A stretch of 64,000 bases of DNA, taken from NCBI RefSeq assembly GCF_029223525.1, contig NZ_JARHTQ010000003.1, positions 1 to 64,000 on the forward strand, read 5' to 3'. The stretch comes from Streptantibioticus ferralitis. GTDB lineage: Bacteria > Actinomycetota > Actinomycetes > Streptomycetales > Streptomycetaceae. The notes under the pieces were generated by a model that saw only the letters and a list, made by a program, of their open reading frames with translations, searched no databases and was not told the DNA's origin. A program made the position numbers and the translations under genes. The first letter of the stretch is position 1; the number at the start of each line of letters is the position of its first letter. Shown in pieces: positions 1 to 64,000 of the stretch.

Positions 1-6
1 CATAGT

Positions 7-125
7 GTTTCGGTGGTCATAGCGTTAGGGAAACGCCCGGTTACATTCCGAACCCGGAAGCTAAGCCTTTCAGCGCCGATGGTACTGCAGGGGGGACCCT
101 GTGGGAGAGTAGGACACCGCCGAAC
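7..125 (+). rRNA. rrf: 5S ribosomal RNA
   Basis: The sequence matches the Streptomyces 5S consensus as I know it, beginning GTTTCGGTGGTCATAGCG and ending near ACACCGCCGAAC. The two ends pair to form helix I. At about 119 nt it has the usual length. It is the last gene of an rRNA operon whose 16S and 23S genes lie before the window. The exact ends are inferred from the terminal helix. Confidence 0.97.
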
Positions 126-132
126 AATTCTT

Positions 133-180
133 AAATGGCTGTGGCCCCTGGATTCAGATCCAGGGGCCACAGCCATTTTT
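133..180 (+). terminator. rRNA operon terminator
   Basis: A perfect 21-bp stem (133-153 with 158-178) with a TCAG loop runs into five T residues. It starts 7 nt after the 5S 3' end and is a strong intrinsic terminator for the rRNA operon. Confidence 0.95.
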
Positions 181-200
181 ATGCCCTCGCGCAGCAGACC

Positions 201-262
201 GGTGGGTGGTTCCCGCCTGAACCCAGATCGGCGACGCCTGGACTCGGGCGGAACCACCCACC
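201..262. repeat. 12-bp inverted repeat between 5S terminator and next gene
   Basis: GGTGGGTGGTTC (201-212) and its exact complement GAACCACCCACC (251-262) are separated by 38 nt. They lie between the rRNA terminator and the 3' end of the convergent membrane-protein gene, so a back-up or opposite-strand terminator role is possible. No T tract follows. Confidence 0.5.
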
Positions 263-283
263 CCCCTTTTGGGGCTTTCCGTC

Positions 284-1621
284 TTACTCCCGCGAGGGAG
301 AGGCCGCGTACCCGTCGACACCCGCGGCACGAGCGAGCTCGATGTCGAGGCCTTCACGGCGGATGCGCTGGTCCATGTAGAGCAGGGCGGCCATACCGGC
401 GCTCAGCGGAAACGTGAACATGGTGCCCACGACGGCGCCGACGCCGATGACGATGAGGAATGCCCAGCCGATGTGCGAACCGGCGCCCGCGAGAAGACCA
501 CCCGTGTTGTCGCTGCTGACGATCTGGGCGATCACCGTGAAGGGGATCGAGACGATCGAGGTGATGATGAAGGCCATGAGTATGGCGAGCAGCTGCACGC
601 CGAAGACCCGCCACCATGAGCCCCGTACCAGCTTGTAGGAGCGGGCGATCGAGGCGAATACCCCCTGCTTCTCCAGCATCAGGGCCGGGGAGGACAGGCT
701 GAGACTGATGGTCAGCCAGATGGCGACGCATCCGCCCGCGGTACCGCCGAGAAAGGCAAGGCCCGCGCCCGCGTTCGCCGAGCCGAAAAGCGCCAGGAGA
801 ACGCCGGGCATGACGCCCAGGCCGACTATGGCGAGTCCGATCAAGGGGATCAGCAGCGTCAGCCCCAGCATGCGCACCAGTCGGGGCCGGGAGTCACGCC
901 ATGCCTCGCCCGCGGTGACTGACCGGCCCAGTACGGAGCGGCTGACGATCATGGTGAGCATGGCTGTGGCGATGATCTGCCCCAGCATGCTGATGAGCGA
1001 CGCCGAACCGCTTCCGGCGACGGAGTCCCCGAAGGCCTTGAGTACATCGCTGACCTTTGTGGTGGTGCCGTCGCGGAGTTTGTCCAGGCTCGGGTTGCTG
1101 TTGAAGAAGAACCCGGTGACCAGGGTCGAGACCGTCTCCGTCACGACGGCGAGGCCGAGCGAGATGCCGAGCACCGTGCGCGAGTGCGCGCGCATCGTGG
1201 CGATGGAGCCTTCGAGGATCTCCGCGACGCTGAGCGGACGCAGTGGAATCACCCCCGGCTTGGGGGCCGGTGGCAACTGATGCCAGTAGGTGCCTCGCCC
1301 GGACGCCGTGCCCCAACCCTGCGCCGATCCGGCGTGCGCGCCCCATCGCGGTCCCGGCCCCGGCGGAGGCGGGGGGACAGGTCCGCCTGGTCCCGAAGAT
1401 GCCCGCGGCCCCGTACCGGACGTACTCCAACCAGCAGCCGGAGGCTGGTTCTTGGACCACGTCGAGGGCACGGCGTCCTGAGGCGCAGGCTGTTCCGCTC
1501 CGGCCTCCGGCACGGTCTGCTCGCCCTGGTCCGCCGGGTCAGCGGGCCCGGACGGGCCGGAAGAGCCGGAAGAGTCGGAGGGGCCGGATCCGGGCGAAGC
1601 CCAGCCCGGAGAGTTGTTCAT
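284..1621 (-). CDS. proline-rich polytopic membrane protein (GPDPase membrane-domain-like)
   Basis: 445 aa. The first ~115 residues are Ser/Gly/Pro-rich and probably cytoplasmic and disordered. The rest has about six hydrophobic segments with glycine-rich turns. This resembles the actinobacterial proteins annotated as glycerophosphoryl diester phosphodiesterase membrane domain or DUF7847. No phosphodiesterase catalytic domain is present, so this is a membrane module only and its function is unknown. The ATG is preceded by an ideal AAGGAG 7 nt upstream. The gene is divergent from mtnA and convergent with the rRNA operon. Confidence 0.8.
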   Translation of the reverse strand: MNNSPGWASPGSGPSDSSGSSGPSGPADPADQGEQTVPEAGAEQPAPQDAVPSTWSKNQPPAAGWSTSGTGPRASSGPGGPVPPPPPGPGPRWGAHAGSAQGWGTASGRGTYWHQLPPAPKPGVIPLRPLSVAEILEGSIATMRAHSRTVLGISLGLAVVTETVSTLVTGFFFNSNPSLDKLRDGTTTKVSDVLKAFGDSVAGSGSASLISMLGQIIATAMLTMIVSRSVLGRSVTAGEAWRDSRPRLVRMLGLTLLIPLIGLAIVGLGVMPGVLLALFGSANAGAGLAFLGGTAGGCVAIWLTISLSLSSPALMLEKQGVFASIARSYKLVRGSWWRVFGVQLLAILMAFIITSIVSIPFTVIAQIVSSDNTGGLLAGAGSHIGWAFLIVIGVGAVVGTMFTFPLSAGMAALLYMDQRIRREGLDIELARAAGVDGYAASPSRE

Positions 1622-1783
1622 TGGTGCTCCTTTTGCGCGTCAGGACCTGTCGGGTCGGTACCCCTTGGGTCCGCGGCCATCGTGCCATGGGCGGCGCGCA
1701 CACGTTCCCGCCGTGACGGGTGCCGACAACCCCATGTGTGCGGGCCATTCAAAAGCGCCCACCGGGCAGGGCAGACTGGACGG

Positions 1784-2926
1784 ATGGGTGATCAGTCCGT
1801 GGTATCTCTGGCCAACGACTCACAGTCCGGTTCTCCGGTCACCATTCCCACGCTGCGTTGGGAGGAGCCTCCCGAAGGGCCCGTGGTGATACTCCTCGAC
1901 CAGACCAGGCTCCCCACAGAGGAGGTCGAGCTGGTCTGCACCGATGTACTGGCGCTGGTGGACGCCATCCGTAGCCTCGCGGTCCGTGGCGCTCCGGTGC
2001 TCGGGCTCGCCGGAGCCTACGGTGTGGCGCTTGCCGCCGCACGCGGCTTCGACGTGGCGGAGGCCGCACAGCTGCTGGCGTCCGCCCGGCCGACCGCCGT
2101 CAACCTGGGGTACGGGGTGCGCCGCGCCGCAGCCGCGTACCGTACCGCCCTCGTGGGCAGCGCGGACCCGCGGCGGGCCGCCCGGGCCGCGCTTGCCGAG
2201 GCCCGCGCGCTGCACGCCGAAGACGCGGCGGCCAGCGACCGTATGGCCGGCCACGGGCTGGCACTGCTGAAGGAACTGGTGCCGGGCGGGGGCTACCGCG
2301 TCCTGACCCACTGCAACACCGGCGCCCTGGTCTCCGGCGGTGGCGGCACCGCGTTCGCAGTGGCGCACGCCGCACACCGCGAGGGACTGCTGCGGCGCTT
2401 GTGGGTGGACGAGACCAGGCCGCTGCTGCAGGGTGCGCGGCTGACGGCCTACGAGGCGGCACGCGCCGGAATGACGTACACGCTGCTCGCCGACAACGCC
2501 GCCGGCTCGCTCTTCGCGGCCGGGGCGGTGGACGCGGTGCTGATCGGCGCGGACCGGATCGCCGCCGACGGATCGGTGGCGAACAAGGTCGGCAGCTATC
2601 CACTGGCCGTACTCGCCGCACACCACAACGTGCCGTTCGTCGTGGTGGCCCCCACCACGACGGTGGACCTGTCGACCCCGGACGGTGCGTCGATCGAGGT
2701 GGAGCAGCGCCCCGGCCACGAGGTCACCGAACTCGCCTCACCGCGGGCCCCGGTCACCGAGGCCGGTCCCGGTATCCAGGTCGCGCCGCTGGGCACCCAG
2801 GCGTACAACCCTGCGTTCGACATCACACCGGCCGCACTGGTGACGGCGCTTGTCACGGAGAACGGTGTCGCCTCTCCCGTAACAGCAGCCACACTCGCCG
2901 CTCTCGCCCCAGCTGAGGCGGGTTAA
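1784..2926 (+). CDS. mtnA: S-methyl-5-thioribose-1-phosphate isomerase
   Basis: 380 aa, a normal length for MtnA. It isomerises methylthioribose-1-phosphate to methylthioribulose-1-phosphate in methionine salvage. Family signatures are visible: RGAP near residue 70, the catalytic-cysteine segment HCNTGAL around residue 176, and GADRIAADG with the catalytic Asp around residue 257, followed by NKVG. Start: the ATG at 1784 has no Shine-Dalgarno but lies 6 nt after CAGACT, a near-consensus -10, so the mRNA may be leaderless. An upstream in-frame extension is open but looks unlike protein. No other salvage genes are adjacent. Confidence 0.93.
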   Translation: MGDQSVVSLANDSQSGSPVTIPTLRWEEPPEGPVVILLDQTRLPTEEVELVCTDVLALVDAIRSLAVRGAPVLGLAGAYGVALAAARGFDVAEAAQLLASARPTAVNLGYGVRRAAAAYRTALVGSADPRRAARAALAEARALHAEDAAASDRMAGHGLALLKELVPGGGYRVLTHCNTGALVSGGGGTAFAVAHAAHREGLLRRLWVDETRPLLQGARLTAYEAARAGMTYTLLADNAAGSLFAAGAVDAVLIGADRIAADGSVANKVGSYPLAVLAAHHNVPFVVVAPTTTVDLSTPDGASIEVEQRPGHEVTELASPRAPVTEAGPGIQVAPLGTQAYNPAFDITPAALVTALVTENGVASPVTAATLAALAPAEAG

Positions 2927-3450
2927 GTGGGCGCTGGGAGCGGCACATTCAGCGAGCGGAGCTGGTTCGAAACATGAGCTGAGTCACCTGACTCCATCGT
3001 GGCGCGCGTAGGGGCTCCACCCGGATACGGCAGGGCAGGCCCGCTTCGCTTGTGTCGCGCCCGTCTTCTACCTCGTGCGCTTGCACTCGCCTGGGTCTGA
3101 CGCGGTCTTCACCTTCGCTGGATCGCGCGGTAGCGAAGGGCCGGGCCCGACTGGGGCCAAGCCCTTCCCACCGCCCTCCGGCCGAGTAGCCTGCGGGGTG
3201 TGGGGGCTTCTCTGAGTGCGGCGAGGAGGGTCGTCCAATTCGGCTTGGCCCATGGCCAGATCATTACGGTGCGGGGTGTGGTGAGCATCACGCTCTTGAG
3301 GTGATCATGCCTTGAGGACGGTAACCACGGCTGACAGCAACGGCAACGGACATCTATGGACATCAACGATCATCAGCGCACGTCATCGCTGGTCAGTGAC
3401 GTGGGTCACCCACCTCTATATCCCAGATGCGAAAATGGGATGATGTCGAT
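2927..3450. other. noncoding interval upstream of mtrA
   Basis: About 520 bp with no credible gene. It contains a 14-bp palindrome (GAGTCACCTGACTC, 2981-2994) shortly after mtnA, which might act as an operator or weak terminator. It also holds a single GTAACC (3321-3326), similar to half of the MtrA-binding repeat I recall for Streptomyces, and the mtrA promoter region at its end. Confidence 0.6.
3396..3422 (+). promoter_or_regulatory. mtrA promoter with GTGAC-N4-GTCAC operator
   Basis: A perfect inverted repeat GTGAC-GTGG-GTCAC (3396-3409) lies just upstream of a TATATC -10-like hexamer (3417-3422). It would overlap the -35 region, which has no TTGACA match, suggesting control by a bound regulator. 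Transcription would begin near 3429. Confidence 0.5.
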
Positions 3451-4128
3451 ATGAAGGGACGCGTCCTTGTCGTCGACGACGACACCGCACTGGCAGAGAT
3501 GCTCGGCATCGTGCTGCGTGGAGAAGGTTTTGAGCCGTCGTTCGTTGCGGACGGCGACAAGGCCCTTGCCGCCTTCCGCGACACCAAGCCGGATCTGGTG
3601 CTACTCGATTTGATGCTGCCAGGCCGGGACGGTATCGACGTATGCCGGCAGATCCGGGCCGAGTCCGGGGTGCCGATCGTGATGCTCACCGCCAAGAGCG
3701 ACACCGTCGACGTCGTGGTGGGCCTGGAGTCCGGCGCCGACGACTATGTGATCAAGCCGTTCAAGCCCAAGGAACTGGTCGCCCGGGTACGGGCCCGGCT
3801 GCGGCGGGCCGAGGAGCCCACGCCGGAGCAGCTCGCCATCGGCGACCTGGTCATCGACGTCGCCGGGCACTCTGTCAAGCGCGACGGACAAGCCATCGCA
3901 CTGACCCCGCTGGAGTTCGACCTGCTGGTCGCACTCGCCCGCAAGCCGTGGCAGGTCTTCACCCGTGAGGTGCTGCTCGAACAGGTCTGGGGATACCGGC
4001 ACGCGGCCGACACCCGGCTGGTGAACGTGCACGTGCAGCGGCTGCGCTCGAAGGTGGAGAAGGACCCGGAGCGCCCGGAGATCGTGGTCACCGTGCGCGG
4101 TGTCGGCTACAAGGCCGGACCGGGCTGA
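3451..4128 (+). CDS. mtrA: response regulator MtrA
   Basis: 225 aa OmpR/PhoB-type regulator of the MtrAB-LpqB system, which in actinobacteria links envelope status to division, development and antibiotic production. Receiver domain: acidic cluster DDD at 9-11, phosphoacceptor D53 (LLDLMLPGRDG), Thr80 and Lys102. The winged-helix DNA-binding domain covers about 125-222 and ends in TVRGVGYKAG. An in-frame ATG 8 codons upstream (3427) is rejected because the predicted transcription start (~3429) falls after it and it has no ribosome site. mtrB begins 7 nt after the stop, so they form one operon. Confidence 0.97.
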   Translation: MKGRVLVVDDDTALAEMLGIVLRGEGFEPSFVADGDKALAAFRDTKPDLVLLDLMLPGRDGIDVCRQIRAESGVPIVMLTAKSDTVDVVVGLESGADDYVIKPFKPKELVARVRARLRRAEEPTPEQLAIGDLVIDVAGHSVKRDGQAIALTPLEFDLLVALARKPWQVFTREVLLEQVWGYRHAADTRLVNVHVQRLRSKVEKDPERPEIVVTVRGVGYKAGPG

Positions 4129-4135
4129 CATCGGG

Positions 4136-6265
4136 ATGCCCGCGGGTAACGGCATCGAGGCCACGGAGTCCGGGTACGAGAACGGCGCGGAGGCCGGGTC
4201 TTCGCATGCCGTGAACCAGGAGCGCGACCACAGTACGAAGCAGCAGCAGCGGCCCGGGCATGAACGCGAGCGGCTGGAGAGCCGCCACGCCGACCCGCTC
4301 CGGGGGCTGCTGCCCGTACTGGGGTCAGTCCTGCGCTGGGCGCGCCGCCCGCTGCTGCCCGCGGCGCGCCTGTACCGGCGCAACATCCAGGTACGGGTGG
4401 TCGCCACCACCTTGCTGATGTCGCTCGGCGTCGTGCTGCTGCTGGGCATCGTCGTCATCGGACAGGTCCGCAACGGGCTGCGGGAAGCCAAGACCACCAC
4501 CGCCCAGGGCCAGGCGCTGGGCGGCTTCAACGTCGCCCAGTCCCTCGCCGCGAACACGGGCGCCCCCGGCGACCCCACGGGCTCGACGGGCACCGGCGCG
4601 CCCACGACCGGCCGCGGCCAGGCCGACCCCGGCACCTGGCTGACCAACCTCGTCCAGCAGCTCGCCAGCGGCGGCCAGGGCGTCTACTACGTGGTCGCGC
4701 TCAGCTCCGACGCCGACCAGCAGCCCTACCTCGCGGACAGCCCCAGCACCCGCGGACCGCGCGCCTCCGGCGACGTGCTCCCCGAGGACAGCGTTCCGCC
4801 GGACCTGCGCAACGCCGTCGCCCAGGAACCCGGGGCGCACCAGAAGGAAACCCTCATCAAGCGCGAGGGCGATCCGGACGGCCAGCCGGGTTTGGTCATC
4901 GGCAAGCGACTTAATGACGCCAACGGCAAGGCGTACGAGCTGTACTACCTCTTCCCGTTCACGCAGGAGGAGAAGACCCTCAGCCTGGTCGAGACGACGC
5001 TCGCGACCGCCGGGGTCTTCGTCGTGGGCCTGCTCGGCGCCATCGCCTGGCTGGTGGTACGACAGGTCGTCACCCCGGTCCGGATGGCCGCGGGCATCTC
5101 CGAACGACTCGCGGCCGGATTCCTGCAGGAACGGATGAAGGTCACCGGCGAGGACGACATCGCGCGGCTCGGCGAGTCGTTCAACAAGATGGCGCACACC
5201 CTCCAGACCAAGATCCAGCAGCTGGAGGAGCTGTCGCGGATGCAGCGGCGCTTCGTCTCCGACGTCTCCCACGAGCTGCGCACCCCCTTGACGACGGTCC
5301 GCATGGCCGCCGACGTCATCCACGACGGGCGAGAGGACTTCGACCCGGTCACCGCACGCTCGGCCGAACTGCTGCAGAGCCAGCTGGAACGCTTCGAGTC
5401 GCTGCTGTCCGACCTGCTGGAGATCAGCCGCTTCGACGCGGGCGCCGCCGCGCTGGACGCGGAGGCCATCGACCTGCGCGAGGTCGTCCGACGCGTCGTC
5501 GACGCGGCCGAACCGCTGGCCGACCGCAAGGGCAGCCGGATCGTGGTGCGGGGCGCCGAGCAGCCGGTCGTCGCCGAAGCCGACGCCCGTCGGGTCGAAC
5601 GCGTGCTGCGCAACCTCGTCGTCAACGCCGTCGAGCACGGCGAAGGCCGCGATGTGACCGTGCGGCTGGCCTCGGCGGGCGGTGCGGTCGCCATCGCCGT
5701 ACGGGACTACGGAGTCGGACTCAAGCCCGGCGAGGCGACCCGGGTCTTCAACCGCTTCTGGCGCGCCGACCCGGCCCGGGCCAGGACCACCGGCGGCACC
5801 GGCCTCGGCCTGTCCATCGCGGTGGAGGACGCCCGACTGCACGGCGGCTGGCTCCAGGCCTGGGGCGAGCCCGGCGGTGGATCGCAGTTCCGGCTGACCC
5901 TCCCCCGGACGGCCGGAGAAGCCCTGCGCGGCTCGCCGATCCCGCTGGAACCGGAGGACTCACGCCGCCAGCGCGGCCTGGCCGCCACCGCGTCGAAGTC
6001 GCTACGCGACGGACGCACGCCCGCACCGGTGCCCGCCGCCCGGTCGCCGCTGCCCTCGGTGCCCGCGCTCTCGCCACGCCCGCCCGCCGCCGACCCGGCG
6101 GCGCTGCCGGGCAGCGGGGCACGGGTCGTCGGAACCCGGCCCACCGAGGCCACACCAGCCACGGAGGTCACGGAACGCCCTGAGATGGTGCACACCGCCG
6201 GGACCGGCCGACCGGACGACACGGCCACCGCGGACACCGTACGAGAGCAGGACGCGGACCGCTGA
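4136..6265 (+). CDS. mtrB: sensor histidine kinase MtrB
   Basis: 709 aa from the ATG just after mtrA; a GTG at 4100 overlapping mtrA would add 12 residues and cannot be excluded. There is a basic cytoplasmic N-terminus, TM1 near 88-111, an extracellular sensor of ~180 residues, TM2 near 290-310, HAMP, then the dimerisation/phosphoacceptor segment VSHELRTPLTT with His379. The HATPase domain has NLVVNAVEHG and GTGLGLSIA. The last ~100 residues are Pro/Ala/Arg-rich and probably disordered. It phosphorylates MtrA, and LpqB encoded next is its accessory lipoprotein. Confidence 0.96.
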   Translation: MPAGNGIEATESGYENGAEAGSSHAVNQERDHSTKQQQRPGHERERLESRHADPLRGLLPVLGSVLRWARRPLLPAARLYRRNIQVRVVATTLLMSLGVVLLLGIVVIGQVRNGLREAKTTTAQGQALGGFNVAQSLAANTGAPGDPTGSTGTGAPTTGRGQADPGTWLTNLVQQLASGGQGVYYVVALSSDADQQPYLADSPSTRGPRASGDVLPEDSVPPDLRNAVAQEPGAHQKETLIKREGDPDGQPGLVIGKRLNDANGKAYELYYLFPFTQEEKTLSLVETTLATAGVFVVGLLGAIAWLVVRQVVTPVRMAAGISERLAAGFLQERMKVTGEDDIARLGESFNKMAHTLQTKIQQLEELSRMQRRFVSDVSHELRTPLTTVRMAADVIHDGREDFDPVTARSAELLQSQLERFESLLSDLLEISRFDAGAAALDAEAIDLREVVRRVVDAAEPLADRKGSRIVVRGAEQPVVAEADARRVERVLRNLVVNAVEHGEGRDVTVRLASAGGAVAIAVRDYGVGLKPGEATRVFNRFWRADPARARTTGGTGLGLSIAVEDARLHGGWLQAWGEPGGGSQFRLTLPRTAGEALRGSPIPLEPEDSRRQRGLAATASKSLRDGRTPAPVPAARSPLPSVPALSPRPPAADPAALPGSGARVVGTRPTEATPATEVTERPEMVHTAGTGRPDDTATADTVREQDADR

Positions 6266-6297
6266 TCGGCCCGCAGGGCCAGGGGAGGACTACCGGC

Positions 6298-8121
6298 ATG
6301 TCGCAGGCCGACCGCCGTCGCGCGCCCGTCAAGTGGGGCATCACGTCGGGCGCACTGCTGTGCAGCGCCCTGCTGATGACCGGGTGCGCCTCGATGCCTG
6401 ACACCGGCGAGGTGACCAAGGTCGGCAACCAGCAGCGTGCCGACTCAGACCCGCAGGTGCGGGTGTTCGGTGTGCAGCCGCAGAAGAACGAGCAGCCGAT
6501 GCAGATCGTGCGCGGCTTCCTCGAGGCGACGACCAGCGACGAGGCGGACTACCAGACCGCGAAGAAGTACCTGGCCGGTTCGGCCGTCAAGTGGGACCCG
6601 TTCGCGCAGATCACCGTGCTCTCGGGCGGCCCCCAACTCGACCCGGAGCGCGCCAACGTGGCGCGCGAGGACGTTGGCACCACGATCACCTTGACCGGTG
6701 GTCAGATCGCCACGGTCGATCGCAAGCACTCGTACTCGCCGGCGACGTCCACGTACCGGACCGACTTCCACCTGATCAAGGTGGCCGGCGAGTGGCGGAT
6801 CGACAGCCTGCCGGACGGGCTGGTGCTCAGCGAGTCGGACTTCCAGCGCATATACCGCTCCGTGAACATGTACTACTTCGCGCAGTTGGGGCCCGAAGAG
6901 GGGCAAATCCCACTGGCGAAGGACGTGTTGGTGGCCGATCCGGTGTATGTGCGGCGGCGGATAGACCCCGTCACCTCGACCGTGCAGGCGCTGCTGGCCG
7001 GGCCGAGCAACTGGCTGCAGCCGGTGGTCACATCGGCGTTTCCCGCCGGGACGCAGCTCAAGAGCCAGAAGCTCAGTCTCGACGACTCCGGCAAACTGCG
7101 GGTGCAGCTGAGCGACGTGGCGGTGCGCGTCGGGCGCGACCAGTGCCAGCGGATGGCGGCGCAACTGCTGCACACGGTGCAGGAACAGTCCTCGGCGCAG
7201 GTCACCTCCGTCGAAGTGGCCGGCCCGGACGGCTCGACGCTCTGCTCGTTGGGACACGACCAGGCACAGGCGTACGCGCCGTCGCGCCTGGTGGGCAGCG
7301 GCGCGCAGCAGTACTTCGTGGACACCGACCACCGGATGGTCACCGTCTCCGGCAACGAGGAGACGGCGCACCGGGTGCTCGGCCCGTTCGGCGAGACGAC
7401 GGCGCGGTTGCAGTCCGTCGCCGTGTCGCGCGACGGGGAGACCGCGGCAGGCGTGAGAACGGACGGACGGTCGCTGTACGTGGCTCCGCTGTCCTCCGGT
7501 GGCAGCGCGCGCGAGGTGCTGTCCAGCGAAGCCCACGACCCCTCGCAGGGATTGACCGCGCCCAGTTGGGACGGCCTGGGCAACCTGTGGGTGGCTGATC
7601 GCGATCCGCAGCACCAGCGGCTGTTGATGTGGCGCGACGGGAAGACGACCGAGGTGTCGGTGCCCAATCTCGCGGACGGTCAGATCAAGGCGTTGCGCGT
7701 CGCGGCGGACGGGGTACGGATCGCGCTGCTGGTCGACCACGGCGGGCGGACGACGCTCCAACTGGGACGGATCGAGCGTTCGGGGACCGTCGATCACCCG
7801 CAGGTCTCGGTGACCGAACTCCGTGCGGTGGCACCGCAGTTGGACGATGTCGAGGCGGCCTCCTGGGCGGGCGGGAGCCGGCTGGTGGTGGTCGGCAAGC
7901 AGTCGCGCGGCGTGCAGCAACTGCAGTACGTGGACACCGACGGCTCGGCGGCGTACACCCCGACACTGCCGGGGATCAGCAAGGTCTCGGCGGTCGCCGC
8001 GTTCGAGGACCAGCAGCGGCCGCTGCTGGTCGCCTCCGACGAGGGCATGTACCGGCTGCCGAATGACGCGGACTGGCAGCAGGTGTCTCCGGACGGCACG
8101 GGCCCGGTCTATCCGGGCTGA
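6298..8121 (+). CDS. lpqB: lipoprotein LpqB
   Basis: 607 aa. The lipoprotein signal has a lipobox ending LLMTGC with lipidated Cys30. A GerMN-type domain lies around 195-310 (PVYVRRRIDP, LLAGPSNWLQP) and a C-terminal beta-propeller-like region around 330-600. In mycobacteria LpqB binds the MtrB extracellular domain and modulates signalling; the same job is inferred here from the mtrA-mtrB-lpqB order. The start is fixed by GGGGAGG about 10 nt upstream. It lies 32 nt after mtrB in the same operon. Confidence 0.96.
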   Translation: MSQADRRRAPVKWGITSGALLCSALLMTGCASMPDTGEVTKVGNQQRADSDPQVRVFGVQPQKNEQPMQIVRGFLEATTSDEADYQTAKKYLAGSAVKWDPFAQITVLSGGPQLDPERANVAREDVGTTITLTGGQIATVDRKHSYSPATSTYRTDFHLIKVAGEWRIDSLPDGLVLSESDFQRIYRSVNMYYFAQLGPEEGQIPLAKDVLVADPVYVRRRIDPVTSTVQALLAGPSNWLQPVVTSAFPAGTQLKSQKLSLDDSGKLRVQLSDVAVRVGRDQCQRMAAQLLHTVQEQSSAQVTSVEVAGPDGSTLCSLGHDQAQAYAPSRLVGSGAQQYFVDTDHRMVTVSGNEETAHRVLGPFGETTARLQSVAVSRDGETAAGVRTDGRSLYVAPLSSGGSAREVLSSEAHDPSQGLTAPSWDGLGNLWVADRDPQHQRLLMWRDGKTTEVSVPNLADGQIKALRVAADGVRIALLVDHGGRTTLQLGRIERSGTVDHPQVSVTELRAVAPQLDDVEAASWAGGSRLVVVGKQSRGVQQLQYVDTDGSAAYTPTLPGISKVSAVAAFEDQQRPLLVASDEGMYRLPNDADWQQVSPDGTGPVYPG

Positions 8122-8295
8122 GGTTCCGCGGTACGTGTGGTCCGCTCAGCGGGTGCGCGGTACATGCGGTCGCGCTCAATGGGCCCGCGCAGGCCTCTCA
8201 CGGGCCCTCTGACGGGCCTGCGGGGCCGCCGCCCGATACACGCGCCGGGGGTACGCCGGGCTGCGCCGTGGCGGCCCGCCACACCCCCTTCGGAG

Positions 8296-8331
8296 TTATC
8301 CACAGCCGCTTGTCCACAGGGGTGGTCCACC
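8296..8331 (+). promoter_or_regulatory. three phased DnaA-box-like 9-mers upstream of comF-like gene
   Basis: TTATCCACA (8296-8304), TTGTCCACA (8310-8318) and the degenerate TGGTCCACC (8323-8331) lie in the same orientation at 14- and 13-bp intervals. The first two match DnaA-box consensus sequences exactly; TTGTCCACA is the form preferred in Streptomyces. They sit 28-63 bp before the start of the phosphoribosyltransferase gene. Confidence 0.7.
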
Positions 8332-8358
8332 GCCACCCCCCACGGCACAGTGGTCCCC

Positions 8359-9294
8359 ATGCGGTCGTGGTATCGGGAAATCGCCGATCTTGTACTGCCC
8401 GTCGACTGCGCTGGGTGCGGCCGGGTCCGCAGCGCCCTGTGCGACGGCTGCCGGGAGAAGCTGTGCGGTGCGGGGGCCATCCGACGGGTGTGGCCGGACC
8501 CGGTGCCCTCCGGGCTTCCGCCGGTCTACGCGGCGGGTGCGTACGAGGACGAGGTGCGCGCGGTGCTGCTCGCGCACAAGGAACGCGGCGCACTGCGCCT
8601 CGCCGAACCGCTCGGCGAAGCACTGGCGCAGTCGGTGCAGGCGGCGATACGGGGGGTGGGGGGAGGGGAGGGGGAGGGGGAGGCCCCCCACCCCGGTCCG
8701 CTCCTGCTGATCCCCGTCCCCTCCGCCCGTCTGGCGACGGCCGCGCGCGGTCATGATCCGGCGCGGCGGGTCGCGTTGCGTGCGGCGAGGGAGCTGCGCC
8801 GTGCCGGGGTGTCGGCGCGGGTTCTCGCGGTGCTGCGGCAGCGGCGGCTGGTCGCCGATCAGGCGGGGCTGTCGGCTGCCGAGCGTTTGGAGAACCTGTC
8901 CGGCGCGCTGGGGGCTGTCTCCGGCAGCGGGCGGCTGCTGCGGGATGGTCCCGTGGTCGTGGTGGATGACGTGCTGACCACCGGGGCGTCGGTGGTGGAG
9001 GCCGCGCGTGCGCTGGATGCCGCGGGCGGTCGGGTGTGTGCTGCCGCGGTGGTGGCCGCGACCCCGCGTGCGTTCGGGCTGGTGGGGGCGGCGACGTCGG
9101 TACGGCAGGTGAGCCCGCCCCCGTACAGCGTGCCTTCGGCGCCGGAAGGTGTGCCTCGGCCGCGCACGGGGAGGGCGCGGCGCTCGTCCGGAAGCCGGCC
9201 TCCCCGGGGCCGTCGTCTCGGCGGCGCGAACGGTACGGCGGTTCCTTCCGGAACCGACGCGGACGTGCCGCCCAGGCGCGCCGACGGGCCGTGA
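8359..9294 (+). CDS. comF: ComF-family phosphoribosyltransferase
   Basis: 311 aa. An N-terminal zinc finger of ComF type (C17, C20, C28, C31) is followed by a type I phosphoribosyltransferase domain with the PRPP loop VVVVDDVLTTGAS near 198-210. ComF proteins take part in DNA uptake in competent bacteria; in Streptomyces the role is unknown. Two oddities: a low-complexity Gly/Glu insert encoded by a G-run-rich tract (8651-8682), and a C-terminal extension of ~60 Arg/Pro-rich residues. The ATG follows CACAGT by 7 nt and lacks a ribosome site, so translation may be leaderless. Confidence 0.85.
   Translation: MRSWYREIADLVLPVDCAGCGRVRSALCDGCREKLCGAGAIRRVWPDPVPSGLPPVYAAGAYEDEVRAVLLAHKERGALRLAEPLGEALAQSVQAAIRGVGGGEGEGEAPHPGPLLLIPVPSARLATAARGHDPARRVALRAARELRRAGVSARVLAVLRQRRLVADQAGLSAAERLENLSGALGAVSGSGRLLRDGPVVVVDDVLTTGASVVEAARALDAAGGRVCAAAVVAATPRAFGLVGAATSVRQVSPPPYSVPSAPEGVPRPRTGRARRSSGSRPPRGRRLGGANGTAVPSGTDADVPPRRADGP
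8651..8682 (+). repeat. G-tract array (potential G-quadruplex) inside comF-like gene
   Basis: Five runs of 4-6 G (8651-8656, 8658-8663, 8665-8668, 8670-8674, 8676-8680) are separated by single T or A residues on the coding strand. It is immediately followed by C runs that could form a competing hairpin. It encodes the Gly/Glu-rich insert. Confidence 0.85.
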
Positions 9295-9728
9295 TTCCGG
9301 CTGGTCAGAGTCGGAGTGGAACCGACTACGGCACTGGAACGTTGCAGGGAGTACGCACGCGATTCACCCGAACGGAGGTATAGGCCCACAGGGGGTGCCG
9401 ACCTTGGCCCCCGAGGGCTATGTTCGGTTGTGAGGAGTGTCAGGTGCTATGTCGCTGATGACCGGGCTTGGACGAAGTTGCGGCATTCGGCGTGCATGGC
9501 ACCACGCGTACTCCGAACAGGCGGGCAGCAGCATTGCCATCGAACGGATGGGGTGTTGATCTTCCCCTCGGGGGAGGAGGAGGTGAAAGCCGCGACCTCG
9601 CTGCTCCGGAGGCGTCCGGGGCGTGTGGGGTAGCAGTGATCGCAGTGCCGGACGGGACCGGTGCCCGCCGGCCTTAGCGCAAGGGATGTGCCCCGCGCGC
9701 GCGGGGCTGTCCGGGAACGGAGTTCTGC
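9295..9728. other. noncoding interval upstream of hpf
   Basis: 434 bp without a convincing gene. It presumably carries the hpf promoter and a long leader. I see a CCCCTC/GGGGGA-type short hairpin near 9565-9580 but no clear sigma-factor consensus or operator. Confidence 0.5.
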
Positions 9729-10406
9729 GTGGACATCGTCGTCAAGGGCCGTAAGACCGAAGTGCCCGAGCGGTTTCGCAAGCACGTCGCCGAGAAGCTG
9801 AAGCTGGAGAAGATCCAGAAGCTGGACGGCAAAGCGATCAGCCTGGATGTCGAAGTCTCCAAGGAGCACAACCCCCGGCTTGCCGACCGTTCTGACCGGG
9901 TAGAGATCACGCTGCACTCCCGCGGCCCGGTGATCCGGGCCGAAGCGGCGGCGAGTGATCCGTATGCGGCGCTGGACGCGGCGACCAGCAAGCTGGAAGC
10001 GCAGCTGCGCAAGCTGGCCGACAAGCGGCACATGGCCCGTCGTGGCGGCCGTACCGCGATCAGTGTCGCCGAATACACCGCGCCCCTCGCGACGCTCAGT
10101 GCGGAGGCGAGCGCAGAGGGTGCCGCCGACGGCGTTCCCACCACCAAGGCGGGTCCGCTGGATGTCCAGGGTGAAGGTCCGCTGGTCGTCCGCGAGAAGA
10201 CCCACGCCGCGTCCCCGATGACGCTCGACCAGGCGCTCTACGCGATGGAACTGGTCGGTCACGACTTCTATCTGTTCGTCGATTCCGAACGGCACCAGCC
10301 GAGCGTGGTCTACCGGCGCCACGGCTACGACTACGGCGTCATCTACCTCAAGGAGGACCCCGAGGCAGAGCCCCCCACCGGCGCGGGTGGAGCGCTGCGT
10401 AGGTGA
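9729..10406 (+). CDS. hpf: long-form ribosome hibernation promoting factor
   Basis: 225 aa, the size of long HPF, which joins 70S ribosomes into inactive 100S dimers in stationary phase. The N-terminal HPF/RaiA fold (about 1-105) begins MDIVVKGRKTEVPERFRKHV. After a variable linker comes the C-terminal dimerisation domain (about 165-220) with MTLDQALYAMELVGHDFYLF and VVYRRHGYDYGVI. The start is GTG with a CGGAG-type site upstream. The next gene is an orphan response regulator, an association also recalled in other actinobacteria. Confidence 0.96.
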   Translation: MDIVVKGRKTEVPERFRKHVAEKLKLEKIQKLDGKAISLDVEVSKEHNPRLADRSDRVEITLHSRGPVIRAEAAASDPYAALDAATSKLEAQLRKLADKRHMARRGGRTAISVAEYTAPLATLSAEASAEGAADGVPTTKAGPLDVQGEGPLVVREKTHAASPMTLDQALYAMELVGHDFYLFVDSERHQPSVVYRRHGYDYGVIYLKEDPEAEPPTGAGGALRR

Positions 10407-10415
10407 CCGGAGCCG

Positions 10416-10446
10416 GTGGCGCCCCTGGCGAGACCGGGGGCGCCAC
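10416..10446 (+). terminator. terminator after hpf
   Basis: A 10-bp GC stem, GTGGCGCCCC (10416-10425) with GGGGCGCCAC (10437-10446), has an 11-nt loop and starts 9 nt after the hpf stop. There is no U tract, as is common in Streptomyces. It separates hpf from the response regulator. Confidence 0.75.
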
Positions 10447-10586
10447 TGTGTCCGCGGAATCCCCCGTGCTGCGGTACGGCATGAAATCATGGGGTGAGTG
10501 CCAACCGGCGTGTGATGAGGCCTGGTTGGCCCGCCGCGGCTGTGCAGCGCAGTTGCCTGGGGCACTGGCCTGAGGGGGAGGAACCG

Positions 10587-11315
10587 ATGCCGGACAGCTT
10601 CGAGTCGGCGGCCGTCGAAGGGGACGACGGCCGGGGCACGGGCGAGCGGCGTAGCGAGCCCATCCGGGTCCTGGTCGTGGACGATCACGCCTTGTTCCGG
10701 CGCGGTCTGGAGATCGTGCTGGCGCAGGAGGAGGACATCCAGGTCGTCGGCGAGGCCGGGGACGGGGCGGAGGCTGTCGACAAGGCGGCCGATCTGCTGC
10801 CTGACATCGTGCTGATGGATGTGCGGATGCCCAAGCGCGGCGGTATCGAGGCGTGCACGTCCATCAAGGAGGTGGCGCCCAGCGCGAAGATCATCATGCT
10901 GACGATCAGCGATGAGGAGGCCGACCTCTACGAGGCGATCAAGGCTGGGGCCACCGGGTATCTCCTCAAGGAGATCTCCACGGACGAGGTGTCCACCGCG
11001 ATCCGCGCTGTCGCCGACGGCCAGTCGCAGATCAGCCCGTCGATGGCGTCCAAGCTGCTCACCGAGTTCAAGTCGATGATCCAGCGCACCGACGAGCGTC
11101 GCTTCGTGCCCGCACCCCGGCTCACGGACCGGGAGTTGGAGGTCCTCAAGCTGGTCGCGACGGGGATGAACAACCGCGACATCGCCAAGGAGCTCTTCAT
11201 CAGCGAGAACACCGTGAAGAACCATGTGCGCAACATCCTGGAGAAGCTGCAGTTGCACTCCCGGATGGAGGCCGTGGTCTACGCGATGCGGGAGAAGATC
11301 CTGGAGATCCGGTAG
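10587..11315 (+). CDS. orphan NarL/LuxR-type response regulator
   Basis: 242 aa. Receiver domain around 27-145 with DD at 32-33, phosphoacceptor D78 (IVLMDVRMP) and a conserved Lys in YLLKEIS. A LuxR-type HTH occupies about 172-235 (LTDRELEVLKLVATGMNN, ISENTVKNHVRNIL). The ATG at 10587 follows a strong GGGGGAGGAA site; an upstream GTG is possible but unsupported. No histidine kinase is nearby, so its partner is unknown. It corresponds by position to S. coelicolor SCO3008. Confidence 0.93.
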   Translation: MPDSFESAAVEGDDGRGTGERRSEPIRVLVVDDHALFRRGLEIVLAQEEDIQVVGEAGDGAEAVDKAADLLPDIVLMDVRMPKRGGIEACTSIKEVAPSAKIIMLTISDEEADLYEAIKAGATGYLLKEISTDEVSTAIRAVADGQSQISPSMASKLLTEFKSMIQRTDERRFVPAPRLTDRELEVLKLVATGMNNRDIAKELFISENTVKNHVRNILEKLQLHSRMEAVVYAMREKILEIR

Positions 11316-11406
11316 CCGGTGTCGGGCAGGCCGTATCGGCTGGATATCTGCCGGTGGTCCCGGGGCGTATCCCTCCCTCAGGTCCTTGTCCCAAGTGCGG
11401 GGCAGC

Positions 11407-12705
11407 TCAGCCCAGTTGTGCGTTCAGCTCGGCCGCCAGCTTCTGGTCGTCCATCCGCTCGACGCGTATGGCATCGCAGCCCACCCACTCGGCCGCTTCC
11501 CGTAGTGCCTGGGCCATCGGGGCCACCGCCCGGGGACCCGCCACCGATACCTGGCGGGCCACGAGGGTGTTCCCTTCGCGCGCCGGGTCCACTCGGCCGG
11601 CCAACTTGCCGCCGGCGAGCAGCGGCATCGCGAAGTAGCCGTGTATGCGCCGGGGTTTGGGGACGTACGCTTCCAGGCGGTGGGTGAAGTCGAAGATCCG
11701 CTGGGTGCGGGCCCGGTCCCAGATCAGGGAGTCGAAGGGGGACAGCAGGGTCGCGCGGTGCCTGCCGCGAGGCTCGGTCGACAGCGCCTCAGGGTCTGCC
11801 CAGGCCTCGCCAGGCGGGGTCTTCTCGTTGGCGCGTGCCGTTCCGGACTTCCTGCCGGGGGTCCTTCCCCATCCCTCGACCTCGACCGGCACCAGGCCCG
11901 ATTCCTCGATCACGGTGTCGACCTGCTCGGCCTTTAGCCGGTGGTAGTCGGCGAGGTCGGCCCGGGTCGCCACGCCCAGCGCCGCGCCCGCCTGGCCGAC
12001 CAGGCGCCGTAGGCACTCGGTGTCGGACAGGTCGTCGTGCAGCAGGGTGCCGGGGACCGCGCGCTCGGCGAGGTCGTACACCCGTTTCCAGCCGCGCCGC
12101 TTCGTACACACCACGTCGCCGGTGTCCAGCAGCCATTCCACGGCGATCTTCGTCTCGGACCAGTCCCACCACGGTCCGCCGTTCTTGGCGCCGCCGAGTT
12201 CGGTCGAGGTCAGTGGCCCGTCTGCCTTCAGCCGGTCCAGGACTGCCGCGCAGGAGCGCTCGGCGTCCTCCAGTACATGCCAGCGGTGGCCCTTCGCCCG
12301 TCGTGCCCGGCGGCGGAAGGCGAAATGCGGCCATTCCTCGATCGGCAGCACGCATGCCGCGTGCGACCAGTATTCGAAGGCGGCCGTGTTCGGCCCCTCC
12401 GTGTCCGCTGCCTCCGGCGATCGGCGGGGCCCCGGCACGTCCGCGCCCCAGTACGCCGACTCCACCGCCGTACGTCCCACGCCGCCCAGCCGGGCGTATG
12501 GGACCAGCTCGTGCGAGCGTGCCAGGACCGAGATGGTGTCCAACTGGACGGCGCCCAGCCGCCGCAGCACGCCGCGTACGCCGCCCCGCCGGTCCGGCGC
12601 GCCGAGCAGCCCCTGGGCGCGCAGCGCTATCCGGCGGGCCTCGTCCGCGGAGAGCGTGGCCTCGGGGTGCCTCCTGCCCGGCTTGGTACGCGTCGGATTC
12701 GTCAT
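11407..12705 (-). CDS. winged-helix DNA glycosylase, YcaQ/AlkZ family (HTH_42)
   Basis: 432 aa. It matches the HTH_42 family whose characterised members, AlkZ of Streptomyces and YcaQ of E. coli, are DNA glycosylases that unhook interstrand crosslinks or remove bulky alkylated bases. The catalytic QxD/QxQ signature is present as VQLD (Q54, D56); the QxD form points to the YcaQ-like subclass rather than an AlkZ toxin self-resistance protein. The start at 12705 is supported by a promoter whose -10 lies 7 nt upstream, so the mRNA should be leaderless. That promoter matches the DNA-damage RecA-NDp consensus. It is convergent with the response regulator gene. Confidence 0.9.
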   Translation of the reverse strand: MTNPTRTKPGRRHPEATLSADEARRIALRAQGLLGAPDRRGGVRGVLRRLGAVQLDTISVLARSHELVPYARLGGVGRTAVESAYWGADVPGPRRSPEAADTEGPNTAAFEYWSHAACVLPIEEWPHFAFRRRARRAKGHRWHVLEDAERSCAAVLDRLKADGPLTSTELGGAKNGGPWWDWSETKIAVEWLLDTGDVVCTKRRGWKRVYDLAERAVPGTLLHDDLSDTECLRRLVGQAGAALGVATRADLADYHRLKAEQVDTVIEESGLVPVEVEGWGRTPGRKSGTARANEKTPPGEAWADPEALSTEPRGRHRATLLSPFDSLIWDRARTQRIFDFTHRLEAYVPKPRRIHGYFAMPLLAGGKLAGRVDPAREGNTLVARQVSVAGPRAVAPMAQALREAAEWVGCDAIRVERMDDQKLAAELNAQLG

Positions 12706-12712
12706 GTGGATC

Positions 12713-12735
12713 AGCGTAGGGGGCACCACTGACAA
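12713..12735 (-). promoter_or_regulatory. RecA-NDp (PafBC-type) DNA-damage promoter of the glycosylase gene
   Basis: On the minus strand the sequence reads TTGTCAGTG-N8-TACGCT, then 7 nt to the ATG. This fits the published RecA-independent damage promoter motif tTGTCRgtg-N8-TAnnnT, recognised with the PafBC activator in mycobacteria, at every defined position. The distance implies a leaderless transcript. Confidence 0.85.
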
Positions 12736-12811
12736 CGCCCCGGGCGCGCTGGCCGCGCGCGGTTTGCTGTCCGCGCCCGGGTTGTCCGCGCCCAGTTGTC
12801 CGCGCCCGGTC

Positions 12812-13402
12812 TCAGGACTGCGGGTAGGGCAGGTACGGCGTCGGCGAGGTCAGTGACCAGTCCGACGGCAGTAGTGAGCCGGTCCAGGCGTCGCGCCGGG
12901 TTCCTTCGTGCACGATGCGGGCGCGCAGGGTGCCCTCCATGCGGAAGCCGGTTTTGAGGGCGACCGCCCGGGACCCGGCGTTGCCCGCCTCGGCGTACCA
13001 CTCCATGCGTTGCACGCCGAGCTCGATGAAGGCCCACTGGCACACCGCGCGCGCTGCTTCCACCGTGTATCCGCGGCCGCGCTGCTCCTTGGCGGTCCAG
13101 TAGCCCAGCTCGGCCTGCCGTTCTTCGGTGTGCAGCATGGCCAGCCGTACCAGGGCCATCGTGCCCACCAGCTGATCTTCGCCGTTGGTGAACACGCCGA
13201 AGCCGTACTGGGTGTCGTCGCGCCACCCGTCCGGGGAGATCTGGCCGATGAACGTCTCCGCGTGTTCGCGCGTGTACGGGGACGGAACGGTGGTCCAGCG
13301 CTGGATCTCCGGGTCCTGGCAGGCGGCGTACACCGCGTGCACGTCCCGCGTCTCCAGGGGGCGCAGGATCAGACGTTCGGTGGTCAGCGTCACGGGTTCC
13401 AT
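12812..13402 (-). CDS. GNAT-family N-acetyltransferase (RimJ/RimL-like)
   Basis: 196 aa. It begins [20 protein letters not shown], the usual opening of RimJ/RimL-type acetyltransferases, and has acetyl-CoA-binding features ([13 protein letters not shown]) and the closing GFRMEGTLR segment. The substrate is unknown; N-terminal protein or small-molecule amine acetylation are both possible. An upstream in-frame start (13453) would add 17 residues but lacks support. A GGAAA about 15 nt upstream is the only ribosome-site-like element. The gene lies between the glycosylase and secA, divergent from secA. Confidence 0.88.
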
Positions 13403-13616
13403 TGGGGGAGTATTTCCAAGGGCTCGCCCCTTTGGACAGGTAATTTCCGTCACTGACCGGAGTGACAGCGCGCGGGTCCGACGGCGGACCTCCCGACGGG
13501 CTGGTGTCCTCGCTTACGATGGCCGGTGCAGCGGAGGCTGTAGACAGCCAGCGAAACACCCGCTGTGCCCAGTGCGAGAGAACGTGCCAGGCCCGACCGG
13601 CAAGGAGCCAGCCTAC

Positions 13617-16400
<2,784 letters not shown>

Positions 16401-16416
16401 CGGATGTGCGCACAAC

Positions 16417-16447
16417 AGGGCCGGGTCTCCGTGGGAGGCCCGGCCCT
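16417..16447. terminator. bidirectional terminator between secA and convergent gene
   Basis: AGGGCCGGG (16417-16425) pairs perfectly with CCCGGCCCT (16439-16447), with a further CTCC/GGAG pairing in the loop. It sits 16 nt after secA and 7 nt before the 3' end of the opposite-strand gene. Confidence 0.85.
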
Positions 16448-16453
16448 CGTGCG

Positions 16454-16999
16454 TCACCACGACGGCCCCGCGCACTCGACGGCCGTGCAGCGCCAGCGGT
16501 GGTCGGCGCCGAGCTCCAGCCGGAAGGCGAGCGCCCGCAGGGCGTCTCCGGAGCAGACGCGGGCGAACGCCTCCCGGACACCGGGCGCGGGCGCACGGTA
16601 CCCGCAGCGGCGTACCAGGGGCGTGGGACGGCCCTTGGGCGGCCGCAGCACGCCCTGGGAGGCGAGCTGCCACAGCCGCTCGTAGGCGGCCTCGCCGGAG
16701 GTGTGGCCGAGCATCCAGGCGACCGGGCGCCGGCCGCTGAGGACTTCGACGAGCCGGTCCGCGAACCACCAGTGCGGCTGGGCGCGGCGCGCCGCCGCGG
16801 GGGCGCCCGCCGCGTTGCCGGTGCCGCGGCGGCCCTGGCCGGGGCCTTGGGGCCGCGGGCCGGATGAGCCCGGGCCCCGCGGACCGGGCCGCCGGTTGTC
16901 GCGGCGGACGGGTGGCCCGGTCACCGAAGGTGGCCGCCGCGTGGCGGTACGGGCTGGACGCCGGGCATCTGCCGACGTTTCGAACGTGCTGGTCGTCAT
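16454..16999 (-). CDS. Rv3235-family protein (DUF6459)
   Basis: 181 aa. The N-terminal half is Arg/Pro/Gly-rich and probably disordered. The C-terminal half holds the conserved Rv3235-type domain (WWFADRLVEVLSGRRPV, MLGHTSGEAAYERL, YRAPAPGVREAFARV, WRCTAVECA). The family is actinobacterial, usually next to secA, with no established function; the location invites a link with export or ribosomes but this is only inference. The ATG follows GGGGGAACT at good spacing. Confidence 0.85.
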   Translation of the reverse strand: MTTSTFETSADARRPARTATRRPPSVTGPPVRRDNRRPGPRGPGSSGPRPQGPGQGRRGTGNAAGAPAAARRAQPHWWFADRLVEVLSGRRPVAWMLGHTSGEAAYERLWQLASQGVLRPPKGRPTPLVRRCGYRAPAPGVREAFARVCSGDALRALAFRLELGADHRWRCTAVECAGPSW

Positions 17000-17320
17000 G
17001 GCTGAGTTCCCCCGCTCTGCCGGGCCCGGCGGGGTCGCCGGGCGGTAGCTGTCCGTAGTTGAGGAGACTTCTAGCGAGTGCGCGGCGGCGACGACAAGGC
17101 CGGGCGCCCCGGCCGGTGACCGGCTCCAGAATTCACCTATCAGGGTGATGGGCGCGTGGTGACGCACCGGATCGGGCGCTTCCGGGGGGTTCGGGGGCGT
17201 CGGCGGCGCTGGAGCGCACCGCCCGAAGGGGGACGCCCGGCCCGCACGGATGACCGGCATGGCGGGGCGCGACCTTATGCTGTGACCGTTCCTCATCAGC
17301 ACTGTCACGGAGCGGCAGCG
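17000..17320. other. divergent noncoding interval
   Basis: 321 bp between the DUF6459 gene (minus) and the DUF6912 gene (plus). It must contain both promoters. I see GC-rich unstructured sequence and no clear operator, repeat or small gene. Confidence 0.4.
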
Positions 17321-17827
17321 ATGCGCGTCTACATCCCCACGACCCTGCCCGGACTCGCCGAGGCCCTCAAGGCGGGCGAGCTGGGTCCGGCACCGCTGGA
17401 CGCGTACGCGGTCACGCCCGCGCTGCGCGAGTGGTACGTCTCGGACGACATCGAGGAACTGGAGTACGCGGCGCTGTCCCGGGCGGCTCAGGCCAGCCTG
17501 CGGCTGCTGGCGGGCGACGCCGCCGCGGCGCGGCGGCGTGTCGTGGTCGCGGTCGATGTGCCGGAGGGCACGGCGGTCGCCGATCCGGACCGCGGCCTGG
17601 ATCCGTCCACGCTGGGTGTGGTGCGCCTGGCGGCGCCCGTGCCGCTGACCAAGGCCGCCGCGGTGCACGTGGACGCCGAGGACGCCGAGCGGGATGTGGC
17701 GGCGGCCGCGGAGGCGCTGGGCGCGGCGGACGCGGGCGATGACGACGCGCGCTTCGTGGTGGACGGCGCCGAGGACCATGAGCTGCTCTGGTACGCGACG
17801 CAGGAGATCCCGGCCCTGATCGGCTGA
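17321..17827 (+). CDS. conserved actinobacterial protein, DUF6912
   Basis: 168 aa. It opens MRVYIPTTLPGLAEALKAGE, the family's characteristic N-terminus, and ends HELLWYATQEIPALIG. It is acidic and Ala-rich, has no membrane segment or signal peptide, and is probably cytoplasmic. Function is unknown; the gene is widespread beside secA in actinobacteria. The ATG is placed by GGAG 8 nt upstream and by where sequence conservation should begin. Confidence 0.82.
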   Translation: MRVYIPTTLPGLAEALKAGELGPAPLDAYAVTPALREWYVSDDIEELEYAALSRAAQASLRLLAGDAAAARRRVVVAVDVPEGTAVADPDRGLDPSTLGVVRLAAPVPLTKAAAVHVDAEDAERDVAAAAEALGAADAGDDDARFVVDGAEDHELLWYATQEIPALIG

Positions 17828-17856
17828 GTCCTGGTGTACCCCGGTCGCGGGACCGA

Positions 17857-17879
17857 TTGTCAGACCGCACCGGTACCGT
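17857..17879 (+). promoter_or_regulatory. RecA-NDp-like promoter of HAD gene
   Basis: TTGTCAGAC-N8-TACCGT, then 7 nt to the ATG. The geometry is the same as at 12713-12735, but two of the three GTG positions differ, so damage control is less certain. The -10 and leaderless placement are good. Confidence 0.5.
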
Positions 17880-17886
17880 CTTGGGC

Positions 17887-18540
17887 ATGACGGCGCATCT
17901 CGTGTGGGACTGGAACGGGACCCTGCTCGACGACATCGAGACGGTGATCGAGGCGACCAACGCCTCGTTCGCCGAGATAGGCCTGCCGTCGATCACCCTG
18001 GAGCGGTATCGGGAGCTGTACTGCGTGCCGGTCCCGCGCTTCTACGAGAGGCTGATCGGGCGACTGCCCACCGAGGACGAGTGGTTGGTGTTGGACGCGG
18101 TGTTCCACCGGCACTACTGGGCGTTGGCCGACCGCTGCACTCTGGCCGCGGGGGCTGTGGAGCTGCTGGCGGAGGGCCGGGTCGCCGGGCGCACCCAGTC
18201 GCTGTGCTCGCTGGCGCCGCATGACCGGCTGGTCCCGCTGGTGCGCGAGCACGGTATCGAACGGCACTTCGTGCGGGTCGACGGCAGGGTGGGCCGGTCC
18301 GACGAGGGCAAGACGGAGCATCTGATACGCCATCTCGCGGCACTCGACGGTGTCGAGCCGCGGCGTACGGTGGTCATCGGGGACGCGGTGGACGATGCCC
18401 GGGCGGCTGTCGCGGCGGGCGCTCACGCCGTGCTGTACACCGGGGGCTCGCACGCCAGGTCCAGCCTGGAGGCCGCCGGGGTGCCGGTGGTGGACAGCCT
18501 GGCGGAGGCGGTGGAGACGGCGGAACGCCTGGTCCGTTAG
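17887..18540 (+). CDS. HAD-superfamily phosphatase-like hydrolase
   Basis: 217 aa. HAD motif I is WDWNGTLLDD, with nucleophile Asp at residue 8; the usual second Asp (general acid/base) is Asn, a variant seen in some phosphoglycolate-phosphatase-like proteins. Motif II lies near SLAPHD, motif III Lys in SDEGKTEHL, and motif IV in VVIGDAVDDARAA. The family has a helical cap between motifs I and II. The substrate is unknown. The ATG at 17887 lies 7 nt after TACCGT, pointing to leaderless translation; an upstream start 10 codons earlier would lie within the promoter. Confidence 0.9.
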   Translation: MTAHLVWDWNGTLLDDIETVIEATNASFAEIGLPSITLERYRELYCVPVPRFYERLIGRLPTEDEWLVLDAVFHRHYWALADRCTLAAGAVELLAEGRVAGRTQSLCSLAPHDRLVPLVREHGIERHFVRVDGRVGRSDEGKTEHLIRHLAALDGVEPRRTVVIGDAVDDARAAVAAGAHAVLYTGGSHARSSLEAAGVPVVDSLAEAVETAERLVR

Positions 18541-18907
18541 GGGCGGGAGGTGTCCCGGCGCACCCTACGGGCTGCGGTGCGCCTCGGCGGGGTGGCCAAA
18601 GTGTCAAACATCGACCTGTTTCTTTGTACATAAACGGTCGCTGACAGCTTCCCGGTGGGGAGCGATAGCCTTGGCTCCGTGATCAGCGCGATAGCCATCG
18701 GAGGCGACGGAGCCTCCGTGCGTCCGGGGCGGCACCACGCCCGGCTCGCCGCTGACCGTTACATCCGGGTCAAATCCTGGGACAACCGCCCGGACATCCC
18801 TCACCCAGGCATAGCGTCGTTCCCGAACGGAAATCCCGCGCCGGGACGACGTGCCATCACCACACCTATTGACGTCACGCAACGGCGCGCGACAGGAGTC
18901 AGAGGAC
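18541..18907 (+). promoter_or_regulatory. gdhB promoter and long leader
   Basis: 367 bp. A promoter CTGACA (18641-18646)-N19-TAGCCT (18666-18671) would start transcription near 18679, giving a ~230-nt leader. A GTG lies exactly at that point, opening a frame that runs past the gdhB start (stop at 18969). GTTAC-N6-GTCAA (18758-18773) loosely resembles a GlnR half-site pair. TGACGTCA (18869-18876) is a perfect 8-bp palindrome. Confidence 0.5.
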
Positions 18908-21900
18908 ATGCAGACCAAGCTGGACGAAGCCAAGGCCGAGCTGCTCGACCGGGCGGCACGGGTAGCTGAGAACAGCCCGGCGGGGGGACAATCTGGCCCG
19001 GGCCTCGATACGACCGAGGCCGTCCAGATGTTCCTCCAGCGCTACTACCTGCACACCGCCGCCGAGGATCTGGTCGACCGTGATCCGGTCGACGTCTACG
19101 GCGCCGCGCTGTCGCACTACCGTCTCGCGGAGGCCCGCCCTCAGGGCACCGCGAACGTGCGGGTGCACACCCCCTCCGTGGAGGAGAACGGCTGGACGTG
19201 CAGCCACACCGTCGTCGAGGTGGTCACCGACGACATGCCGTTCCTCGTCGACTCCGTCACCAACGAGTTGTCCCGCCAGGACCGCGCGATCCATGTCGTG
19301 ATCCACCCGCAGGTCGTGGTCCGCCGTGACGTCACCGGCAAGCTCCTGGAGATCATCGGCACCGGCAACCTGGTCGAGGCCGCCAGCGCTGCCCTGCCCG
19401 GCGCGGAGCTGCCGCACGACGCCTTCGTCGAGTCGTGGATCCACGTCGAGATCGACCGTGAGACCGACCGCGAGGACCTCAAGCAGATCTCCTCCGACCT
19501 GCGGCGGGTGCTGTCCGACGTCCGCGAGTCCGTCGAGGACTGGACGAAGATGCGCGATGCCGCGCTGCGCATCTCCGACGAGCTGGCCGCCACCCCGCCG
19601 CCGCTGCCCGAGCAGGAGGTCGGCGAGGCCAGGGAGCTGCTGCGCTGGCTCGCCGAGGACCACTTCACCTTCCTCGGGTACCGCGAGTACCGGCTGACCA
19701 CCGAGCCCGGCCCGGACGGCGCCGATGAGGACGTGCTGACCGCGGTGCCCGGCACCGGCCTGGGCATCCTGCGCTCCGACCCGCAGCACCGGGTGGACGA
19801 AGCGGGCCAGCCGATCTCGCCGTCGTTCAACCGGCTTCCGGCTGACGCCCGCGCCAAGGCACGCGAGCCCAAGCTGCTGATCCTCACCAAGGCCAACAGC
19901 CGCGCCACCGTTCACCGTCCCTCGTACCTCGACTACATCGGTGTGAAGACCTTCGACACCGACGGCAATGTCACCGGCGAGCGCCGCTTCCTCGGCCTGT
20001 TCTCCTCGGCCGCGTACACCGAGTCGGTCTCCCGGGTCCCGGTGATCCGCCGCAAGGTGCAGGAAGTGCTCTCCGGTGCGGGGTTCACTCCGGACAGCCA
20101 CGACGGCCGCGACCTGCTGCAGATCTTGGAGACCTACCCGCGCGACGAGCTGTTCCAAACCAGCGCGGACGAGTTGCGTCCGATCGTCACCAGCGTGCTG
20201 TACCTGCAGGAGCGCCGCAGGCTGCGGCTGTTCCTGCGCAAGGACGAGTACGGCCGCTACTACTCGGCGCTGGTCTACCTGCCGCGGGACCGCTACACCA
20301 CCGAGGTCCGGCTGCGGCTGACCGACATCCTCAAGGAGGAACTCCAGGGCCGCACGGTCGACTTCACGGCCTGGAACACCGAATCGGTGCTCTCCCGGCT
20401 GCACTTCGTCATCCGGGTCGCGCCGGGCACCCAGCTGCCCGAGCTGACCGACGCCGAGGTCGACCGCATCGAGGCCCGGCTGGTCGAGGCCGCCCGCTCC
20501 TGGGAGGACGGCTTCAACGAGGCGCTGGCCTCGGAGTGCGGTGAGGAGCGGGCCGCCGAGCTGTCCCGCCGCTACGCGCACGGCTTCCCCGAGGGCTACA
20601 AAGCCGACTTCACCCCGCGCACCGCCGTCGCCGACCTGCAGCACCTCGAACACCTCAAGCCCGAGGGCGACTTCACGCTGTCCCTCTACGAGCCGGTGGG
20701 CGCCACCCGCGGCGAGCGCCGCTTCAAGATCTACCGCACCGGCGCGCCGGTCTCCCTGTCCGCCGTGCTGCCGGTGCTCCAGCGGCTCGGTGTCGAGGTG
20801 GTCGACGAGCGCCCGTACGAGCTGAAGCGCTCGGACCACACCAAGGCGTGGGTGTACGACTTCGGGCTGCGCCTCGACCGGTCCCTGGGCGACGTCGGCG
20901 ATGACGCCCGTGAGCGGTTCCAGGACACCTTCGCCGCCGTGTGGACCGACCAGGCGGAGAACGACGGCTTCAACTCCCTGGTGCTGCGCGCCGGTCTGAC
21001 GTGGCGTCAGGCGATGGTGCTGCGTGCCTACGCCAAGTACCTGCGGCAGGCGGGCGCCACCTTCAGCCAGGAGTACATGGAGGAAACCCTCCGCACCAAC
21101 GTCCACACCACCCGGCTGCTGGTCAACCTCTTCCAGGCCCGGCTGTCCCCGGAGCACCAGCGTGCGGGCTCCGAGCTCATCGACGGTCTGCTGGAGGAGC
21201 TGGACGGCGCGCTGGACCAGGTCGCCTCGCTCGACGAGGACCGGATCCTGCGGTCCTTCCTCACCCTGATCAAGGCGACGCTGCGCACCAACTACTTCCA
21301 GCACGACGCGGGCGGCAACCCGCACCCGTACCTGTCGATGAAGTTCGACCCGCAGGCGATCCCGGACCTGCCGGCGCCGCGCCCGGCGTACGAGATCTGG
21401 GTGTACTCGCCGCGCGTCGAGGGCGTGCACCTGCGGTTCGGCAAGGTGGCTCGTGGTGGCCTGCGCTGGTCGGACCGTCGCGAGGACTTCCGTACCGAGA
21501 TCCTGGGCCTGGTCAAGGCGCAGATGGTGAAGAACACCGTGATCGTGCCGGTGGGCGCCAAGGGCGGCTTCGTCGGCAAGCGGCTGCCGGATCCGGCGGT
21601 GGACCGGGACGCCTGGCTGGCCGAGGGCATCGCCTCGTACAAGACCTTCATCTCCGGTCTGCTGGACATCACCGACAACATGGTGAGCGGCGAGGTCGTG
21701 CCGCCGCACGACGTCGTGCGGCACGACGAGGACGACACCTATCTGGTCGTCGCCGCGGACAAGGGCACCGCGACATTCTCCGACATCGCCAACGAGGTCG
21801 CGATCTCCTACGGCTTCTGGCTCGGCGACGCGTTCGCCTCCGGCGGCTCGGTCGGCTACGACCACAAGAAGATGGGCATCACCGCCCGTGGCGCCTGGGA

Positions 21901-23863
21901 GTCGGTCAAGCGGCATTTCCGCGAGATGGGCCACAACACCCAGGAGCAGGACTTCACCGTCGTCGGTGTCGGTGACATGTCCGGTGACGTGTTCGGCAAC
22001 GGCATGCTGCTGTCGGAGCACATCCGGCTGGTCGCGGCCTTCGACCACCGGCACATCTTCATCGACCCGGAGCCGGACGCGGCCACCTCGTACGCCGAGC
22101 GCCGCCGTCTGTTCGAGCTGCCGCGCAGCAGCTGGGCCGACTACGACAGCAAGTTGATCTCGGCGGGCGGCGGTGTGTTCCCGCGCAGCGCCAAGTCGAT
22201 CGCCATCACCCCGCAGATCCGCAAGGTGCTGGGGCTGGCGGGCAACGTCGTCAAGCTGACCCCGGCCGAGCTGATGAAGGCGATCCTGCAGGCGCCCGTA
22301 GACCTGCTGTGGAACGGCGGCATCGGTACGTACGTCAAGGCCTCCACGGAGTCGCACGCCGACGTCGGCGACAAGGCGAACGACGCGATCCGGGTGGACG
22401 GTGCCGACCTTGGGGTCAAGGTGGTCGGCGAGGGCGGCAACCTCGGTCTGACCCAGCTGGGCCGCATCGAGTTCGCCCGGAGCGGCGGCCGGATCAACAC
22501 CGACGCGATCGACAACAGCGCCGGTGTGGACGCCTCCGACCACGAGGTCAACATCAAGATCCTGCTCAACTCGGTGGTCGCGGACGGCGACATGACCGTC
22601 AAGCAGCGCAACCAGCTGCTGGCGGAGATGACCGACGAGGTCGGCGCGCTGGTGCTGCGCAACAACTACGCGCAGAACGTCGCGCTGGCCAACAGCATGG
22701 CGCAGGCGCCGAGCCTGCTGTCCGCGCAGCAGCGGTACATCCGTCGCCTGGTGCGGGAGGGCAAGCTGGACCGGGCCCTGGAGTTCCTGCCCACCGACCG
22801 GCAGATCCGCGAGCGGCTCAACGCCGGTCAGGGGCTGACCGATCCGGAGACCTGCGTTCTGCTCGCCTACGCGAAGATCACCACCGCCGCGGAGCTGATC
22901 ACCACCACGCTGCCGGACGACCCGTATCTGCGCGGACTGCTGCACGCCTACTTCCCCAAGGCGCTGCGCGACCGGTTCCCGGCGCAGGTCGACGGTCACG
23001 CCCTGCACCGCGAGATCATCACCACGCTGCTGGTCAACGACACGATCAACACCGCCGGTACGACGTTCCTGCACCGTATGAAGGAGGAGACCGGCGCCTC
23101 GACCGAGGAGATCGTACGGGCGCACACCGCGGCCCGCGCGATCTTCGACATGGCGCGGATCTGGGACGAGGTGGAGTCCCTCGACAACATCGTGGCCGCC
23201 GATGTGCAGACCCGGATCCGGCTGCACTCGCGCCGTCTGGTCGAGCGCGGCACCCGCTGGCTGCTCAACAACCGTCCGCAGCCGCTGGCGATCGCTGAGA
23301 CCATCGGCTTCTTCAGCGAGGGCGTGGCCGCGGTGTGGGGCCAGCTGCCGAAGCTGCTGCGCGGCGCGGACCTGGAGTGGTACCAGGGCATCCACGACGA
23401 GCTCACCGGCGCCGGGGTGCCGGAGGAACTCGCGACGCGGGTGGCGGGCTTCTCGTCCGTCTTCCCGGCGCTGGACATCGTGGCGGTGGCCGACCGGGTG
23501 CAGAAGGATCCGCTGGATGTCGCCGAGGTCTACTACGACCTCGCGGACCGGCTGCGGATCACCCAACTCCTGGACCGCATCATCGAGTTGCCCCGCGCCG
23601 ACCGCTGGCAGTCGATGGCCCGCGCCGCCATCCGCGAGGACCTCTTCGCCGCCCACGCGGCGCTGACCCAGGACGTCCTCTCGGCGGGCAACGGCTCGTC
23701 GACCCCGGAGCAGCGGTTCGCCGCCTGGGAGCAGAAGAACGTGGCCCTGCTGGGCCGGGCCCGCACCACGTTGGAGGAGATCCAGAGCTCGGACTCGTTC
23801 GACTTGGCGAACTTGTCGGTGGCCATGCGGACTATGCGTACGCTGCTGCGTACGCATAGCTGA
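18908..23863 (+). CDS. gdhB: NAD-dependent glutamate dehydrogenase, large (~180 kDa) type
   Basis: 1651 aa, the L_180 class first described in Streptomyces clavuligerus. It oxidatively deaminates glutamate to 2-oxoglutarate with NAD. A long N-terminal regulatory half with ACT-like modules is followed by the catalytic region: VHLRFGKVARGGLRWSDR, KNTVIVPVGAKGGFVGKRL with the catalytic-lysine region, then the NAD-binding part (VVGEGGNLGLTQLGRIEFA). The start is placed at an ATG with AGGAG about 10 nt upstream. It is a single-gene unit with a long leader. Confident family call; allosteric behaviour is not inferable. Confidence 0.96.
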   Translation: MQTKLDEAKAELLDRAARVAENSPAGGQSGPGLDTTEAVQMFLQRYYLHTAAEDLVDRDPVDVYGAALSHYRLAEARPQGTANVRVHTPSVEENGWTCSHTVVEVVTDDMPFLVDSVTNELSRQDRAIHVVIHPQVVVRRDVTGKLLEIIGTGNLVEAASAALPGAELPHDAFVESWIHVEIDRETDREDLKQISSDLRRVLSDVRESVEDWTKMRDAALRISDELAATPPPLPEQEVGEARELLRWLAEDHFTFLGYREYRLTTEPGPDGADEDVLTAVPGTGLGILRSDPQHRVDEAGQPISPSFNRLPADARAKAREPKLLILTKANSRATVHRPSYLDYIGVKTFDTDGNVTGERRFLGLFSSAAYTESVSRVPVIRRKVQEVLSGAGFTPDSHDGRDLLQILETYPRDELFQTSADELRPIVTSVLYLQERRRLRLFLRKDEYGRYYSALVYLPRDRYTTEVRLRLTDILKEELQGRTVDFTAWNTESVLSRLHFVIRVAPGTQLPELTDAEVDRIEARLVEAARSWEDGFNEALASECGEERAAELSRRYAHGFPEGYKADFTPRTAVADLQHLEHLKPEGDFTLSLYEPVGATRGERRFKIYRTGAPVSLSAVLPVLQRLGVEVVDERPYELKRSDHTKAWVYDFGLRLDRSLGDVGDDARERFQDTFAAVWTDQAENDGFNSLVLRAGLTWRQAMVLRAYAKYLRQAGATFSQEYMEETLRTNVHTTRLLVNLFQARLSPEHQRAGSELIDGLLEELDGALDQVASLDEDRILRSFLTLIKATLRTNYFQHDAGGNPHPYLSMKFDPQAIPDLPAPRPAYEIWVYSPRVEGVHLRFGKVARGGLRWSDRREDFRTEILGLVKAQMVKNTVIVPVGAKGGFVGKRLPDPAVDRDAWLAEGIASYKTFISGLLDITDNMVSGEVVPPHDVVRHDEDDTYLVVAADKGTATFSDIANEVAISYGFWLGDAFASGGSVGYDHKKMGITARGAWESVKRHFREMGHNTQEQDFTVVGVGDMSGDVFGNGMLLSEHIRLVAAFDHRHIFIDPEPDAATSYAERRRLFELPRSSWADYDSKLISAGGGVFPRSAKSIAITPQIRKVLGLAGNVVKLTPAELMKAILQAPVDLLWNGGIGTYVKASTESHADVGDKANDAIRVDGADLGVKVVGEGGNLGLTQLGRIEFARSGGRINTDAIDNSAGVDASDHEVNIKILLNSVVADGDMTVKQRNQLLAEMTDEVGALVLRNNYAQNVALANSMAQAPSLLSAQQRYIRRLVREGKLDRALEFLPTDRQIRERLNAGQGLTDPETCVLLAYAKITTAAELITTTLPDDPYLRGLLHAYFPKALRDRFPAQVDGHALHREIITTLLVNDTINTAGTTFLHRMKEETGASTEEIVRAHTAARAIFDMARIWDEVESLDNIVAADVQTRIRLHSRRLVERGTRWLLNNRPQPLAIAETIGFFSEGVAAVWGQLPKLLRGADLEWYQGIHDELTGAGVPEELATRVAGFSSVFPALDIVAVADRVQKDPLDVAEVYYDLADRLRITQLLDRIIELPRADRWQSMARAAIREDLFAAHAALTQDVLSAGNGSSTPEQRFAAWEQKNVALLGRARTTLEEIQSSDSFDLANLSVAMRTMRTLLRTHS

Positions 23864-23877
23864 TCCCAAGAAGGGGT

Positions 23878-24024
23878 CCGGGGCGCAGCCCCCTGGGCCC
23901 CGCTCCGGGGGCTGCGCCCCTTGGGCCCCGCTCCGGGGGCCCCGCTTGTGGGGCTCGGCCTCTGGGCTCCTGTTTCGGGGGCTGCGCCCCCTGGGGCCCC
24001 GCTTCGGGGGCTGCGCCCCCTGAC
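23878..24024. repeat. degenerate ~29-bp GC-rich tandem/inverted repeat
   Basis: Units of the form GGGGGCTGCGCCCC followed by CTGGGGCCCCGCTTC recur four to five times with 28-29-bp period and some degenerate copies. Each unit contains self-complementary halves (GGGGC/GCCCC), so the whole can fold into successive hairpins. It starts 15 nt after gdhB and lies between convergent genes. It resembles the dispersed GGGGCTGCGCCCC elements common in Streptomyces and may serve as a terminator. Confidence 0.8.
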
Positions 24025-24285
24025 CTGGCTGTGTGCGTGGCGTTGCGCCTTGGGAACGCCTCCGGGCGCTGCTCCTGGTTCGGCTGGCGCTGGTGGGGTG
24101 CGGCCGTCGGGTGACCGCCGATCCGCGGCGTCGTGGTTGTTCGCGCGGCGGCGGGATGAGGTCCGCCGCGGCGGTGAGTAGGGAACGGCGGTGCCGAAAC
24201 GGCCGTAGCCCAGCCGCCCGTTGGGGGTGCTGAGCGCCGGGCCCCGCCGTCGCGGTGGTTTGGGCGGGTGTGACGCGGGAGTGGC

Positions 24286-25833
24286 TCAGTTGGGCAGGCG
24301 GACGAGTTTTTCGCCGGTGTTTGGGCCGCTTGCGATGAGGTGGGCTCCTGCGGGGATGGGCTGGCCCTGGTCCAACAGGGCCCAGGTGGCGTGGTAGCGG
24401 GTGGCGATGAGGTGCTGAACGGCGGGGGTGGGGTGGGAGGAGAAGTAGACGCGGACGTCGTGGTTGCGGCGGTTGCGGACTTCCACGGGGAGGGAGGGGT
24501 CGGGCCAGGCGCCTGAGACCAGGAAGATGCCGTACGCGGGGAGGACGTGTGTGGCGCGGTAGTCGTTGCTGAGCACGACGTCGCCGACGGGGACGTGGTC
24601 GGCCGCCCAGCGGTAGCTCGGCCAGGTGGCCAGGTGCTGGAGGTGGACGGGGGAGGAGGCCGGGACCTGGACGATCGCGCCGGTCTGCACGGCCAGGCCG
24701 ATCGCGGCGGCCGCCGCGGCGACGGCGGCCATGGCCCTGCGGGCCAGGTTCCAGGGGCGAGCCCTGACCAGTTCCACGGCGAGGGCGAGCTGCGGGGGCA
24801 CCAGCAGCAGGCCGAAGATGCGGCCGTAGGTGTACCGGCCGCTGAACCAGCCGTACGTCGCGATGGCGATGTCGGCCAGCCACAGCAGCGGCAGGGGGTC
24901 CAGCCGGTGCCGTCGGAACCGCATCCACAGCGCGGGTACGCCGACCAGGCTCAGTCCGTACCAGCTGATCAGGCGCCGCCCGTACAGCTGCTTGTGGAAC
25001 TTGTCGACGGTGGTGTCCCCGGCGAGGGCGAAGACGTCGTAGTACGGCCACACGGCGACGAGGACGACGGCCGCCGCGACCGTGAGCGCCCAGCGCGCCG
25101 CGACCGCGCGGTTCCAGTCCCGCTGCCAGCCGAGGACGATCGCGGCGATTCCGGCCGCGGCACCGATCGACGTGATCGGGTGGATCAGCAGGATCAGTCC
25201 CATGCACAGGCCGATCGCCGTGTGCATCAGCAGCCCCGCCCGGGCGCGGGCGGCTCGCGCGGTCAGTGCCCAGGTGTGCAGGGTGAGCGCGATCGCGAAG
25301 GTCGACGGGAACGTCACGTTCCGGGTGAGCGCGCCCGGGTTGAGGAATCCGCTCCACGCGGCGGGCCTGATCCCCCACAGCAGCATCATCGCGGCCAGCG
25401 CCAGCACCGGAACCCAGCGGTTCTTGCTCAGCGTGCGGGAGAACGCGGCGATGCCGGTCAGGAAGAGGGCCAGGTTGACCGGGGCCCACCCCTCAAGGAC
25501 CTGCCAGCCGGCCAGCCCGGTCAGCTTGGCGATCAGGCCGAGGACGACGATCAGCGGCGAGTAGTACGGGCTGTTGTCACCGGAGAGGTCGACCAGAGGG
25601 TTCGCCGGATGCAGCGGATCGGCCTTGATCCGGTCGATCGCCGAGGCGTGCTGGCCGAAGTCGGAGATGATGTTGTTGCGCCAGGCGAGGACGGTCATCA
25701 GGACCAGGAAGGCCGTGGCGATGATGGCGTAGGGGCCGGGCCGCCAGGCCGCCAGCCGGGTGGCGCCGCCCGCTCGCGGCGCCCGCTGCCCGGTGCCCGC
25801 AGTGCCGCCGTCCGTCGTCAACACACCCGCCAT
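24286..25833 (-). CDS. polytopic membrane protein, GT-C glycosyltransferase-like
   Basis: 515 aa with about ten to eleven hydrophobic segments and a soluble C-terminal part of ~110 residues. The first periplasmic loop contains SDFGQHASAIDRI, with an acidic residue soon after TM1, as in GT-C enzymes that use polyprenyl-linked sugars. The C-terminal part (YRWAADHVPVGDVVLSNDYR) resembles the soluble domain of such proteins. Function is inferred only from topology: transfer of a sugar outside the membrane for envelope polymer synthesis. Its neighbours (acyltransferase, GT2/glycerophosphotransferase) fit an envelope-polymer theme. Confidence 0.7.
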   Translation of the reverse strand: MAGVLTTDGGTAGTGQRAPRAGGATRLAAWRPGPYAIIATAFLVLMTVLAWRNNIISDFGQHASAIDRIKADPLHPANPLVDLSGDNSPYYSPLIVVLGLIAKLTGLAGWQVLEGWAPVNLALFLTGIAAFSRTLSKNRWVPVLALAAMMLLWGIRPAAWSGFLNPGALTRNVTFPSTFAIALTLHTWALTARAARARAGLLMHTAIGLCMGLILLIHPITSIGAAAGIAAIVLGWQRDWNRAVAARWALTVAAAVVLVAVWPYYDVFALAGDTTVDKFHKQLYGRRLISWYGLSLVGVPALWMRFRRHRLDPLPLLWLADIAIATYGWFSGRYTYGRIFGLLLVPPQLALAVELVRARPWNLARRAMAAVAAAAAAIGLAVQTGAIVQVPASSPVHLQHLATWPSYRWAADHVPVGDVVLSNDYRATHVLPAYGIFLVSGAWPDPSLPVEVRNRRNHDVRVYFSSHPTPAVQHLIATRYHATWALLDQGQPIPAGAHLIASGPNTGEKLVRLPN

Positions 25834-25997
25834 GAACCCTCCTGCGCGTCCTCGGGCGTGGTCGTCGCCCGTGGGCGCTCACGAGCGCCCAAAGACAATG
25901 ACGCCGCGCGGGTTACGGGCAGGAGGCGAATGGGCCGCCGGGAGTCGACGGCAGGTGGTCGGTTTCGAGGCCGGCCGGGTTTCCCGGGCGGCCTCGA

Positions 25998-26042
25998 CGC
26001 TTCAGGGTTCCACGTTTCAGGTTTCCGCGTTTCAGGTTTCCT
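25998..26042. repeat. three-copy 15-bp tandem repeat
   Basis: Copies at 25998-26012, 26013-26027 and 26028-26042; a partial fourth CGTTG follows. It is T-rich relative to surroundings and lies 170-215 bp upstream of the acyltransferase start. Confidence 0.8.
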
Positions 26043-26200
26043 CGTTGTTTCGGCGGGTCACTCCATATGGCGCATTGCCGGATGCGTCGGATTCGGGGGC
26101 GCGTCCGTTACCTCCGGATAGCCTGATTAGTCGTATGAGTCATGTCACCCGTAGGGGTTATACGGCCCCGCCCCCTTGCGGACGGGGGGTGGGTGCTCAC

Positions 26201-26206
26201 TAGCGT
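26201..26206 (+). promoter_or_regulatory. -10 of leaderless acyltransferase promoter
   Basis: TAGCGT lies 7 nt before the GTG at 26214, with TTGCGG (26176-26181) 19 bp further upstream as a possible -35. No ribosome site is present, so the start codon is probably at or next to the transcription start. Confidence 0.6.
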
Positions 26207-26213
26207 CTTCACA

Positions 26214-27305
26214 GTGACCACAGTCGACACTTTGCAGAAGAACGGATCAGCCTCCGGGGCACAGGAGGTGGTGTCCCCGGCGCAGCCGGCTGCGGTCCGC
26301 GGATCGCGCGCGCCGCGCGACCCGTTCTTCGACAACGCGAAGTTCCTGCTGGTGGTCCTGGTCGTCATCGGTCACAACTGGTACCCGCTGATCAGCCATT
26401 CGCGGGCGGTCAAAGCCGCGTACCTGGTGGTCTACGCGTTCCACATGCCCGCGTTCATCATGTTGAGCGGGTACTTCTCGCGCAGCTTCGAGGCGCGTCC
26501 CGATCAGGTTCGCAAGCTCATCAAGACCGTTCTGGTGCCGTACCTGATCTTTGAGACGCTCTATTTGGCGGTTGTCGCCGAAGCGGACGGCCGTCCCTTC
26601 CGGCTGGACCTGACCTACCCCAGCTACCTGTGCTGGTTCCTGATCGCGCTGTTCGTGTGGCGGCTGACCACGCCGGTGTGGCGGGCGGTGCCCCAGCCGG
26701 TGCTGTTGTCGGTGCTGGTCTCGGTGGTCGCCGGGTTGATGAACGTGAGTACCGATCTGGCGCTCTCGCGTGTGCTGCAGTTCCTGCCCTGGTTCGTGGC
26801 GGGCCTGTTCGTGAAGCCCGAGCACTTCCGGTGGCTGCGCCGGCGCGCGGTGCGGCTGTGGGCGGCCGCCGCGCTGATCATCGCCCTGCCGATGGCGTAC
26901 ATCCTGGCGCCCATGGCCGACGCGGACTGGCTGTCGATGGAGTACGGCGCCACCGATCTGCACGTGGGCGCGCTGGAGTACGTCGCCATCCGGGCCGGGC
27001 TGTTCGCTGTGAGCGTGGTCCTGGTCGCCGCGGCACTGGCGCTGGTGCCCGCCCGTCGGCTGTGGCTGACCGCGCTGGGGACGGTCACCATGTACCCGTA
27101 CCTGCTGCACGGCCTGATCGTGAAGTCCGCGCAGGCGAACGGGTTGTACGACCTGGTGGCCAATTCCGGTCCGCCCGCCGTCATCACGTTGACGGCCGGG
27201 GCGATCGCGTTGGCGCTGCTGCTGACCACGCCGCCGGTACGCAAGATCGCGCGCTGGGCAGTGGAGCCGACGTTCCGCAGCCCGCGCCAGGTGTTCGGCC
27301 GCTGA
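26214..27305 (+). CDS. acyltransferase family 3 membrane protein
   Basis: 363 aa from the GTG at 26214. A ~40-residue N-terminal tail is followed by about ten membrane segments with the family-3 acyltransferase signature: FFDNAKFLLVVLVVIGHNW (the conserved His after TM1) and FHMPAFIMLSGYFSRS. Such enzymes, typified by OafA and fucose 4-O-acetylase-like proteins, move acyl groups onto extracytoplasmic glycans. The target is unknown; the neighbouring teichoic-acid-like transferase suggests wall polymer modification. Its 3' end overlaps the opposite-strand gene by 122 bp. Confidence 0.85.
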   Translation: MTTVDTLQKNGSASGAQEVVSPAQPAAVRGSRAPRDPFFDNAKFLLVVLVVIGHNWYPLISHSRAVKAAYLVVYAFHMPAFIMLSGYFSRSFEARPDQVRKLIKTVLVPYLIFETLYLAVVAEADGRPFRLDLTYPSYLCWFLIALFVWRLTTPVWRAVPQPVLLSVLVSVVAGLMNVSTDLALSRVLQFLPWFVAGLFVKPEHFRWLRRRAVRLWAAAALIIALPMAYILAPMADADWLSMEYGATDLHVGALEYVAIRAGLFAVSVVLVAAALALVPARRLWLTALGTVTMYPYLLHGLIVKSAQANGLYDLVANSGPPAVITLTAGAIALALLLTTPPVRKIARWAVEPTFRSPRQVFGR

Positions 27306-29601
27306 CCGGTTGACCGCCGTCTGACGAGCGCTGCGCGCCCCGCTGGGTGCCGCCCTGGCAGTCTGCGGGCGACGGCGCCGGGGTGCGCTCTGCCAGCGGG
27401 AGCACCGGCGGCAGGCCGACGCCTTCGGCCGGCGTCTGCGGCTCCTCCAGGAAGAGGCGCCGTACGACACGCTCCGCCGCGTGCCCGTCGTCGTACGTGC
27501 AAAACCGCGCCCGGAACGCCGCCCGCAGCGCGGCGGCCCGCGGACCGCGCCAGGCACCGCTGGTGAAGGCCTCGATCAGCGCGTCCTCGTCACGGGCGAC
27601 GACGCCGGGCGGCTCGGCGGTGATGTCGAAGTACGTGCCGCGAGCCGCCCGGTACGCCTCCCAGTCCCCGGCGTGGATGACGATCGGCCGGTCCAGGTTG
27701 GCGTAGTCGAACATGACGGACGAGTAGTCGGTGAGCAGTCCGTCGGCGGCCAGGCAGAGTTCCTCGATCGACGGGTGGCCGGAGACGTCGACGACCACCG
27801 CCGCGTCATCGGCCGAGGCCGTTGTCAGTGGCTGCTGATAGAAGTAGTGGGAGCGGACGAGGAGGGCGAACTCCGGCCCGAGCGCGCGGGCGAGGCGTTC
27901 GATGTCCAGCAGGGGGAACGGGCCGCGGCGGTAGTCGCGGTGGGTGGGGGCGTACAGAAGGGCGGTGGTGCCGGTGGCGATACCGAGGCGGTCGCGGACG
28001 CGGAGCACGTCGTCGGCGGTGGCGCGGTACAGGGCGTCGTTGCGCGGATAGCCGTACGCCAAGGTGGTGTACGCCGCCGGGTAGGCGCGCTCCCACACCA
28101 GGGTGGAGTGGCGGTTGGCGGACAGCACGTAGTCCCAGCGGTCCGCGTGGGCCATCAGCCGGGTGAAGTCGGTGCCCGCCGCGGCGGCGGGATAGTCCCG
28201 CAGGTCCAGGCCCATGTGCTTGAGCGGCGTGCCGTGGTGGGTCTGCAGATGGATCTGGCCGGGTCGTTTGGCCAGCCGGTGAGTGAAGTTGACGTTGTTG
28301 ACCAGGTACTTGGCGCGGGCCAGCGCCGTCCAGTAGGCGGCGGAGCCGGGGTGCAGCCGCCGCACGCCCTCCGGCAGGGTGTGCGCGAATTCGGGGGTGG
28401 TAATCCATGCGGTACGGATGTGCGGGGCCAGTTCGCGGACGGCGGCCTCGATGGCGGCGGGGTTGCAGGAGTAGCCCCGGTTCCAGTACGCGGCGAACAC
28501 GGCCAGCCCGGGATCGATACGGCGGTGTGACTGGAGGCGGTAGTGGACTTGGAGCAGCCCGGCCCGCAGTTTCCGGTAGGCCGCCTGGGCCGGCGAGCGC
28601 GCCGAGCGGCGCAACCGGTCGACGCGCCACAGCAGCCGGTAGGTGCGTCCGGCGCCGAGCCTGGTCAGCAGGTAGCGCAACGCGCTGCGCCGGGACGGAT
28701 GCCCGCCGGCCCCCGCCCGCTGTGCCGCCGGGCGGTAGCGGCGGTACTGCGCGCGGCACCGCCGGAAGAACTCCGCGCGGGCCGAACGCGGCAGCCGCCC
28801 CGGCGAGTTGTAGACCGTTCCCAGATGGTCGATCATCCGCTCGAAGAGGACGGGCCGCCAGCGGGCCAGCTGCGGGCGCTCGTCGAGGAAGGCGAACACC
28901 CGGTCGTACTGGTCGAAGATGTCGAAGTGGCGGCGGCTGGTGGTGGAGAGGATGTTGCCGCGCCGACGCTGCCGGTAGTGCAGACATACCTGGTCGAGCA
29001 CCGCGATCGACTCGGCGGCCAGCAGCGTCGGATACGTCCACGGGGTGTCCTCGTAGAAGCCGGACGGGAACGTGAGCCCCAGACGGGCGATGTACTCGCG
29101 GCGGTAGGCCTTGTTGCAGGCGATCATCAGCAGCCGGAGCAGCTCGGGGCGGTCGTCGATGGTGAAGACCGGCGGGCCCGCTTGGCCGAGGTGGTGTGAG
29201 AGGGCGTTGCGCCGTACCTCGCCGGTCCAGTACGTGCGGTCGTAGTCGTAGACCAGCACATCGGGATCACCGGTGTGCCGGAGGCGGTCGGCGATGGCCT
29301 GGAGCGCGCCGGGCGCGAAGGTGTCGTCGCCGTCGAGGAAGAGCAGGTAGTCGCCGCTGGCGCGGGCCATCGCGGCGTTGCGGGCCGGGCCGAGCCCCAT
29401 GTTTCGCGGGAGGTGGACGGCGGTCACCCGGGGGTCGCGGGCGGCGAACTCGTCGATGATCTCGCCGGAGGCGTCCGGCGAGTGGTCGTTGACGGCGATC
29501 ACCTCGAAGTCCGGGTAGTGCTGGGCGAGCACGGACTCCAGGCACTCGGACAGATACGCCTGGACCTGGTAGGCGGGAACGATGACGCTGAAGCGGGGCA
29601 C
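27184..29601 (-). CDS. bifunctional GT2 glycosyltransferase / CDP-glycerol glycerophosphotransferase
   Basis: 805 aa. The N-terminal GT-A glycosyltransferase (about 1-230) opens FSVIVPAYQVQAYLSECLES and has the metal-binding FLDGDD. The C-terminal TagF-type domain (about 370-710) shows QTHHGTPLKHMG, LYAPTHRDY and LLTDYSSVMFDYANLDRP, the histidine and Asp/Ser motifs of poly(glycerophosphate) polymerases. It probably builds or extends a teichoic-acid-like polymer. Start GTG with GGAAGGGA upstream. The last ~85 residues are low-complexity and the final 40 overlap the convergent acyltransferase, so the native stop may have been lost and the tail is not conserved protein. Confidence 0.88.
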   Translation of the reverse strand: MPRFSVIVPAYQVQAYLSECLESVLAQHYPDFEVIAVNDHSPDASGEIIDEFAARDPRVTAVHLPRNMGLGPARNAAMARASGDYLLFLDGDDTFAPGALQAIADRLRHTGDPDVLVYDYDRTYWTGEVRRNALSHHLGQAGPPVFTIDDRPELLRLLMIACNKAYRREYIARLGLTFPSGFYEDTPWTYPTLLAAESIAVLDQVCLHYRQRRRGNILSTTSRRHFDIFDQYDRVFAFLDERPQLARWRPVLFERMIDHLGTVYNSPGRLPRSARAEFFRRCRAQYRRYRPAAQRAGAGGHPSRRSALRYLLTRLGAGRTYRLLWRVDRLRRSARSPAQAAYRKLRAGLLQVHYRLQSHRRIDPGLAVFAAYWNRGYSCNPAAIEAAVRELAPHIRTAWITTPEFAHTLPEGVRRLHPGSAAYWTALARAKYLVNNVNFTHRLAKRPGQIHLQTHHGTPLKHMGLDLRDYPAAAAGTDFTRLMAHADRWDYVLSANRHSTLVWERAYPAAYTTLAYGYPRNDALYRATADDVLRVRDRLGIATGTTALLYAPTHRDYRRGPFPLLDIERLARALGPEFALLVRSHYFYQQPLTTASADDAAVVVDVSGHPSIEELCLAADGLLTDYSSVMFDYANLDRPIVIHAGDWEAYRAARGTYFDITAEPPGVVARDEDALIEAFTSGAWRGPRAAALRAAFRARFCTYDDGHAAERVVRRLFLEEPQTPAEGVGLPPVLPLAERTPAPSPADCQGGTQRGAQRSSDGGQPVSGRTPGAGCGTSAPLPSARSCVPAAWSAAAPTRSPRPST

Positions 29602-29667
29602 GGCACATCCCTTCCAGGAAGGAAACTGCTCAGGTACCCGGCCGGTTACGGCGTCGGGTCACCCGGC

Positions 29668-29691
29668 GGGGACGGCCTGGATCCCGTCCCC
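29668..29691 (-). terminator. probable terminator of the sugar ABC operon
   Basis: GGGGACGG (29668-29675) pairs with CCGTCCCC (29684-29691) around an 8-nt loop, 21 nt after the stop of the last permease gene in the minus direction. Confidence 0.55.
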
Positions 29692-29711
29692 CAACAGGGC
29701 GCGTGCTGCGG

Positions 29712-30611
29712 CTATTTGACGGCGCCCGCCATCACACCTGAGACGAACTGCCGTTGGAAGGCGAAGAACACCACCAGCGGAACGACCATCGAGACGAACG
29801 CACCGGGGGCGAGGACGTCGATGTTGTTGCCGAACTGGCGCACCTGCTGCTGCAGCGCGACGGTGATCGGCGCCGAGTCGCTGTTGGCGAAGATCAGCGC
29901 CACCAGCATGTCGTTCCACACCCACAGGAACTGGAAGATGCCCAGCGACGCGATGGCCGGACCGCCCAGCGGCATGATCACGGTAGTGAAGATCCGGATC
30001 TCGCCCGCCCCGTCCAGCCGCGCCGCCTCCAGCAGTTCGCGGGGGATCTCGGCGAAGAAGTTCCGCAGCAGGAAGATCGCGAAGGGCAGCCCGAAGGCGG
30101 TGTGGAAGAGCACCACGCCGGTGATCGAACCGAAGATTCCGATGTCGCCGAAGAGCCGGGCGACCGGGATCAGCGCGATCTGGACCGGTACCACCAGCAG
30201 CCCCACGACGGTGAGGAACCACCAGTCGCGGCCCCGGAAGTCCAGCCATGCGAACGCGTACCCCGCCAGCGCGCCGATCACCACCACCAGCACGGTGGCC
30301 GGGACGGTGATGTAGAGCGTGTTGAGCAGGGAGTGGGTGATGGTGCCGTTGCTCAGCAGCGCCCGGAAGTTGGCGACGGTCAGCTGCGAGGGGGCGGTGA
30401 GGACCTTCCACCAGCCGGACGCGGCGATGTCGGTGTTGCTGCGCAGCGAGGACAGCAGCAGCCCGATCGTGGGCATCAGCCAGAACAGGGCGATGACGAC
30501 CAGCGCGACACGCAGCACGCCGCCGCCCGCGCGGCTCGCCAGCCGTGACGCGAGGGTCGGTCCGCGCCGTGCCGGAGCGGCGCCCGCGGTCGCGGTGTCG
30601 ACGGAGGTCAT
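29712..30611 (-). CDS. sugar ABC transporter permease (MalG-like)
   Basis: 299 aa with six membrane segments, a CUT1 importer inner-membrane subunit. The cytoplasmic EAA loop that contacts the ATPase is EIPRELLEAARLDGAGEIRI. The end, FQRQFVSGVMAGAVK, is the family's usual C-terminus. Start: ATG preceded by GGGAGGGA; it overlaps the stop of the preceding permease gene by 4 nt (ATGA), so translation is coupled. No ATP-binding subunit is encoded nearby; in Streptomyces the shared ATPase MsiK serves such importers. Confidence 0.94.
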   Translation of the reverse strand: MTSVDTATAGAAPARRGPTLASRLASRAGGGVLRVALVVIALFWLMPTIGLLLSSLRSNTDIAASGWWKVLTAPSQLTVANFRALLSNGTITHSLLNTLYITVPATVLVVVIGALAGYAFAWLDFRGRDWWFLTVVGLLVVPVQIALIPVARLFGDIGIFGSITGVVLFHTAFGLPFAIFLLRNFFAEIPRELLEAARLDGAGEIRIFTTVIMPLGGPAIASLGIFQFLWVWNDMLVALIFANSDSAPITVALQQQVRQFGNNIDVLAPGAFVSMVVPLVVFFAFQRQFVSGVMAGAVK

Positions 30612-31963
30612 CGGCGTCCCTCCCTTCTGATCCGGCGGATGTTGAAGATCATCACGGGCAGCACGAGAAGCAGCAGCAGAACGGAGATGGCGCTGCCGAC
30701 GCCCTGGTCGTTGCCGCCGCCGAAGGAGGTCAGATACAGCTTCAGGGCGAGCACCATCGCGTTGTTCTGGGTCGCCCCTGGCGCGATGATGTACACCAGG
30801 TCGAAGATCTTCAGCACGTTGATCATCAGCGTGACGACGACCACGGCCAGTACCGGCGCCAGCAGCGGCACGGTGATCTTGCGGAAGACCTGCCACTCGT
30901 TGGCGCCGTCGACCCGCGCGGCTTCCAGCAGTTCGCGTGGCACACCGGCGAGCCCGGCCGCGATCAGCACCATTGCGAAGCCCGCCCACATCCACACATA
31001 GGCGCCGATGATCGACGGAGTGACCAGCGTCGGGCCGAGCCAGTCGACGCCGCCGTACCTGGCCGCGAAGTTCGAGGCGGGCAGCCGTAGTTGGGCGCCT
31101 TGTGCGGTGGCGGGCAACGTGAACGTGCCATCGGCCGCCGTCTTCGCGGACGCCACGACCCGGCCGACCTTGACCGCCTGGACGGTGACGCCCTTCAGCC
31201 CCTTCTCGCCGGGGTCGATGACACCGGCCCGACCGCCGCCCCCCGGAGTGAAGTCCAGCCAGACCGTGCCGGTGATGCCGCCGCCCCGCGGTCGTCCGGC
31301 CTGCTGGGCGCTGGACGGCAGCTCGGCCTGCGGAATGCCGACCAGCGGCAGCAGCGCCGCGGTGCCGGGGCGCACCGTGGACCTGGTGGTGTAGGAGCCG
31401 CCCGCCGTCGGCGCCAGATCGGCGCCGGGACGCGGTCGTGCGCCCGGGTACGCCGAGCCCGCCGAGAACGTGTCATGGACGCTGGAGATCACCGCGTTGG
31501 CCACGCCCTGGTTCGGGTCCTGCTCGTAGACCAGCCGGAAGATGATCCCGGCCGCGAGCATGGAGATCGCCATCGGCATGAAGACCACCAGTTTGAACGC
31601 CGTTCCCCAGCGCACCCGTTCGGTGAGCACGGCGAAGATCAGCCCCAGCGCGGTGGTGATCGACGGCGCGACCACCACCCAGATCGCGTTGTTCCTGACC
31701 GCCGTCAGGGTCCCGGAGTCGGAGAAGACCGTGCCGTAGTTCCGTACGCCGACGAAGCCGGAGCCGCCCGCGTCGTAGAGGCTGCGGACGATCGAGTAGC
31801 CGATCGGATAGACGACCAGCGCGCCGAGCAGCACCAGCGCGGGCAGCAGGAACAGTGCCGCCACCCATGGCCGTGTCCCGGTGATGCCCTTGGCCCTGCG
31901 GGGCGTTCCGGCAGGCGGCGTGACAGGTCCGGCCGTATCGGGCGCGGCCATCGAGGCGGACAT
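30608..31963 (-). CDS. sugar ABC transporter permease (MalF-like) with SdrD-B-like insert
   Basis: 451 aa, about 150 longer than a typical CUT1 permease. TM segments lie at the N-terminus and after residue ~310, with the EAA loop VPRELLEAARVDGANEWQVF. Between them, about residues 170-310, is an insert containing ITGTVWLDF, VIDPGEKGLKGVTVQAV and SAKTAADGTFTLP, the pattern of SdrD-B or carboxypeptidase-regulatory Ig-like folds. It should lie outside the membrane, perhaps contacting the solute-binding protein as the MalF P2 loop does. It starts 6 nt after the binding-protein gene. Confidence 0.9.
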   Translation of the reverse strand: MSASMAAPDTAGPVTPPAGTPRRAKGITGTRPWVAALFLLPALVLLGALVVYPIGYSIVRSLYDAGGSGFVGVRNYGTVFSDSGTLTAVRNNAIWVVVAPSITTALGLIFAVLTERVRWGTAFKLVVFMPMAISMLAAGIIFRLVYEQDPNQGVANAVISSVHDTFSAGSAYPGARPRPGADLAPTAGGSYTTRSTVRPGTAALLPLVGIPQAELPSSAQQAGRPRGGGITGTVWLDFTPGGGGRAGVIDPGEKGLKGVTVQAVKVGRVVASAKTAADGTFTLPATAQGAQLRLPASNFAARYGGVDWLGPTLVTPSIIGAYVWMWAGFAMVLIAAGLAGVPRELLEAARVDGANEWQVFRKITVPLLAPVLAVVVVTLMINVLKIFDLVYIIAPGATQNNAMVLALKLYLTSFGGGNDQGVGSAISVLLLLLVLPVMIFNIRRIRREGRR

Positions 31964-31969
31964 CGCCGG

Positions 31970-33340
31970 TCAGCCGTTCCCGTACGCCTTGGCGGCATCG
32001 GCCTCCAGCGCCCGCTGCGCGCCTGCCACATTGCCCGGGTTGGCGAGGAAGTCCTGGAGGTCCTTCCACTCGCCCTCGCCCTTGGTGCCGCCGAAGGCCG
32101 CCGGTGCCTGGTCCGACATATCGAAGCGGAAGCCGTCCCCAGCCCCGATCAGCGCCTTGGCGATATTGCGCGTCACATCGTCCGGATACACCGAGAGGTC
32201 CAGCGACTTCTCGGGCGAGAGGAAGCCGCCGGCCTGCGCCCAGATCTTCGCCGCGTCCGACGAGGCGAGGAAGGTCAGCAGTGCCTGCGCGCCCTTGGCG
32301 TCCTTCAGCGCCACCGCGATGTCCGCGCCGACGGTTACCGGCGGCTTGCCGCTGCCGACCGCCGGGAACGGGAAGACCTTGGCGTCCGTCCCGACCTTCG
32401 CCTTGGTGTTGGCCTCGATGAACCCGGCGACGAAGTCGCCCTCGTAGACCATCGCCGCTCCGGGCGGATTGCCGGTGAACGTCTGCGTGACCGACTTGGG
32501 GAAATCCGTCTGCAGTGCGCCCGTATGGCCGCCCGCGAGCAGCTGGTCCTTACCGAACAACTGGTCGAGGGTGGTGAGCGCGTCCTTGACCGAGGGATCC
32601 GTCCACTTGATCTTGTGTTGGGCCAGCTCGTCGTACTTCTGCGGGCCCGCCTGGCTCAGATAGACGTTCTCGAACCAGTCGGTCAGCGGCCAGCCGTCCG
32701 CGCCGCCGACCGACACCGGCGGAGTGCCGGAGTCGGAGATGGTCTGCGCGGTCTTGAGGAAGTCCGCCCAGGTGTTCGGCACACTCACCCCCGCCGACTG
32801 GAAGGCGGCCGAGTTGTACCAGATCAGCGACTTGTTGGCGGCCTTGAACGGTACGCCGTACTGCTTGCCGTTGTACGCGCCCAACTTCTGCCAGCCCGCG
32901 GAGAAGTTGGCGGTCAACTGGGCCTGCACATCGGCGTTGACCGGCTTGATCCAGCCCTTCTGTGCGAACTGGTCCAGCACACCGGGCTGGGCGAGCAGCG
33001 CGACATCCGGCGGCTTGCCGCCCTCGATCTTGGTACCGAGGAAGGTGGACTCGCTGTCTCCGGTCGGGGTGAAGGTGACCGAAGCGCCGGTGCGCCTGCC
33101 GAACTCATTGAGCACCTTCTGCATGTTCTGCTGTTCGGCGCCGGTCCACACCGCCGCCAACTCCAGGTGCTGGCCGTGTAGATCCGGCAGCTTCACGGCG
33201 GACTGGCTGCCTCCGGCGCCCGGTGACTGGCCGCCGTTGTCGCTCTTGCCGCCGCCGCTGCCGCAGCCTGCCGCGCCGAGTGCGAGTGCGGCCACCGCCG
33301 TCATGGCGAGTGCGGCGTGAGCCCTGCGCGAGGTACGCAT
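31970..33340 (-). CDS. extracellular sugar-binding lipoprotein (SBP family 1)
   Basis: 456 aa. The N-terminus MRTSRRAHAALAM leads to a lipobox LGAAGC, then a Gly/Ser linker and a family-1 solute-binding fold (FGRRTGASVTFTPTGDSES, PPDVALLAQPG, YGVPFKAANKSLIWYN). It delivers an unknown oligosaccharide to the two permeases encoded just downstream. GGGGGAAGGG upstream fixes the start. It is first gene of a three-gene operon with an inverted repeat in its promoter region. Ligand cannot be read from sequence; no LacI regulator or glycosidase is adjacent. Confidence 0.94.
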   Translation of the reverse strand: MRTSRRAHAALAMTAVAALALGAAGCGSGGGKSDNGGQSPGAGGSQSAVKLPDLHGQHLELAAVWTGAEQQNMQKVLNEFGRRTGASVTFTPTGDSESTFLGTKIEGGKPPDVALLAQPGVLDQFAQKGWIKPVNADVQAQLTANFSAGWQKLGAYNGKQYGVPFKAANKSLIWYNSAAFQSAGVSVPNTWADFLKTAQTISDSGTPPVSVGGADGWPLTDWFENVYLSQAGPQKYDELAQHKIKWTDPSVKDALTTLDQLFGKDQLLAGGHTGALQTDFPKSVTQTFTGNPPGAAMVYEGDFVAGFIEANTKAKVGTDAKVFPFPAVGSGKPPVTVGADIAVALKDAKGAQALLTFLASSDAAKIWAQAGGFLSPEKSLDLSVYPDDVTRNIAKALIGAGDGFRFDMSDQAPAAFGGTKGEGEWKDLQDFLANPGNVAGAQRALEADAAKAYGNG

Positions 33341-33428
33341 CTGCCCTTCCCCCTGCCTGCCGGAAACGTGCGACAGTCGTACGCCCGCGGCTCAGCCCCC
33401 GCAAGGCCGCCTGCGGGAGCGGGCAGCC

Positions 33429-33456
33429 GATCGTGACCATGATGTGATGCACGATC
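33429..33456. promoter_or_regulatory. inverted repeat upstream of sugar ABC operon
   Basis: GATCGTG (33429-33435) and CACGATC (33450-33456) form a 7-bp inverted repeat with a 14-bp spacer, 90-115 bp before the binding-protein start. The region is AT-richer than its surroundings. It could be the operator of a carbohydrate regulator encoded elsewhere. It is not a DasR-type site. Confidence 0.45.
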
Positions 33457-33543
33457 AAACACGTGATTTTTCACCGCAATTGGCGGGTCGGCGGGGAAAG
33501 GCGCGAGCGATCACAACGCGACGGCGCAAGGGGACGCACAGCG

Positions 33544-36500
33544 TCAGACAAGCGCCTCCGGCGAATCGGCGCCAACCGATTCCGCCGCCCGCTGCAGCGC
33601 GCTGGCCAGAAGTGCCAGATCCGTAGGCCCGTTGCCGAGCTCCCGCACCGGCCGCCGTGTCGGCGGATCCCCCATCCGCTCCCACTCAACCGGCACGACC
33701 GTGGGCCGCAGCGTGGCCGTTCGTGGAATCCGGCCGCTCACCCTGCCCGCCTGGAACGGCGTCACCGCCCCGTCCGGCCTGCGCAAGTACCCGCGCCCGG
33801 GCAGCTGTTCAGCCAGCCCGGCGGGCTCCTCCACATGCACCAGCAGGGCAGCGGACTCCGGGTCCTCGGTGCGCAGCGCGATCCTCAGCCGCGAGCGGTC
33901 GTCGGCCTCGGTGCCCGCCGTACGCTCCGGTCGCCCGGTCGACACGACCAGGTGGACGCCCAGCCGGGCCCCGGCCCGGGCCAGCGCCTCGACCGCCCGT
34001 ACCACCGAACCCGCCGCCGGACGGCCCGGACTGCCGAGCGCGGGTGCGGTCAGCGCGTCGAAGTCGTCCACTATGACGACCAGTCGGGGCAGCGCCGCCG
34101 CTTCCCTGCTGCGCAGCTTCACCGCGCCCTCCGCGGACGGCTGTTCGGCCGACGGCCGCGCCGTACCGGGCCCGGTACGCGGTATGCCCAACTGCTCGGC
34201 GAGCCGGCGCTGGGCGTGCCAGGACTCGAACGACTCGCCGCCCAGCAACTCCTCGCGGCGCTTGAGCTCCGCCGCCAGCGCCTGGGCGAACTCCCGCATA
34301 CGGGATGGATCGGAGGCGGCCAGATACGTCGAGACATGCGGCAGATCCGTGCAGACCCGCAAGCCCTCGCCGCGCTCCGGCGAACCGTCGACCAGCACCA
34401 GCGTCAACTCGTCGGGCCGGGCAGCCGCCGCCAGCGCCGCCGCCACGGAGCGCAGCAACTCGGTCTTGCCCGCGCCCGGTGCGCCGCCGACCAGCAGATG
34501 CGGCCCCTCGGCGGCCAGGTCCACCGCGACCGTGCCTTCGGGCCCCGCCCCCAACGTGGCCCGGGGCGCGGTGGGTTCGTCCGTCCAACGTGCCGAGATC
34601 TTCGACGGCGTGGCCAGCGCGAGGTCCAGCTGGTCCAGCAGCCGGGCCGTGTCCGGCAATGCGCTGCGGCCCCGGCGCCCCACGGCGTCCGCCTCCCGCA
34701 ACGGCGCCAGCGCTCGCCCGAACCGCTCCGCCCAGGCGCCGGAGACCGCGTCAACGACCGCGCGGGCGGGGCCTTCCGGGGCGAGGGCCAAGGTCGTCGC
34801 CACGTCGCCCTCCAGCCGGGCGAGCGCACCGCACCGAGCCGCCAGCCGGTCGGCCGACTCGGCCAGGCACACCAGATGGATCCCGGCAGCGGGACCGGCA
34901 TGCGCCAGCCGTGCCACCGACTCGCGCAGTGTGGCGGAACCGGGGTCGCCGTCCACCACCACGACCGTGTACGGACCGGAACGCCCGGCCGCCACCGCGG
35001 CCACCGCCTCCGGCTCCGCCGACGGCCAGCCCGCGCCGAGCGGCCCGTCGTCCAGCCGCCGCGCCAACTCCGCGGTGCGCGCCTCGGCCTGCTCCCGGTC
35101 GAAGGCGAGCAGCAGTCGGCAGTCCTGGCCGTGCGCCGGACGCAGATGCGGCAGCCAGTTCAGCCATGACCACTCGTCGGCGCGCTGGTCCATACCGCGG
35201 GAGCGGTCCGCGCTGATCAGGACCAGCTCAAGCGTGGCGGGGGAGTGCAGCGCGCACAGCTGCGCCACGACCGAGCGGGCCAGGCCGCTCAGCCGCGGCC
35301 GGGGCCCGATGATCCCGAGCGAGCCCGCGCCGCGCAGGCCGACGGTGACCGGCACGGAGGGCAGCAGGCCGTCGTCGGTCGGCAGATCGGTGGAGCCGAG
35401 CCGCACCGCCAGCGCGTCGGGGTGGCCGCAGCCGCGCTCCCACAGTCGCGGCCCCGGGCCCAGCGCGGTCACCAGAACGGCGGCCGGGTCGGGGGCCCGC
35501 TCCCGTAGCGCGGCCGCCTCGGCGGTCAGCCGGTCATGGCCGGAGCGTCCGCGGTCGCCGCGCCCGGCGCCGCGGCCCGAGGCGAGCCGCCGGGCCAAGG
35601 CCCCTATCGCACCGGACAGCCCGCCGCGCGCCCCCGGCGTCTCCCCGAAGACCCCGCCCCGTCCGGCCATGGTCACCGCGTCCCGCGCGACGGCCGCCAG
35701 CCGATCCCGTGTCGCGGTACGTGAGGCGGGGGCGCCTGCCGCTGGGGCCGCGCCGGGGGCGGTGGGGACGTCCGCTGCTGTGGGGCGCTGTGGGCTCGCG
35801 CCGGTTCCGAGTGGCGTGTCCGCGTGGGCGCGGGCGGCGTTGGCCGCCGTGCCGGGACCGGGCTGGACGGATTGGGCGGTGCCGTCCGGGCCGGTGGTCC
35901 TGCCCGGGGTGCTTCCGGGGGCGTGCGGGGCGGTCGCTTCGGCGGCGGACGCGGGGTGCGCGCCGGTTCCGGCGCGGGTGTTGTCCGGGCCCGCGCCGGG
36001 GTTTGCGTGGCGGGCGTGAGCGGTGTCCGGCGCCGCATCGGGTGCCGTGGTGGGGCGGGGGCCCGGGCTGGTGCCGGTGGTGTGCGTGGTGGGGGCGTCG
36101 GGGCTTGCGGCGCCGCGTGTCTGGTGCGCCGCGGTCCCGGCGCGTTCCGGGCCTGCGCTGGGTTCGGTACGGCGGCCCGGGCCTGCTTCGGATCCGGTGT
36201 CGTGCCTGCCGGGGCCCATGGCGGCGTTGCCCGCGGGGGCGTCGCTACCGCGTGCTGCCGCGCCGATGGGGCCGGGTACGCCGGTGAAGTCCCCTGCGGG
36301 GGCTGGTGGTTGCCCGTTGCCGGTGCCGCCGTGCGGTGCCTCCGCCGCGTGACCGGAGGTCAACTCGCCGTCCCGCGCGCCGGGTTCGCCGCCCGGGGCC
36401 TGTGCGGCCGTACCGTCCGACGAGGCCGCCCGCCCGGGCTGCGCCGGGCTGGAACCGGAACCGGTTCCGTGCGGCGCCGTTTGACCCGGCGGGAGGCCGG

Positions 36501-37230
36501 GGCCGCGGGGTGCGGGCACCCGGGCGTAGGACCCCGTCCCGTAGTCGGTGGGGGACGGTAGGACGACCTGGAGATGGCCCTCGTTGTCCGGAAGGACGGC
36601 GAGCGCCGGGGGCGGCGGTGGTGGTGCGGCCGGGCCGCCGCCGTCCGGGGCGGCGGCCGACTCCAGGCGCAGCGTGGACTCGCCGATCCGCAGCAGGGCG
36701 CCGGGCGGCAGCGGTATCGGGCGGTCGCCGACCGGACGGCCGTCGACGCGGGTGCCGTTGGTGGAGCCGAGATCGGCGACCGTGATCTGGCCGCCCGGAT
36801 CGACTGTCACCACACAGTGCAGCCGGGAGACGTCCGGGTCGTCGATCGGCACATCGGCCTCCACCGACCTGCCGATCCGTACCTGGCCGCCGTGCAGCAG
36901 ATGCACCCCACCCGCGTCCGGTCCGCCGACCACCTGCAGGCGCGCGGCGGCATCCGGATCGTCATGTTCCGGTTCGGCCGCGGTGTGCACCGACAGCACC
37001 GCGCCGTCCACCAACGGGGGAACGCCCAACCGCGCGGTCTGCGGGTCGAGGCGTTCCGCACCCGCGTAGAGCGCCACCGCGGAGCCGGACGAGCGCACCG
37101 GCTGCCCGGATCCGACACTGGCCGCGAGTGCGCCCGCCACCGTGCCGAGCGCCGTGTCCGCCGGAGCGGTCACGAGCACGTCACAGGCGCGGCCGCTGCG
37201 CGGCCCGAGGACGGTCAGCCGGATCTGCAT
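33544..37230 (-). CDS. FHA-domain FtsK/SpoIIIE-type ATPase (EssC-like)
   Basis: 1228 aa. An N-terminal ubiquitin-like region (1-85) precedes an FHA phosphothreonine-binding domain (about 92-190) with VRIGRS, VSRLHC and LGSTNGTRVDG. A ~290-residue Ala/Pro/Gly/Thr linker follows, then FtsK-type ATPase modules: a degenerate first module (SLGIIGPRPRLSGLARSVVA) and a second with Walker A GGAPGAGKTELL near 910 and Walker B LVVIVDDFDAL near 1050. The order FHA-FtsK-FtsK recalls EssC/EccC motors of type VII secretion, but no esx genes are nearby. It is divergent from pkaA, so phosphothreonine signalling between them is likely. The ATG follows AAGGGA. Confidence 0.88.
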   Translation of the reverse strand: MQIRLTVLGPRSGRACDVLVTAPADTALGTVAGALAASVGSGQPVRSSGSAVALYAGAERLDPQTARLGVPPLVDGAVLSVHTAAEPEHDDPDAAARLQVVGGPDAGGVHLLHGGQVRIGRSVEADVPIDDPDVSRLHCVVTVDPGGQITVADLGSTNGTRVDGRPVGDRPIPLPPGALLRIGESTLRLESAAAPDGGGPAAPPPPPPALAVLPDNEGHLQVVLPSPTDYGTGSYARVPAPRGPGLPPGQTAPHGTGSGSSPAQPGRAASSDGTAAQAPGGEPGARDGELTSGHAAEAPHGGTGNGQPPAPAGDFTGVPGPIGAAARGSDAPAGNAAMGPGRHDTGSEAGPGRRTEPSAGPERAGTAAHQTRGAASPDAPTTHTTGTSPGPRPTTAPDAAPDTAHARHANPGAGPDNTRAGTGAHPASAAEATAPHAPGSTPGRTTGPDGTAQSVQPGPGTAANAARAHADTPLGTGASPQRPTAADVPTAPGAAPAAGAPASRTATRDRLAAVARDAVTMAGRGGVFGETPGARGGLSGAIGALARRLASGRGAGRGDRGRSGHDRLTAEAAALRERAPDPAAVLVTALGPGPRLWERGCGHPDALAVRLGSTDLPTDDGLLPSVPVTVGLRGAGSLGIIGPRPRLSGLARSVVAQLCALHSPATLELVLISADRSRGMDQRADEWSWLNWLPHLRPAHGQDCRLLLAFDREQAEARTAELARRLDDGPLGAGWPSAEPEAVAAVAAGRSGPYTVVVVDGDPGSATLRESVARLAHAGPAAGIHLVCLAESADRLAARCGALARLEGDVATTLALAPEGPARAVVDAVSGAWAERFGRALAPLREADAVGRRGRSALPDTARLLDQLDLALATPSKISARWTDEPTAPRATLGAGPEGTVAVDLAAEGPHLLVGGAPGAGKTELLRSVAAALAAAARPDELTLVLVDGSPERGEGLRVCTDLPHVSTYLAASDPSRMREFAQALAAELKRREELLGGESFESWHAQRRLAEQLGIPRTGPGTARPSAEQPSAEGAVKLRSREAAALPRLVVIVDDFDALTAPALGSPGRPAAGSVVRAVEALARAGARLGVHLVVSTGRPERTAGTEADDRSRLRIALRTEDPESAALLVHVEEPAGLAEQLPGRGYLRRPDGAVTPFQAGRVSGRIPRTATLRPTVVPVEWERMGDPPTRRPVRELGNGPTDLALLASALQRAAESVGADSPEALV

Positions 37231-37574
37231 CGTCGTCCGCGTCCCTTCTCACCCGGGAAGCCCGGCAGGGGCGCCGTCCCCCACCGCGTCGTACGTGAGG
37301 CATCCTCCCACCTGCCACTGACACTCCACCCCCGGCGCTCACCATAACGATCTTGAATGGTCGGCGACCGGTGTCATTCGGATGGAATTCGATCACGGCC
37401 GCTACCGAAAGTCCGTCCCGTGGTGAACGCAAGTGCGGTCTCGACCGTTCACACAGACGTGGCCGGGCGTCGGGCAACCGATCGCCTGTCCCTGGCGTCC
37501 TACCCAGAAGCCCCATGTCACGGCCGTCACAGGGTCCGTTCCACAGAGCTCGGACCGGTACGGCGGTGCGGCAC

Positions 37575-37580
37575 TACAGT
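37575..37580 (+). promoter_or_regulatory. -10 element upstream of the leader peptide
   Basis: TACAGT lies 6 nt before the ATG at 37587. No good -35 is visible. It is the best promoter candidate for the pkaA transcript and would make the short peptide leaderless. Confidence 0.5.
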
Positions 37581-37586
37581 GGGCGA

Positions 37587-37625
37587 ATGGACTATCGACG
37601 CCTCGGCGCGAAGCGCCTCCGCTGA
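37587..37625 (+). CDS. candidate leader peptide upstream of pkaA
   Basis: 12 codons, MDYRRLGAKRLR and a TGA stop; four arginines and one lysine. The ATG has no ribosome site but is placed correctly for leaderless translation from TACAGT. Its stop codon lies in the loop of a 9-bp hairpin (37614-37636). It is in a different frame from pkaA, 68 nt upstream of its GTG. This is a hypothesis, supported only by architecture; chance occurrence is possible. Confidence 0.4.
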   Translation: MDYRRLGAKRLR

Positions 37626-37636
37626 GGGCGGAGGCG
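37614..37636 (+). promoter_or_regulatory. GC-rich hairpin in pkaA leader
   Basis: CGCCTCCGC (37614-37622) pairs perfectly with GCGGAGGCG (37628-37636); the loop TGAGG contains the stop codon of the short upstream frame. It could attenuate transcription or mask downstream sequence depending on ribosome position. Confidence 0.55.
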
Positions 37637-37693
37637 GGCGACGGGCGGGCGGGTCCGGCAAGCGATGTCGACCACGATCTGGGAGCTCATGAC

Positions 37694-39382
37694 GTGCGGC
37701 CGGTAGGCAGCAAGTACCTGCTAGAGGAGCCGCTCGGGCGGGGTGCCACGGGCACCGTCTGGCGGGCCCGGGTGCGCGAGGCGGCCGAACCCGCGGAGGG
37801 CACGGCGTCGCAGGCCGGGGAGGCCGTCGCGATCAAGGTCCTCAAGGAGGAGTTGGCGAGCGATCCGGACATCGTGATGCGCTTCCTGCGGGAGCGCTCC
37901 GTACTGCTGCGCCTGACCCATCCGAACATCGTGCGCACCCGTGACCTGGTGGTCGAGGGCGAGCTGCTGGCCCTGGTGATGGACCTGGTCAACGGTCCGG
38001 ATCTCCACCGCTATGTGAGGGAGAACGGGCCGTTCAGCCCGATGGGCGCCGCCCTGCTCACCGCGGGCATCGCCGACGCGCTCGCGGCCAGCCACGCCGA
38101 CGGCGTGGTGCACCGCGACCTCAAGCCCGCCAACGTCCTGCTGTCCAGCAGCGCCGACGGCTCGCAGATGCATCCGATGCTCACCGACTTCGGCATCGCG
38201 CGGCTCGCTGACTCTGCTGGCGTCACCCGCACGCATGAATTCGTCGGCACGCCCGCGTACGTGGCGCCGGAGTCCGCCGAGGGCCGACCGCAGACCTCCG
38301 CCGTGGACATCTACGGCGCGGGCATCCTGATGTACGAGCTGGTCACCGGGCATCCGCCGTTCCGCGGCGAGAGCGCCCTCGAAGTGCTGCACCAGCACCT
38401 GAGCGAGGAGCCGCGCCGCCCCTCCACCGTGCCCGAGCCGCTGTGGACGGTGATCGAGCGCTGCCTGCGGAAGAACCCGGACGAGCGACCCAGCGCCGAG
38501 AACCTGGCCCGTGCGCTCCGCGTTGTCGGCCAGGGCGTCGGGGTGCACGCCACCCCGGCGGCGGCCGAGGCCGCGCTGGGCGTCGCCGCGCTGCTCGCAC
38601 CGGACCCCGCCCCGGCCACGGTGCCCGGCACGGGATTGGGCGCCGCTGCCGGAGCGGCGGGCGCCGCCGACCCGACACAGGTCCTGCCCACCAGCGGCGG
38701 CGCCGCGGCATACGGCCAGAACGGCTCGTACGGGTACGACCCGAACGGCGCGACCAGCGTGCTGCCGCACTCCGCGCCCACCATCGGCGCGGACGGCACC
38801 CGGGTGATGCCGCCGCTGCCGGACGCCGGCCCGGCGGGGCAGACGCAGCAGTCCCAGCAGCCGCAGGGCCCGCATCCCTGGGAGTCCCAGCTCAACGCGG
38901 CCCGCAGCCGCAACGAGCAGACCGAGTTGCAGTACCTGGACCCCAGCCAGGACCCGCTGCGCCGCCGCCCGCGCCGCCAGCCCGCGGCGGCCCCGCGCCA
39001 GCAGCAGCCCTACCAGCAGCAGCAACCGCGCTACCAGCAGCAACCCCAGCCGCGCTACGAGCCGCAGCCGCAGCAGCGGTACGAGCCGCAGCCGCAGCGT
39101 TATGAGCCGCAGCGCCGTCCCGAACGGGAACCGGCGCCGCGCCGTGAGCCGCGGCCGCGCAGCCGGATGCGGATTCCGGGCGCGGGCTGCCTCAAGGGCT
39201 GCCTGTTCATGATCTTCATCCTGGTGGTGATCGCCGTGCTGGTGTGGAACTTCACGCCGGTCCCGGAGTGGGTCGCCAAGGGCCAGAGCTGGTACGAGGC
39301 GACGTCGAGCTGGATCAGCTCGGCCTGGCACTGGGTCTCCAGCGTTGGCCACAGCTCCGGCAGGATGATCGGCAACGGCTGA
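37694..39382 (+). CDS. pkaA: serine/threonine protein kinase PkaA
   Basis: 562 aa from the GTG at 37694, which has GGGAG about 8 nt upstream and the conserved start RPVGSKYLLEEPLGRG. The kinase domain covers about 5-275: glycine loop GRGATGTVW, catalytic Lys in VAIKVLK, HRDLKPANVLL, DFGIARL and GTPAYVAPE. A Gln/Pro/Arg-rich linker (PQPRYEPQPQ-type repeats) follows, then one membrane segment near 500-520 (LFMIFILVVIAVLVWNF) and a short extracellular tail. It corresponds to S. coelicolor PkaA. It is divergent from the FHA-FtsK gene and is followed by its paralogue. Confidence 0.93.
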   Translation: MRPVGSKYLLEEPLGRGATGTVWRARVREAAEPAEGTASQAGEAVAIKVLKEELASDPDIVMRFLRERSVLLRLTHPNIVRTRDLVVEGELLALVMDLVNGPDLHRYVRENGPFSPMGAALLTAGIADALAASHADGVVHRDLKPANVLLSSSADGSQMHPMLTDFGIARLADSAGVTRTHEFVGTPAYVAPESAEGRPQTSAVDIYGAGILMYELVTGHPPFRGESALEVLHQHLSEEPRRPSTVPEPLWTVIERCLRKNPDERPSAENLARALRVVGQGVGVHATPAAAEAALGVAALLAPDPAPATVPGTGLGAAAGAAGAADPTQVLPTSGGAAAYGQNGSYGYDPNGATSVLPHSAPTIGADGTRVMPPLPDAGPAGQTQQSQQPQGPHPWESQLNAARSRNEQTELQYLDPSQDPLRRRPRRQPAAAPRQQQPYQQQQPRYQQQPQPRYEPQPQQRYEPQPQRYEPQRRPEREPAPRREPRPRSRMRIPGAGCLKGCLFMIFILVVIAVLVWNFTPVPEWVAKGQSWYEATSSWISSAWHWVSSVGHSSGRMIGNG

Positions 39383-39410
39383 CAGGAGGGGCCCTCGAAG
39401 GCCCCTCCTG
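39383..39410 (+). terminator. terminator after pkaA
   Basis: An 11-bp stem CAGGAGGGGCC (39383-39393) with GGCCCCTCCTG (39400-39410), loop CTCGAA, begins immediately after the pkaA stop. It implies pkaB has its own promoter in the following 180 bp. Confidence 0.85.
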
Positions 39411-39593
39411 GCGCCGAGCCTGTTGATTTGTCGACTTCCTGAGGGTGATTTCCCCCGCAGAAGCCGCACTCGCCACCCGCCGATGCCCCCAACGCGCCGT
39501 CATCCGCGTAGCTTTGTCGGCAACGCTTGTCGCCCGCGCCGCCCAACAGGCCGTCGAATGGCGACAGGTGACGTCGGATGAGTCGGAGCAGCC

Positions 39594-41768
39594 TTGGCAC
39601 GGAAGATCGGCAGCCGGTACACCGCCCAGCAGGTCCTCGGGCGGGGTTCCGCCGGAACGGTATGGCTGGGTGAGGGGCCCGAAGGTCCGGTCGCCATCAA
39701 GCTGTTGCGCGAGGACCTCGCCTCCGACCAGGACCTGGTCGGCCGGTTCGTCCAGGAGCGCACCGCGCTGCTGTCCCTCGACCACCCGCGCATCGTCGGC
39801 ATCCGCGACCTGGTGGTCGACGGCTCGGACCTCGCGCTCGTCATGGACCTGGTCCGCGGTTCCGATCTGCGCTCCCGGCTGGAGCGCGAGCGCCGCCTCG
39901 CGCCGGAGACCGCGGTCGCCATCGCCGCGGACGTCGCCGACGGCCTCGCCGCCGCGCACGCCGCGGGTGTCGTGCACCGCGACGTCAAGCCGGAGAACGT
40001 CCTCCTGGACGCCGCCGCCCCGGCCGGGCCCGGCGGCGCGCCCCCCGCGCTGCTCACCGACTTCGGCATCGCCCGCCTGGTGGACTCCCCGCGTCGCACT
40101 CGCGCGACCCGGATCATCGGCACTCCCGACTACCTCGCTCCCGAGATCATCGAGGGGCTGCCGCCGCGCGCCAGCGTCGACATCTACGCGCTCGCCACCG
40201 TGCTCTACGAACTCCTGGCGGGGTTCACCCCGTTCGGCGGCGGCCACCCCGGCGCCGTACTGCGCCGCCATGTCACCGAAACCGTCAGTCCGATCCCCGG
40301 TGCCCCCGAGGCCCTGTGGCAGATCCTGGCGCAGTGCCTCGCCAAGGCGCCCGCTTCCCGGCTGACCGCCAAGGAACTCGGCGAGCGGTTGCGCGGCCTG
40401 CTGCCCGAGCTGGCCGGGCTGCCGCCGCTGGAGGTGGCCGCGCCCTCGGAGGCGGCGGACGCCGACGAGCCGGACCGTACGCATCCGGAGGACCGCTCGC
40501 AGAGCGTGCCGCCCGAGGCGCGGGAGGCCGCACCGCGCGCCCGGCGCGGCGCCGTGCCGCTGGTACGGGGGGCCACGCCCGACTCCAGCCGCGACACCCA
40601 CACCAGCATCAAGCTCCCCACCGCCGAGGAACTGGCCGCCTATCCGCACCGCGACACCGGCGGCCACCGCGTCCCGCACCGGCACCGGGCGGTACCCGAC
40701 GCGCTGCGCAGGCGGCGCCTCAAGCTCGCCGCCGCCGCGACCGCCGCCGTGGTCGCGGCGGGCATCGGCGGCTGGGCGGTCGCCTCGGGCGGCGACGGGA
40801 AGTCCAACTCGCGCGAGGACCAGCACCCCGGCGGCACCCCGCGCGGCACCACCCCGACCGCCCCCACGGCGGGCGCCGCCTCCCCGCAGGGCCACACCGG
40901 CGCTCCCGCCGCGCTGCCGCACTGGTCCGCCTTCCAGGACGCGCCCCGGGCGGGGGTGTCGCTGGTCGGCGGCCCGCGCGCGATCGTGCTCTCCGGCATC
41001 ACGTACGTCTTCGCACGCGGCACCGACCAGAACATCTGGTACCTCACCCGCGACGCGGCCACCGGCCAGTACGGCGCCTGGCAGCGGCTCAGCGGCATAC
41101 ACGCCGCCGACGACCCCGCCGTCGTCTCCGCCCGCCCCGGCCAGCTCGACCTGTTCGCGCTCGGCACCGACCACCTGCTGTACCGCAGGACCCTCGCGGG
41201 CGGGGTGTGGAGCCAGTGGTACATGGTCGACGAGCGCACCACGTTCGACGCGGCCCCGGCCGCCGCCTCCTCGGAGCCGGGCCGCATCGACCTGGTGGGC
41301 CGCACCGGCGGCGACCTGGTCACCGCCTCCCTGGTCGGCGACCGCTGGAACGCCTGGGCGGTCGTCCCCACCGCGGGCCGTATCACCGCCGCCCCGGGCC
41401 TGGTCTCCCGCGCGACCGGCACCCTGGACGCCTTCGTCGTCCGCAAGGCGGACGGCGCCGTGCTGCGCCTGCCGTACGCGCACGGCGCCTGGAGGCCCAC
41501 CCAGGTCGTCGGCAGGCTCGACGCCACCGGTCGCCCGGAACCGGTCTACGCCGCGGGCCGCGAGTACCTCCTCGCGCCCTCCGGCGGCGGCCTCGCGCAG
41601 GCCGTGAGCCCGCAGGACGGCGCCGACTGGACGGTGACGGACCTGGCCGAGGACACCGGCGCGAGCGGCTCGGGCGCGGGCGTGACGACCAGCGGCCGCA
41701 GCCTGGAGGCGTGGGTCCGCACCGGCGCCGGCGCCCTGTCCCGGGCGGTCGGCTCCGCCCAGCAGTAG
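39594..41768 (+). CDS. pkaB: serine/threonine protein kinase PkaB, with extracellular propeller-like domain
   Basis: 724 aa. The kinase domain (about 1-270) has GRGSAGTVW, VAIKLLREDL, HRDVKPENVLL, DFGIARLVD and GTPDYLAPEII. After a juxtamembrane linker there is one membrane segment near 380-400 (AAATAAVVAAGIGGWAVA), a Thr/Pro-rich stalk, and a ~290-residue extracellular part with four or five repeats of ~55 residues (YLTRDAATGQYGAWQRL, YRRTLAGGVWSQWYMV, ASLVGDRWNAWAVV), like a lectin-type or PLL-type beta-propeller. This may sense a wall glycan. The start is TTG with GGAG five nt upstream; it is the only start that keeps the conserved N-terminus ARKIGSRYTAQQVLG. Confidence 0.9.
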   Translation: MARKIGSRYTAQQVLGRGSAGTVWLGEGPEGPVAIKLLREDLASDQDLVGRFVQERTALLSLDHPRIVGIRDLVVDGSDLALVMDLVRGSDLRSRLERERRLAPETAVAIAADVADGLAAAHAAGVVHRDVKPENVLLDAAAPAGPGGAPPALLTDFGIARLVDSPRRTRATRIIGTPDYLAPEIIEGLPPRASVDIYALATVLYELLAGFTPFGGGHPGAVLRRHVTETVSPIPGAPEALWQILAQCLAKAPASRLTAKELGERLRGLLPELAGLPPLEVAAPSEAADADEPDRTHPEDRSQSVPPEAREAAPRARRGAVPLVRGATPDSSRDTHTSIKLPTAEELAAYPHRDTGGHRVPHRHRAVPDALRRRRLKLAAAATAAVVAAGIGGWAVASGGDGKSNSREDQHPGGTPRGTTPTAPTAGAASPQGHTGAPAALPHWSAFQDAPRAGVSLVGGPRAIVLSGITYVFARGTDQNIWYLTRDAATGQYGAWQRLSGIHAADDPAVVSARPGQLDLFALGTDHLLYRRTLAGGVWSQWYMVDERTTFDAAPAAASSEPGRIDLVGRTGGDLVTASLVGDRWNAWAVVPTAGRITAAPGLVSRATGTLDAFVVRKADGAVLRLPYAHGAWRPTQVVGRLDATGRPEPVYAAGREYLLAPSGGGLAQAVSPQDGADWTVTDLAEDTGASGSGAGVTTSGRSLEAWVRTGAGALSRAVGSAQQ

Positions 41769-41843
41769 GCGGTCGGCAGCGGGCGGACCAGCGGCGGGAG
41801 CACGGCGTGCGGCAACCGCAGAATCGACCCATCTGCAAGCCGG

Positions 41844-41849
41844 TACGCT
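41844..41849 (+). promoter_or_regulatory. -10 of leaderless prfB promoter
   Basis: TACGCT lies 6 nt before the GTG start of prfB. No Shine-Dalgarno sequence is present between them, so leaderless translation is expected. Confidence 0.65.
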
Positions 41850-41855
41850 GGGGGC

Positions 41856-42974
41856 GTGGCAATCGTCGACGTATCCGAAGAGCTGAAGTCCCTCTCCTCC
41901 ACCATGGAGTCCATCGAGGCTGTCCTGGACCTCGACAAGTTGAGGGCTGACATCGCCGAGCTTGAGGAGCAGGCCGCGGCGCCGTCGCTCTGGGACGACC
42001 CCGACAACGCGCAGAAGATCACCAGCCGGCTGTCCTACCTCCAGGGCGAGCTGCGCAAGACCGAGGCGCTGCGCGGGCGGATCGACGATCTCGGCGTGCT
42101 CTTCGAGCTCGCCGAGGCCGAGAACGACGCGGACACCCGCGCCGAGGCAGAGGCCGAGCTGGCCTCGGTCCGCAAGGCGGTGGACGAGATGGAGGTCCGC
42201 ACGCTGCTCTCCGGCGAGTACGACGCCCGGGAGGCGCTGGTGAACATCCGGGCCGAGGCCGGCGGTGTCGACGCCGCCGACTTCGCCGAGCAGCTGCAGC
42301 GGATGTATCTGCGCTGGGCCGAGCGGCATGGCTACAGCACCGAGGTGCTCGACACCTCGTACGCGGAAGAGGCCGGCATCAAGTCGACCACCTTCGCGGT
42401 CAAGAGCCCGTACGCCTACGGCACCCTCTCGGTGGAGCAGGGCACGCACCGGCTGGTGCGCATCTCGCCGTTCGACAACCAGGGCCGCCGCCAGACGTCC
42501 TTCGCGGGCGTCGAGGTGCTGCCGGTCGTCGAGCAGAGCGACCACGTGGAGATCGACGAGTCCGAGCTGCGGGTGGACGTCTACCGCTCCTCGGGCCCCG
42601 GCGGCCAGGGCGTCAACACCACCGACTCCGCGGTGCGCATCACCCACCTGCCGACCGGCATCGTGGTCTCCTGCCAGAACGAGCGCTCGCAGATCCAGAA
42701 CCGTGCCTCGGCGATGAACGTCCTCCAGGCCAAGCTGCTTGAGCGGCGCCGCCAGGAGGAGCAGGCGAAGATGGACGCGCTCAAGGGCGACGGCGGCAAC
42801 TCCTGGGGCAACCAGATGCGTTCGTACGTCCTGCACCCGTACCAGATGGTCAAGGACCTGCGTACCGAGTGGGAGGTCGGCAACCCCCAGGCGGTGCTGG
42901 ACGGCGAGATCGACGGCTTCCTGGAGGCCGGTATCCGCTGGCGCAAGCAGCAGGAGAAGGAGCTCACGGCGTAA
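41856..42974 (+). CDS. prfB: peptide chain release factor 2
   Basis: 372 aa. RF2 recognises UGA and UAA stop codons and triggers peptide release. The stop-codon-reading motif SPF is at about residues 204-206 ([16 protein letters not shown]), and the catalytic GGQ is near 250 ([16 protein letters not shown]). It is a single continuous frame; the autoregulatory +1 frameshift known from E. coli prfB is absent, as is usual in actinobacteria. The GTG start lacks a ribosome site and is probably leaderless. It is transcribed away from pkaB with an 87-bp gap. Confidence 0.98.
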
Positions 42975-43247
42975 GCCAGTTGGCGTTTTTTATCACAGCC
43001 TTACACCCAACTGCCCAGCAAACAACGCCAATCCGGGCATTCGGCGTCGCTATCCGCTTGACGCTGCTGTGAAATGTGGGAAAGCTGGCGCGCGGCATGC
43101 GTGTGACGGGGTACCAGCGGACGGGGGCGGGCGAGCAGTGGTCCTGCGACGCGCGCGCCCCGGGGAATCGCGACCCCGGGCATAGCTGCACCACATTCTT
43201 CGCATTCTCCGCATCGGAGATCAGCAGCTACTGGGGGTAGTTGGCAG

Positions 43248-44273
43248 ATGACCAATCGTAAGACTCGCGTGCGCATGGCGCGCATAGCCGCCGGCGCGGT
43301 GTTCGCGGCCGGTGCGTCGCTGACTGCCGTGGGTACCGCTCAGGCCATGAGCCCGGGCGTCGACAACAGTGCGGCCCAGCAGACCGCGAAGTCCGCTCAG
43401 GACGGCACCGTTCTCGGTGTCACCGGTGGCAACTCGATCGTGGGTGTCACCAGCGGTACCTCCACCTCGGGCGGTGACAACTCCGGTACGACGTCCTCCA
43501 CGGGCGGTGACAACTCCGGCACCACGTCCACGTCGGGCGGCGACTCGTCCGGCACCACGTCCACGTCCGGCGGCGACAGCGGCAGCGTGGTGGGTGTCAC
43601 CACGGGCGGCGGCACGGTGGTGGGTGTGACCACCGGCGGTGACAACTCCGGCACGTCCCAGGGCACCTCCTCGGGTACGTCCCAGGGCACCTCCTCCGGC
43701 ACCTCCGAGGGCACCAGCTCCGGTACGTCGCAGGGCACCTCCTCGGGTACCTCGCAGGGCACGAGCTCCGGCACCTCGCAGGGCACCTCCTCGGGTACCT
43801 CACAGGGGACCAGCTCCGGCACCTCGCAGGGCACGAGCTCCGGCACGTCCCAGGGCACCTCCTCGGGTACGTCGCAGGGCACCTCCTCGGGTACCTCGCA
43901 GGGCACGAGCTCCGGTACGTCCCAGGGGACGAGCTCCGGTACCTCGCAGGGCACCTCCTCGGGTACCTCGCAGGGGACCAGCTCCGGTACCTCGCAGGGC
44001 ACGAGCAGCGGCACCGGCTCCACCGGTTCCGGTGACAACGGCGGCACCTGCACGCTGTCCCAGGACAGCGTCAACTGCGGCGGTGGCAACAACAACACCG
44101 GCACCGACAACAACAACACCCAGCAGGTCGCCCAGGGCAAGCCGAAGCAGCAGCTCGCTGAGACCGGTTCGTCCGACACGGCGTTCCTGCTGGTCGGCGC
44201 CGCCACGATGATCGCCGGTGGTATCGGCTTCCGGCTGATGCCGCGCTTGGTCAACCGTCGTACGGCGGCCTGA
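43248..44273 (+). CDS. LAETG sortase-anchored surface protein with 8-residue repeats
   Basis: 341 aa. A Sec signal peptide (basic MTNRKTRVRM, hydrophobic core, cleavage after AQA near 33) is followed by a Ser/Gly/Thr-rich region with GGDNSGTT units, then fifteen copies of SGTSQGTS (one has Glu for Gln), then a short segment with two Cys (CTLSQDSVNC). The C-terminus has LAETG, a membrane segment (AFLLVGAATMIAGGIGF) and basic tail, the sorting signal of class E sortases in Streptomyces. It is predicted to be a flexible wall-attached stalk. The binding function is unknown. AGCTACTGGGGGT precedes the start. Confidence 0.9.
   Translation: MTNRKTRVRMARIAAGAVFAAGASLTAVGTAQAMSPGVDNSAAQQTAKSAQDGTVLGVTGGNSIVGVTSGTSTSGGDNSGTTSSTGGDNSGTTSTSGGDSSGTTSTSGGDSGSVVGVTTGGGTVVGVTTGGDNSGTSQGTSSGTSQGTSSGTSEGTSSGTSQGTSSGTSQGTSSGTSQGTSSGTSQGTSSGTSQGTSSGTSQGTSSGTSQGTSSGTSQGTSSGTSQGTSSGTSQGTSSGTSQGTSSGTSQGTSSGTGSTGSGDNGGTCTLSQDSVNCGGGNNNTGTDNNNTQQVAQGKPKQQLAETGSSDTAFLLVGAATMIAGGIGFRLMPRLVNRRTAA
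43647..44006 (+). repeat. 15 x 24-bp coding tandem repeat
   Basis: Exactly fifteen 24-bp units encode SGTSQGTS. Synonymous codons vary widely (TCC, TCG, AGC; GGC, GGT; ACC, ACG) so DNA identity between copies is lower than protein identity. Copy number could vary between strains. Confidence 0.95.
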
Positions 44274-44299
44274 CGACACCCGGCGTTCAGCCATATGTA

Positions 44300-44338
44300 A
44301 GGGGCCTGGGGCTACGTTCCAAGTAGCCCCAGGCCCCT
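44300..44338. terminator. bidirectional terminator
   Basis: A perfect 16-bp stem (44300-44315 with 44323-44338) with loop GTTCCAA lies between the surface-protein gene (plus) and the convergent Zn-ribbon gene (minus). Confidence 0.92.
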
Positions 44339-44377
44339 CGTATGTCTCGTGGCCCCGTCAGCCGGTCGTACGGCCTG

Positions 44378-44566
44378 TCACGCGGCCTGGCGTATCACCA
44401 GCGCCACCGCGATCAGCGCGATGAGCAGCGCCATCAGTGTGGCCGGGGTCACTGCGCCGAACGGGCTCTCTTGGTGCAGGCGCTCCCGGTTGGCTCGGCA
44501 TACGGCGCAGCGGCCTTCCGAGACAGGTCCGGCGCAGTTGGCGCACACCAGTCGGTCGCATGTCAT
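44378..44566 (-). CDS. small Zn-ribbon membrane protein
   Basis: 62 aa. The N-terminal half carries two CxxC knuckles (CANC and CAVC), likely a zinc ribbon. The C-terminal half is a single membrane segment (ATLMALLIALIAVALVI). The start has an excellent GAGGAGG site 8 nt upstream, so this is a real gene despite its size. The function is unknown; it is divergent from ftsE, conserved at this place in Streptomyces as far as I recall. Confidence 0.82.
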   Translation of the reverse strand: MTCDRLVCANCAGPVSEGRCAVCRANRERLHQESPFGAVTPATLMALLIALIAVALVIRQAA

Positions 44567-44880
44567 GCGATGTCCTCCTCACCCTTTTCAACGCCATCCG
44601 GCGTCGACGGGTTCCCGGGCGGTCATCCCGGTCGTTCTCCGGCGCCTCATACACCGCTGTCCCTCCACTGTGCCAGTTCCCGCACGATTCGGCGCGCCCC
44701 GTACGGCCGTCCACACCAGTGGGTGCGTCCGATGTGCGCTTTGTCCGCGTATCGCTGGTGAGGAACCCCCCAAACCACGGACGGCGCCTGCGCGGTCGCG
44801 CGCGCTTCGCGTATGGTCGGCGCACCGGGAGAGCCGCGCTACCGGCTGTCCGTCCCCTCTAGGCCGACCCTGGTGCAGCT
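44567..44880. other. divergent interval with ftsE promoter candidate
   Basis: 314 bp between the Zn-ribbon gene and ftsE. TATGGT (44812-44817) is a plausible -10 for ftsE, giving a ~55-nt leader. No -35, operator or small gene is clear. Confidence 0.45.
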
Positions 44881-45570
44881 GTGATCCGATTCGACAATGT
44901 GAGCAAGACCTACCCAAAGCAGAACCGCCCCGCGCTTCGCGAAGTGTCGCTGGAGATCGAGAAGGGCGAGTTCGTCTTCCTGGTGGGATCCTCCGGTTCC
45001 GGGAAGTCCACCTTCCTGCGGTTGATGCTCCGCGAGGAGCGCACCGACACGGGAGCCGTGCATGTGCTCGGCAAGGACCTGAACCGGTTGTCCAACTGGA
45101 AGCTGCCGCACATGCGGCGCCAAGTGGGCACGATCTTCCAGGACTTCCGACTCCTGCCGAACAAGACCGTCGCGCAGAACGTCGCGTTCGCGCTGGAGGT
45201 GATCGGCAAGCCGCGCGGCACCATCCGCAAGACCGTTCCCGAGGTCCTCGACCTGGTCGGCCTGGCCGGGAAGGACGACCGGATGCCCGGCGAGCTCTCC
45301 GGTGGTGAGCAGCAGCGGGTGGCCATCGCCCGCGCGTTCGTCAACCGGCCGCTGCTGCTGATCGCCGACGAGCCGACCGGCAACCTCGACCCGCAGACCT
45401 CCGTGGGCATCATGAAGCTCCTGGACCGGATCAACCGGACCGGGACCACGGTCGTGATGGCCACCCACGACCAGCAGATCGTCGACCAGATGCGCAAGCG
45501 CGTCATCGAGTTGGAGAAGGGGCGACTGGTCCGCGACCAGTCGCGCGGTGTCTACGGCTACCAGCACTAG
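44881..45570 (+). CDS. ftsE: cell division ABC transporter ATPase FtsE
   Basis: 229 aa. Complete ABC ATPase: Walker [10 protein letters not shown] (about 37-45), Q-loop IFQDF, signature [15 protein letters not shown], Walker [14 protein letters not shown] and His switch THD. FtsE works with FtsX to control cell-wall hydrolases at division sites rather than transport. GTG start without a strong ribosome site. ftsX follows 44 nt later in the same operon. Confidence 0.97.
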
Positions 45571-45614
45571 CCCCACCAGCAGCCGCAGCCGCAGCCACCA
45601 GCAGAAAGGTCACC

Positions 45615-46532
45615 ATGCGCGCCCAGTTCGTCCTGTCGGAGATCGGCGTCGGTCTTCGCCGTAACCTCACCATGACTTTCGCGGTGATCGTCTCCGTCGC
45701 CCTCTCCCTCGCCCTCGCGGGCGGTTCCTGGCTCGCCCGCGAGCAGGTGAGCCACATGAAGGGCTACTGGTACGACAAGGTCCAGGTGTCGATCTTCCTG
45801 TGCAACAAGACCGACGGCACGGACACCGCCAACTGCTCGAAGGGCGCGGTCACTCCGGACCAGATGAACCAGATCGAGGCCGATCTGAACAAGCTGCCGG
45901 TGGTCGACAAGGTCTTCAAGGAGTCGCCGCAGGAGGCGTACCAGCACTACAAGCAGCAGTTCTCCGGGCAGGCGGGCATCGATCTGCTGACTCCGGACCA
46001 GATGCAGTGGTCGTTCCGGGTCAAGCTCAAGAACCCGCAGCAGTACAACGTGATCTCCAGCGCCTTCGACGGCCGTCCCGGCGTGCAATCGGTGCAGGAC
46101 CAGCGCAAGTTGCTGGACAACCTGTTCGGCCTGCTCAACGGCATGACGTATGTCGCCCTTGCGGTACTGGCGTTCATGCTCACGGTCGCCATGCTGCTGA
46201 TCGTCAACACGGTGCGCGTCTCGGCGTTCAGCCGCCGCCGGGAGACCGGCATCATGCGACTGGTCGGCGCGTCCAGCTTCTACATCCAGATGCCGTTCAT
46301 CATGGAGGCGGCGCTGGCCGGGCTGATCGGCGGCGGACTCGCCTGCGGCATGCTGCTGGCCGGGCGGTACTTCCTGATCGACGGCGGACTGAAGCTGCAG
46401 GCCAAGATCCAGCTGATCCAGTTCCTCGGCTGGGGCGATGTGATCAGGGTGCTGCCGTTGGTGCTGGTGGTGGGCGTTATGATGCCGTCCCTTGCCGCTT
46501 TCTTCACTCTCCGCAAGTACCTGAAGGTGTGA
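45615..46532 (+). CDS. ftsX: cell division protein FtsX
   Basis: 305 aa with four membrane segments (about 21-40, 180-202, 225-250, 272-295) and a large extracellular domain between TM1 and TM2 (HMKGYWYDKVQVSIFLCNK onward, with two Cys). The cytoplasmic segment RRRETGIMRLVGASSFYIQ is the FtsX/MacB coupling region. It passes the FtsE ATPase signal to a peptidoglycan hydrolase outside. Start with AAAGGT upstream. Confidence 0.97.
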   Translation: MRAQFVLSEIGVGLRRNLTMTFAVIVSVALSLALAGGSWLAREQVSHMKGYWYDKVQVSIFLCNKTDGTDTANCSKGAVTPDQMNQIEADLNKLPVVDKVFKESPQEAYQHYKQQFSGQAGIDLLTPDQMQWSFRVKLKNPQQYNVISSAFDGRPGVQSVQDQRKLLDNLFGLLNGMTYVALAVLAFMLTVAMLLIVNTVRVSAFSRRRETGIMRLVGASSFYIQMPFIMEAALAGLIGGGLACGMLLAGRYFLIDGGLKLQAKIQLIQFLGWGDVIRVLPLVLVVGVMMPSLAAFFTLRKYLKV

Positions 46533-46610
46533 CGGGCGTGTACGGGCCGCCCTCCGGCCGGGCTTCCGTACGCCCCGGTGTTCTCCATGCCTGGGCGTAC
46601 AGCCCTGCCC

Positions 46611-46616
46611 TACACT
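46611..46616 (+). promoter_or_regulatory. -10 of leaderless S41-protease promoter
   Basis: TACACT lies exactly 7 nt before the ATG of the protease gene, with no ribosome site between. It would allow expression independently of ftsEX. Confidence 0.65.
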
Positions 46617-46623
46617 CCCGAGC

Positions 46624-47820
46624 ATGTCCGGCCCCACGATGTTCGTGAGGCCCCAGCGGATCCGCCGCGGGGCGACCCTGACGCTTGTCTTCGGTGCCGT
46701 GCTGGCCACCGGCGCGGCCACCGGGGCCTTCAGCCAGCCGGGACCGCACCCGATACCGCGGCACCACCGTGCACAGGCCCCGGCGGCCGCCTCGCACCTG
46801 GACACCAGCGAGATCGCCCAGGCCATCGACGACGGCAAGGTCGGCCCGCAGGGCGCCGCGCAGCTCGTCAGCCGCAGCGGTGACCGCTGGTCGTCGTTCT
46901 TCACCGCTCAGGAGTACGAGGGCTTCCGGCAGGAGCTGGACGGCAGGTACGTCGGCGTCGGACTGTGGGTACGGCGTGACCCGGACGGCCGCATAGCGGT
47001 CTCCCGCGTCCAGTCCGCGAGCCCCGCCGAACGCGCGGGGCTACGCGTCGGCGACTGGCTGCGCGCCGTCGACGGCCGGGACGTCACCGGCCGCCCGGTG
47101 ACCGAAGTGGTCGCCCGGCTGCGCGGTGTTGACCCCGGCGGCCCGGATGACGCGCCCGCCCCGCGCCCCGGCAGCGCCGTCCGGCTCGCCCTGCAGCGGG
47201 ACGGCCACGACTGGGCGATCACCGTGCGCCGCGCGATGCTGACCACCGAGCCGGTCACCGTGACCCAGCCCTGGCCCGAGGTCACCGAGATCGGCGTCGA
47301 CTCCTTCGTGCACGGCGTCGCCGACCAGGTGCGTACCGCCCTCGCGCACGGCGACCACCGCCAGGGCGTCCTGCTGGACCTGCGCGGCAACTCGGGCGGC
47401 CTGGTCACCGAGGCCGTCGATGTGGCCTCCGCCTTCCTGGACGGCGGCCTGGTGGCCACCTACGACGTGCACGGCGCGCAGCGCTCGCTGTACGCGCGGG
47501 GCACCGGCGACACCAGGACGCCGCTGGTCGTCCTGGTGGACGGCGGCACGATGAGCGCCGCGGAACTGCTCACCGGTGCGCTGCAGGACCGCGGGCGGGC
47601 GGTGGTCGTCGGCTGGCGTACGTTCGGCAAGGGCTCCGTGCAGATGCCCAGCACGCTGCCCGACGGCTCGGTCGCCGAACTGACCGTCGGCCACTACCGC
47701 ACGCCGACCGGGCGCGAGGTCGACGGGCAGGGCATCGCCCCCGATCTGACCGTCCGCGGCCGACAGAGCGCCGAGGCCGAGGCGAGGAAGGTATTCAGTG
47801 GCCTTGGGACCCGGTCGTAG
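46624..47820 (+). CDS. S41-family C-terminal processing peptidase
   Basis: 398 aa. An N-terminal membrane anchor or signal (LTLVFGAVLATGAATGAF), a PDZ domain (about 95-180; VGVGLWVRRDPDGRIAV, AERAGLRVGDWLRAVDG), and the S41 catalytic core: LDLRGNSGGLV, nucleophile Ser near 309 in GGTMSAAEL, and catalytic Lys near 336 in FGKGSVQ. It cleaves C-termini of exported proteins; the substrate may be an ftsEX-linked wall hydrolase but this is inference from position. It is followed 18 nt later by smpB. Confidence 0.94.
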   Translation: MSGPTMFVRPQRIRRGATLTLVFGAVLATGAATGAFSQPGPHPIPRHHRAQAPAAASHLDTSEIAQAIDDGKVGPQGAAQLVSRSGDRWSSFFTAQEYEGFRQELDGRYVGVGLWVRRDPDGRIAVSRVQSASPAERAGLRVGDWLRAVDGRDVTGRPVTEVVARLRGVDPGGPDDAPAPRPGSAVRLALQRDGHDWAITVRRAMLTTEPVTVTQPWPEVTEIGVDSFVHGVADQVRTALAHGDHRQGVLLDLRGNSGGLVTEAVDVASAFLDGGLVATYDVHGAQRSLYARGTGDTRTPLVVLVDGGTMSAAELLTGALQDRGRAVVVGWRTFGKGSVQMPSTLPDGSVAELTVGHYRTPTGREVDGQGIAPDLTVRGRQSAEAEARKVFSGLGTRS

Positions 47821-47838
47821 TGGGAGAATGGCCAGGCT

Positions 47839-48318
47839 ATGGCTAAAGAGACGGGTCGCAAGCTGATCGCGCAGAACAAGAAGGCGCGGCACGACTACCA
47901 CATCCTGGACACCTACGAGGCGGGCCTGGTGCTGACCGGCACCGAGGTCAAGTCGCTGCGCCAGGGGCGCGCTTCGCTGGTGGACGGCTTCGCTCAGCTC
48001 GACGGTGGCGAGGCGTGGCTGCACAACGTGCACATCCCCGAGTACAGCCAGGGGACCTGGACCAACCACTCCGCGCGGCGCAAGCGCAAGCTGCTGCTGC
48101 ACCGGGCGGAGATCGACAAGCTGATCGGCAAGACGCAGGAGACCGGTCACACGCTGGTCCCGCTGCAGCTGTACTTCAAGGACGGCCGGGCCAAGGTCGA
48201 GATCGCGCTTGCCAAGGGCAAGAAGGACTACGACAAGCGGCAGACCCTGCGCGAGAAGCAGGACCGGCGCGAGGCGGATCGGGCGATCTCGGCGGCGCGC
48301 CGCCGCCAGCGGAGCTGA
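47839..48318 (+). CDS. smpB: SsrA-binding protein SmpB
   Basis: 159 aa. It binds tmRNA and brings it to stalled ribosomes. Family features: [46 protein letters not shown] and the basic C-terminal tail [18 protein letters not shown] that occupies the mRNA channel. ssrA is directly downstream. ATG start; a GGGAG-like site lies upstream. Confidence 0.98.
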
Positions 48319-48373
48319 CTGCCGGCGGCCGTACGGTCCGGGAATACGCTGGCACCGGCATCCATTGATCCAG

Positions 48374-48379
48374 TATGCT
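48374..48379 (+). promoter_or_regulatory. candidate -10 for ssrA
   Basis: TATGCT lies 29 nt before the mature tmRNA 5' end, consistent with a short 5' leader removed by RNase P. No convincing -35 is visible. Confidence 0.4.
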
Positions 48380-48407
48380 GATGCCAGCACCTTGAGAACA
48401 AAACAAT

Positions 48408-48785
48408 GGGGATGATCGGTTTCGACTGCGGTTGTCGAGGCAGGGGAAGCGAGCCGAGGAACGCGGCAATGATCTCGTAAACCATGTGTCGCAAAAAAAT
48501 AATCGCCAACACCAAGCGCGATTCCTTCGCCCTCGCTGCCTGATCTAACAGACAGCGACTTTGCGAAGTGTCAGCCCGGGGCTGTTCCCGACCCGGATCC
48601 TGGCATCAGCTAGGGAACTCAACCACTAGGCCCGGCCACGGGGCCTAGCGGGAAACCAAACAGTGGCTGAGCCCGTCGGCAGCTTGTCTGCGTGACTGCC
48701 GGGGCCGAGAAAAGCACAGCAGACTGCGCTCGGAGAAGCCCTGGTTCCGCACCGTAGGACGCGGGTTCGATTCCCGCCATCTCCA
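48408..48785 (+). ncRNA. ssrA: transfer-messenger RNA
   Basis: About 378 nt. The 5' end GGGGATGATCGGTTTCGAC pairs with the 3' CATCTCC to form the tRNA-like acceptor; the T arm is GCGGGTTCGATTCCCGC. The discriminator A is not followed by an encoded CCA. The tag frame (48505-48543) reads ANTKRDSFALAA then TGA; the ALAA end directs ClpXP degradation. The tag is four residues shorter than the S. coelicolor tag as I remember it. With SmpB it rescues stalled ribosomes. Confidence 0.98.
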
Positions 48786-48992
48786 CGAAGGCGACAGGCG
48801 ACGTGTGCCCACGGAAAGCGCGGGCCATGTCGCCTTCGTCGTTTCTGTGCGGCTTCGCCGCGGGTTGCGGGGGCGTCCGGGCGGGGGTGGGCCGGAAGCC
48901 CGCTTCCCCGCATCCAAGTGCCGTGCGAACAGTGCGAGTTCGCGGCCGACGGCATCGCCGATCCGTCCTGGACCAGTGGTGTCCCGTGTGTC

Positions 48993-48998
48993 TAGCGT
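48993..48998 (+). promoter_or_regulatory. -10 of leaderless VOC-protein promoter
   Basis: TAGCGT lies 6 nt before the ATG at 49005, with no ribosome site. Confidence 0.6.
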
Positions 48999-49004
48999 GC
49001 CGGT

Positions 49005-49421
49005 ATGACCACCGCTGAGCCCGCACGGGCCACACCGCGCCTCAACCTCATCGGCCTCGTCGTCACCGACATGGCCGTCTCTCTCGCCTTCTACCGGCGG
49101 CTGGGCCTCGACCTGCCCGCGGAGGCCGACACCCAACCGCATGTCGAGGTCGCGCTGCCCGGTGGGCTGCGGCTCGCCTGGGACTCCGCCGCGACCATCC
49201 GCTCCTTCGACCCGGAGTGGGCGCCGCCCGAGGGCGGCCACCGCATCGGACTGGCCTTCGCCTGCGTCGGTCCCGCCGAGGTGGACTCGGTGTACGCGGA
49301 GCTGACCGGTGCCGGGTACGAGGGCCACAAGGAGCCCTGGGACGCCTTCTGGGGCCAGCGGTACGCCGTTGTCCACGATCCGGACGGTAACGCCGTGGAG
49401 CTTTTCGCGGACCTTCCCTGA
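49005..49421 (+). CDS. VOC-family (glyoxalase/dioxygenase-like) protein
   Basis: 138 aa, a single vicinal-oxygen-chelate fold: LNLIGLVVTDMAVSLAFYRR at the start, and WGQRYAVVHDPDGNAVELF with a conserved C-terminal metal-ligand-type Glu. The reaction is unknown; such proteins range from glyoxalase-like enzymes to antibiotic-binding proteins. It stands alone with its own leaderless promoter. Confidence 0.88.
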   Translation: MTTAEPARATPRLNLIGLVVTDMAVSLAFYRRLGLDLPAEADTQPHVEVALPGGLRLAWDSAATIRSFDPEWAPPEGGHRIGLAFACVGPAEVDSVYAELTGAGYEGHKEPWDAFWGQRYAVVHDPDGNAVELFADLP

Positions 49422-49712
49422 CGCTCCGCGTCGGCGTCGCGGGAGTTTCCCTGCCCGCCCGACGGCAGCGCGCGGCGCGCCCCCGGCCCCAGAGCAGCCG
49501 AGCCGCGCGCCGGGCGCGAATACCGGCAACGGGCGGGCAGGGAATTCCCGCGAACCCGGAACCCCGAACGCACAGCTCACGCGCGACCTCACCCGTGAGA
49601 AAACGCCCGTATTCATATACGGTGGCAGGCTGCTCCTCTAGGAGTGGCTCCCACGCAGTGACACCGCTCCTGCGCGGAGTGGAAGTGAGTAAGGCAAGAA
49701 GGGGGTCCGTGC

Positions 49713-52061
49713 GTGAGCGCGCAGGACGCGCAGGACGTGGCCGTGGACGCAGGCCACATCGCGCAGGAGGCGACCCAGCTCGCAGTCGTCGACCGCGAGC
49801 TGGCCGCTGAGCAGCGCCATCTCGACCGCGTCTACCACCGCCTGGAGGAGAAGATCCACGAGGCCGAGTTCCTCGTGGACGACGCCGAGAAGCGCGGCCA
49901 GGTCGGCACACCGGGCGCGCTCGCGGAGCGCGACGCGCAGGTCTTCCAGGCGGGTGTCCACCTCAATCGGCTCAATTCCGAGTTCGAGGACTTCCTGTTC
50001 GGCCGGATCGACCTGCTGCGCGGCAAGGACGGCAAGCGCGGCCCCGACGGCGCGTTCACCGCGACCGAGGTCGCCGAGGACGCCGTGCGCCCCGACAACA
50101 CGGCCGACATCGCGGAGACCCTGCACATCGGCCGTATAGGGGTGCTGGACGCCGACTACTCGCCCCTGGTCATCGACTGGCGGGCGCCCGCCGCCGCGCC
50201 CTTCTACCGCTCCACCCCCAAGGACCCCGGCCGGGTGGTGCGCCGCCGGGTGATCCGCAGCAAGGGCCGTCGGGTGCTCGGCGTCGAGGACGACCTGATG
50301 CGCCCGGAGCTGGCGACCAGCCTCGCCGGCGAGGAACTGGCCATCGTCGGCGACGGCGCGCTGATGGCGGCCCTCGGGCGGGCCCGCAGCCACACGATGC
50401 GCGACATCGTGGCGAGCATCCAGGCCGAGCAGGACCTGGTGATCCGCGCGCCCGCCCCGGGCGTCACCGAGGTCACCGGCGGCCCGGGCACCGGTAAGAC
50501 CGCGGTGGCGCTGCACCGGGCCGCGTACCTGCTCTACCAGGACCGGCGCCGGTACTCCGGCGGCATCCTGGTGGTCAGCCCGACGCCGCTGCTCGTCTCG
50601 TACACCGAGGGCGTGCTGCCGTCCCTCGGCGAGGAGGGCCAGGTCGCGATCCGCGCGGTCGGCTCGCTGGTCGAGGGAGCCGAGGCGGACGCCTTCGACA
50701 CTCCCGCGGTGGCCCGGGTCAAGGGCTCGTCGCGGATGCTCCAGGTACTGCGCAGGGCCTCCCGCGGCACACTGGACCTCGGCGGTGAGGTGCCCAGGTC
50801 GCTGCGCGTGGTGGTGTTCGGCCGCAGGCTTGAGCTGGACGAGCGGGAACTCGCCGACATCCGGCGCAGCGTCCTCGGCGGTACCGCGCCGTTGAACCTC
50901 ATGCGTCCGCGTGCCCGCCGACTCGTCCTGGACGCACTGTGGGCGAAGTCCGGGCGCGGTACGCATCTGGTGGACCCGGAGCTGATCGCCGAGGCGCGCG
51001 AGGGGTTCGACGAGGACGTCTCGACCGAGGACGACTTCATCGCCTTCCTGGAGGCGTGGTGGCCGGTGCTCACCCCGCGCCGGGTCCTGGCTGCCATGGC
51101 GGACGAGCGACGGCTGGCCCGGTGGGCGCGCCGGACGCTGAACCCGCGTGAGATCCGGCAGTTGGCGCGGTCGCTGGGCCGCCTCGACAACCAGGGCCAG
51201 GGGCCGCTGAGCGTGCACGACGTGGCGCTGCTGGACGAGTTGCGCGTGCTGCTGGGTGCCCCGCCGCGTCCGTCGAGGCCGCGCGAGGCGGACCCGCTGG
51301 ACGAGCTGACGGGCCTGGACGAGGTCACCACCTACGCCGAGCGGTCCTACTCCTCCCGCCGCAGCCGCGCCGAGCGCCGTGAGCAGGAACGTACCGAGTA
51401 CGCGCATGTCATCGTCGACGAGGCGCAGGACCTGACGCCGATGCAGTGGCGGATGGTCGCGCGCCGCGGTACGAGTGCCACCTGGACGGTGGTCGGTGAC
51501 CCGGCGCAGAGCTCGTGGAGCGACCCGGACGAAGCGGCCCGCGCCCGTGACGAGGCGCTGGGCGCGCGGGTCCGGCGCCGCTTCACGCTGACCGTCAACT
51601 ACCGCAATCCGGCCGAGATCGCGGAGCTGGCGGCCAAGGTGCTGCGGTTGGCGATGCCGGGCGCCCAGTCTCCGACCGCGGTGCGCTCGACCGGCGTGGT
51701 GCCGCGATTCACCATCGCCGACCGGAAGTTGGGGGCGACCGTGCGGGCGGCGGCGCAGCGGCTGCTGGCCGAGGTCGAGGGTACGGTCGGCGTGGTCGTG
51801 GCGATGGGCCGCAGGGACGAGGCCCGGCAGTGGCTGGCCGGGCTCGGTGACCGCGTGGTGCCGCTCGGCAGCCTGGAGGCCAAGGGCCTGGAGTACGACG
51901 CCACGGTGGTGGTCTCGCCCGCCGAGATCGCCGACGAGTCCCCGGCCGGGCTGCGGGTGCTGTACGTGGCGCTGACCCGGGCGACCCAGCAGTTGACGGT
52001 GATCGCGGGGGAGCGGGACCAGCCCGACGCGGCGGGTGTGCCGGATCTGCTGCGGGACTGA
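49713..52061 (+). CDS. helD: HelD-like RNA polymerase-recycling ATPase (UvrD/Rep superfamily)
   Basis: 782 aa. An N-terminal coiled-coil (about 1-75, ending FLFGRIDLLRGKDG), then a split UvrD-type ATPase: Walker A GGPGTGKTAVALHRA near 255, motif II VDEAQDLTPMQWRM near 568, GLEYDATVVVSP and motif VI LYVALTRATQQL near the end. HelD proteins enter RNA polymerase channels and release stalled complexes; the HelR subset protects against rifamycin. No rifamycin-associated element is visible upstream, so I call it general HelD. GTG start with AAGGGGGT upstream. Confidence 0.9.
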   Translation: MSAQDAQDVAVDAGHIAQEATQLAVVDRELAAEQRHLDRVYHRLEEKIHEAEFLVDDAEKRGQVGTPGALAERDAQVFQAGVHLNRLNSEFEDFLFGRIDLLRGKDGKRGPDGAFTATEVAEDAVRPDNTADIAETLHIGRIGVLDADYSPLVIDWRAPAAAPFYRSTPKDPGRVVRRRVIRSKGRRVLGVEDDLMRPELATSLAGEELAIVGDGALMAALGRARSHTMRDIVASIQAEQDLVIRAPAPGVTEVTGGPGTGKTAVALHRAAYLLYQDRRRYSGGILVVSPTPLLVSYTEGVLPSLGEEGQVAIRAVGSLVEGAEADAFDTPAVARVKGSSRMLQVLRRASRGTLDLGGEVPRSLRVVVFGRRLELDERELADIRRSVLGGTAPLNLMRPRARRLVLDALWAKSGRGTHLVDPELIAEAREGFDEDVSTEDDFIAFLEAWWPVLTPRRVLAAMADERRLARWARRTLNPREIRQLARSLGRLDNQGQGPLSVHDVALLDELRVLLGAPPRPSRPREADPLDELTGLDEVTTYAERSYSSRRSRAERREQERTEYAHVIVDEAQDLTPMQWRMVARRGTSATWTVVGDPAQSSWSDPDEAARARDEALGARVRRRFTLTVNYRNPAEIAELAAKVLRLAMPGAQSPTAVRSTGVVPRFTIADRKLGATVRAAAQRLLAEVEGTVGVVVAMGRRDEARQWLAGLGDRVVPLGSLEAKGLEYDATVVVSPAEIADESPAGLRVLYVALTRATQQLTVIAGERDQPDAAGVPDLLRD

Positions 52062-52072
52062 GCGCGGGTACG

Positions 52073-52106
52073 ACGAAGGGCCCCCTCCGCGGAGGGGGCC
52101 CTTCGT
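52073..52106. terminator. terminator after helD
   Basis: A perfect 34-bp palindrome, 16-bp stem with a 2-nt centre, starts 11 nt after the helD stop. No T tract on either side. It could stop transcription from both directions. Confidence 0.9.
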
Positions 52107-52119
52107 GTGAAGCCTGTGA

Positions 52120-52202
52120 CACCGACCCGCCATGCTCGCCTCGCGGCAAGAGGTCGCTCGTAGCGACAATGGTTGGGCCCGGGGGCTTGGATCGAGCCGG
52201 TG
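52120..52202. ncRNA. candidate branched structured RNA
   Basis: The pairings nest as a junction. P1 CACCG (52120-52124) pairs with CGGTG (52198-52202). Inside it, CCAT (52130-52133) pairs with ATGG (52169-52172), enclosing hairpins CCTC/GAGG (52139-52153) and GTCGCT/AGCGAC (52153-52167). A further hairpin GGCTTG/CGAGCC lies at 52184-52198. Orientation is unknown; on the minus strand it would end at the palindromic terminator at 52073. It matches no RNA family I recognise. Confidence 0.4.
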
Positions 52203-52459
52203 CCGTACCCAGACTAACAAACGTTGCCGGTTGCCCATTCCTGTTGCGGGAATTGTCCGTTCGAGCGGCCCGGACGGCCTAGGGACCGGTCTGCGGCCCG
52301 GCCCTGGTTGGCCGATAATCTAACCCTGGCCTACCGCATCACGGAATTACCTTTCCGTGATCCGAGGCTGGTTACCGCCTACCCGTCAGTAGGTGCGACC
52401 ATCGAGTGTCTCGTGCCCGACCCATGGACACGACACGGACTTAGCGGAGGAAAGTCGGC
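52203..52459. other. malic enzyme upstream region
   Basis: 257 bp. An AT-rich patch GCCGATAATCTAACC (52311-52325) contains a TAATCT -10-like element, giving a ~130-nt leader for the malic enzyme gene. No clear -35 or operator. Confidence 0.4.
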
Positions 52460-53902
52460 ATGGCAACGGCGCCGAGCGTCTCTTACTCGATCACGGTCCG
52501 ACTGGAGGTCCCGGCGAGCGGGACCGCGGTCAGTCAGCTCACCACCGCGGTGGAGTCGTCCGGCGGGTCCGTGACCGGCCTCGACGTCACCGCTTCCGGA
52601 CACGAGAAACTCCGTATCGACGTGACCATCGCGGCCACCTCGACGTCGCACGCGGACGAGATCGTCGAGAAGCTGCGGGGCATCGAGGGCCTGGTCATCG
52701 GCAAGGTCTCCGACCGCACCTTCCTGATGCACCTCGGCGGCAAGATCGAGATGGCGTCCAAGCACCCCATCCGCAACCGCGACGACCTGTCGATGGTCTA
52801 CACGCCGGGTGTCGCCCGGGTCTGCATGGCGATCGCCAACAACCCTGACGACGCACGCCGGTTGACCATCAAGCGCAACAGCGTCGCCGTGGTCACCGAC
52901 GGCTCCGCCGTGCTCGGCCTGGGCAACATCGGCCCCAAGGCCGCACTGCCGGTCATGGAGGGCAAGGCGGCCCTCTTCAAGCGCTTCGCGGGCATCGACG
53001 CCTGGCCGATCTGCCTCGACACCCAGGACAGCGACGCCATCGTCGAGATCGTCAAGGCGATCGCCCCCGGCTTCGCGGGCATCAACCTGGAGGACATCTC
53101 AGCGCCCCGCTGCTTCGAGATCGAGGCACGGCTGCGCGAGGCGCTCGACATCCCGGTCTTCCACGACGACCAGCACGGCACCGCGATCGTCGTGCTCGCC
53201 GCCCTGACCAACGCGCTGCGGGTGGTCGGCAAGAAGATCGCCGATGTACGGGTCGTCATGTCCGGTGCGGGTGCGGCCGGTACCGCGATCCTCAAGCTGC
53301 TGATCGCGGCGGGCGTCCAGCACGCCGTCGTCGCCGACATCCACGGCGTCGTCCACAGCGACCGCAGCGACCTGGTGGACGCCGACCCCGAGTCGCCGCT
53401 GCGCTGGATCGCCGACAACACCAACCCGGAGAACGTGACCGGCACGCTCAAGGAGGCCGTCCGCGGCGCCGACGTGTTCATCGGCGTCTCCGCCCCCAAC
53501 GTGCTGGACGGCACCGACGTCGCCGGCATGTCCGACGGCGCGATCGTCTTCGCGCTCGCCAACCCCGACCCCGAGGTCGACCCGGCGGTCGCCCGTGAGA
53601 CCGCCGCCGTGGTCGCCACCGGCCGCAGCGACTTCCCCAACCAGATCAACAACGTCCTGGTCTTCCCCGGCGTCTTCCGCGGTCTGCTGGACGCGCAGTC
53701 GCGCACGGTGAACACCGAGATGATGCTGGCGGCCGCCCGCGCACTGGCCGAGGTCGTCGCGGACGACGAGATCAACGCCAACTACATCATCCCCAGCGTC
53801 TTCAACGACAAGGTCGCCAGCGCAGTCGCCGAGGCCGTCCGGGAGGCCGCCAAGGCTCAGGGCGTCGCCGCCCCGCACTCGATGCCGAACGACGTCCAGT
53901 AG
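52460..53902 (+). CDS. NAD-type malic enzyme with N-terminal ACT domain
   Basis: 480 aa. An ACT-type regulatory domain (about 1-90) precedes the malic enzyme: MVYTPGVARVC with catalytic Tyr near 114, VVTDGSAVLGLGNIGPKAAL, metal-site FHDDQHGTAIV, and Rossmann loop GAGAAGTA. It decarboxylates malate to pyruvate with reduction of NAD(P); NAD preference is inferred from the corresponding S. coelicolor enzyme. The ACT domain suggests allosteric control by a small ligand. GGAGGAAAG places the ATG. Confidence 0.95.
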   Translation: MATAPSVSYSITVRLEVPASGTAVSQLTTAVESSGGSVTGLDVTASGHEKLRIDVTIAATSTSHADEIVEKLRGIEGLVIGKVSDRTFLMHLGGKIEMASKHPIRNRDDLSMVYTPGVARVCMAIANNPDDARRLTIKRNSVAVVTDGSAVLGLGNIGPKAALPVMEGKAALFKRFAGIDAWPICLDTQDSDAIVEIVKAIAPGFAGINLEDISAPRCFEIEARLREALDIPVFHDDQHGTAIVVLAALTNALRVVGKKIADVRVVMSGAGAAGTAILKLLIAAGVQHAVVADIHGVVHSDRSDLVDADPESPLRWIADNTNPENVTGTLKEAVRGADVFIGVSAPNVLDGTDVAGMSDGAIVFALANPDPEVDPAVARETAAVVATGRSDFPNQINNVLVFPGVFRGLLDAQSRTVNTEMMLAAARALAEVVADDEINANYIIPSVFNDKVASAVAEAVREAAKAQGVAAPHSMPNDVQ

Positions 53903-54230
53903 GCGTTCCGCGCCGCACGTGAGGCGCTACGAGCCAGCGCGTCGCTGCCGGTCGTGGCTGCGGAGCCCATAAGGTTGCCGCAGCCGCGGCCGGACAAACC
54001 CTGCGCTGCGCTGTCAGGAGCGGACGGAGCGTCACCAAGCCGCCACGGTGGCGCTTTTCGTGTGACTCTCGCGGGCGCCGGATTGGCTTTCCCGCCGCTG
54101 GTACGGGCAGGATGCGTACCCGGGCGAGAGGTTCTTGCGGCAGCCCCGGACCACTGAGTGTCCGAGGGGCCTGGCAGCATCGGCTTCAAACTCACGCCTT
54201 AATGGCAAGAAAAACACGGGAGTACGAATT
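53903..54230. other. interval between malic enzyme and HU gene
   Basis: 328 bp with no gene. It contains a terminator-like hairpin at 54041 and presumably the HU promoter; the sequence becomes AT-rich just before the HU start (CCTTAATGGCAAGAAAAACA). Confidence 0.5.
54041..54057 (+). terminator. probable malic enzyme terminator
   Basis: CGCCAC and GTGGCG (54041-54053) form a tight hairpin followed by CTTTT. It lies ~140 bp after the stop. Confidence 0.55.
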
Positions 54231-54512
54231 ATGAACCGCAGTGAGCTGGTGGCCGCTCTGGCTGACCGTGCCGAGGTGACCCGCAAGGACGCCGACGCCG
54301 TCCTGGCCGCCCTCGCCGAGACCGTCGGAGAGGTCGTCGCCAAGGGCGACGAGAAGGTCACCATCCCTGGCTTCCTGACCTTCGAGCGCACCCACCGTGC
54401 CGCTCGCACCGCCCGCAACCCGCAGACCGGCGACCCCATCGAGATCCCGGCTGGGTACACCGTGAAGGTCGCGGCGGGCTCCAAGCTCAAGGAAGCCGCG
54501 AAGGGCAAGTAA
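54231..54512 (+). CDS. hupA: nucleoid protein HU
   Basis: 93 aa, the short HU type without a Lys/Ala-rich tail. It begins MNRSELVAALADRAEVTRKD; the DNA-binding arm includes TIPGFLTFERTHRAARTARN and GDPIEIPAGYTVKVAAGSKL. It compacts the chromosome as a dimer. GGGAG upstream gives the start. It corresponds by position to S. coelicolor HupA. Confidence 0.97.
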   Translation: MNRSELVAALADRAEVTRKDADAVLAALAETVGEVVAKGDEKVTIPGFLTFERTHRAARTARNPQTGDPIEIPAGYTVKVAAGSKLKEAAKGK

Positions 54513-54557
54513 GCACTTGTCCCGGTGATGGGACGGGATGCCCGTCACCCACGCACG

Positions 54558-54585
54558 AGGGCGGCCACCCTGGGGTGGCCGCCCT
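54558..54585 (+). terminator. hupA terminator
   Basis: A perfect 13-bp stem AGGGCGGCCACCC (54558-54570) with GGGTGGCCGCCCT (54573-54585) and a 2-nt loop, followed by a single T then ACGCG. Confidence 0.9.
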
Positions 54586-54600
54586 TACGCGTGCACGATC

Positions 54601-54626
54601 TTTCCCGGGGGCACGCCCCCGGGAAA
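54601..54626 (-). terminator. murA terminator
   Basis: A perfect 12-bp stem TTTCCCGGGGGC with GCCCCCGGGAAA, 2-nt loop. In the murA direction it lies ~105 nt after the stop and reads into AAA/TTT flanks. Together with the hupA hairpin it insulates the convergent genes. Confidence 0.8.
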
Positions 54627-54731
54627 AGGGTGGGCGGGGGAACAGCCCGCCGCGGGCGCGACGAAGCCGCACCCGGCACGAGACCGTTCCCAGCCGCAGC
54701 CGCCGTCCCAGCCGTAGCCGGAGGCGCCGAC

Positions 54732-56066
54732 TCAGACGGCCACGCCAGTGGGAAGCTCCACATGCGCGCCCAGCGCCCGCAGCTTCTCCATGAAGTTCTC
54801 GTAGCCCCGGTTGATCAGATCGATCCCGTGCACCCGAGACGTCCCCTCCGCCGCCAGCGCGGCGATGAGGTAGGAGAAGCCACCGCGCAGATCCGGGATG
54901 ACCAGATCGGCGCCCTGCAGCTTCGTCGGGCCGGAGACGACCGCCGAGTGCAGGAAGTTGCGCTGGCCGAACCGGCACGGCGTACCGCCGAGGCACTCGC
55001 GGTAGAGCTGGATGTGCGCGCCCATCTGGTTCAGCGCGCTGGTGAAGCCCAGCCGCGACTCGTACACCGTCTCGTGCACGATCGACAGTCCCGACGCCTG
55101 GGTCAGCGCCACCACCAGGGGCTGCTGCCAGTCGGTCTGGAAGCCGGGGTGCACGTCGGTCTCCAGGGCGATGGCGTTCAGCGCGCCGCCCGGGTGCCAG
55201 AAGCGGATGCCCTCGTCGTCGATCTCGAACGCGCCGCCGACCTTGCGGTACACGTTGAGGAACGTCATCATCTCGCGCTGGCTGGCGCCGCGTACGTACA
55301 CGTTGCCCTTGGTCGCCAGCGCCGCGCTGGCCCAGGACGCGGTCTCCAGGCGGTCCGGCAGCGCGCGGTGGTTGTAGCCGCCGAGCGTGTCGACACCGGT
55401 GATCCGGATCGTCCGGTCGGTGTCCATGGAGATGATCGCGCCCATCTTCTGCAGTACGCAGATGAGGTCCTCGATCTCCGGCTCGACGGCCGCGTTCGAC
55501 AGCTCGGTCACGCCCTCCGCGAGCACCGCGGTGAGCAGCACCTGCTCGGTCGCGCCGACCGACGGGTACGGCAGCTGGATCTTGGTGCCGCGCAGCCGGT
55601 GCGGCGCCTCCAGGTACAGCCCCTCGGGCCGCTTGTCGAGGGTCGCGCCGAACTGCCGCAGTACCTCGAAGTGGAAGTCGATCGGACGGCCGCCGATGTC
55701 ACAGCCACCCAGGCCGGGGATGAAGGCGTGGCCCAGGCGGTGCAGCAGCGGCCCGCAGAACAGGATCGGGATGCGCGAGGAGCCCGCGTGCGCGTCGATG
55801 TCCGCGACGTTCGCGCTCTCCACGTGCGAGGGGTCGAGCACCAGCTCGCCGGGCCCCTCACCGGGGCCGACGGTGACGCCGTGCAACTGGAGCAGCCCCC
55901 GCACCACACGTACGTCCCGAATGTCCGGAACGTTGCGCAGGCGGCTCGGCCCGCTGCCGAGCAGGGCGGCCACCATGGCCTTGGGTACGAGGTTCTTCGC
56001 ACCGCGCACACGGATCTCGCCCTCAAGCGGGGTACCGCCGTGGACAAGCAGGATGTCGTCGGTCAT
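54732..56066 (-). CDS. murA: UDP-N-acetylglucosamine 1-carboxyvinyltransferase
   Basis: 444 aa. It makes the first committed step of peptidoglycan synthesis. Substrate residues K24 and N25 (RGAKNLVPK), catalytic Cys122 in GLGGCDIGGRPIDFH, and later signature segments DLRGGFSYLIAALAAEG. The Cys, unlike the Asp of mycobacteria, implies fosfomycin sensitivity of this enzyme. ATG start; AGGA about 11 nt upstream. It is convergent with hupA and divergent from yqgE. Confidence 0.96.
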   Translation of the reverse strand: MTDDILLVHGGTPLEGEIRVRGAKNLVPKAMVAALLGSGPSRLRNVPDIRDVRVVRGLLQLHGVTVGPGEGPGELVLDPSHVESANVADIDAHAGSSRIPILFCGPLLHRLGHAFIPGLGGCDIGGRPIDFHFEVLRQFGATLDKRPEGLYLEAPHRLRGTKIQLPYPSVGATEQVLLTAVLAEGVTELSNAAVEPEIEDLICVLQKMGAIISMDTDRTIRITGVDTLGGYNHRALPDRLETASWASAALATKGNVYVRGASQREMMTFLNVYRKVGGAFEIDDEGIRFWHPGGALNAIALETDVHPGFQTDWQQPLVVALTQASGLSIVHETVYESRLGFTSALNQMGAHIQLYRECLGGTPCRFGQRNFLHSAVVSGPTKLQGADLVIPDLRGGFSYLIAALAAEGTSRVHGIDLINRGYENFMEKLRALGAHVELPTGVAV

Positions 56067-56481
56067 GGGGCTCGCGTTCCTGGAGACGTGGCAGGACGGG
56101 GAGAGGCAGTACGCCTCCGTACGTACGGGAGGTCCGCACGTACGACGGTCCGCGCCCTACTCGCAGCAACTCCCGACCGGTAGTCGGGGCGCGGCACCGG
56201 AAGAAATGGTAATGCGCTCAGAGACCACCCCTGTCAAGCCCGTGCACGGCTTGAGTCCCTTGTCACGTAGGTGCAGCACATTGCCCATCACGATGTCACG
56301 CAGCTGGCGGGGGACGAACCGGAATCGGCCACCCGGCACGCCCTGGTGACATGTCCCGGCAACCGGGGGCCCGGTGCGGGCGCGTCGCAGTGCGGAGCAT
56401 CGCACGACCGGCCGCCTCCGCCCCCGAATGAGCCCCATGAGAACTGCCCGCAGCGGGCCTGGATGCGGGATCATGTTGGTC
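56067..56481. other. divergent interval between murA and YqgE gene
   Basis: 415 bp. Near murA is a palindromic block (56114-56132). Near the YqgE start is a GCCCGC-A-GCGGGC hairpin (about 56443-56455). No gene is evident. Confidence 0.5.
56114..56132. promoter_or_regulatory. palindromic element upstream of murA
   Basis: CCTCCGTACGTACGGGAGG is a near-perfect palindrome centred on CGTACGTACG, 48-66 bp upstream of murA; another CGTACG-like copy (CACGTACGACG) follows at 56137-56147. A repressor or activator site is possible. Confidence 0.5.
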
Positions 56482-57060
56482 ATGACGGAGGTGTCCTCGC
56501 TCACCGGTCGGCTGCTCGTGGCGACACCGGCCCTCGCGGACCCGAACTTCGACCGGGCGGTGGTCCTCCTCCTCGACCACGACGAGGAGGGGACGCTGGG
56601 CGTTGTCCTCAACCGGCCGACCCCGGTGGGCGTCGGCGACGTGCTGGAGGCGTGGGCACAGCTGGCGGGCGCTCCGCAGGTGGTCTTCCAGGGCGGTCCG
56701 GTCTCGCTGGATTCGGCGCTCGGGCTGGCCGTGGTGCCCGGTGAGGCCCGGGAGGGCGAGGAGGGCGAGCCGCTGGGCTGGCGGCGGGTGCACGGCGCGA
56801 TCGGCCTGGTCGACCTGGAGGCCCCACCGGAACTGCTCGCCGCCGAGCTTGGCTCGCTGCGGATCTTCGCCGGGTACTCCGGCTGGGGGCCGGGCCAGCT
56901 GGAGGACGAGCTGGTGGAGGGCGCCTGGTATGTGGTCGAGTCGGAGCCGGGAGATGTCTCGTCCCCCGATCCGGAACGATTGTGGCGCTCTGTGCTGCGC
57001 CGACAGCGCAACGAACTGGCGATGGTGGCCACGTATCCCGACGATCCCTCTCTCAATTAG
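56482..57060 (+). CDS. YqgE/AlgH family protein
   Basis: 192 aa. Family segments: SLTGRLLVATPALADPNFDRA, DEEGTLGVVLNRPTPV, VFQGGPVS and IFAGYSGWGPGQLEDEL. The biochemical role of YqgE/AlgH is unknown. Start: an ATG three codons earlier (56473) is possible; GGGA lies 11 nt upstream of the chosen ATG. It is followed 36 nt later by the DUF3039 gene, an arrangement common in actinobacteria. Confidence 0.92.
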   Translation: MTEVSSLTGRLLVATPALADPNFDRAVVLLLDHDEEGTLGVVLNRPTPVGVGDVLEAWAQLAGAPQVVFQGGPVSLDSALGLAVVPGEAREGEEGEPLGWRRVHGAIGLVDLEAPPELLAAELGSLRIFAGYSGWGPGQLEDELVEGAWYVVESEPGDVSSPDPERLWRSVLRRQRNELAMVATYPDDPSLN

Positions 57061-57082
57061 GCCAGTGGGCGTGTCCGTCAAT

Positions 57083-57088
57083 TAGGCT
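57083..57088 (+). promoter_or_regulatory. -10 of DUF3039 gene, within a 10-bp direct repeat
   Basis: TAGGCT lies 8 nt before the ATG at 57097 with no ribosome site. It is part of TCAATTAGGC, which occurs at 57052-57061 (including the YqgE stop codon) and again at 57079-57088. Confidence 0.5.
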
Positions 57089-57096
57089 AGTTCGAC

Positions 57097-57381
57097 ATGA
57101 GCACTCTTGAGCCCGAGCGCGGGGCGGGTACCGGAACCCTTGTCGAGCCGACACCGCAGGTGTCGCACGGCGACGGCGACCACGAGCGCTTCGCCCACTA
57201 CGTACAGAAGGACAAGATCATGGAGAGCGCGCTCTCCGGATCGCCGGTGGTCGCGCTCTGCGGCAAGGTCTGGGTCCCCGGCCGCGACCCCAAGAAGTAC
57301 CCGGTCTGCCCCATGTGCAAGGAGATCTTCGAGTCGATGGAGATCGGCGGCGGAGACAACGACAAGGGCGGCAAGAAGTAG
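57097..57381 (+). CDS. DUF3039 protein
   Basis: 94 aa. The conserved segment is HYVQKDKIMESALSGSPVVA followed by LCGKVWVP and CPMCKEIFE; three cysteines in a C...CxxC pattern suggest metal binding. The family is actinobacterial with unknown function. It is probably transcribed from its own promoter just after the YqgE gene. Confidence 0.9.
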   Translation: MSTLEPERGAGTGTLVEPTPQVSHGDGDHERFAHYVQKDKIMESALSGSPVVALCGKVWVPGRDPKKYPVCPMCKEIFESMEIGGGDNDKGGKK

Positions 57382-57413
57382 CCCTTCGGCCTCCGGCACC
57401 CCCTACGCACGCC

Positions 57414-57438
57414 CGCCGCCCCGCCCGCCGGGGCGGCG
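57414..57438. terminator. bidirectional terminator
   Basis: A 10-bp stem (57414-57423 with 57429-57438) with a 5-nt loop lies between the DUF3039 gene and the convergent Zn-ribbon gene. Confidence 0.75.
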
Positions 57439-57478
57439 TCGTGTATCACCGCTGCGTCATCGTGTGGCGGGAACGGCA

Positions 57479-57697
57479 TCACGGGCTCCATTCGAGCATC
57501 GGATCGCGGAGTTGGGACTGCGCGTGCCGTGCGGCTTCGGAGATCGCGTGGCACAACTCGCAGTGCAGGATCGGCGCTTGCTCGCCCGGGGAATGGGCGA
57601 TCGGGCCGGTCATGACGAGGCGCACTCCCGTGGCGAAGCAGCGGGAGCACGTGTCGTTGCGGAGGCGGAAGAGGTCGATGTGGCGATCTTCCTCCAT
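57479..57697 (-). CDS. small Zn-ribbon-type hypothetical protein
   Basis: 72 aa. It begins MEEDRHIDLFRLRNDTC and has two CxxC knuckles (CSRC and CELC) 30 residues apart, which should bind one zinc. No membrane segment. The function is unknown. The start is uncertain because no ribosome site is evident; longer in-frame starts exist upstream but overlap the divergent promoter region of the hexosaminidase gene. Confidence 0.72.
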   Translation of the reverse strand: MEEDRHIDLFRLRNDTCSRCFATGVRLVMTGPIAHSPGEQAPILHCELCHAISEAARHAQSQLRDPMLEWSP

Positions 57698-57824
57698 CGG
57701 GCCGCCGCCGTGTGCGACGGACCGCCCGCGCGGGTGACACGGCACGCGAACCGCTGGACTTCGTGGCCGGGTGATGAGATGGCCCGCTTCTGCTCGCCGC
57801 GGGCCTCGTCCAGACTTGTCGTCC

Positions 57825-59435
57825 ATGGATCTCATCCCCGCCCCCACCCACCTCCACGAAGCGTCCGACAGCGCCTCCTTCCCGCTCGACGACTCGACCG
57901 TGATCGACGCGGCCCCCGGCACCGAGGGCGTCGCGCGCTGGCTGCGGTCCGCCGTGGGGGCGGCGACCGGGCTGGCCCTCGCCCCCGGTAGTGACGGGCA
58001 CGTCATCCGGCTGCGTACCGACAGCGGGCTGGCCGCCGAGAGTTACCGGCTGACGGTGAGTTCACCGGCGCTCGACATCACCGGCGGCGACCCGGCTGGG
58101 GTGTTCTGGGGAGCCCAGACCCTGCGCCAACTCCTGGGGCCGCAGGCCTTCCGGCGGGCGCCCGTCGGGGCCGCGACCCTGCGGGTGCCCTGTGTCGCGG
58201 TCGAGGACGCGCCCCGCTTCCGGTGGCGAGGCTTTCTGCTCGATGTCGCGCGGCACTTCATGCCCAAGGACGTGGTCTTCCGCTACATCGATCTGCTCGC
58301 GGCGCACAAACTGAACGTGCTGCACCTGCACTTGACCGACGACCAGGGATGGCGGATCGAGATCAAGCGCTATCCGCGGCTGACCGAGGTCGGTGCATGG
58401 CGCACCCGGACCAAGGTGGGGCTGCGGGAGTCGCCGTTGTGGGACGAGCGGCCACATGGTGGTTACTACACGCAGGACGACATTCGCGAGATCGTCGCGT
58501 ACGCCGCGGAGCGGCATATCAGCGTCGTTCCCGAAATCGACATCCCCGGGCACTCGCAGGCCGCCATCGCCGCGTATCCGGAGCTCGGCAACCGGGACGT
58601 CATCGACACCACCACCCTTCCCGTGCTGACCAGTTGGGGCGTCAATCCCAATGTACTGTCGCCCACTGACACCACCCTGCGGTTCTACGAGGACGTGCTG
58701 ACCGAGGTCCTGGCGCTCTTTCCCGCCACCTTCGTGCACATCGGCGGGGACGAGTGTCCCAAGGAGCAGTGGCGGCGGTCGCAGACCGCGCAGGCCAGGA
58801 TCAAGGAGCTCGGTCTGGCGGACGAGGACGCGCTGCAGAGCTGGTTCATCCGGCATTTCGACCGTTGGCTGACCGACCGCGGCCGCCGCCTCATCGGGTG
58901 GGACGAGATCCTCGAAGGGGGCCTGGCGCCGGGCGCGGCCGTCTCCTCCTGGCGCGGCTACTCGGGTGGGATCGCCGCCGCGCAGGCCGGACATGACGTC
59001 GTGATGTGCCCCGAGCAGCAGGTCTACCTCGACCACCGGCAGCACGACGGCGCCGACGAGCCGGTGCCCATCGGGTACGTACGAACCCTGGAGGACGTCT
59101 ACCGGTTCGAGCCCGTGCCGCCGCAACTCGACGACGAGCAGGCACGGCATGTCATCGGTACCCAGGCGAACATCTGGACGGAGACCCTCGATTCGGTGCG
59201 TGCCGTCGACTATCTGGTCTTTCCGCGGCTCGCGGCCTTCGCCGAGGTGGCCTGGTCCCGGCTGCCCGCTCCCGAACTGCGCGATTACCCGGACTTCGCG
59301 GCCCGAATGGCCGGGCACTACGCGCGACTTGACGCACTGGGGGTCGAATACCGGCCACCGGCCGGGCCGTACCCCTGGCAGCGGCGCCCCGGGGTCATCG
59401 GACGCCCGATCGAAGGGGCGCCCCCAATCGTGTGA
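57825..59435 (+). CDS. beta-N-acetylhexosaminidase, GH20
   Basis: 536 aa. The N-terminal GH20b domain (about 1-135) precedes the catalytic barrel: RFRWRGFLLDVARHF, HLHLTDDQGWRIEIKRYP, EIDIPGHSQAAIAAYPEL, and the catalytic Asp309-Glu310 pair in HIGGDECPKEQW. It removes terminal GlcNAc or GalNAc from chitooligosaccharides or wall fragments. No signal peptide is seen, so it is probably cytoplasmic. The ATG lies 8 nt after CAGACT, a weak -10. No DasR operator is visible upstream. Confidence 0.94.
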   Translation: MDLIPAPTHLHEASDSASFPLDDSTVIDAAPGTEGVARWLRSAVGAATGLALAPGSDGHVIRLRTDSGLAAESYRLTVSSPALDITGGDPAGVFWGAQTLRQLLGPQAFRRAPVGAATLRVPCVAVEDAPRFRWRGFLLDVARHFMPKDVVFRYIDLLAAHKLNVLHLHLTDDQGWRIEIKRYPRLTEVGAWRTRTKVGLRESPLWDERPHGGYYTQDDIREIVAYAAERHISVVPEIDIPGHSQAAIAAYPELGNRDVIDTTTLPVLTSWGVNPNVLSPTDTTLRFYEDVLTEVLALFPATFVHIGGDECPKEQWRRSQTAQARIKELGLADEDALQSWFIRHFDRWLTDRGRRLIGWDEILEGGLAPGAAVSSWRGYSGGIAAAQAGHDVVMCPEQQVYLDHRQHDGADEPVPIGYVRTLEDVYRFEPVPPQLDDEQARHVIGTQANIWTETLDSVRAVDYLVFPRLAAFAEVAWSRLPAPELRDYPDFAARMAGHYARLDALGVEYRPPAGPYPWQRRPGVIGRPIEGAPPIV

Positions 59436-59731
59436 GCCGAGGTGCATCGTCTCGCCGTCGTGCGGGCCGTGCTGGCACGGTTGGGCGGCAGGAGAAACCG
59501 TACAACGCGCCCGAACCGCGCTAATGCCCAAGTAGGGGAGAGGTGATAGTCATCGGGACCATCGGTCCTCACGGGGACAGAACCGCCCTTCATGGACCCT
59601 CGGGTTGATCGGCCCGGAACATGTGCCAGAGTTGCCGTGACCGGGCTGTCGGCACGTACCGTACGGCGACAGGCCGGTATGGGCCGTGACAAGGCCGGAT
59701 GGGCTGTGAGCGCCGTGGAAGGGACAGCTCC

Positions 59732-60643
59732 GTGAGCACGTACGCACGGCAGACGGGAAGCACGGTGACCCTGCCCGCCTCGCTGGACGAGGCGGTGGCG
59801 GCGCTCGCCGCCATGCCCACAGCCGTGCCGGTCGCCGGCGGCACCGATCTGATGGCGGCCGTCAACTCGGGGCTGCTGCGCCCCGCCGGACTGGTCGGCC
59901 TCGGCCGGATCAGTGAGATCCGCGGCTGGCAGTACGCGGACGGGCATGCGCTGCTCGGCGCCGGGCTCACCCATGCGCGTATGGGGCGGCCGGACTTCGC
60001 CGCGCTCATTCCCGCTCTCGCCGCCGCCGCGCGCGCCGCCGGTCCCCCGCAGATCCGCAACGCCGGGACCCTGGGCGGCAACATCGCCTCCGCCGCGCCG
60101 ACCGGTGACGCGCTGCCGGTGCTCGCCGCACTGGAGGCGAACGTCATCCTGGCCGGGCCGGACGGCAGCCGTGAGGTCCCGGTCAGTCATCTGCTGACCG
60201 GGATGGACCCGCTGCGCCCCGGTGAACTCCTGGCGTTCGTGCGGGCTCCGCTGCTGCACGCCCCGCAGGTCTTCCTGAAGGCGACCGCGCGTACCGGTCC
60301 GGGCCGTGCCACGGCCTCCGTCGCCCTGGTGCTCGACCCGGCGCGGCGCGGGGTGCGGTGCGCGGTCGGTGCGGTGGCGCCAATGCCGTTGCGTCCGTTG
60401 GAAGCTGAGCGGTGGGTGGCCGGACTGATCGACTGGGACGGCGCGCGGACCCTGGACCCGCAGGTCTGCACGGCGTTCGGCGAATATGTGGCCATGGCAT
60501 GTATCCCGGACCCCGTCGACGACCCGGTCAATCCGGTGGATCCGACAGGCCCGGCCGGTGGCGCGCTACCGCCCGCGGTGGCGCACCTGCGGCGTACGGT
60601 GGCCGCACTGGCCCGCCGTGCATTGGGGAGGGCACTTTCGTGA
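59732..60643 (+). CDS. xanthine dehydrogenase-type FAD-binding subunit
   Basis: 303 aa, the medium (CoxM/XdhB-like) subunit of a molybdenum hydroxylase. The FAD-binding motifs are AVPVAGGTDLMAAVNSG and QIRNAGTLGGNIASAAP. It passes electrons from the iron-sulphur subunit to NAD or another acceptor. GTG start with AAGGGA upstream. It overlaps the next gene by 4 nt (GTGA). The operon order is FAD, 2Fe-2S, Mo subunit. Substrate class (purine versus other) is not certain. Confidence 0.92.
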   Translation: MSTYARQTGSTVTLPASLDEAVAALAAMPTAVPVAGGTDLMAAVNSGLLRPAGLVGLGRISEIRGWQYADGHALLGAGLTHARMGRPDFAALIPALAAAARAAGPPQIRNAGTLGGNIASAAPTGDALPVLAALEANVILAGPDGSREVPVSHLLTGMDPLRPGELLAFVRAPLLHAPQVFLKATARTGPGRATASVALVLDPARRGVRCAVGAVAPMPLRPLEAERWVAGLIDWDGARTLDPQVCTAFGEYVAMACIPDPVDDPVNPVDPTGPAGGALPPAVAHLRRTVAALARRALGRALS

Positions 60644-61863
60644 GCGACGACGGGACGACGGACGCAGGCATGAACGGACAGCCGGAGCACGGCGCCGGAC
60701 CCGAGCACGGTGCCGGATCCGAGTACGGCTTCGCGCCGGGCGCCGGAGTGTGGCAGCCGCTCACGCCGGGCGGCGACTACGACGCCGACGCGACCATGCA
60801 CGTCTCGTTCGCCGCGCAGTTCCAGGACTTGGCGGTGCCGTCCGGTACGGAACCGCTGGCGGCTCCCGGGCACGGGTACGTACCGCCGCAGGACGCGGCG
60901 GCAGCCGGTTGGGGCGAGCCCGCCGGGCCCGGTGGCTGGCCGGCGCCGTCCGTCCCGGAAGCCGCGCCCGGCACGGCCGACCCGGGCGCCACACAGCAGT
61001 GGTCGATCCCGTTCGCGCCGGACGAGTCCGGCGACGAGTCCGGCGAGTACTCGGTGGGGCAGATGGTGGCCACACCGCGCGAGGCCGGACATGTCCCGTT
61101 GGGTGAGTGGACGGCCCACGCGCCTGACGACCCGGAGCCCGCGGCGATGGCGGCCGCTGCGCAGGCGTCAGTTGACGCCCTCGCCGAAATCCGTGCCGAA
61201 GGCCCCGCCGACGTACCGGCCGATGCCTCCGCCGCGCCCGAGCCGTCGGAGCCCGCGGCCGAGCCCGACCCGCACAGCGAACACCCCGTCGCCTCCTACG
61301 TGCTGCGGGTCAACGGCTCCGATCGGCCGGTCACCGATGCCTGGCTCGGTGAGTCCCTCCTCTACGTCCTGCGCGAACGCCTCGGGCTCGCGGGTGCCAA
61401 GGACGGATGCGAGCAGGGGGAGTGCGGCGCGTGCTCGGTGCAGGTCGACGGGCGGCTGGTGGCCTCCTGCCTGATGCCCGCGGCGACCGCCGCCGGGTGC
61501 GACGTCCGCACCGTCGAGGGCCTGGCCCGGGACGGCCAGTTGTCCGACGTACAGCAGGCGCTGGTCGACTGCGGCGCGGTGCAGTGCGGTTTCTGCGCAC
61601 CGGGACTCGCGATGACCATGCACGACCTGCTCGCGGGCAACCACCGGCCGACCGAGTTGGAGACCCGGCAGGCGCTCTGCGGCAACCTGTGCCGCTGCTC
61701 GGGCTACCAGGGCGTACTGGACGCCGTCCGGCAGGTCGTCGCCTCCCGTGAGGCGGCGGCCGAGGCGGAGAGCGAGGAGAGCGCGAACCCGGCCACGGGC
61801 AACGCGACTCCGCTCATCCCGCACCAGTCCTCTGGCGCGGCGGACGACGGAGGGTTGGTATGA
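60640..61863 (+). CDS. xanthine dehydrogenase-type 2Fe-2S subunit with long N-terminal extension
   Basis: 407 aa, against ~160 for a standard small subunit. Residues ~1-215 are acidic, Gly/Pro/Ala-rich low-complexity sequence with no recognisable domain. The core begins near SYVLRVNGS (217): plant-type ferredoxin cluster DGCEQGECGACSV with RLVASC, then the second cluster domain CGFCAPGL and CGNLCRCSGYQG. Start GTG with GGGGAGGG, overlapping the FAD gene; an internal start cannot be excluded. An ATG overlaps its stop and opens a 14-codon frame into the next gene. Confidence 0.88.
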   Translation: MSDDGTTDAGMNGQPEHGAGPEHGAGSEYGFAPGAGVWQPLTPGGDYDADATMHVSFAAQFQDLAVPSGTEPLAAPGHGYVPPQDAAAAGWGEPAGPGGWPAPSVPEAAPGTADPGATQQWSIPFAPDESGDESGEYSVGQMVATPREAGHVPLGEWTAHAPDDPEPAAMAAAAQASVDALAEIRAEGPADVPADASAAPEPSEPAAEPDPHSEHPVASYVLRVNGSDRPVTDAWLGESLLYVLRERLGLAGAKDGCEQGECGACSVQVDGRLVASCLMPAATAAGCDVRTVEGLARDGQLSDVQQALVDCGAVQCGFCAPGLAMTMHDLLAGNHRPTELETRQALCGNLCRCSGYQGVLDAVRQVVASREAAAEAESEESANPATGNATPLIPHQSSGAADDGGLV

Positions 61864-61904
61864 CGCGCGCCAGCGGCATCGGCGAGATCGGAGACAAGGG
61901 ATGA
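61860..61904 (+). CDS. possible 14-codon coupling frame between XDH genes
   Basis: The ATG at 61860 overlaps the stop of the 2Fe-2S gene (ATGA), reads MTRASGIGEIGDKG, and its TGA overlaps the ATG (61901) of the Mo-subunit gene. It may simply keep ribosomes moving for translational coupling. Alternatively it is part of the Mo subunit's N-terminus separated by a frameshift. Confidence 0.35.
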   Translation: MTRASGIGEIGDKG

Positions 61905-64000
61905 CAGCGGCGCGTGGCGGACGGGAGGCGGCGGCCGGACCCGATGCGGTGACCGCGCTGCCCACCGTGGCCGCCCCCCTCGGTACCGGGGAGACCGAGC
62001 GCGGTCTCGGGGTCTGCGTGCTGCCCGCCGACGCCGCCGCGAAGACCCAGGGGATCTTCCCCTACGCAGCCGATCTGTGGGCCGAGGGCCTGCTGTGGGC
62101 GGCCGTGCTGCGCTCCCCGCATCCGCACGCCCGCATCGTCTCGATCGACACGACGCACGCCGCCGACATGCCAGGCGTACGGGCCGTCATCACGCACGCG
62201 GACGTGCCCGGTGACGCCATGCACGGCCGCCGGGTCGCGGACCGCCCGGTCTTCGCGCACGACGTCGTCCGCCACCACGGCGAGCCGATCGCCGCGGTGG
62301 CCGCCGACCACCCCGACACCGCGCGACTGGCCGCAGCCGCGATCATCGTCGAGTACGAGGTCCTGGAGCCGGTCACCGATCCCGAGAAGGCCTTCGCCGC
62401 ACCGCCGTTGCACCCGGACGGCAATCTGATCCGGCACATCCCGCTGCGCTTCGGTGACCCCGCGGCCACCGGTGAGGTGGTGGTCGAGGGCGTGTACCGC
62501 ATCGGCCGCCAGGATCCGGCCCCGGTCGGCGCCGAGGCCGGGCTCGCCGTGCCGCGGCCGGACGGCGGGGTCGAGCTGTACGTGGCCTCCACCGACCCGC
62601 ACACCGACCGCGACCTGGCCGCCGCCTGCTTCGGCCTGGAGACGGACCGGGTCAAGGTCGTCGTCACCGGTGTGCCCGGCGCGATGGCCGACCGCGAGGA
62701 CCCCGGCTTCCAACTCCCGCTCGGGCTGCTGGCGTTGAAGACCGGCCACCCGGTCAAGCTGGTCGCCACCCGCGAGGAGTCCTTCCTCGGGCACGCCCAC
62801 CGGCATCCGGCCCTGCTGCGCTACCGCCACCACGCCGATGCCGAGGGCAGACTGGTGAAGGTCGAGGCACAGCTGCTGCTGGACGCGGGCGCGTACGCGG
62901 ACGCCTCCTCCGACGCGCTGGCCGCGGCGGTGGCGTTCGCCGCCGGTCCCTATGTCGTGCCGCATGTCTTCGTCGAGGGCTGGGCGGTCCGTACCAACAA
63001 CCCGCCGTCCGGGCATGTCCGCGGCGAGGGCGCGATGCAGGTGTGCGCCGCGTACGAAGGACAGATGGACAAGCTCGCCGCCAAGCTCGGCCTCGACCCG
63101 GCCGAGCTGCGGATGCGCAACGTCATGGCCACCGGCGACCTGCTGCCCACCGGCCAGACGGTGACCTGCCCGGCGCCGGTCGGCGAACTGCTCAAGGCGG
63201 TGCGGGACGCCGAGCTGCCGCCGCTGCCGTCCGCCGACGACGAGACGGAGTGGCTGCTGCCCGGCGGCCTGGAGGGCGCGGGCGAGCCGGGCGCGGTGCG
63301 GCGCGGCGTCGGTTACGCGCTCGGCATGGTGCACATGCTGGGCGCCGAGGGCCACGACGAGGTCTCCACGGCGACGGTCCGGGTGCAGAACGGCACGGCG
63401 ACGGTGATCTGCTCGGCCGTCGAGACCGGCCAGGGCTTCGCCACGCTCGCCCGGCAGATCGTGCAGGAGGTGCTCGGCGTCGACGAGGTGGCGGTGCTGC
63501 CCGCCGACACCGACCAGCCGCCCGCTGGGCCGTCCGCCCGCGGCCGCCACACCTGGGTGTCCGGCGGTGCGGTGGAGCGGGCCGCGAAGATGGTGCGCAC
63601 CCAGCTGCTGCAACCGCTGGCCGCGAAGTTCGGGATGTCGGTCGAGCTGCTGACCATCGCCGACGGCAAGATCACCTCGTACGACGGAGTGCTCAGCACC
63701 ACGGTCGCCGAGACGCTGCACGGCAAGGAACTGTGGGCGACCGCACAGTGCCGCCCGCACCCCACCGAGAAGCTGGACGAGAACGGCCAGGGCGACGCCT
63801 TCGTCGGCCTGGCCTTCGCGGCGATCCGGGCCGTGGTCGACGTGGACATCGAACTCGGCACGATCCGGGTGGTGGACATGGCGGTCGCCCAGGACGTCGG
63901 CCGGGTGCTCAATCCGCGGCAGGTCGCGGCCCGTATCGAGGCGGGCGTGACGCAGGGCGTGGGCATGGCGCTCACGGAGGACCTGCGCACCGCGCGGGGT
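61901..64000 (+). CDS. xanthine dehydrogenase-type molybdopterin subunit (3' end outside window)
   Basis: 700 codons are present without a stop; the gene runs off the window. After a ~40-residue variable start, the aldehyde oxidase/xanthine dehydrogenase a/b hammerhead domain is visible (LLWAAVLRSPHPHARIVSID, HHGEPIAAVAADHPDTARLA). The molybdopterin-binding domain follows (PSGHVRGEGAMQVCAAYEG, AVETGQGFATLARQIVQEVL, DVGRVLNPRQVAARIEAG). It hydroxylates the substrate at the Mo centre. The absence of the CoxL AYxCSFR loop argues against CO dehydrogenase. ATG with GGAGA and AAGGG just upstream. Confidence 0.88.
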   Translation, partial: MTAARGGREAAAGPDAVTALPTVAAPLGTGETERGLGVCVLPADAAAKTQGIFPYAADLWAEGLLWAAVLRSPHPHARIVSIDTTHAADMPGVRAVITHADVPGDAMHGRRVADRPVFAHDVVRHHGEPIAAVAADHPDTARLAAAAIIVEYEVLEPVTDPEKAFAAPPLHPDGNLIRHIPLRFGDPAATGEVVVEGVYRIGRQDPAPVGAEAGLAVPRPDGGVELYVASTDPHTDRDLAAACFGLETDRVKVVVTGVPGAMADREDPGFQLPLGLLALKTGHPVKLVATREESFLGHAHRHPALLRYRHHADAEGRLVKVEAQLLLDAGAYADASSDALAAAVAFAAGPYVVPHVFVEGWAVRTNNPPSGHVRGEGAMQVCAAYEGQMDKLAAKLGLDPAELRMRNVMATGDLLPTGQTVTCPAPVGELLKAVRDAELPPLPSADDETEWLLPGGLEGAGEPGAVRRGVGYALGMVHMLGAEGHDEVSTATVRVQNGTATVICSAVETGQGFATLARQIVQEVLGVDEVAVLPADTDQPPAGPSARGRHTWVSGGAVERAAKMVRTQLLQPLAAKFGMSVELLTIADGKITSYDGVLSTTVAETLHGKELWATAQCRPHPTEKLDENGQGDAFVGLAFAAIRAVVDVDIELGTIRVVDMAVAQDVGRVLNPRQVAARIEAGVTQGVGMALTEDLRTARG

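Follow-up and report, generated by a model that had tools for sequence, protein, structure and literature searches.

What signal calls an actinomycete cell to make its YcaQ-like DNA glycosylase, an enzyme whose role in these bacteria is described as unsettled (PMC9040887; here, as with the other papers cited by PMC number, we draw on parts of the source)? The window, by which we mean the whole 64-kb stretch of DNA analysed, carries a gene for such an enzyme on its minus strand, and a conserved damage promoter in front of it would tell us when the cell wants the enzyme. An earlier note had proposed just this, placing the gene in the PafBC regulon on the strength of a motif close to its start codon. 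Promoters of this type, known as RecA-NDp, have been described for Streptomyces recA and in mycobacteria (PMC2375139, PMC5087735, PMC8223512). The features on which the argument turns are the following.

12713..12735, minus strand: RecA-NDp/PafBC-type promoter, with the -26 box TTGTCAGTG at 12735-12727, an N8 spacer and the -10 element TACGCT at 12718-12713
12703..12705, minus strand: ATG start codon, predicted to be also the transcription start of a leaderless message
11407..12705, minus strand: YQL-type AlkZ-like DNA glycosylase gene, 432 codons, catalytic motif QLD (PF06224, E 2.1e-57)
12812..13402, minus strand: GNAT acetyltransferase gene, the upstream neighbour, starting at ATG 13402 or GTG 13453 (PF13302, E 6.9e-33)

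Overall, we consider it highly probable that the glycosylase gene is served by a PafBC-dependent promoter with a leaderless start at the ATG, and that the mechanism resembles the mycobacterial one; in one branch of relatives control appears to have been handed over to LexA. The claim of regulon membership is thus supported, by a conserved motif, an enzyme with the QLD signature, an encoded PafBC and a leaderless geometry that is kept.

The arrangement itself is as the earlier note had read it: on the minus strand from 12735 to 12703 the order is TTGTCAGTG, GTGCCCCC, TACGCT, GATCCAC and ATG, which puts the -10 element 7 nt before the start codon. With the consensus tTGTCRgtg-N8-TAnnnT taken as given in that note, the pattern TTGTCRGTGN8TANNNT has a single exact match in the window, and it is the glycosylase promoter; for comparison, the printed form of the S. 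rimosus recA promoter is TTGTCAGTGGC-N6-TAGggT (PMC2375139). At up to two mismatches the window holds 12 matches against 1.46 expected, a number reached in 0 of 100 shuffles, and the relaxed pattern TGTCRG-N10-TANNNT occurs three times (reversed control 0), one of these matches, at 58650-58671, being without a nearby downstream start codon. There is no Shine-Dalgarno-like stretch in the 7 nt between the -10 element and the ATG, and the message should therefore be leaderless, provided that +1 lies at its customary distance from the -10 element. Transcription beginning with the A of the ATG would place TTGTCAGTG at -30 to -22, centred at -26, which is the position of PafB contact reported in PMC11804915. 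As for LexA, the best match upstream of the window gene to the SOS pattern TCGAACNNNNGTTCGA is wrong at five of the 12 fixed bases, and LexA control of this gene is rejected for want of an SOS box.

A rival reading is that the site is a conserved promoter of the housekeeping holoenzyme, giving steady expression of a maintenance enzyme without PafBC, with TTGTCA as an ordinary -35 element. TAnnnT is indeed an ordinary -10 and TTGTCA resembles TTGACA, but only 11 nt lie between TTGTCA and the -10 hexamer, and standard promoters have about 17 nt there. We regard steady expression of this kind as improbable, and further evidence against it accumulates below.

The same window offers a second instance. 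At 17857-17879 on the plus strand, TTGTCAGACCGCACCGGTACCGT lies 7 nt 5' of the ATG of a HAD phosphatase gene (17887-18540), whose product is related to phosphoglycolate phosphatase (TIGR01449, E 3.5e-15, under the model cut-off). Among 30 family orthologues of this gene, out of 41 genomes with a match, TGTCRG-N10-TAnnnT stands in the promoter slot in 15, and five more have TGTCAC or TGTCGT there. From this pattern the HAD phosphatase gene is likely a second regulon member in the window.

The motif matches the RecA-NDp consensus exactly, as the earlier note held, and the 8.8-Mb genome contains 22 exact matches, 11 on each strand, while the reversed pattern has none. Eight of the 22 lie 5' of a gene for a replication or repair protein recognised by Pfam, namely RecA, RuvC, uracil-DNA glycosylase (ung), UvrB, DnaX, a PD-(D/E)XK nuclease, a RecD2-like helicase and the window glycosylase; that recA, ruvC and uvrB have the same motif upstream speaks against a promoter for steady expression. 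The genes at the remaining sites include those for a WGR-domain protein, a SWIM zinc-finger protein and several proteins without a Pfam match. Counting against the regulon reading, several sites precede genes with no plain link to repair (FolB, a transporter component among them), with the start codon more than 100 nt away, and at one of the exact sites, L006, no suitable ORF was found downstream. At no fewer than 10 of the 22 a start codon follows the -10 element by 5-8 nt, counting one ORF of 62 codons. Two further genes, at L003:1530-2162 (plus strand) and L010:804-1493 (minus strand), encode proteins that begin alike and match no Pfam family, each with an exact motif 6-7 nt before its ATG; both proteins are candidates for a part in the damage response.

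The regulator is encoded in the genome. Open reading frames for pafA, pafB and pafC lie side by side on contig C27; PafB matches one PafBC chain of structure 7p5x, the M. smegmatis initiation complex, with an E value of 5.9e-60 and PafC the other with 6.5e-52, and PafC has the HTH_PafC domain. Could some other WYL-domain regulator read the site instead? The genome has 10 WYL-domain matches, and genera that lack the motif at the glycosylase gene still encode HTH_PafC; set against this, the motif has the RecA-NDp form that mycobacterial work links to PafBC, and among the ten WYL matches just one pair is adjacent, PafB/PafC itself beside pafA, so that we think such a regulator very improbable. 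HTH_PafC is found in all 61 genomes of the family sample, those without the motif included, and in 140 of 148 genomes of the class sample; because it is nearly universal, its presence does not predict the motif.

For PafBC, then, we infer a mechanism by analogy with mycobacteria, where single-stranded DNA activates the regulator, the PafB HTH sits at the -26 motif and the PafC HTH at sigma domain 4 (PMC11804915). Consider a cell whose DNA has been damaged. Single-stranded DNA would bind the WYL domains of PafBC; PafB would read the -26 box TTGTCAGTG while PafC makes contact with the housekeeping sigma factor at its domain 4; RNA polymerase would then use the TAnnnT -10 element, starting the glycosylase transcript, independently of LexA, at the A of the ATG; and the leaderless mRNA would be translated from its 5' end.

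In S. venezuelae, an initial search suggested that the PafBC motif of M. smegmatis is not conserved, and a PafBC response in Streptomyces is said to remain to be shown (both PMC9380542). Over the 61 family genomes, a sample that does not include S. venezuelae, exact motifs number 991 in all (median 16 per genome) where the reversed pattern has 7, and most of the family shows an excess of the motif.

The earlier note had named loss of the motif in close orthologues as a result that would count against it. Such loss was looked for, and the motif is kept in 77 of the 80 loci that were the best by protein similarity among 515 (the rest of this paragraph concerns those best 80) and, in its TGTCRG-N10-TAnnnT form, in 51 of 60 orthologues of the family sample; the named loci, the class sample and the family sample overlap in some genomes, so these counts are not independent. 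Near the gene starts the best match has 0, 1, 2, 4 or 6 mismatches in 40, 33, 4, 1 and 2 loci, whereas the reversed pattern has 3, 4, 5 or 6 in 1, 16, 49 and 14 and never fewer than 3. The 77 loci at two mismatches or fewer define a footprint outside which fall only L060 and L099, the two loci with 6 mismatches, where the contig stops at the gene, and L062, with 4 mismatches, where by eye TGTC and TAGGGT are still in register. Within the footprint TGTC, G7, T18, A19 and T23 are invariant; the GTG that follows TTGTCA is kept at 100, 96 and 99%, which a steady promoter with TTGTCA as its -35 element would not lead one to expect, and the first T of the box at only 53%. The 77 loci, 1.07 Mb with both strands counted, contain no extra site with one mismatch or fewer.

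Conservation at the protein level would be another way to keep such a motif, with an in-frame TTG or GTG of the motif serving as the start codon, and reading from TTG 12735 does give an open frame (442 aa). The ATG follows the -10 element by 6, 7 or 8 nt in 19, 56 and 2 of the 77 loci, however, so that the frame is not kept, and most spacer columns vary, although C17 stands at 94%. We find a coding origin of the conservation hardly credible, and it is rejected on the shifting distance to the ATG. A promoter with a leaderless start remains the preferred reading.

The best matches to a query favour its near relatives, a bias in choice that the even family sample avoids. Of 61 genomes drawn evenly from the family, 60 have the YQL gene, and their upstream DNA (50 + 9 genomes fetched, plus the window) shows TGTCRG-N10-TAnnnT 5-10 nt 5' of the start codon in the 51 just mentioned. 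Among the others, G157 has TGTCCG, six have an SOS-type palindrome, and G155 and G181 have neither; two rows carry the label loose, G157 for its TGTCCG and G148 because what matched there was the SOS palindrome.

How far back does the arrangement go? In other families, the orthologous or related sequences that we compared number 90, from 86 genomes in 29 families; they come from the first 100 places in list order, down to E 1.1e-28, after setting aside matches that start far inside the protein and five partial matches near the start (G056, G072, G020, G139, G075), together with everything ranked lower. Among the matches listed, the strict form is present in 16 and a loose one (GTC preceded by any base, the A of the -10 element by C or T, a spacer of 9-11) in 17, making 33 of 90, and 57 have neither. 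TGTCGG is the most frequent hexamer ten bases before TAnnnT in the slot of the 90 listed sequences (16 cases, against three each for TGTCGT and CGTCGG), and yet 57 of the 90 are without the form; the pairing of promoter and gene therefore seems to be older than the family and far from universal. Most of the other-family sequences are about 40% identical to the query, and they may be paralogues. Four genomes of family f19 have two copies of the gene, with the form at one copy and absent at the other. In several families the hexamer that follows TGTCGG or CGTCGG has the form CA-N3-T (CAGCAT, for example), with a GTG 6-8 nt further on (L123, L124, L126, L147, L156, L173 and L185, and further L194, L195, L197, L198, L199, L201 and L203); this hexamer is possibly a variant -10 element.

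The exceptions within the family are the part of this analysis likeliest to surprise a specialist. In all three genomes of genus g83 and in three of the four of g86, the TGTC box is absent and CGAAC-N4-GTTC directly abuts the TAnnnT -10 element, with the start codon 7 nt further on, in the same leaderless layout. The palindrome occurs in only these six among 230 upstream sequences, and three control patterns in none; SOS boxes of S. venezuelae are similar, approximately TCGAAC, four bases and about GTTC (PMC9380542). An SOS-type palindrome in place of the box in a sister branch is hard to square with a steadily expressed promoter. In a tree of 60 rows without an outgroup root, built from these six proteins, the window protein and the first 53 usable of the best 80 of the 515 loci, the six form one side of a fully supported branch. 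Because the TGTC form occurs in other families too, a single replacement of a PafBC-type by a LexA-type promoter is the simplest reading, and the glycosylase gene has apparently been handed over from PafBC to LexA in this branch. On balance we lean, by a small margin, towards the fuller history in which an old leaderless damage gene of actinomycetes passed from PafBC to LexA by a swap of the -26 box, the -10 element and the leaderless start being kept. If true, the replacement is a natural experiment in the change of regulator of a damage gene.

The change may be part of a wider hand-over. The seven g83 and g86 genomes (G148, G164, G174, G151, G166, G176 and G181) have 2-6 exact PafBC motifs each against the family median of 16, and 37-77 copies of TCGAAC-N4-GTTC against 3-23 in 13 comparison genomes; the reversed palindrome occurs 2-7 times in the seven and 1-7 times in the 13. 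Caution is called for by G156, G160 and G172, which keep the PafBC-type glycosylase promoter and yet have just 3-4 exact motifs per genome. Absence of PafC as the cause of the motif's loss in g83 and g86 is rejected, since HTH_PafC is found in 61 of 61 family genomes. The composite CGAAC-N4-GTTC-TAnnnT has 14 sites in 20 genomes, and six are the glycosylase promoters; the other eight are discounted as promoters because they represent one repeated sequence, four of them overlapping a tRNA-Gly gene on the opposite strand and four not (ARAGORN). An alignment of ten upstream regions yielded nothing further.

What would the cell gain by making this enzyme under stress? A solved relative of the window glycosylase is 9zd6 (E 6.9e-47), and its catalytic motif, QLD, is of the Q-aliphatic-D kind, where AZL proteins have (Q/H)-aliphatic-Q. 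The QxD motif asserted in the earlier note thus stands, and its assignment to the YcaQ/AlkZ type stands by half: QLD is the form attributed to the YcaQ-like (YQL) subfamily (PMC9040887), and the protein is not of the AlkZ self-resistance type. Two actinobacterial YQL proteins hydrolyse N7-methylguanine and unhook nitrogen-mustard crosslinks (PMC9040887), and by analogy with its subfamily the window protein, which is chromosomally encoded, is predicted to excise N7-alkylguanine and also to unhook interstrand crosslinks. The same genome has three further full-length PF06224 members and one weak partial match (L027). The catalytic forms of the three are QAQ, QAQ and HATD, which are those given for AZL and AZL2; the HATD paralogue, L025 at G000:C66:323016-324011, has the form given for the AZL2 clade. 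A promoter motif common to all full-length AlkZ-like paralogues is rejected: from -300 to +60 the best matches of the three have 4, 6 and 4 mismatches, and the relaxed motif has no match in that interval.

Around the YQL gene, the GNAT acetyltransferase was assigned by Pfam, and a response regulator ORF (10494-11315) was recognised by reading the ORF list. Between the GNAT stop and the promoter (12740-12812) we see by eye recurring units that resemble GCGCGGACA, together with an inverted repeat rich in GC, perhaps the terminator of the GNAT gene.

Taken together, the promoter layout, the conservation across the family and the LexA-type site in one branch suggest, as far as sequence can speak to regulation, that DNA damage controls the gene. 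In the literature covered, mainly the main texts of openly available papers, no YcaQ/AlkZ gene is named as controlled by PafBC. The idea is all the same less new than the earlier note had it, since a comparative study of 2008 had already predicted 67 S. coelicolor genes with motifs like the recA promoter, DNA glycosylases such as ung among them (PMC2375139). We would therefore describe the YQL gene as an apparently new member, with strong comparative support, of a regulon already known. With its compact and strongly conserved promoter, the gene would make a clean test of the PafBC response in Streptomyces.

Set beside known systems, the window promoter shares with the RecA-NDp/PafBC promoters of mycobacteria and of Streptomyces recA its box, spacing, TAnnnT element, centre near -26 and association with repair genes, and differs in having the start codon fixed 6-8 nt after the -10 element. 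The S. coelicolor set of 67 genes obtained with SIGffRid from the recA motif is alike in motif, enrichment for repair and presence of glycosylases (PMC2375139). The macrodomain gene SCO6735 of S. coelicolor likewise came to notice by its RecA-NDp promoter, which several species keep; it encodes another enzyme and is reported to be UV-inducible (PMC5087735), whereas the window gene is known from sequence, has been followed through far more species and has, in one branch, an SOS-type replacement. With the YQL glycosylases, E. coli YcaQ and its actinobacterial orthologues, the window protein shares PF06224 and the Q-aliphatic-D motif, and these genes have a conserved neighbourhood with an N-acetyltransferase and a two-component regulator, outside antibiotic gene clusters (PMC9040887). 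The parts of that paper drawn on here say nothing about the promoter or the regulator of YQL genes, and to this the window gene adds a predicted regulator, PafBC.
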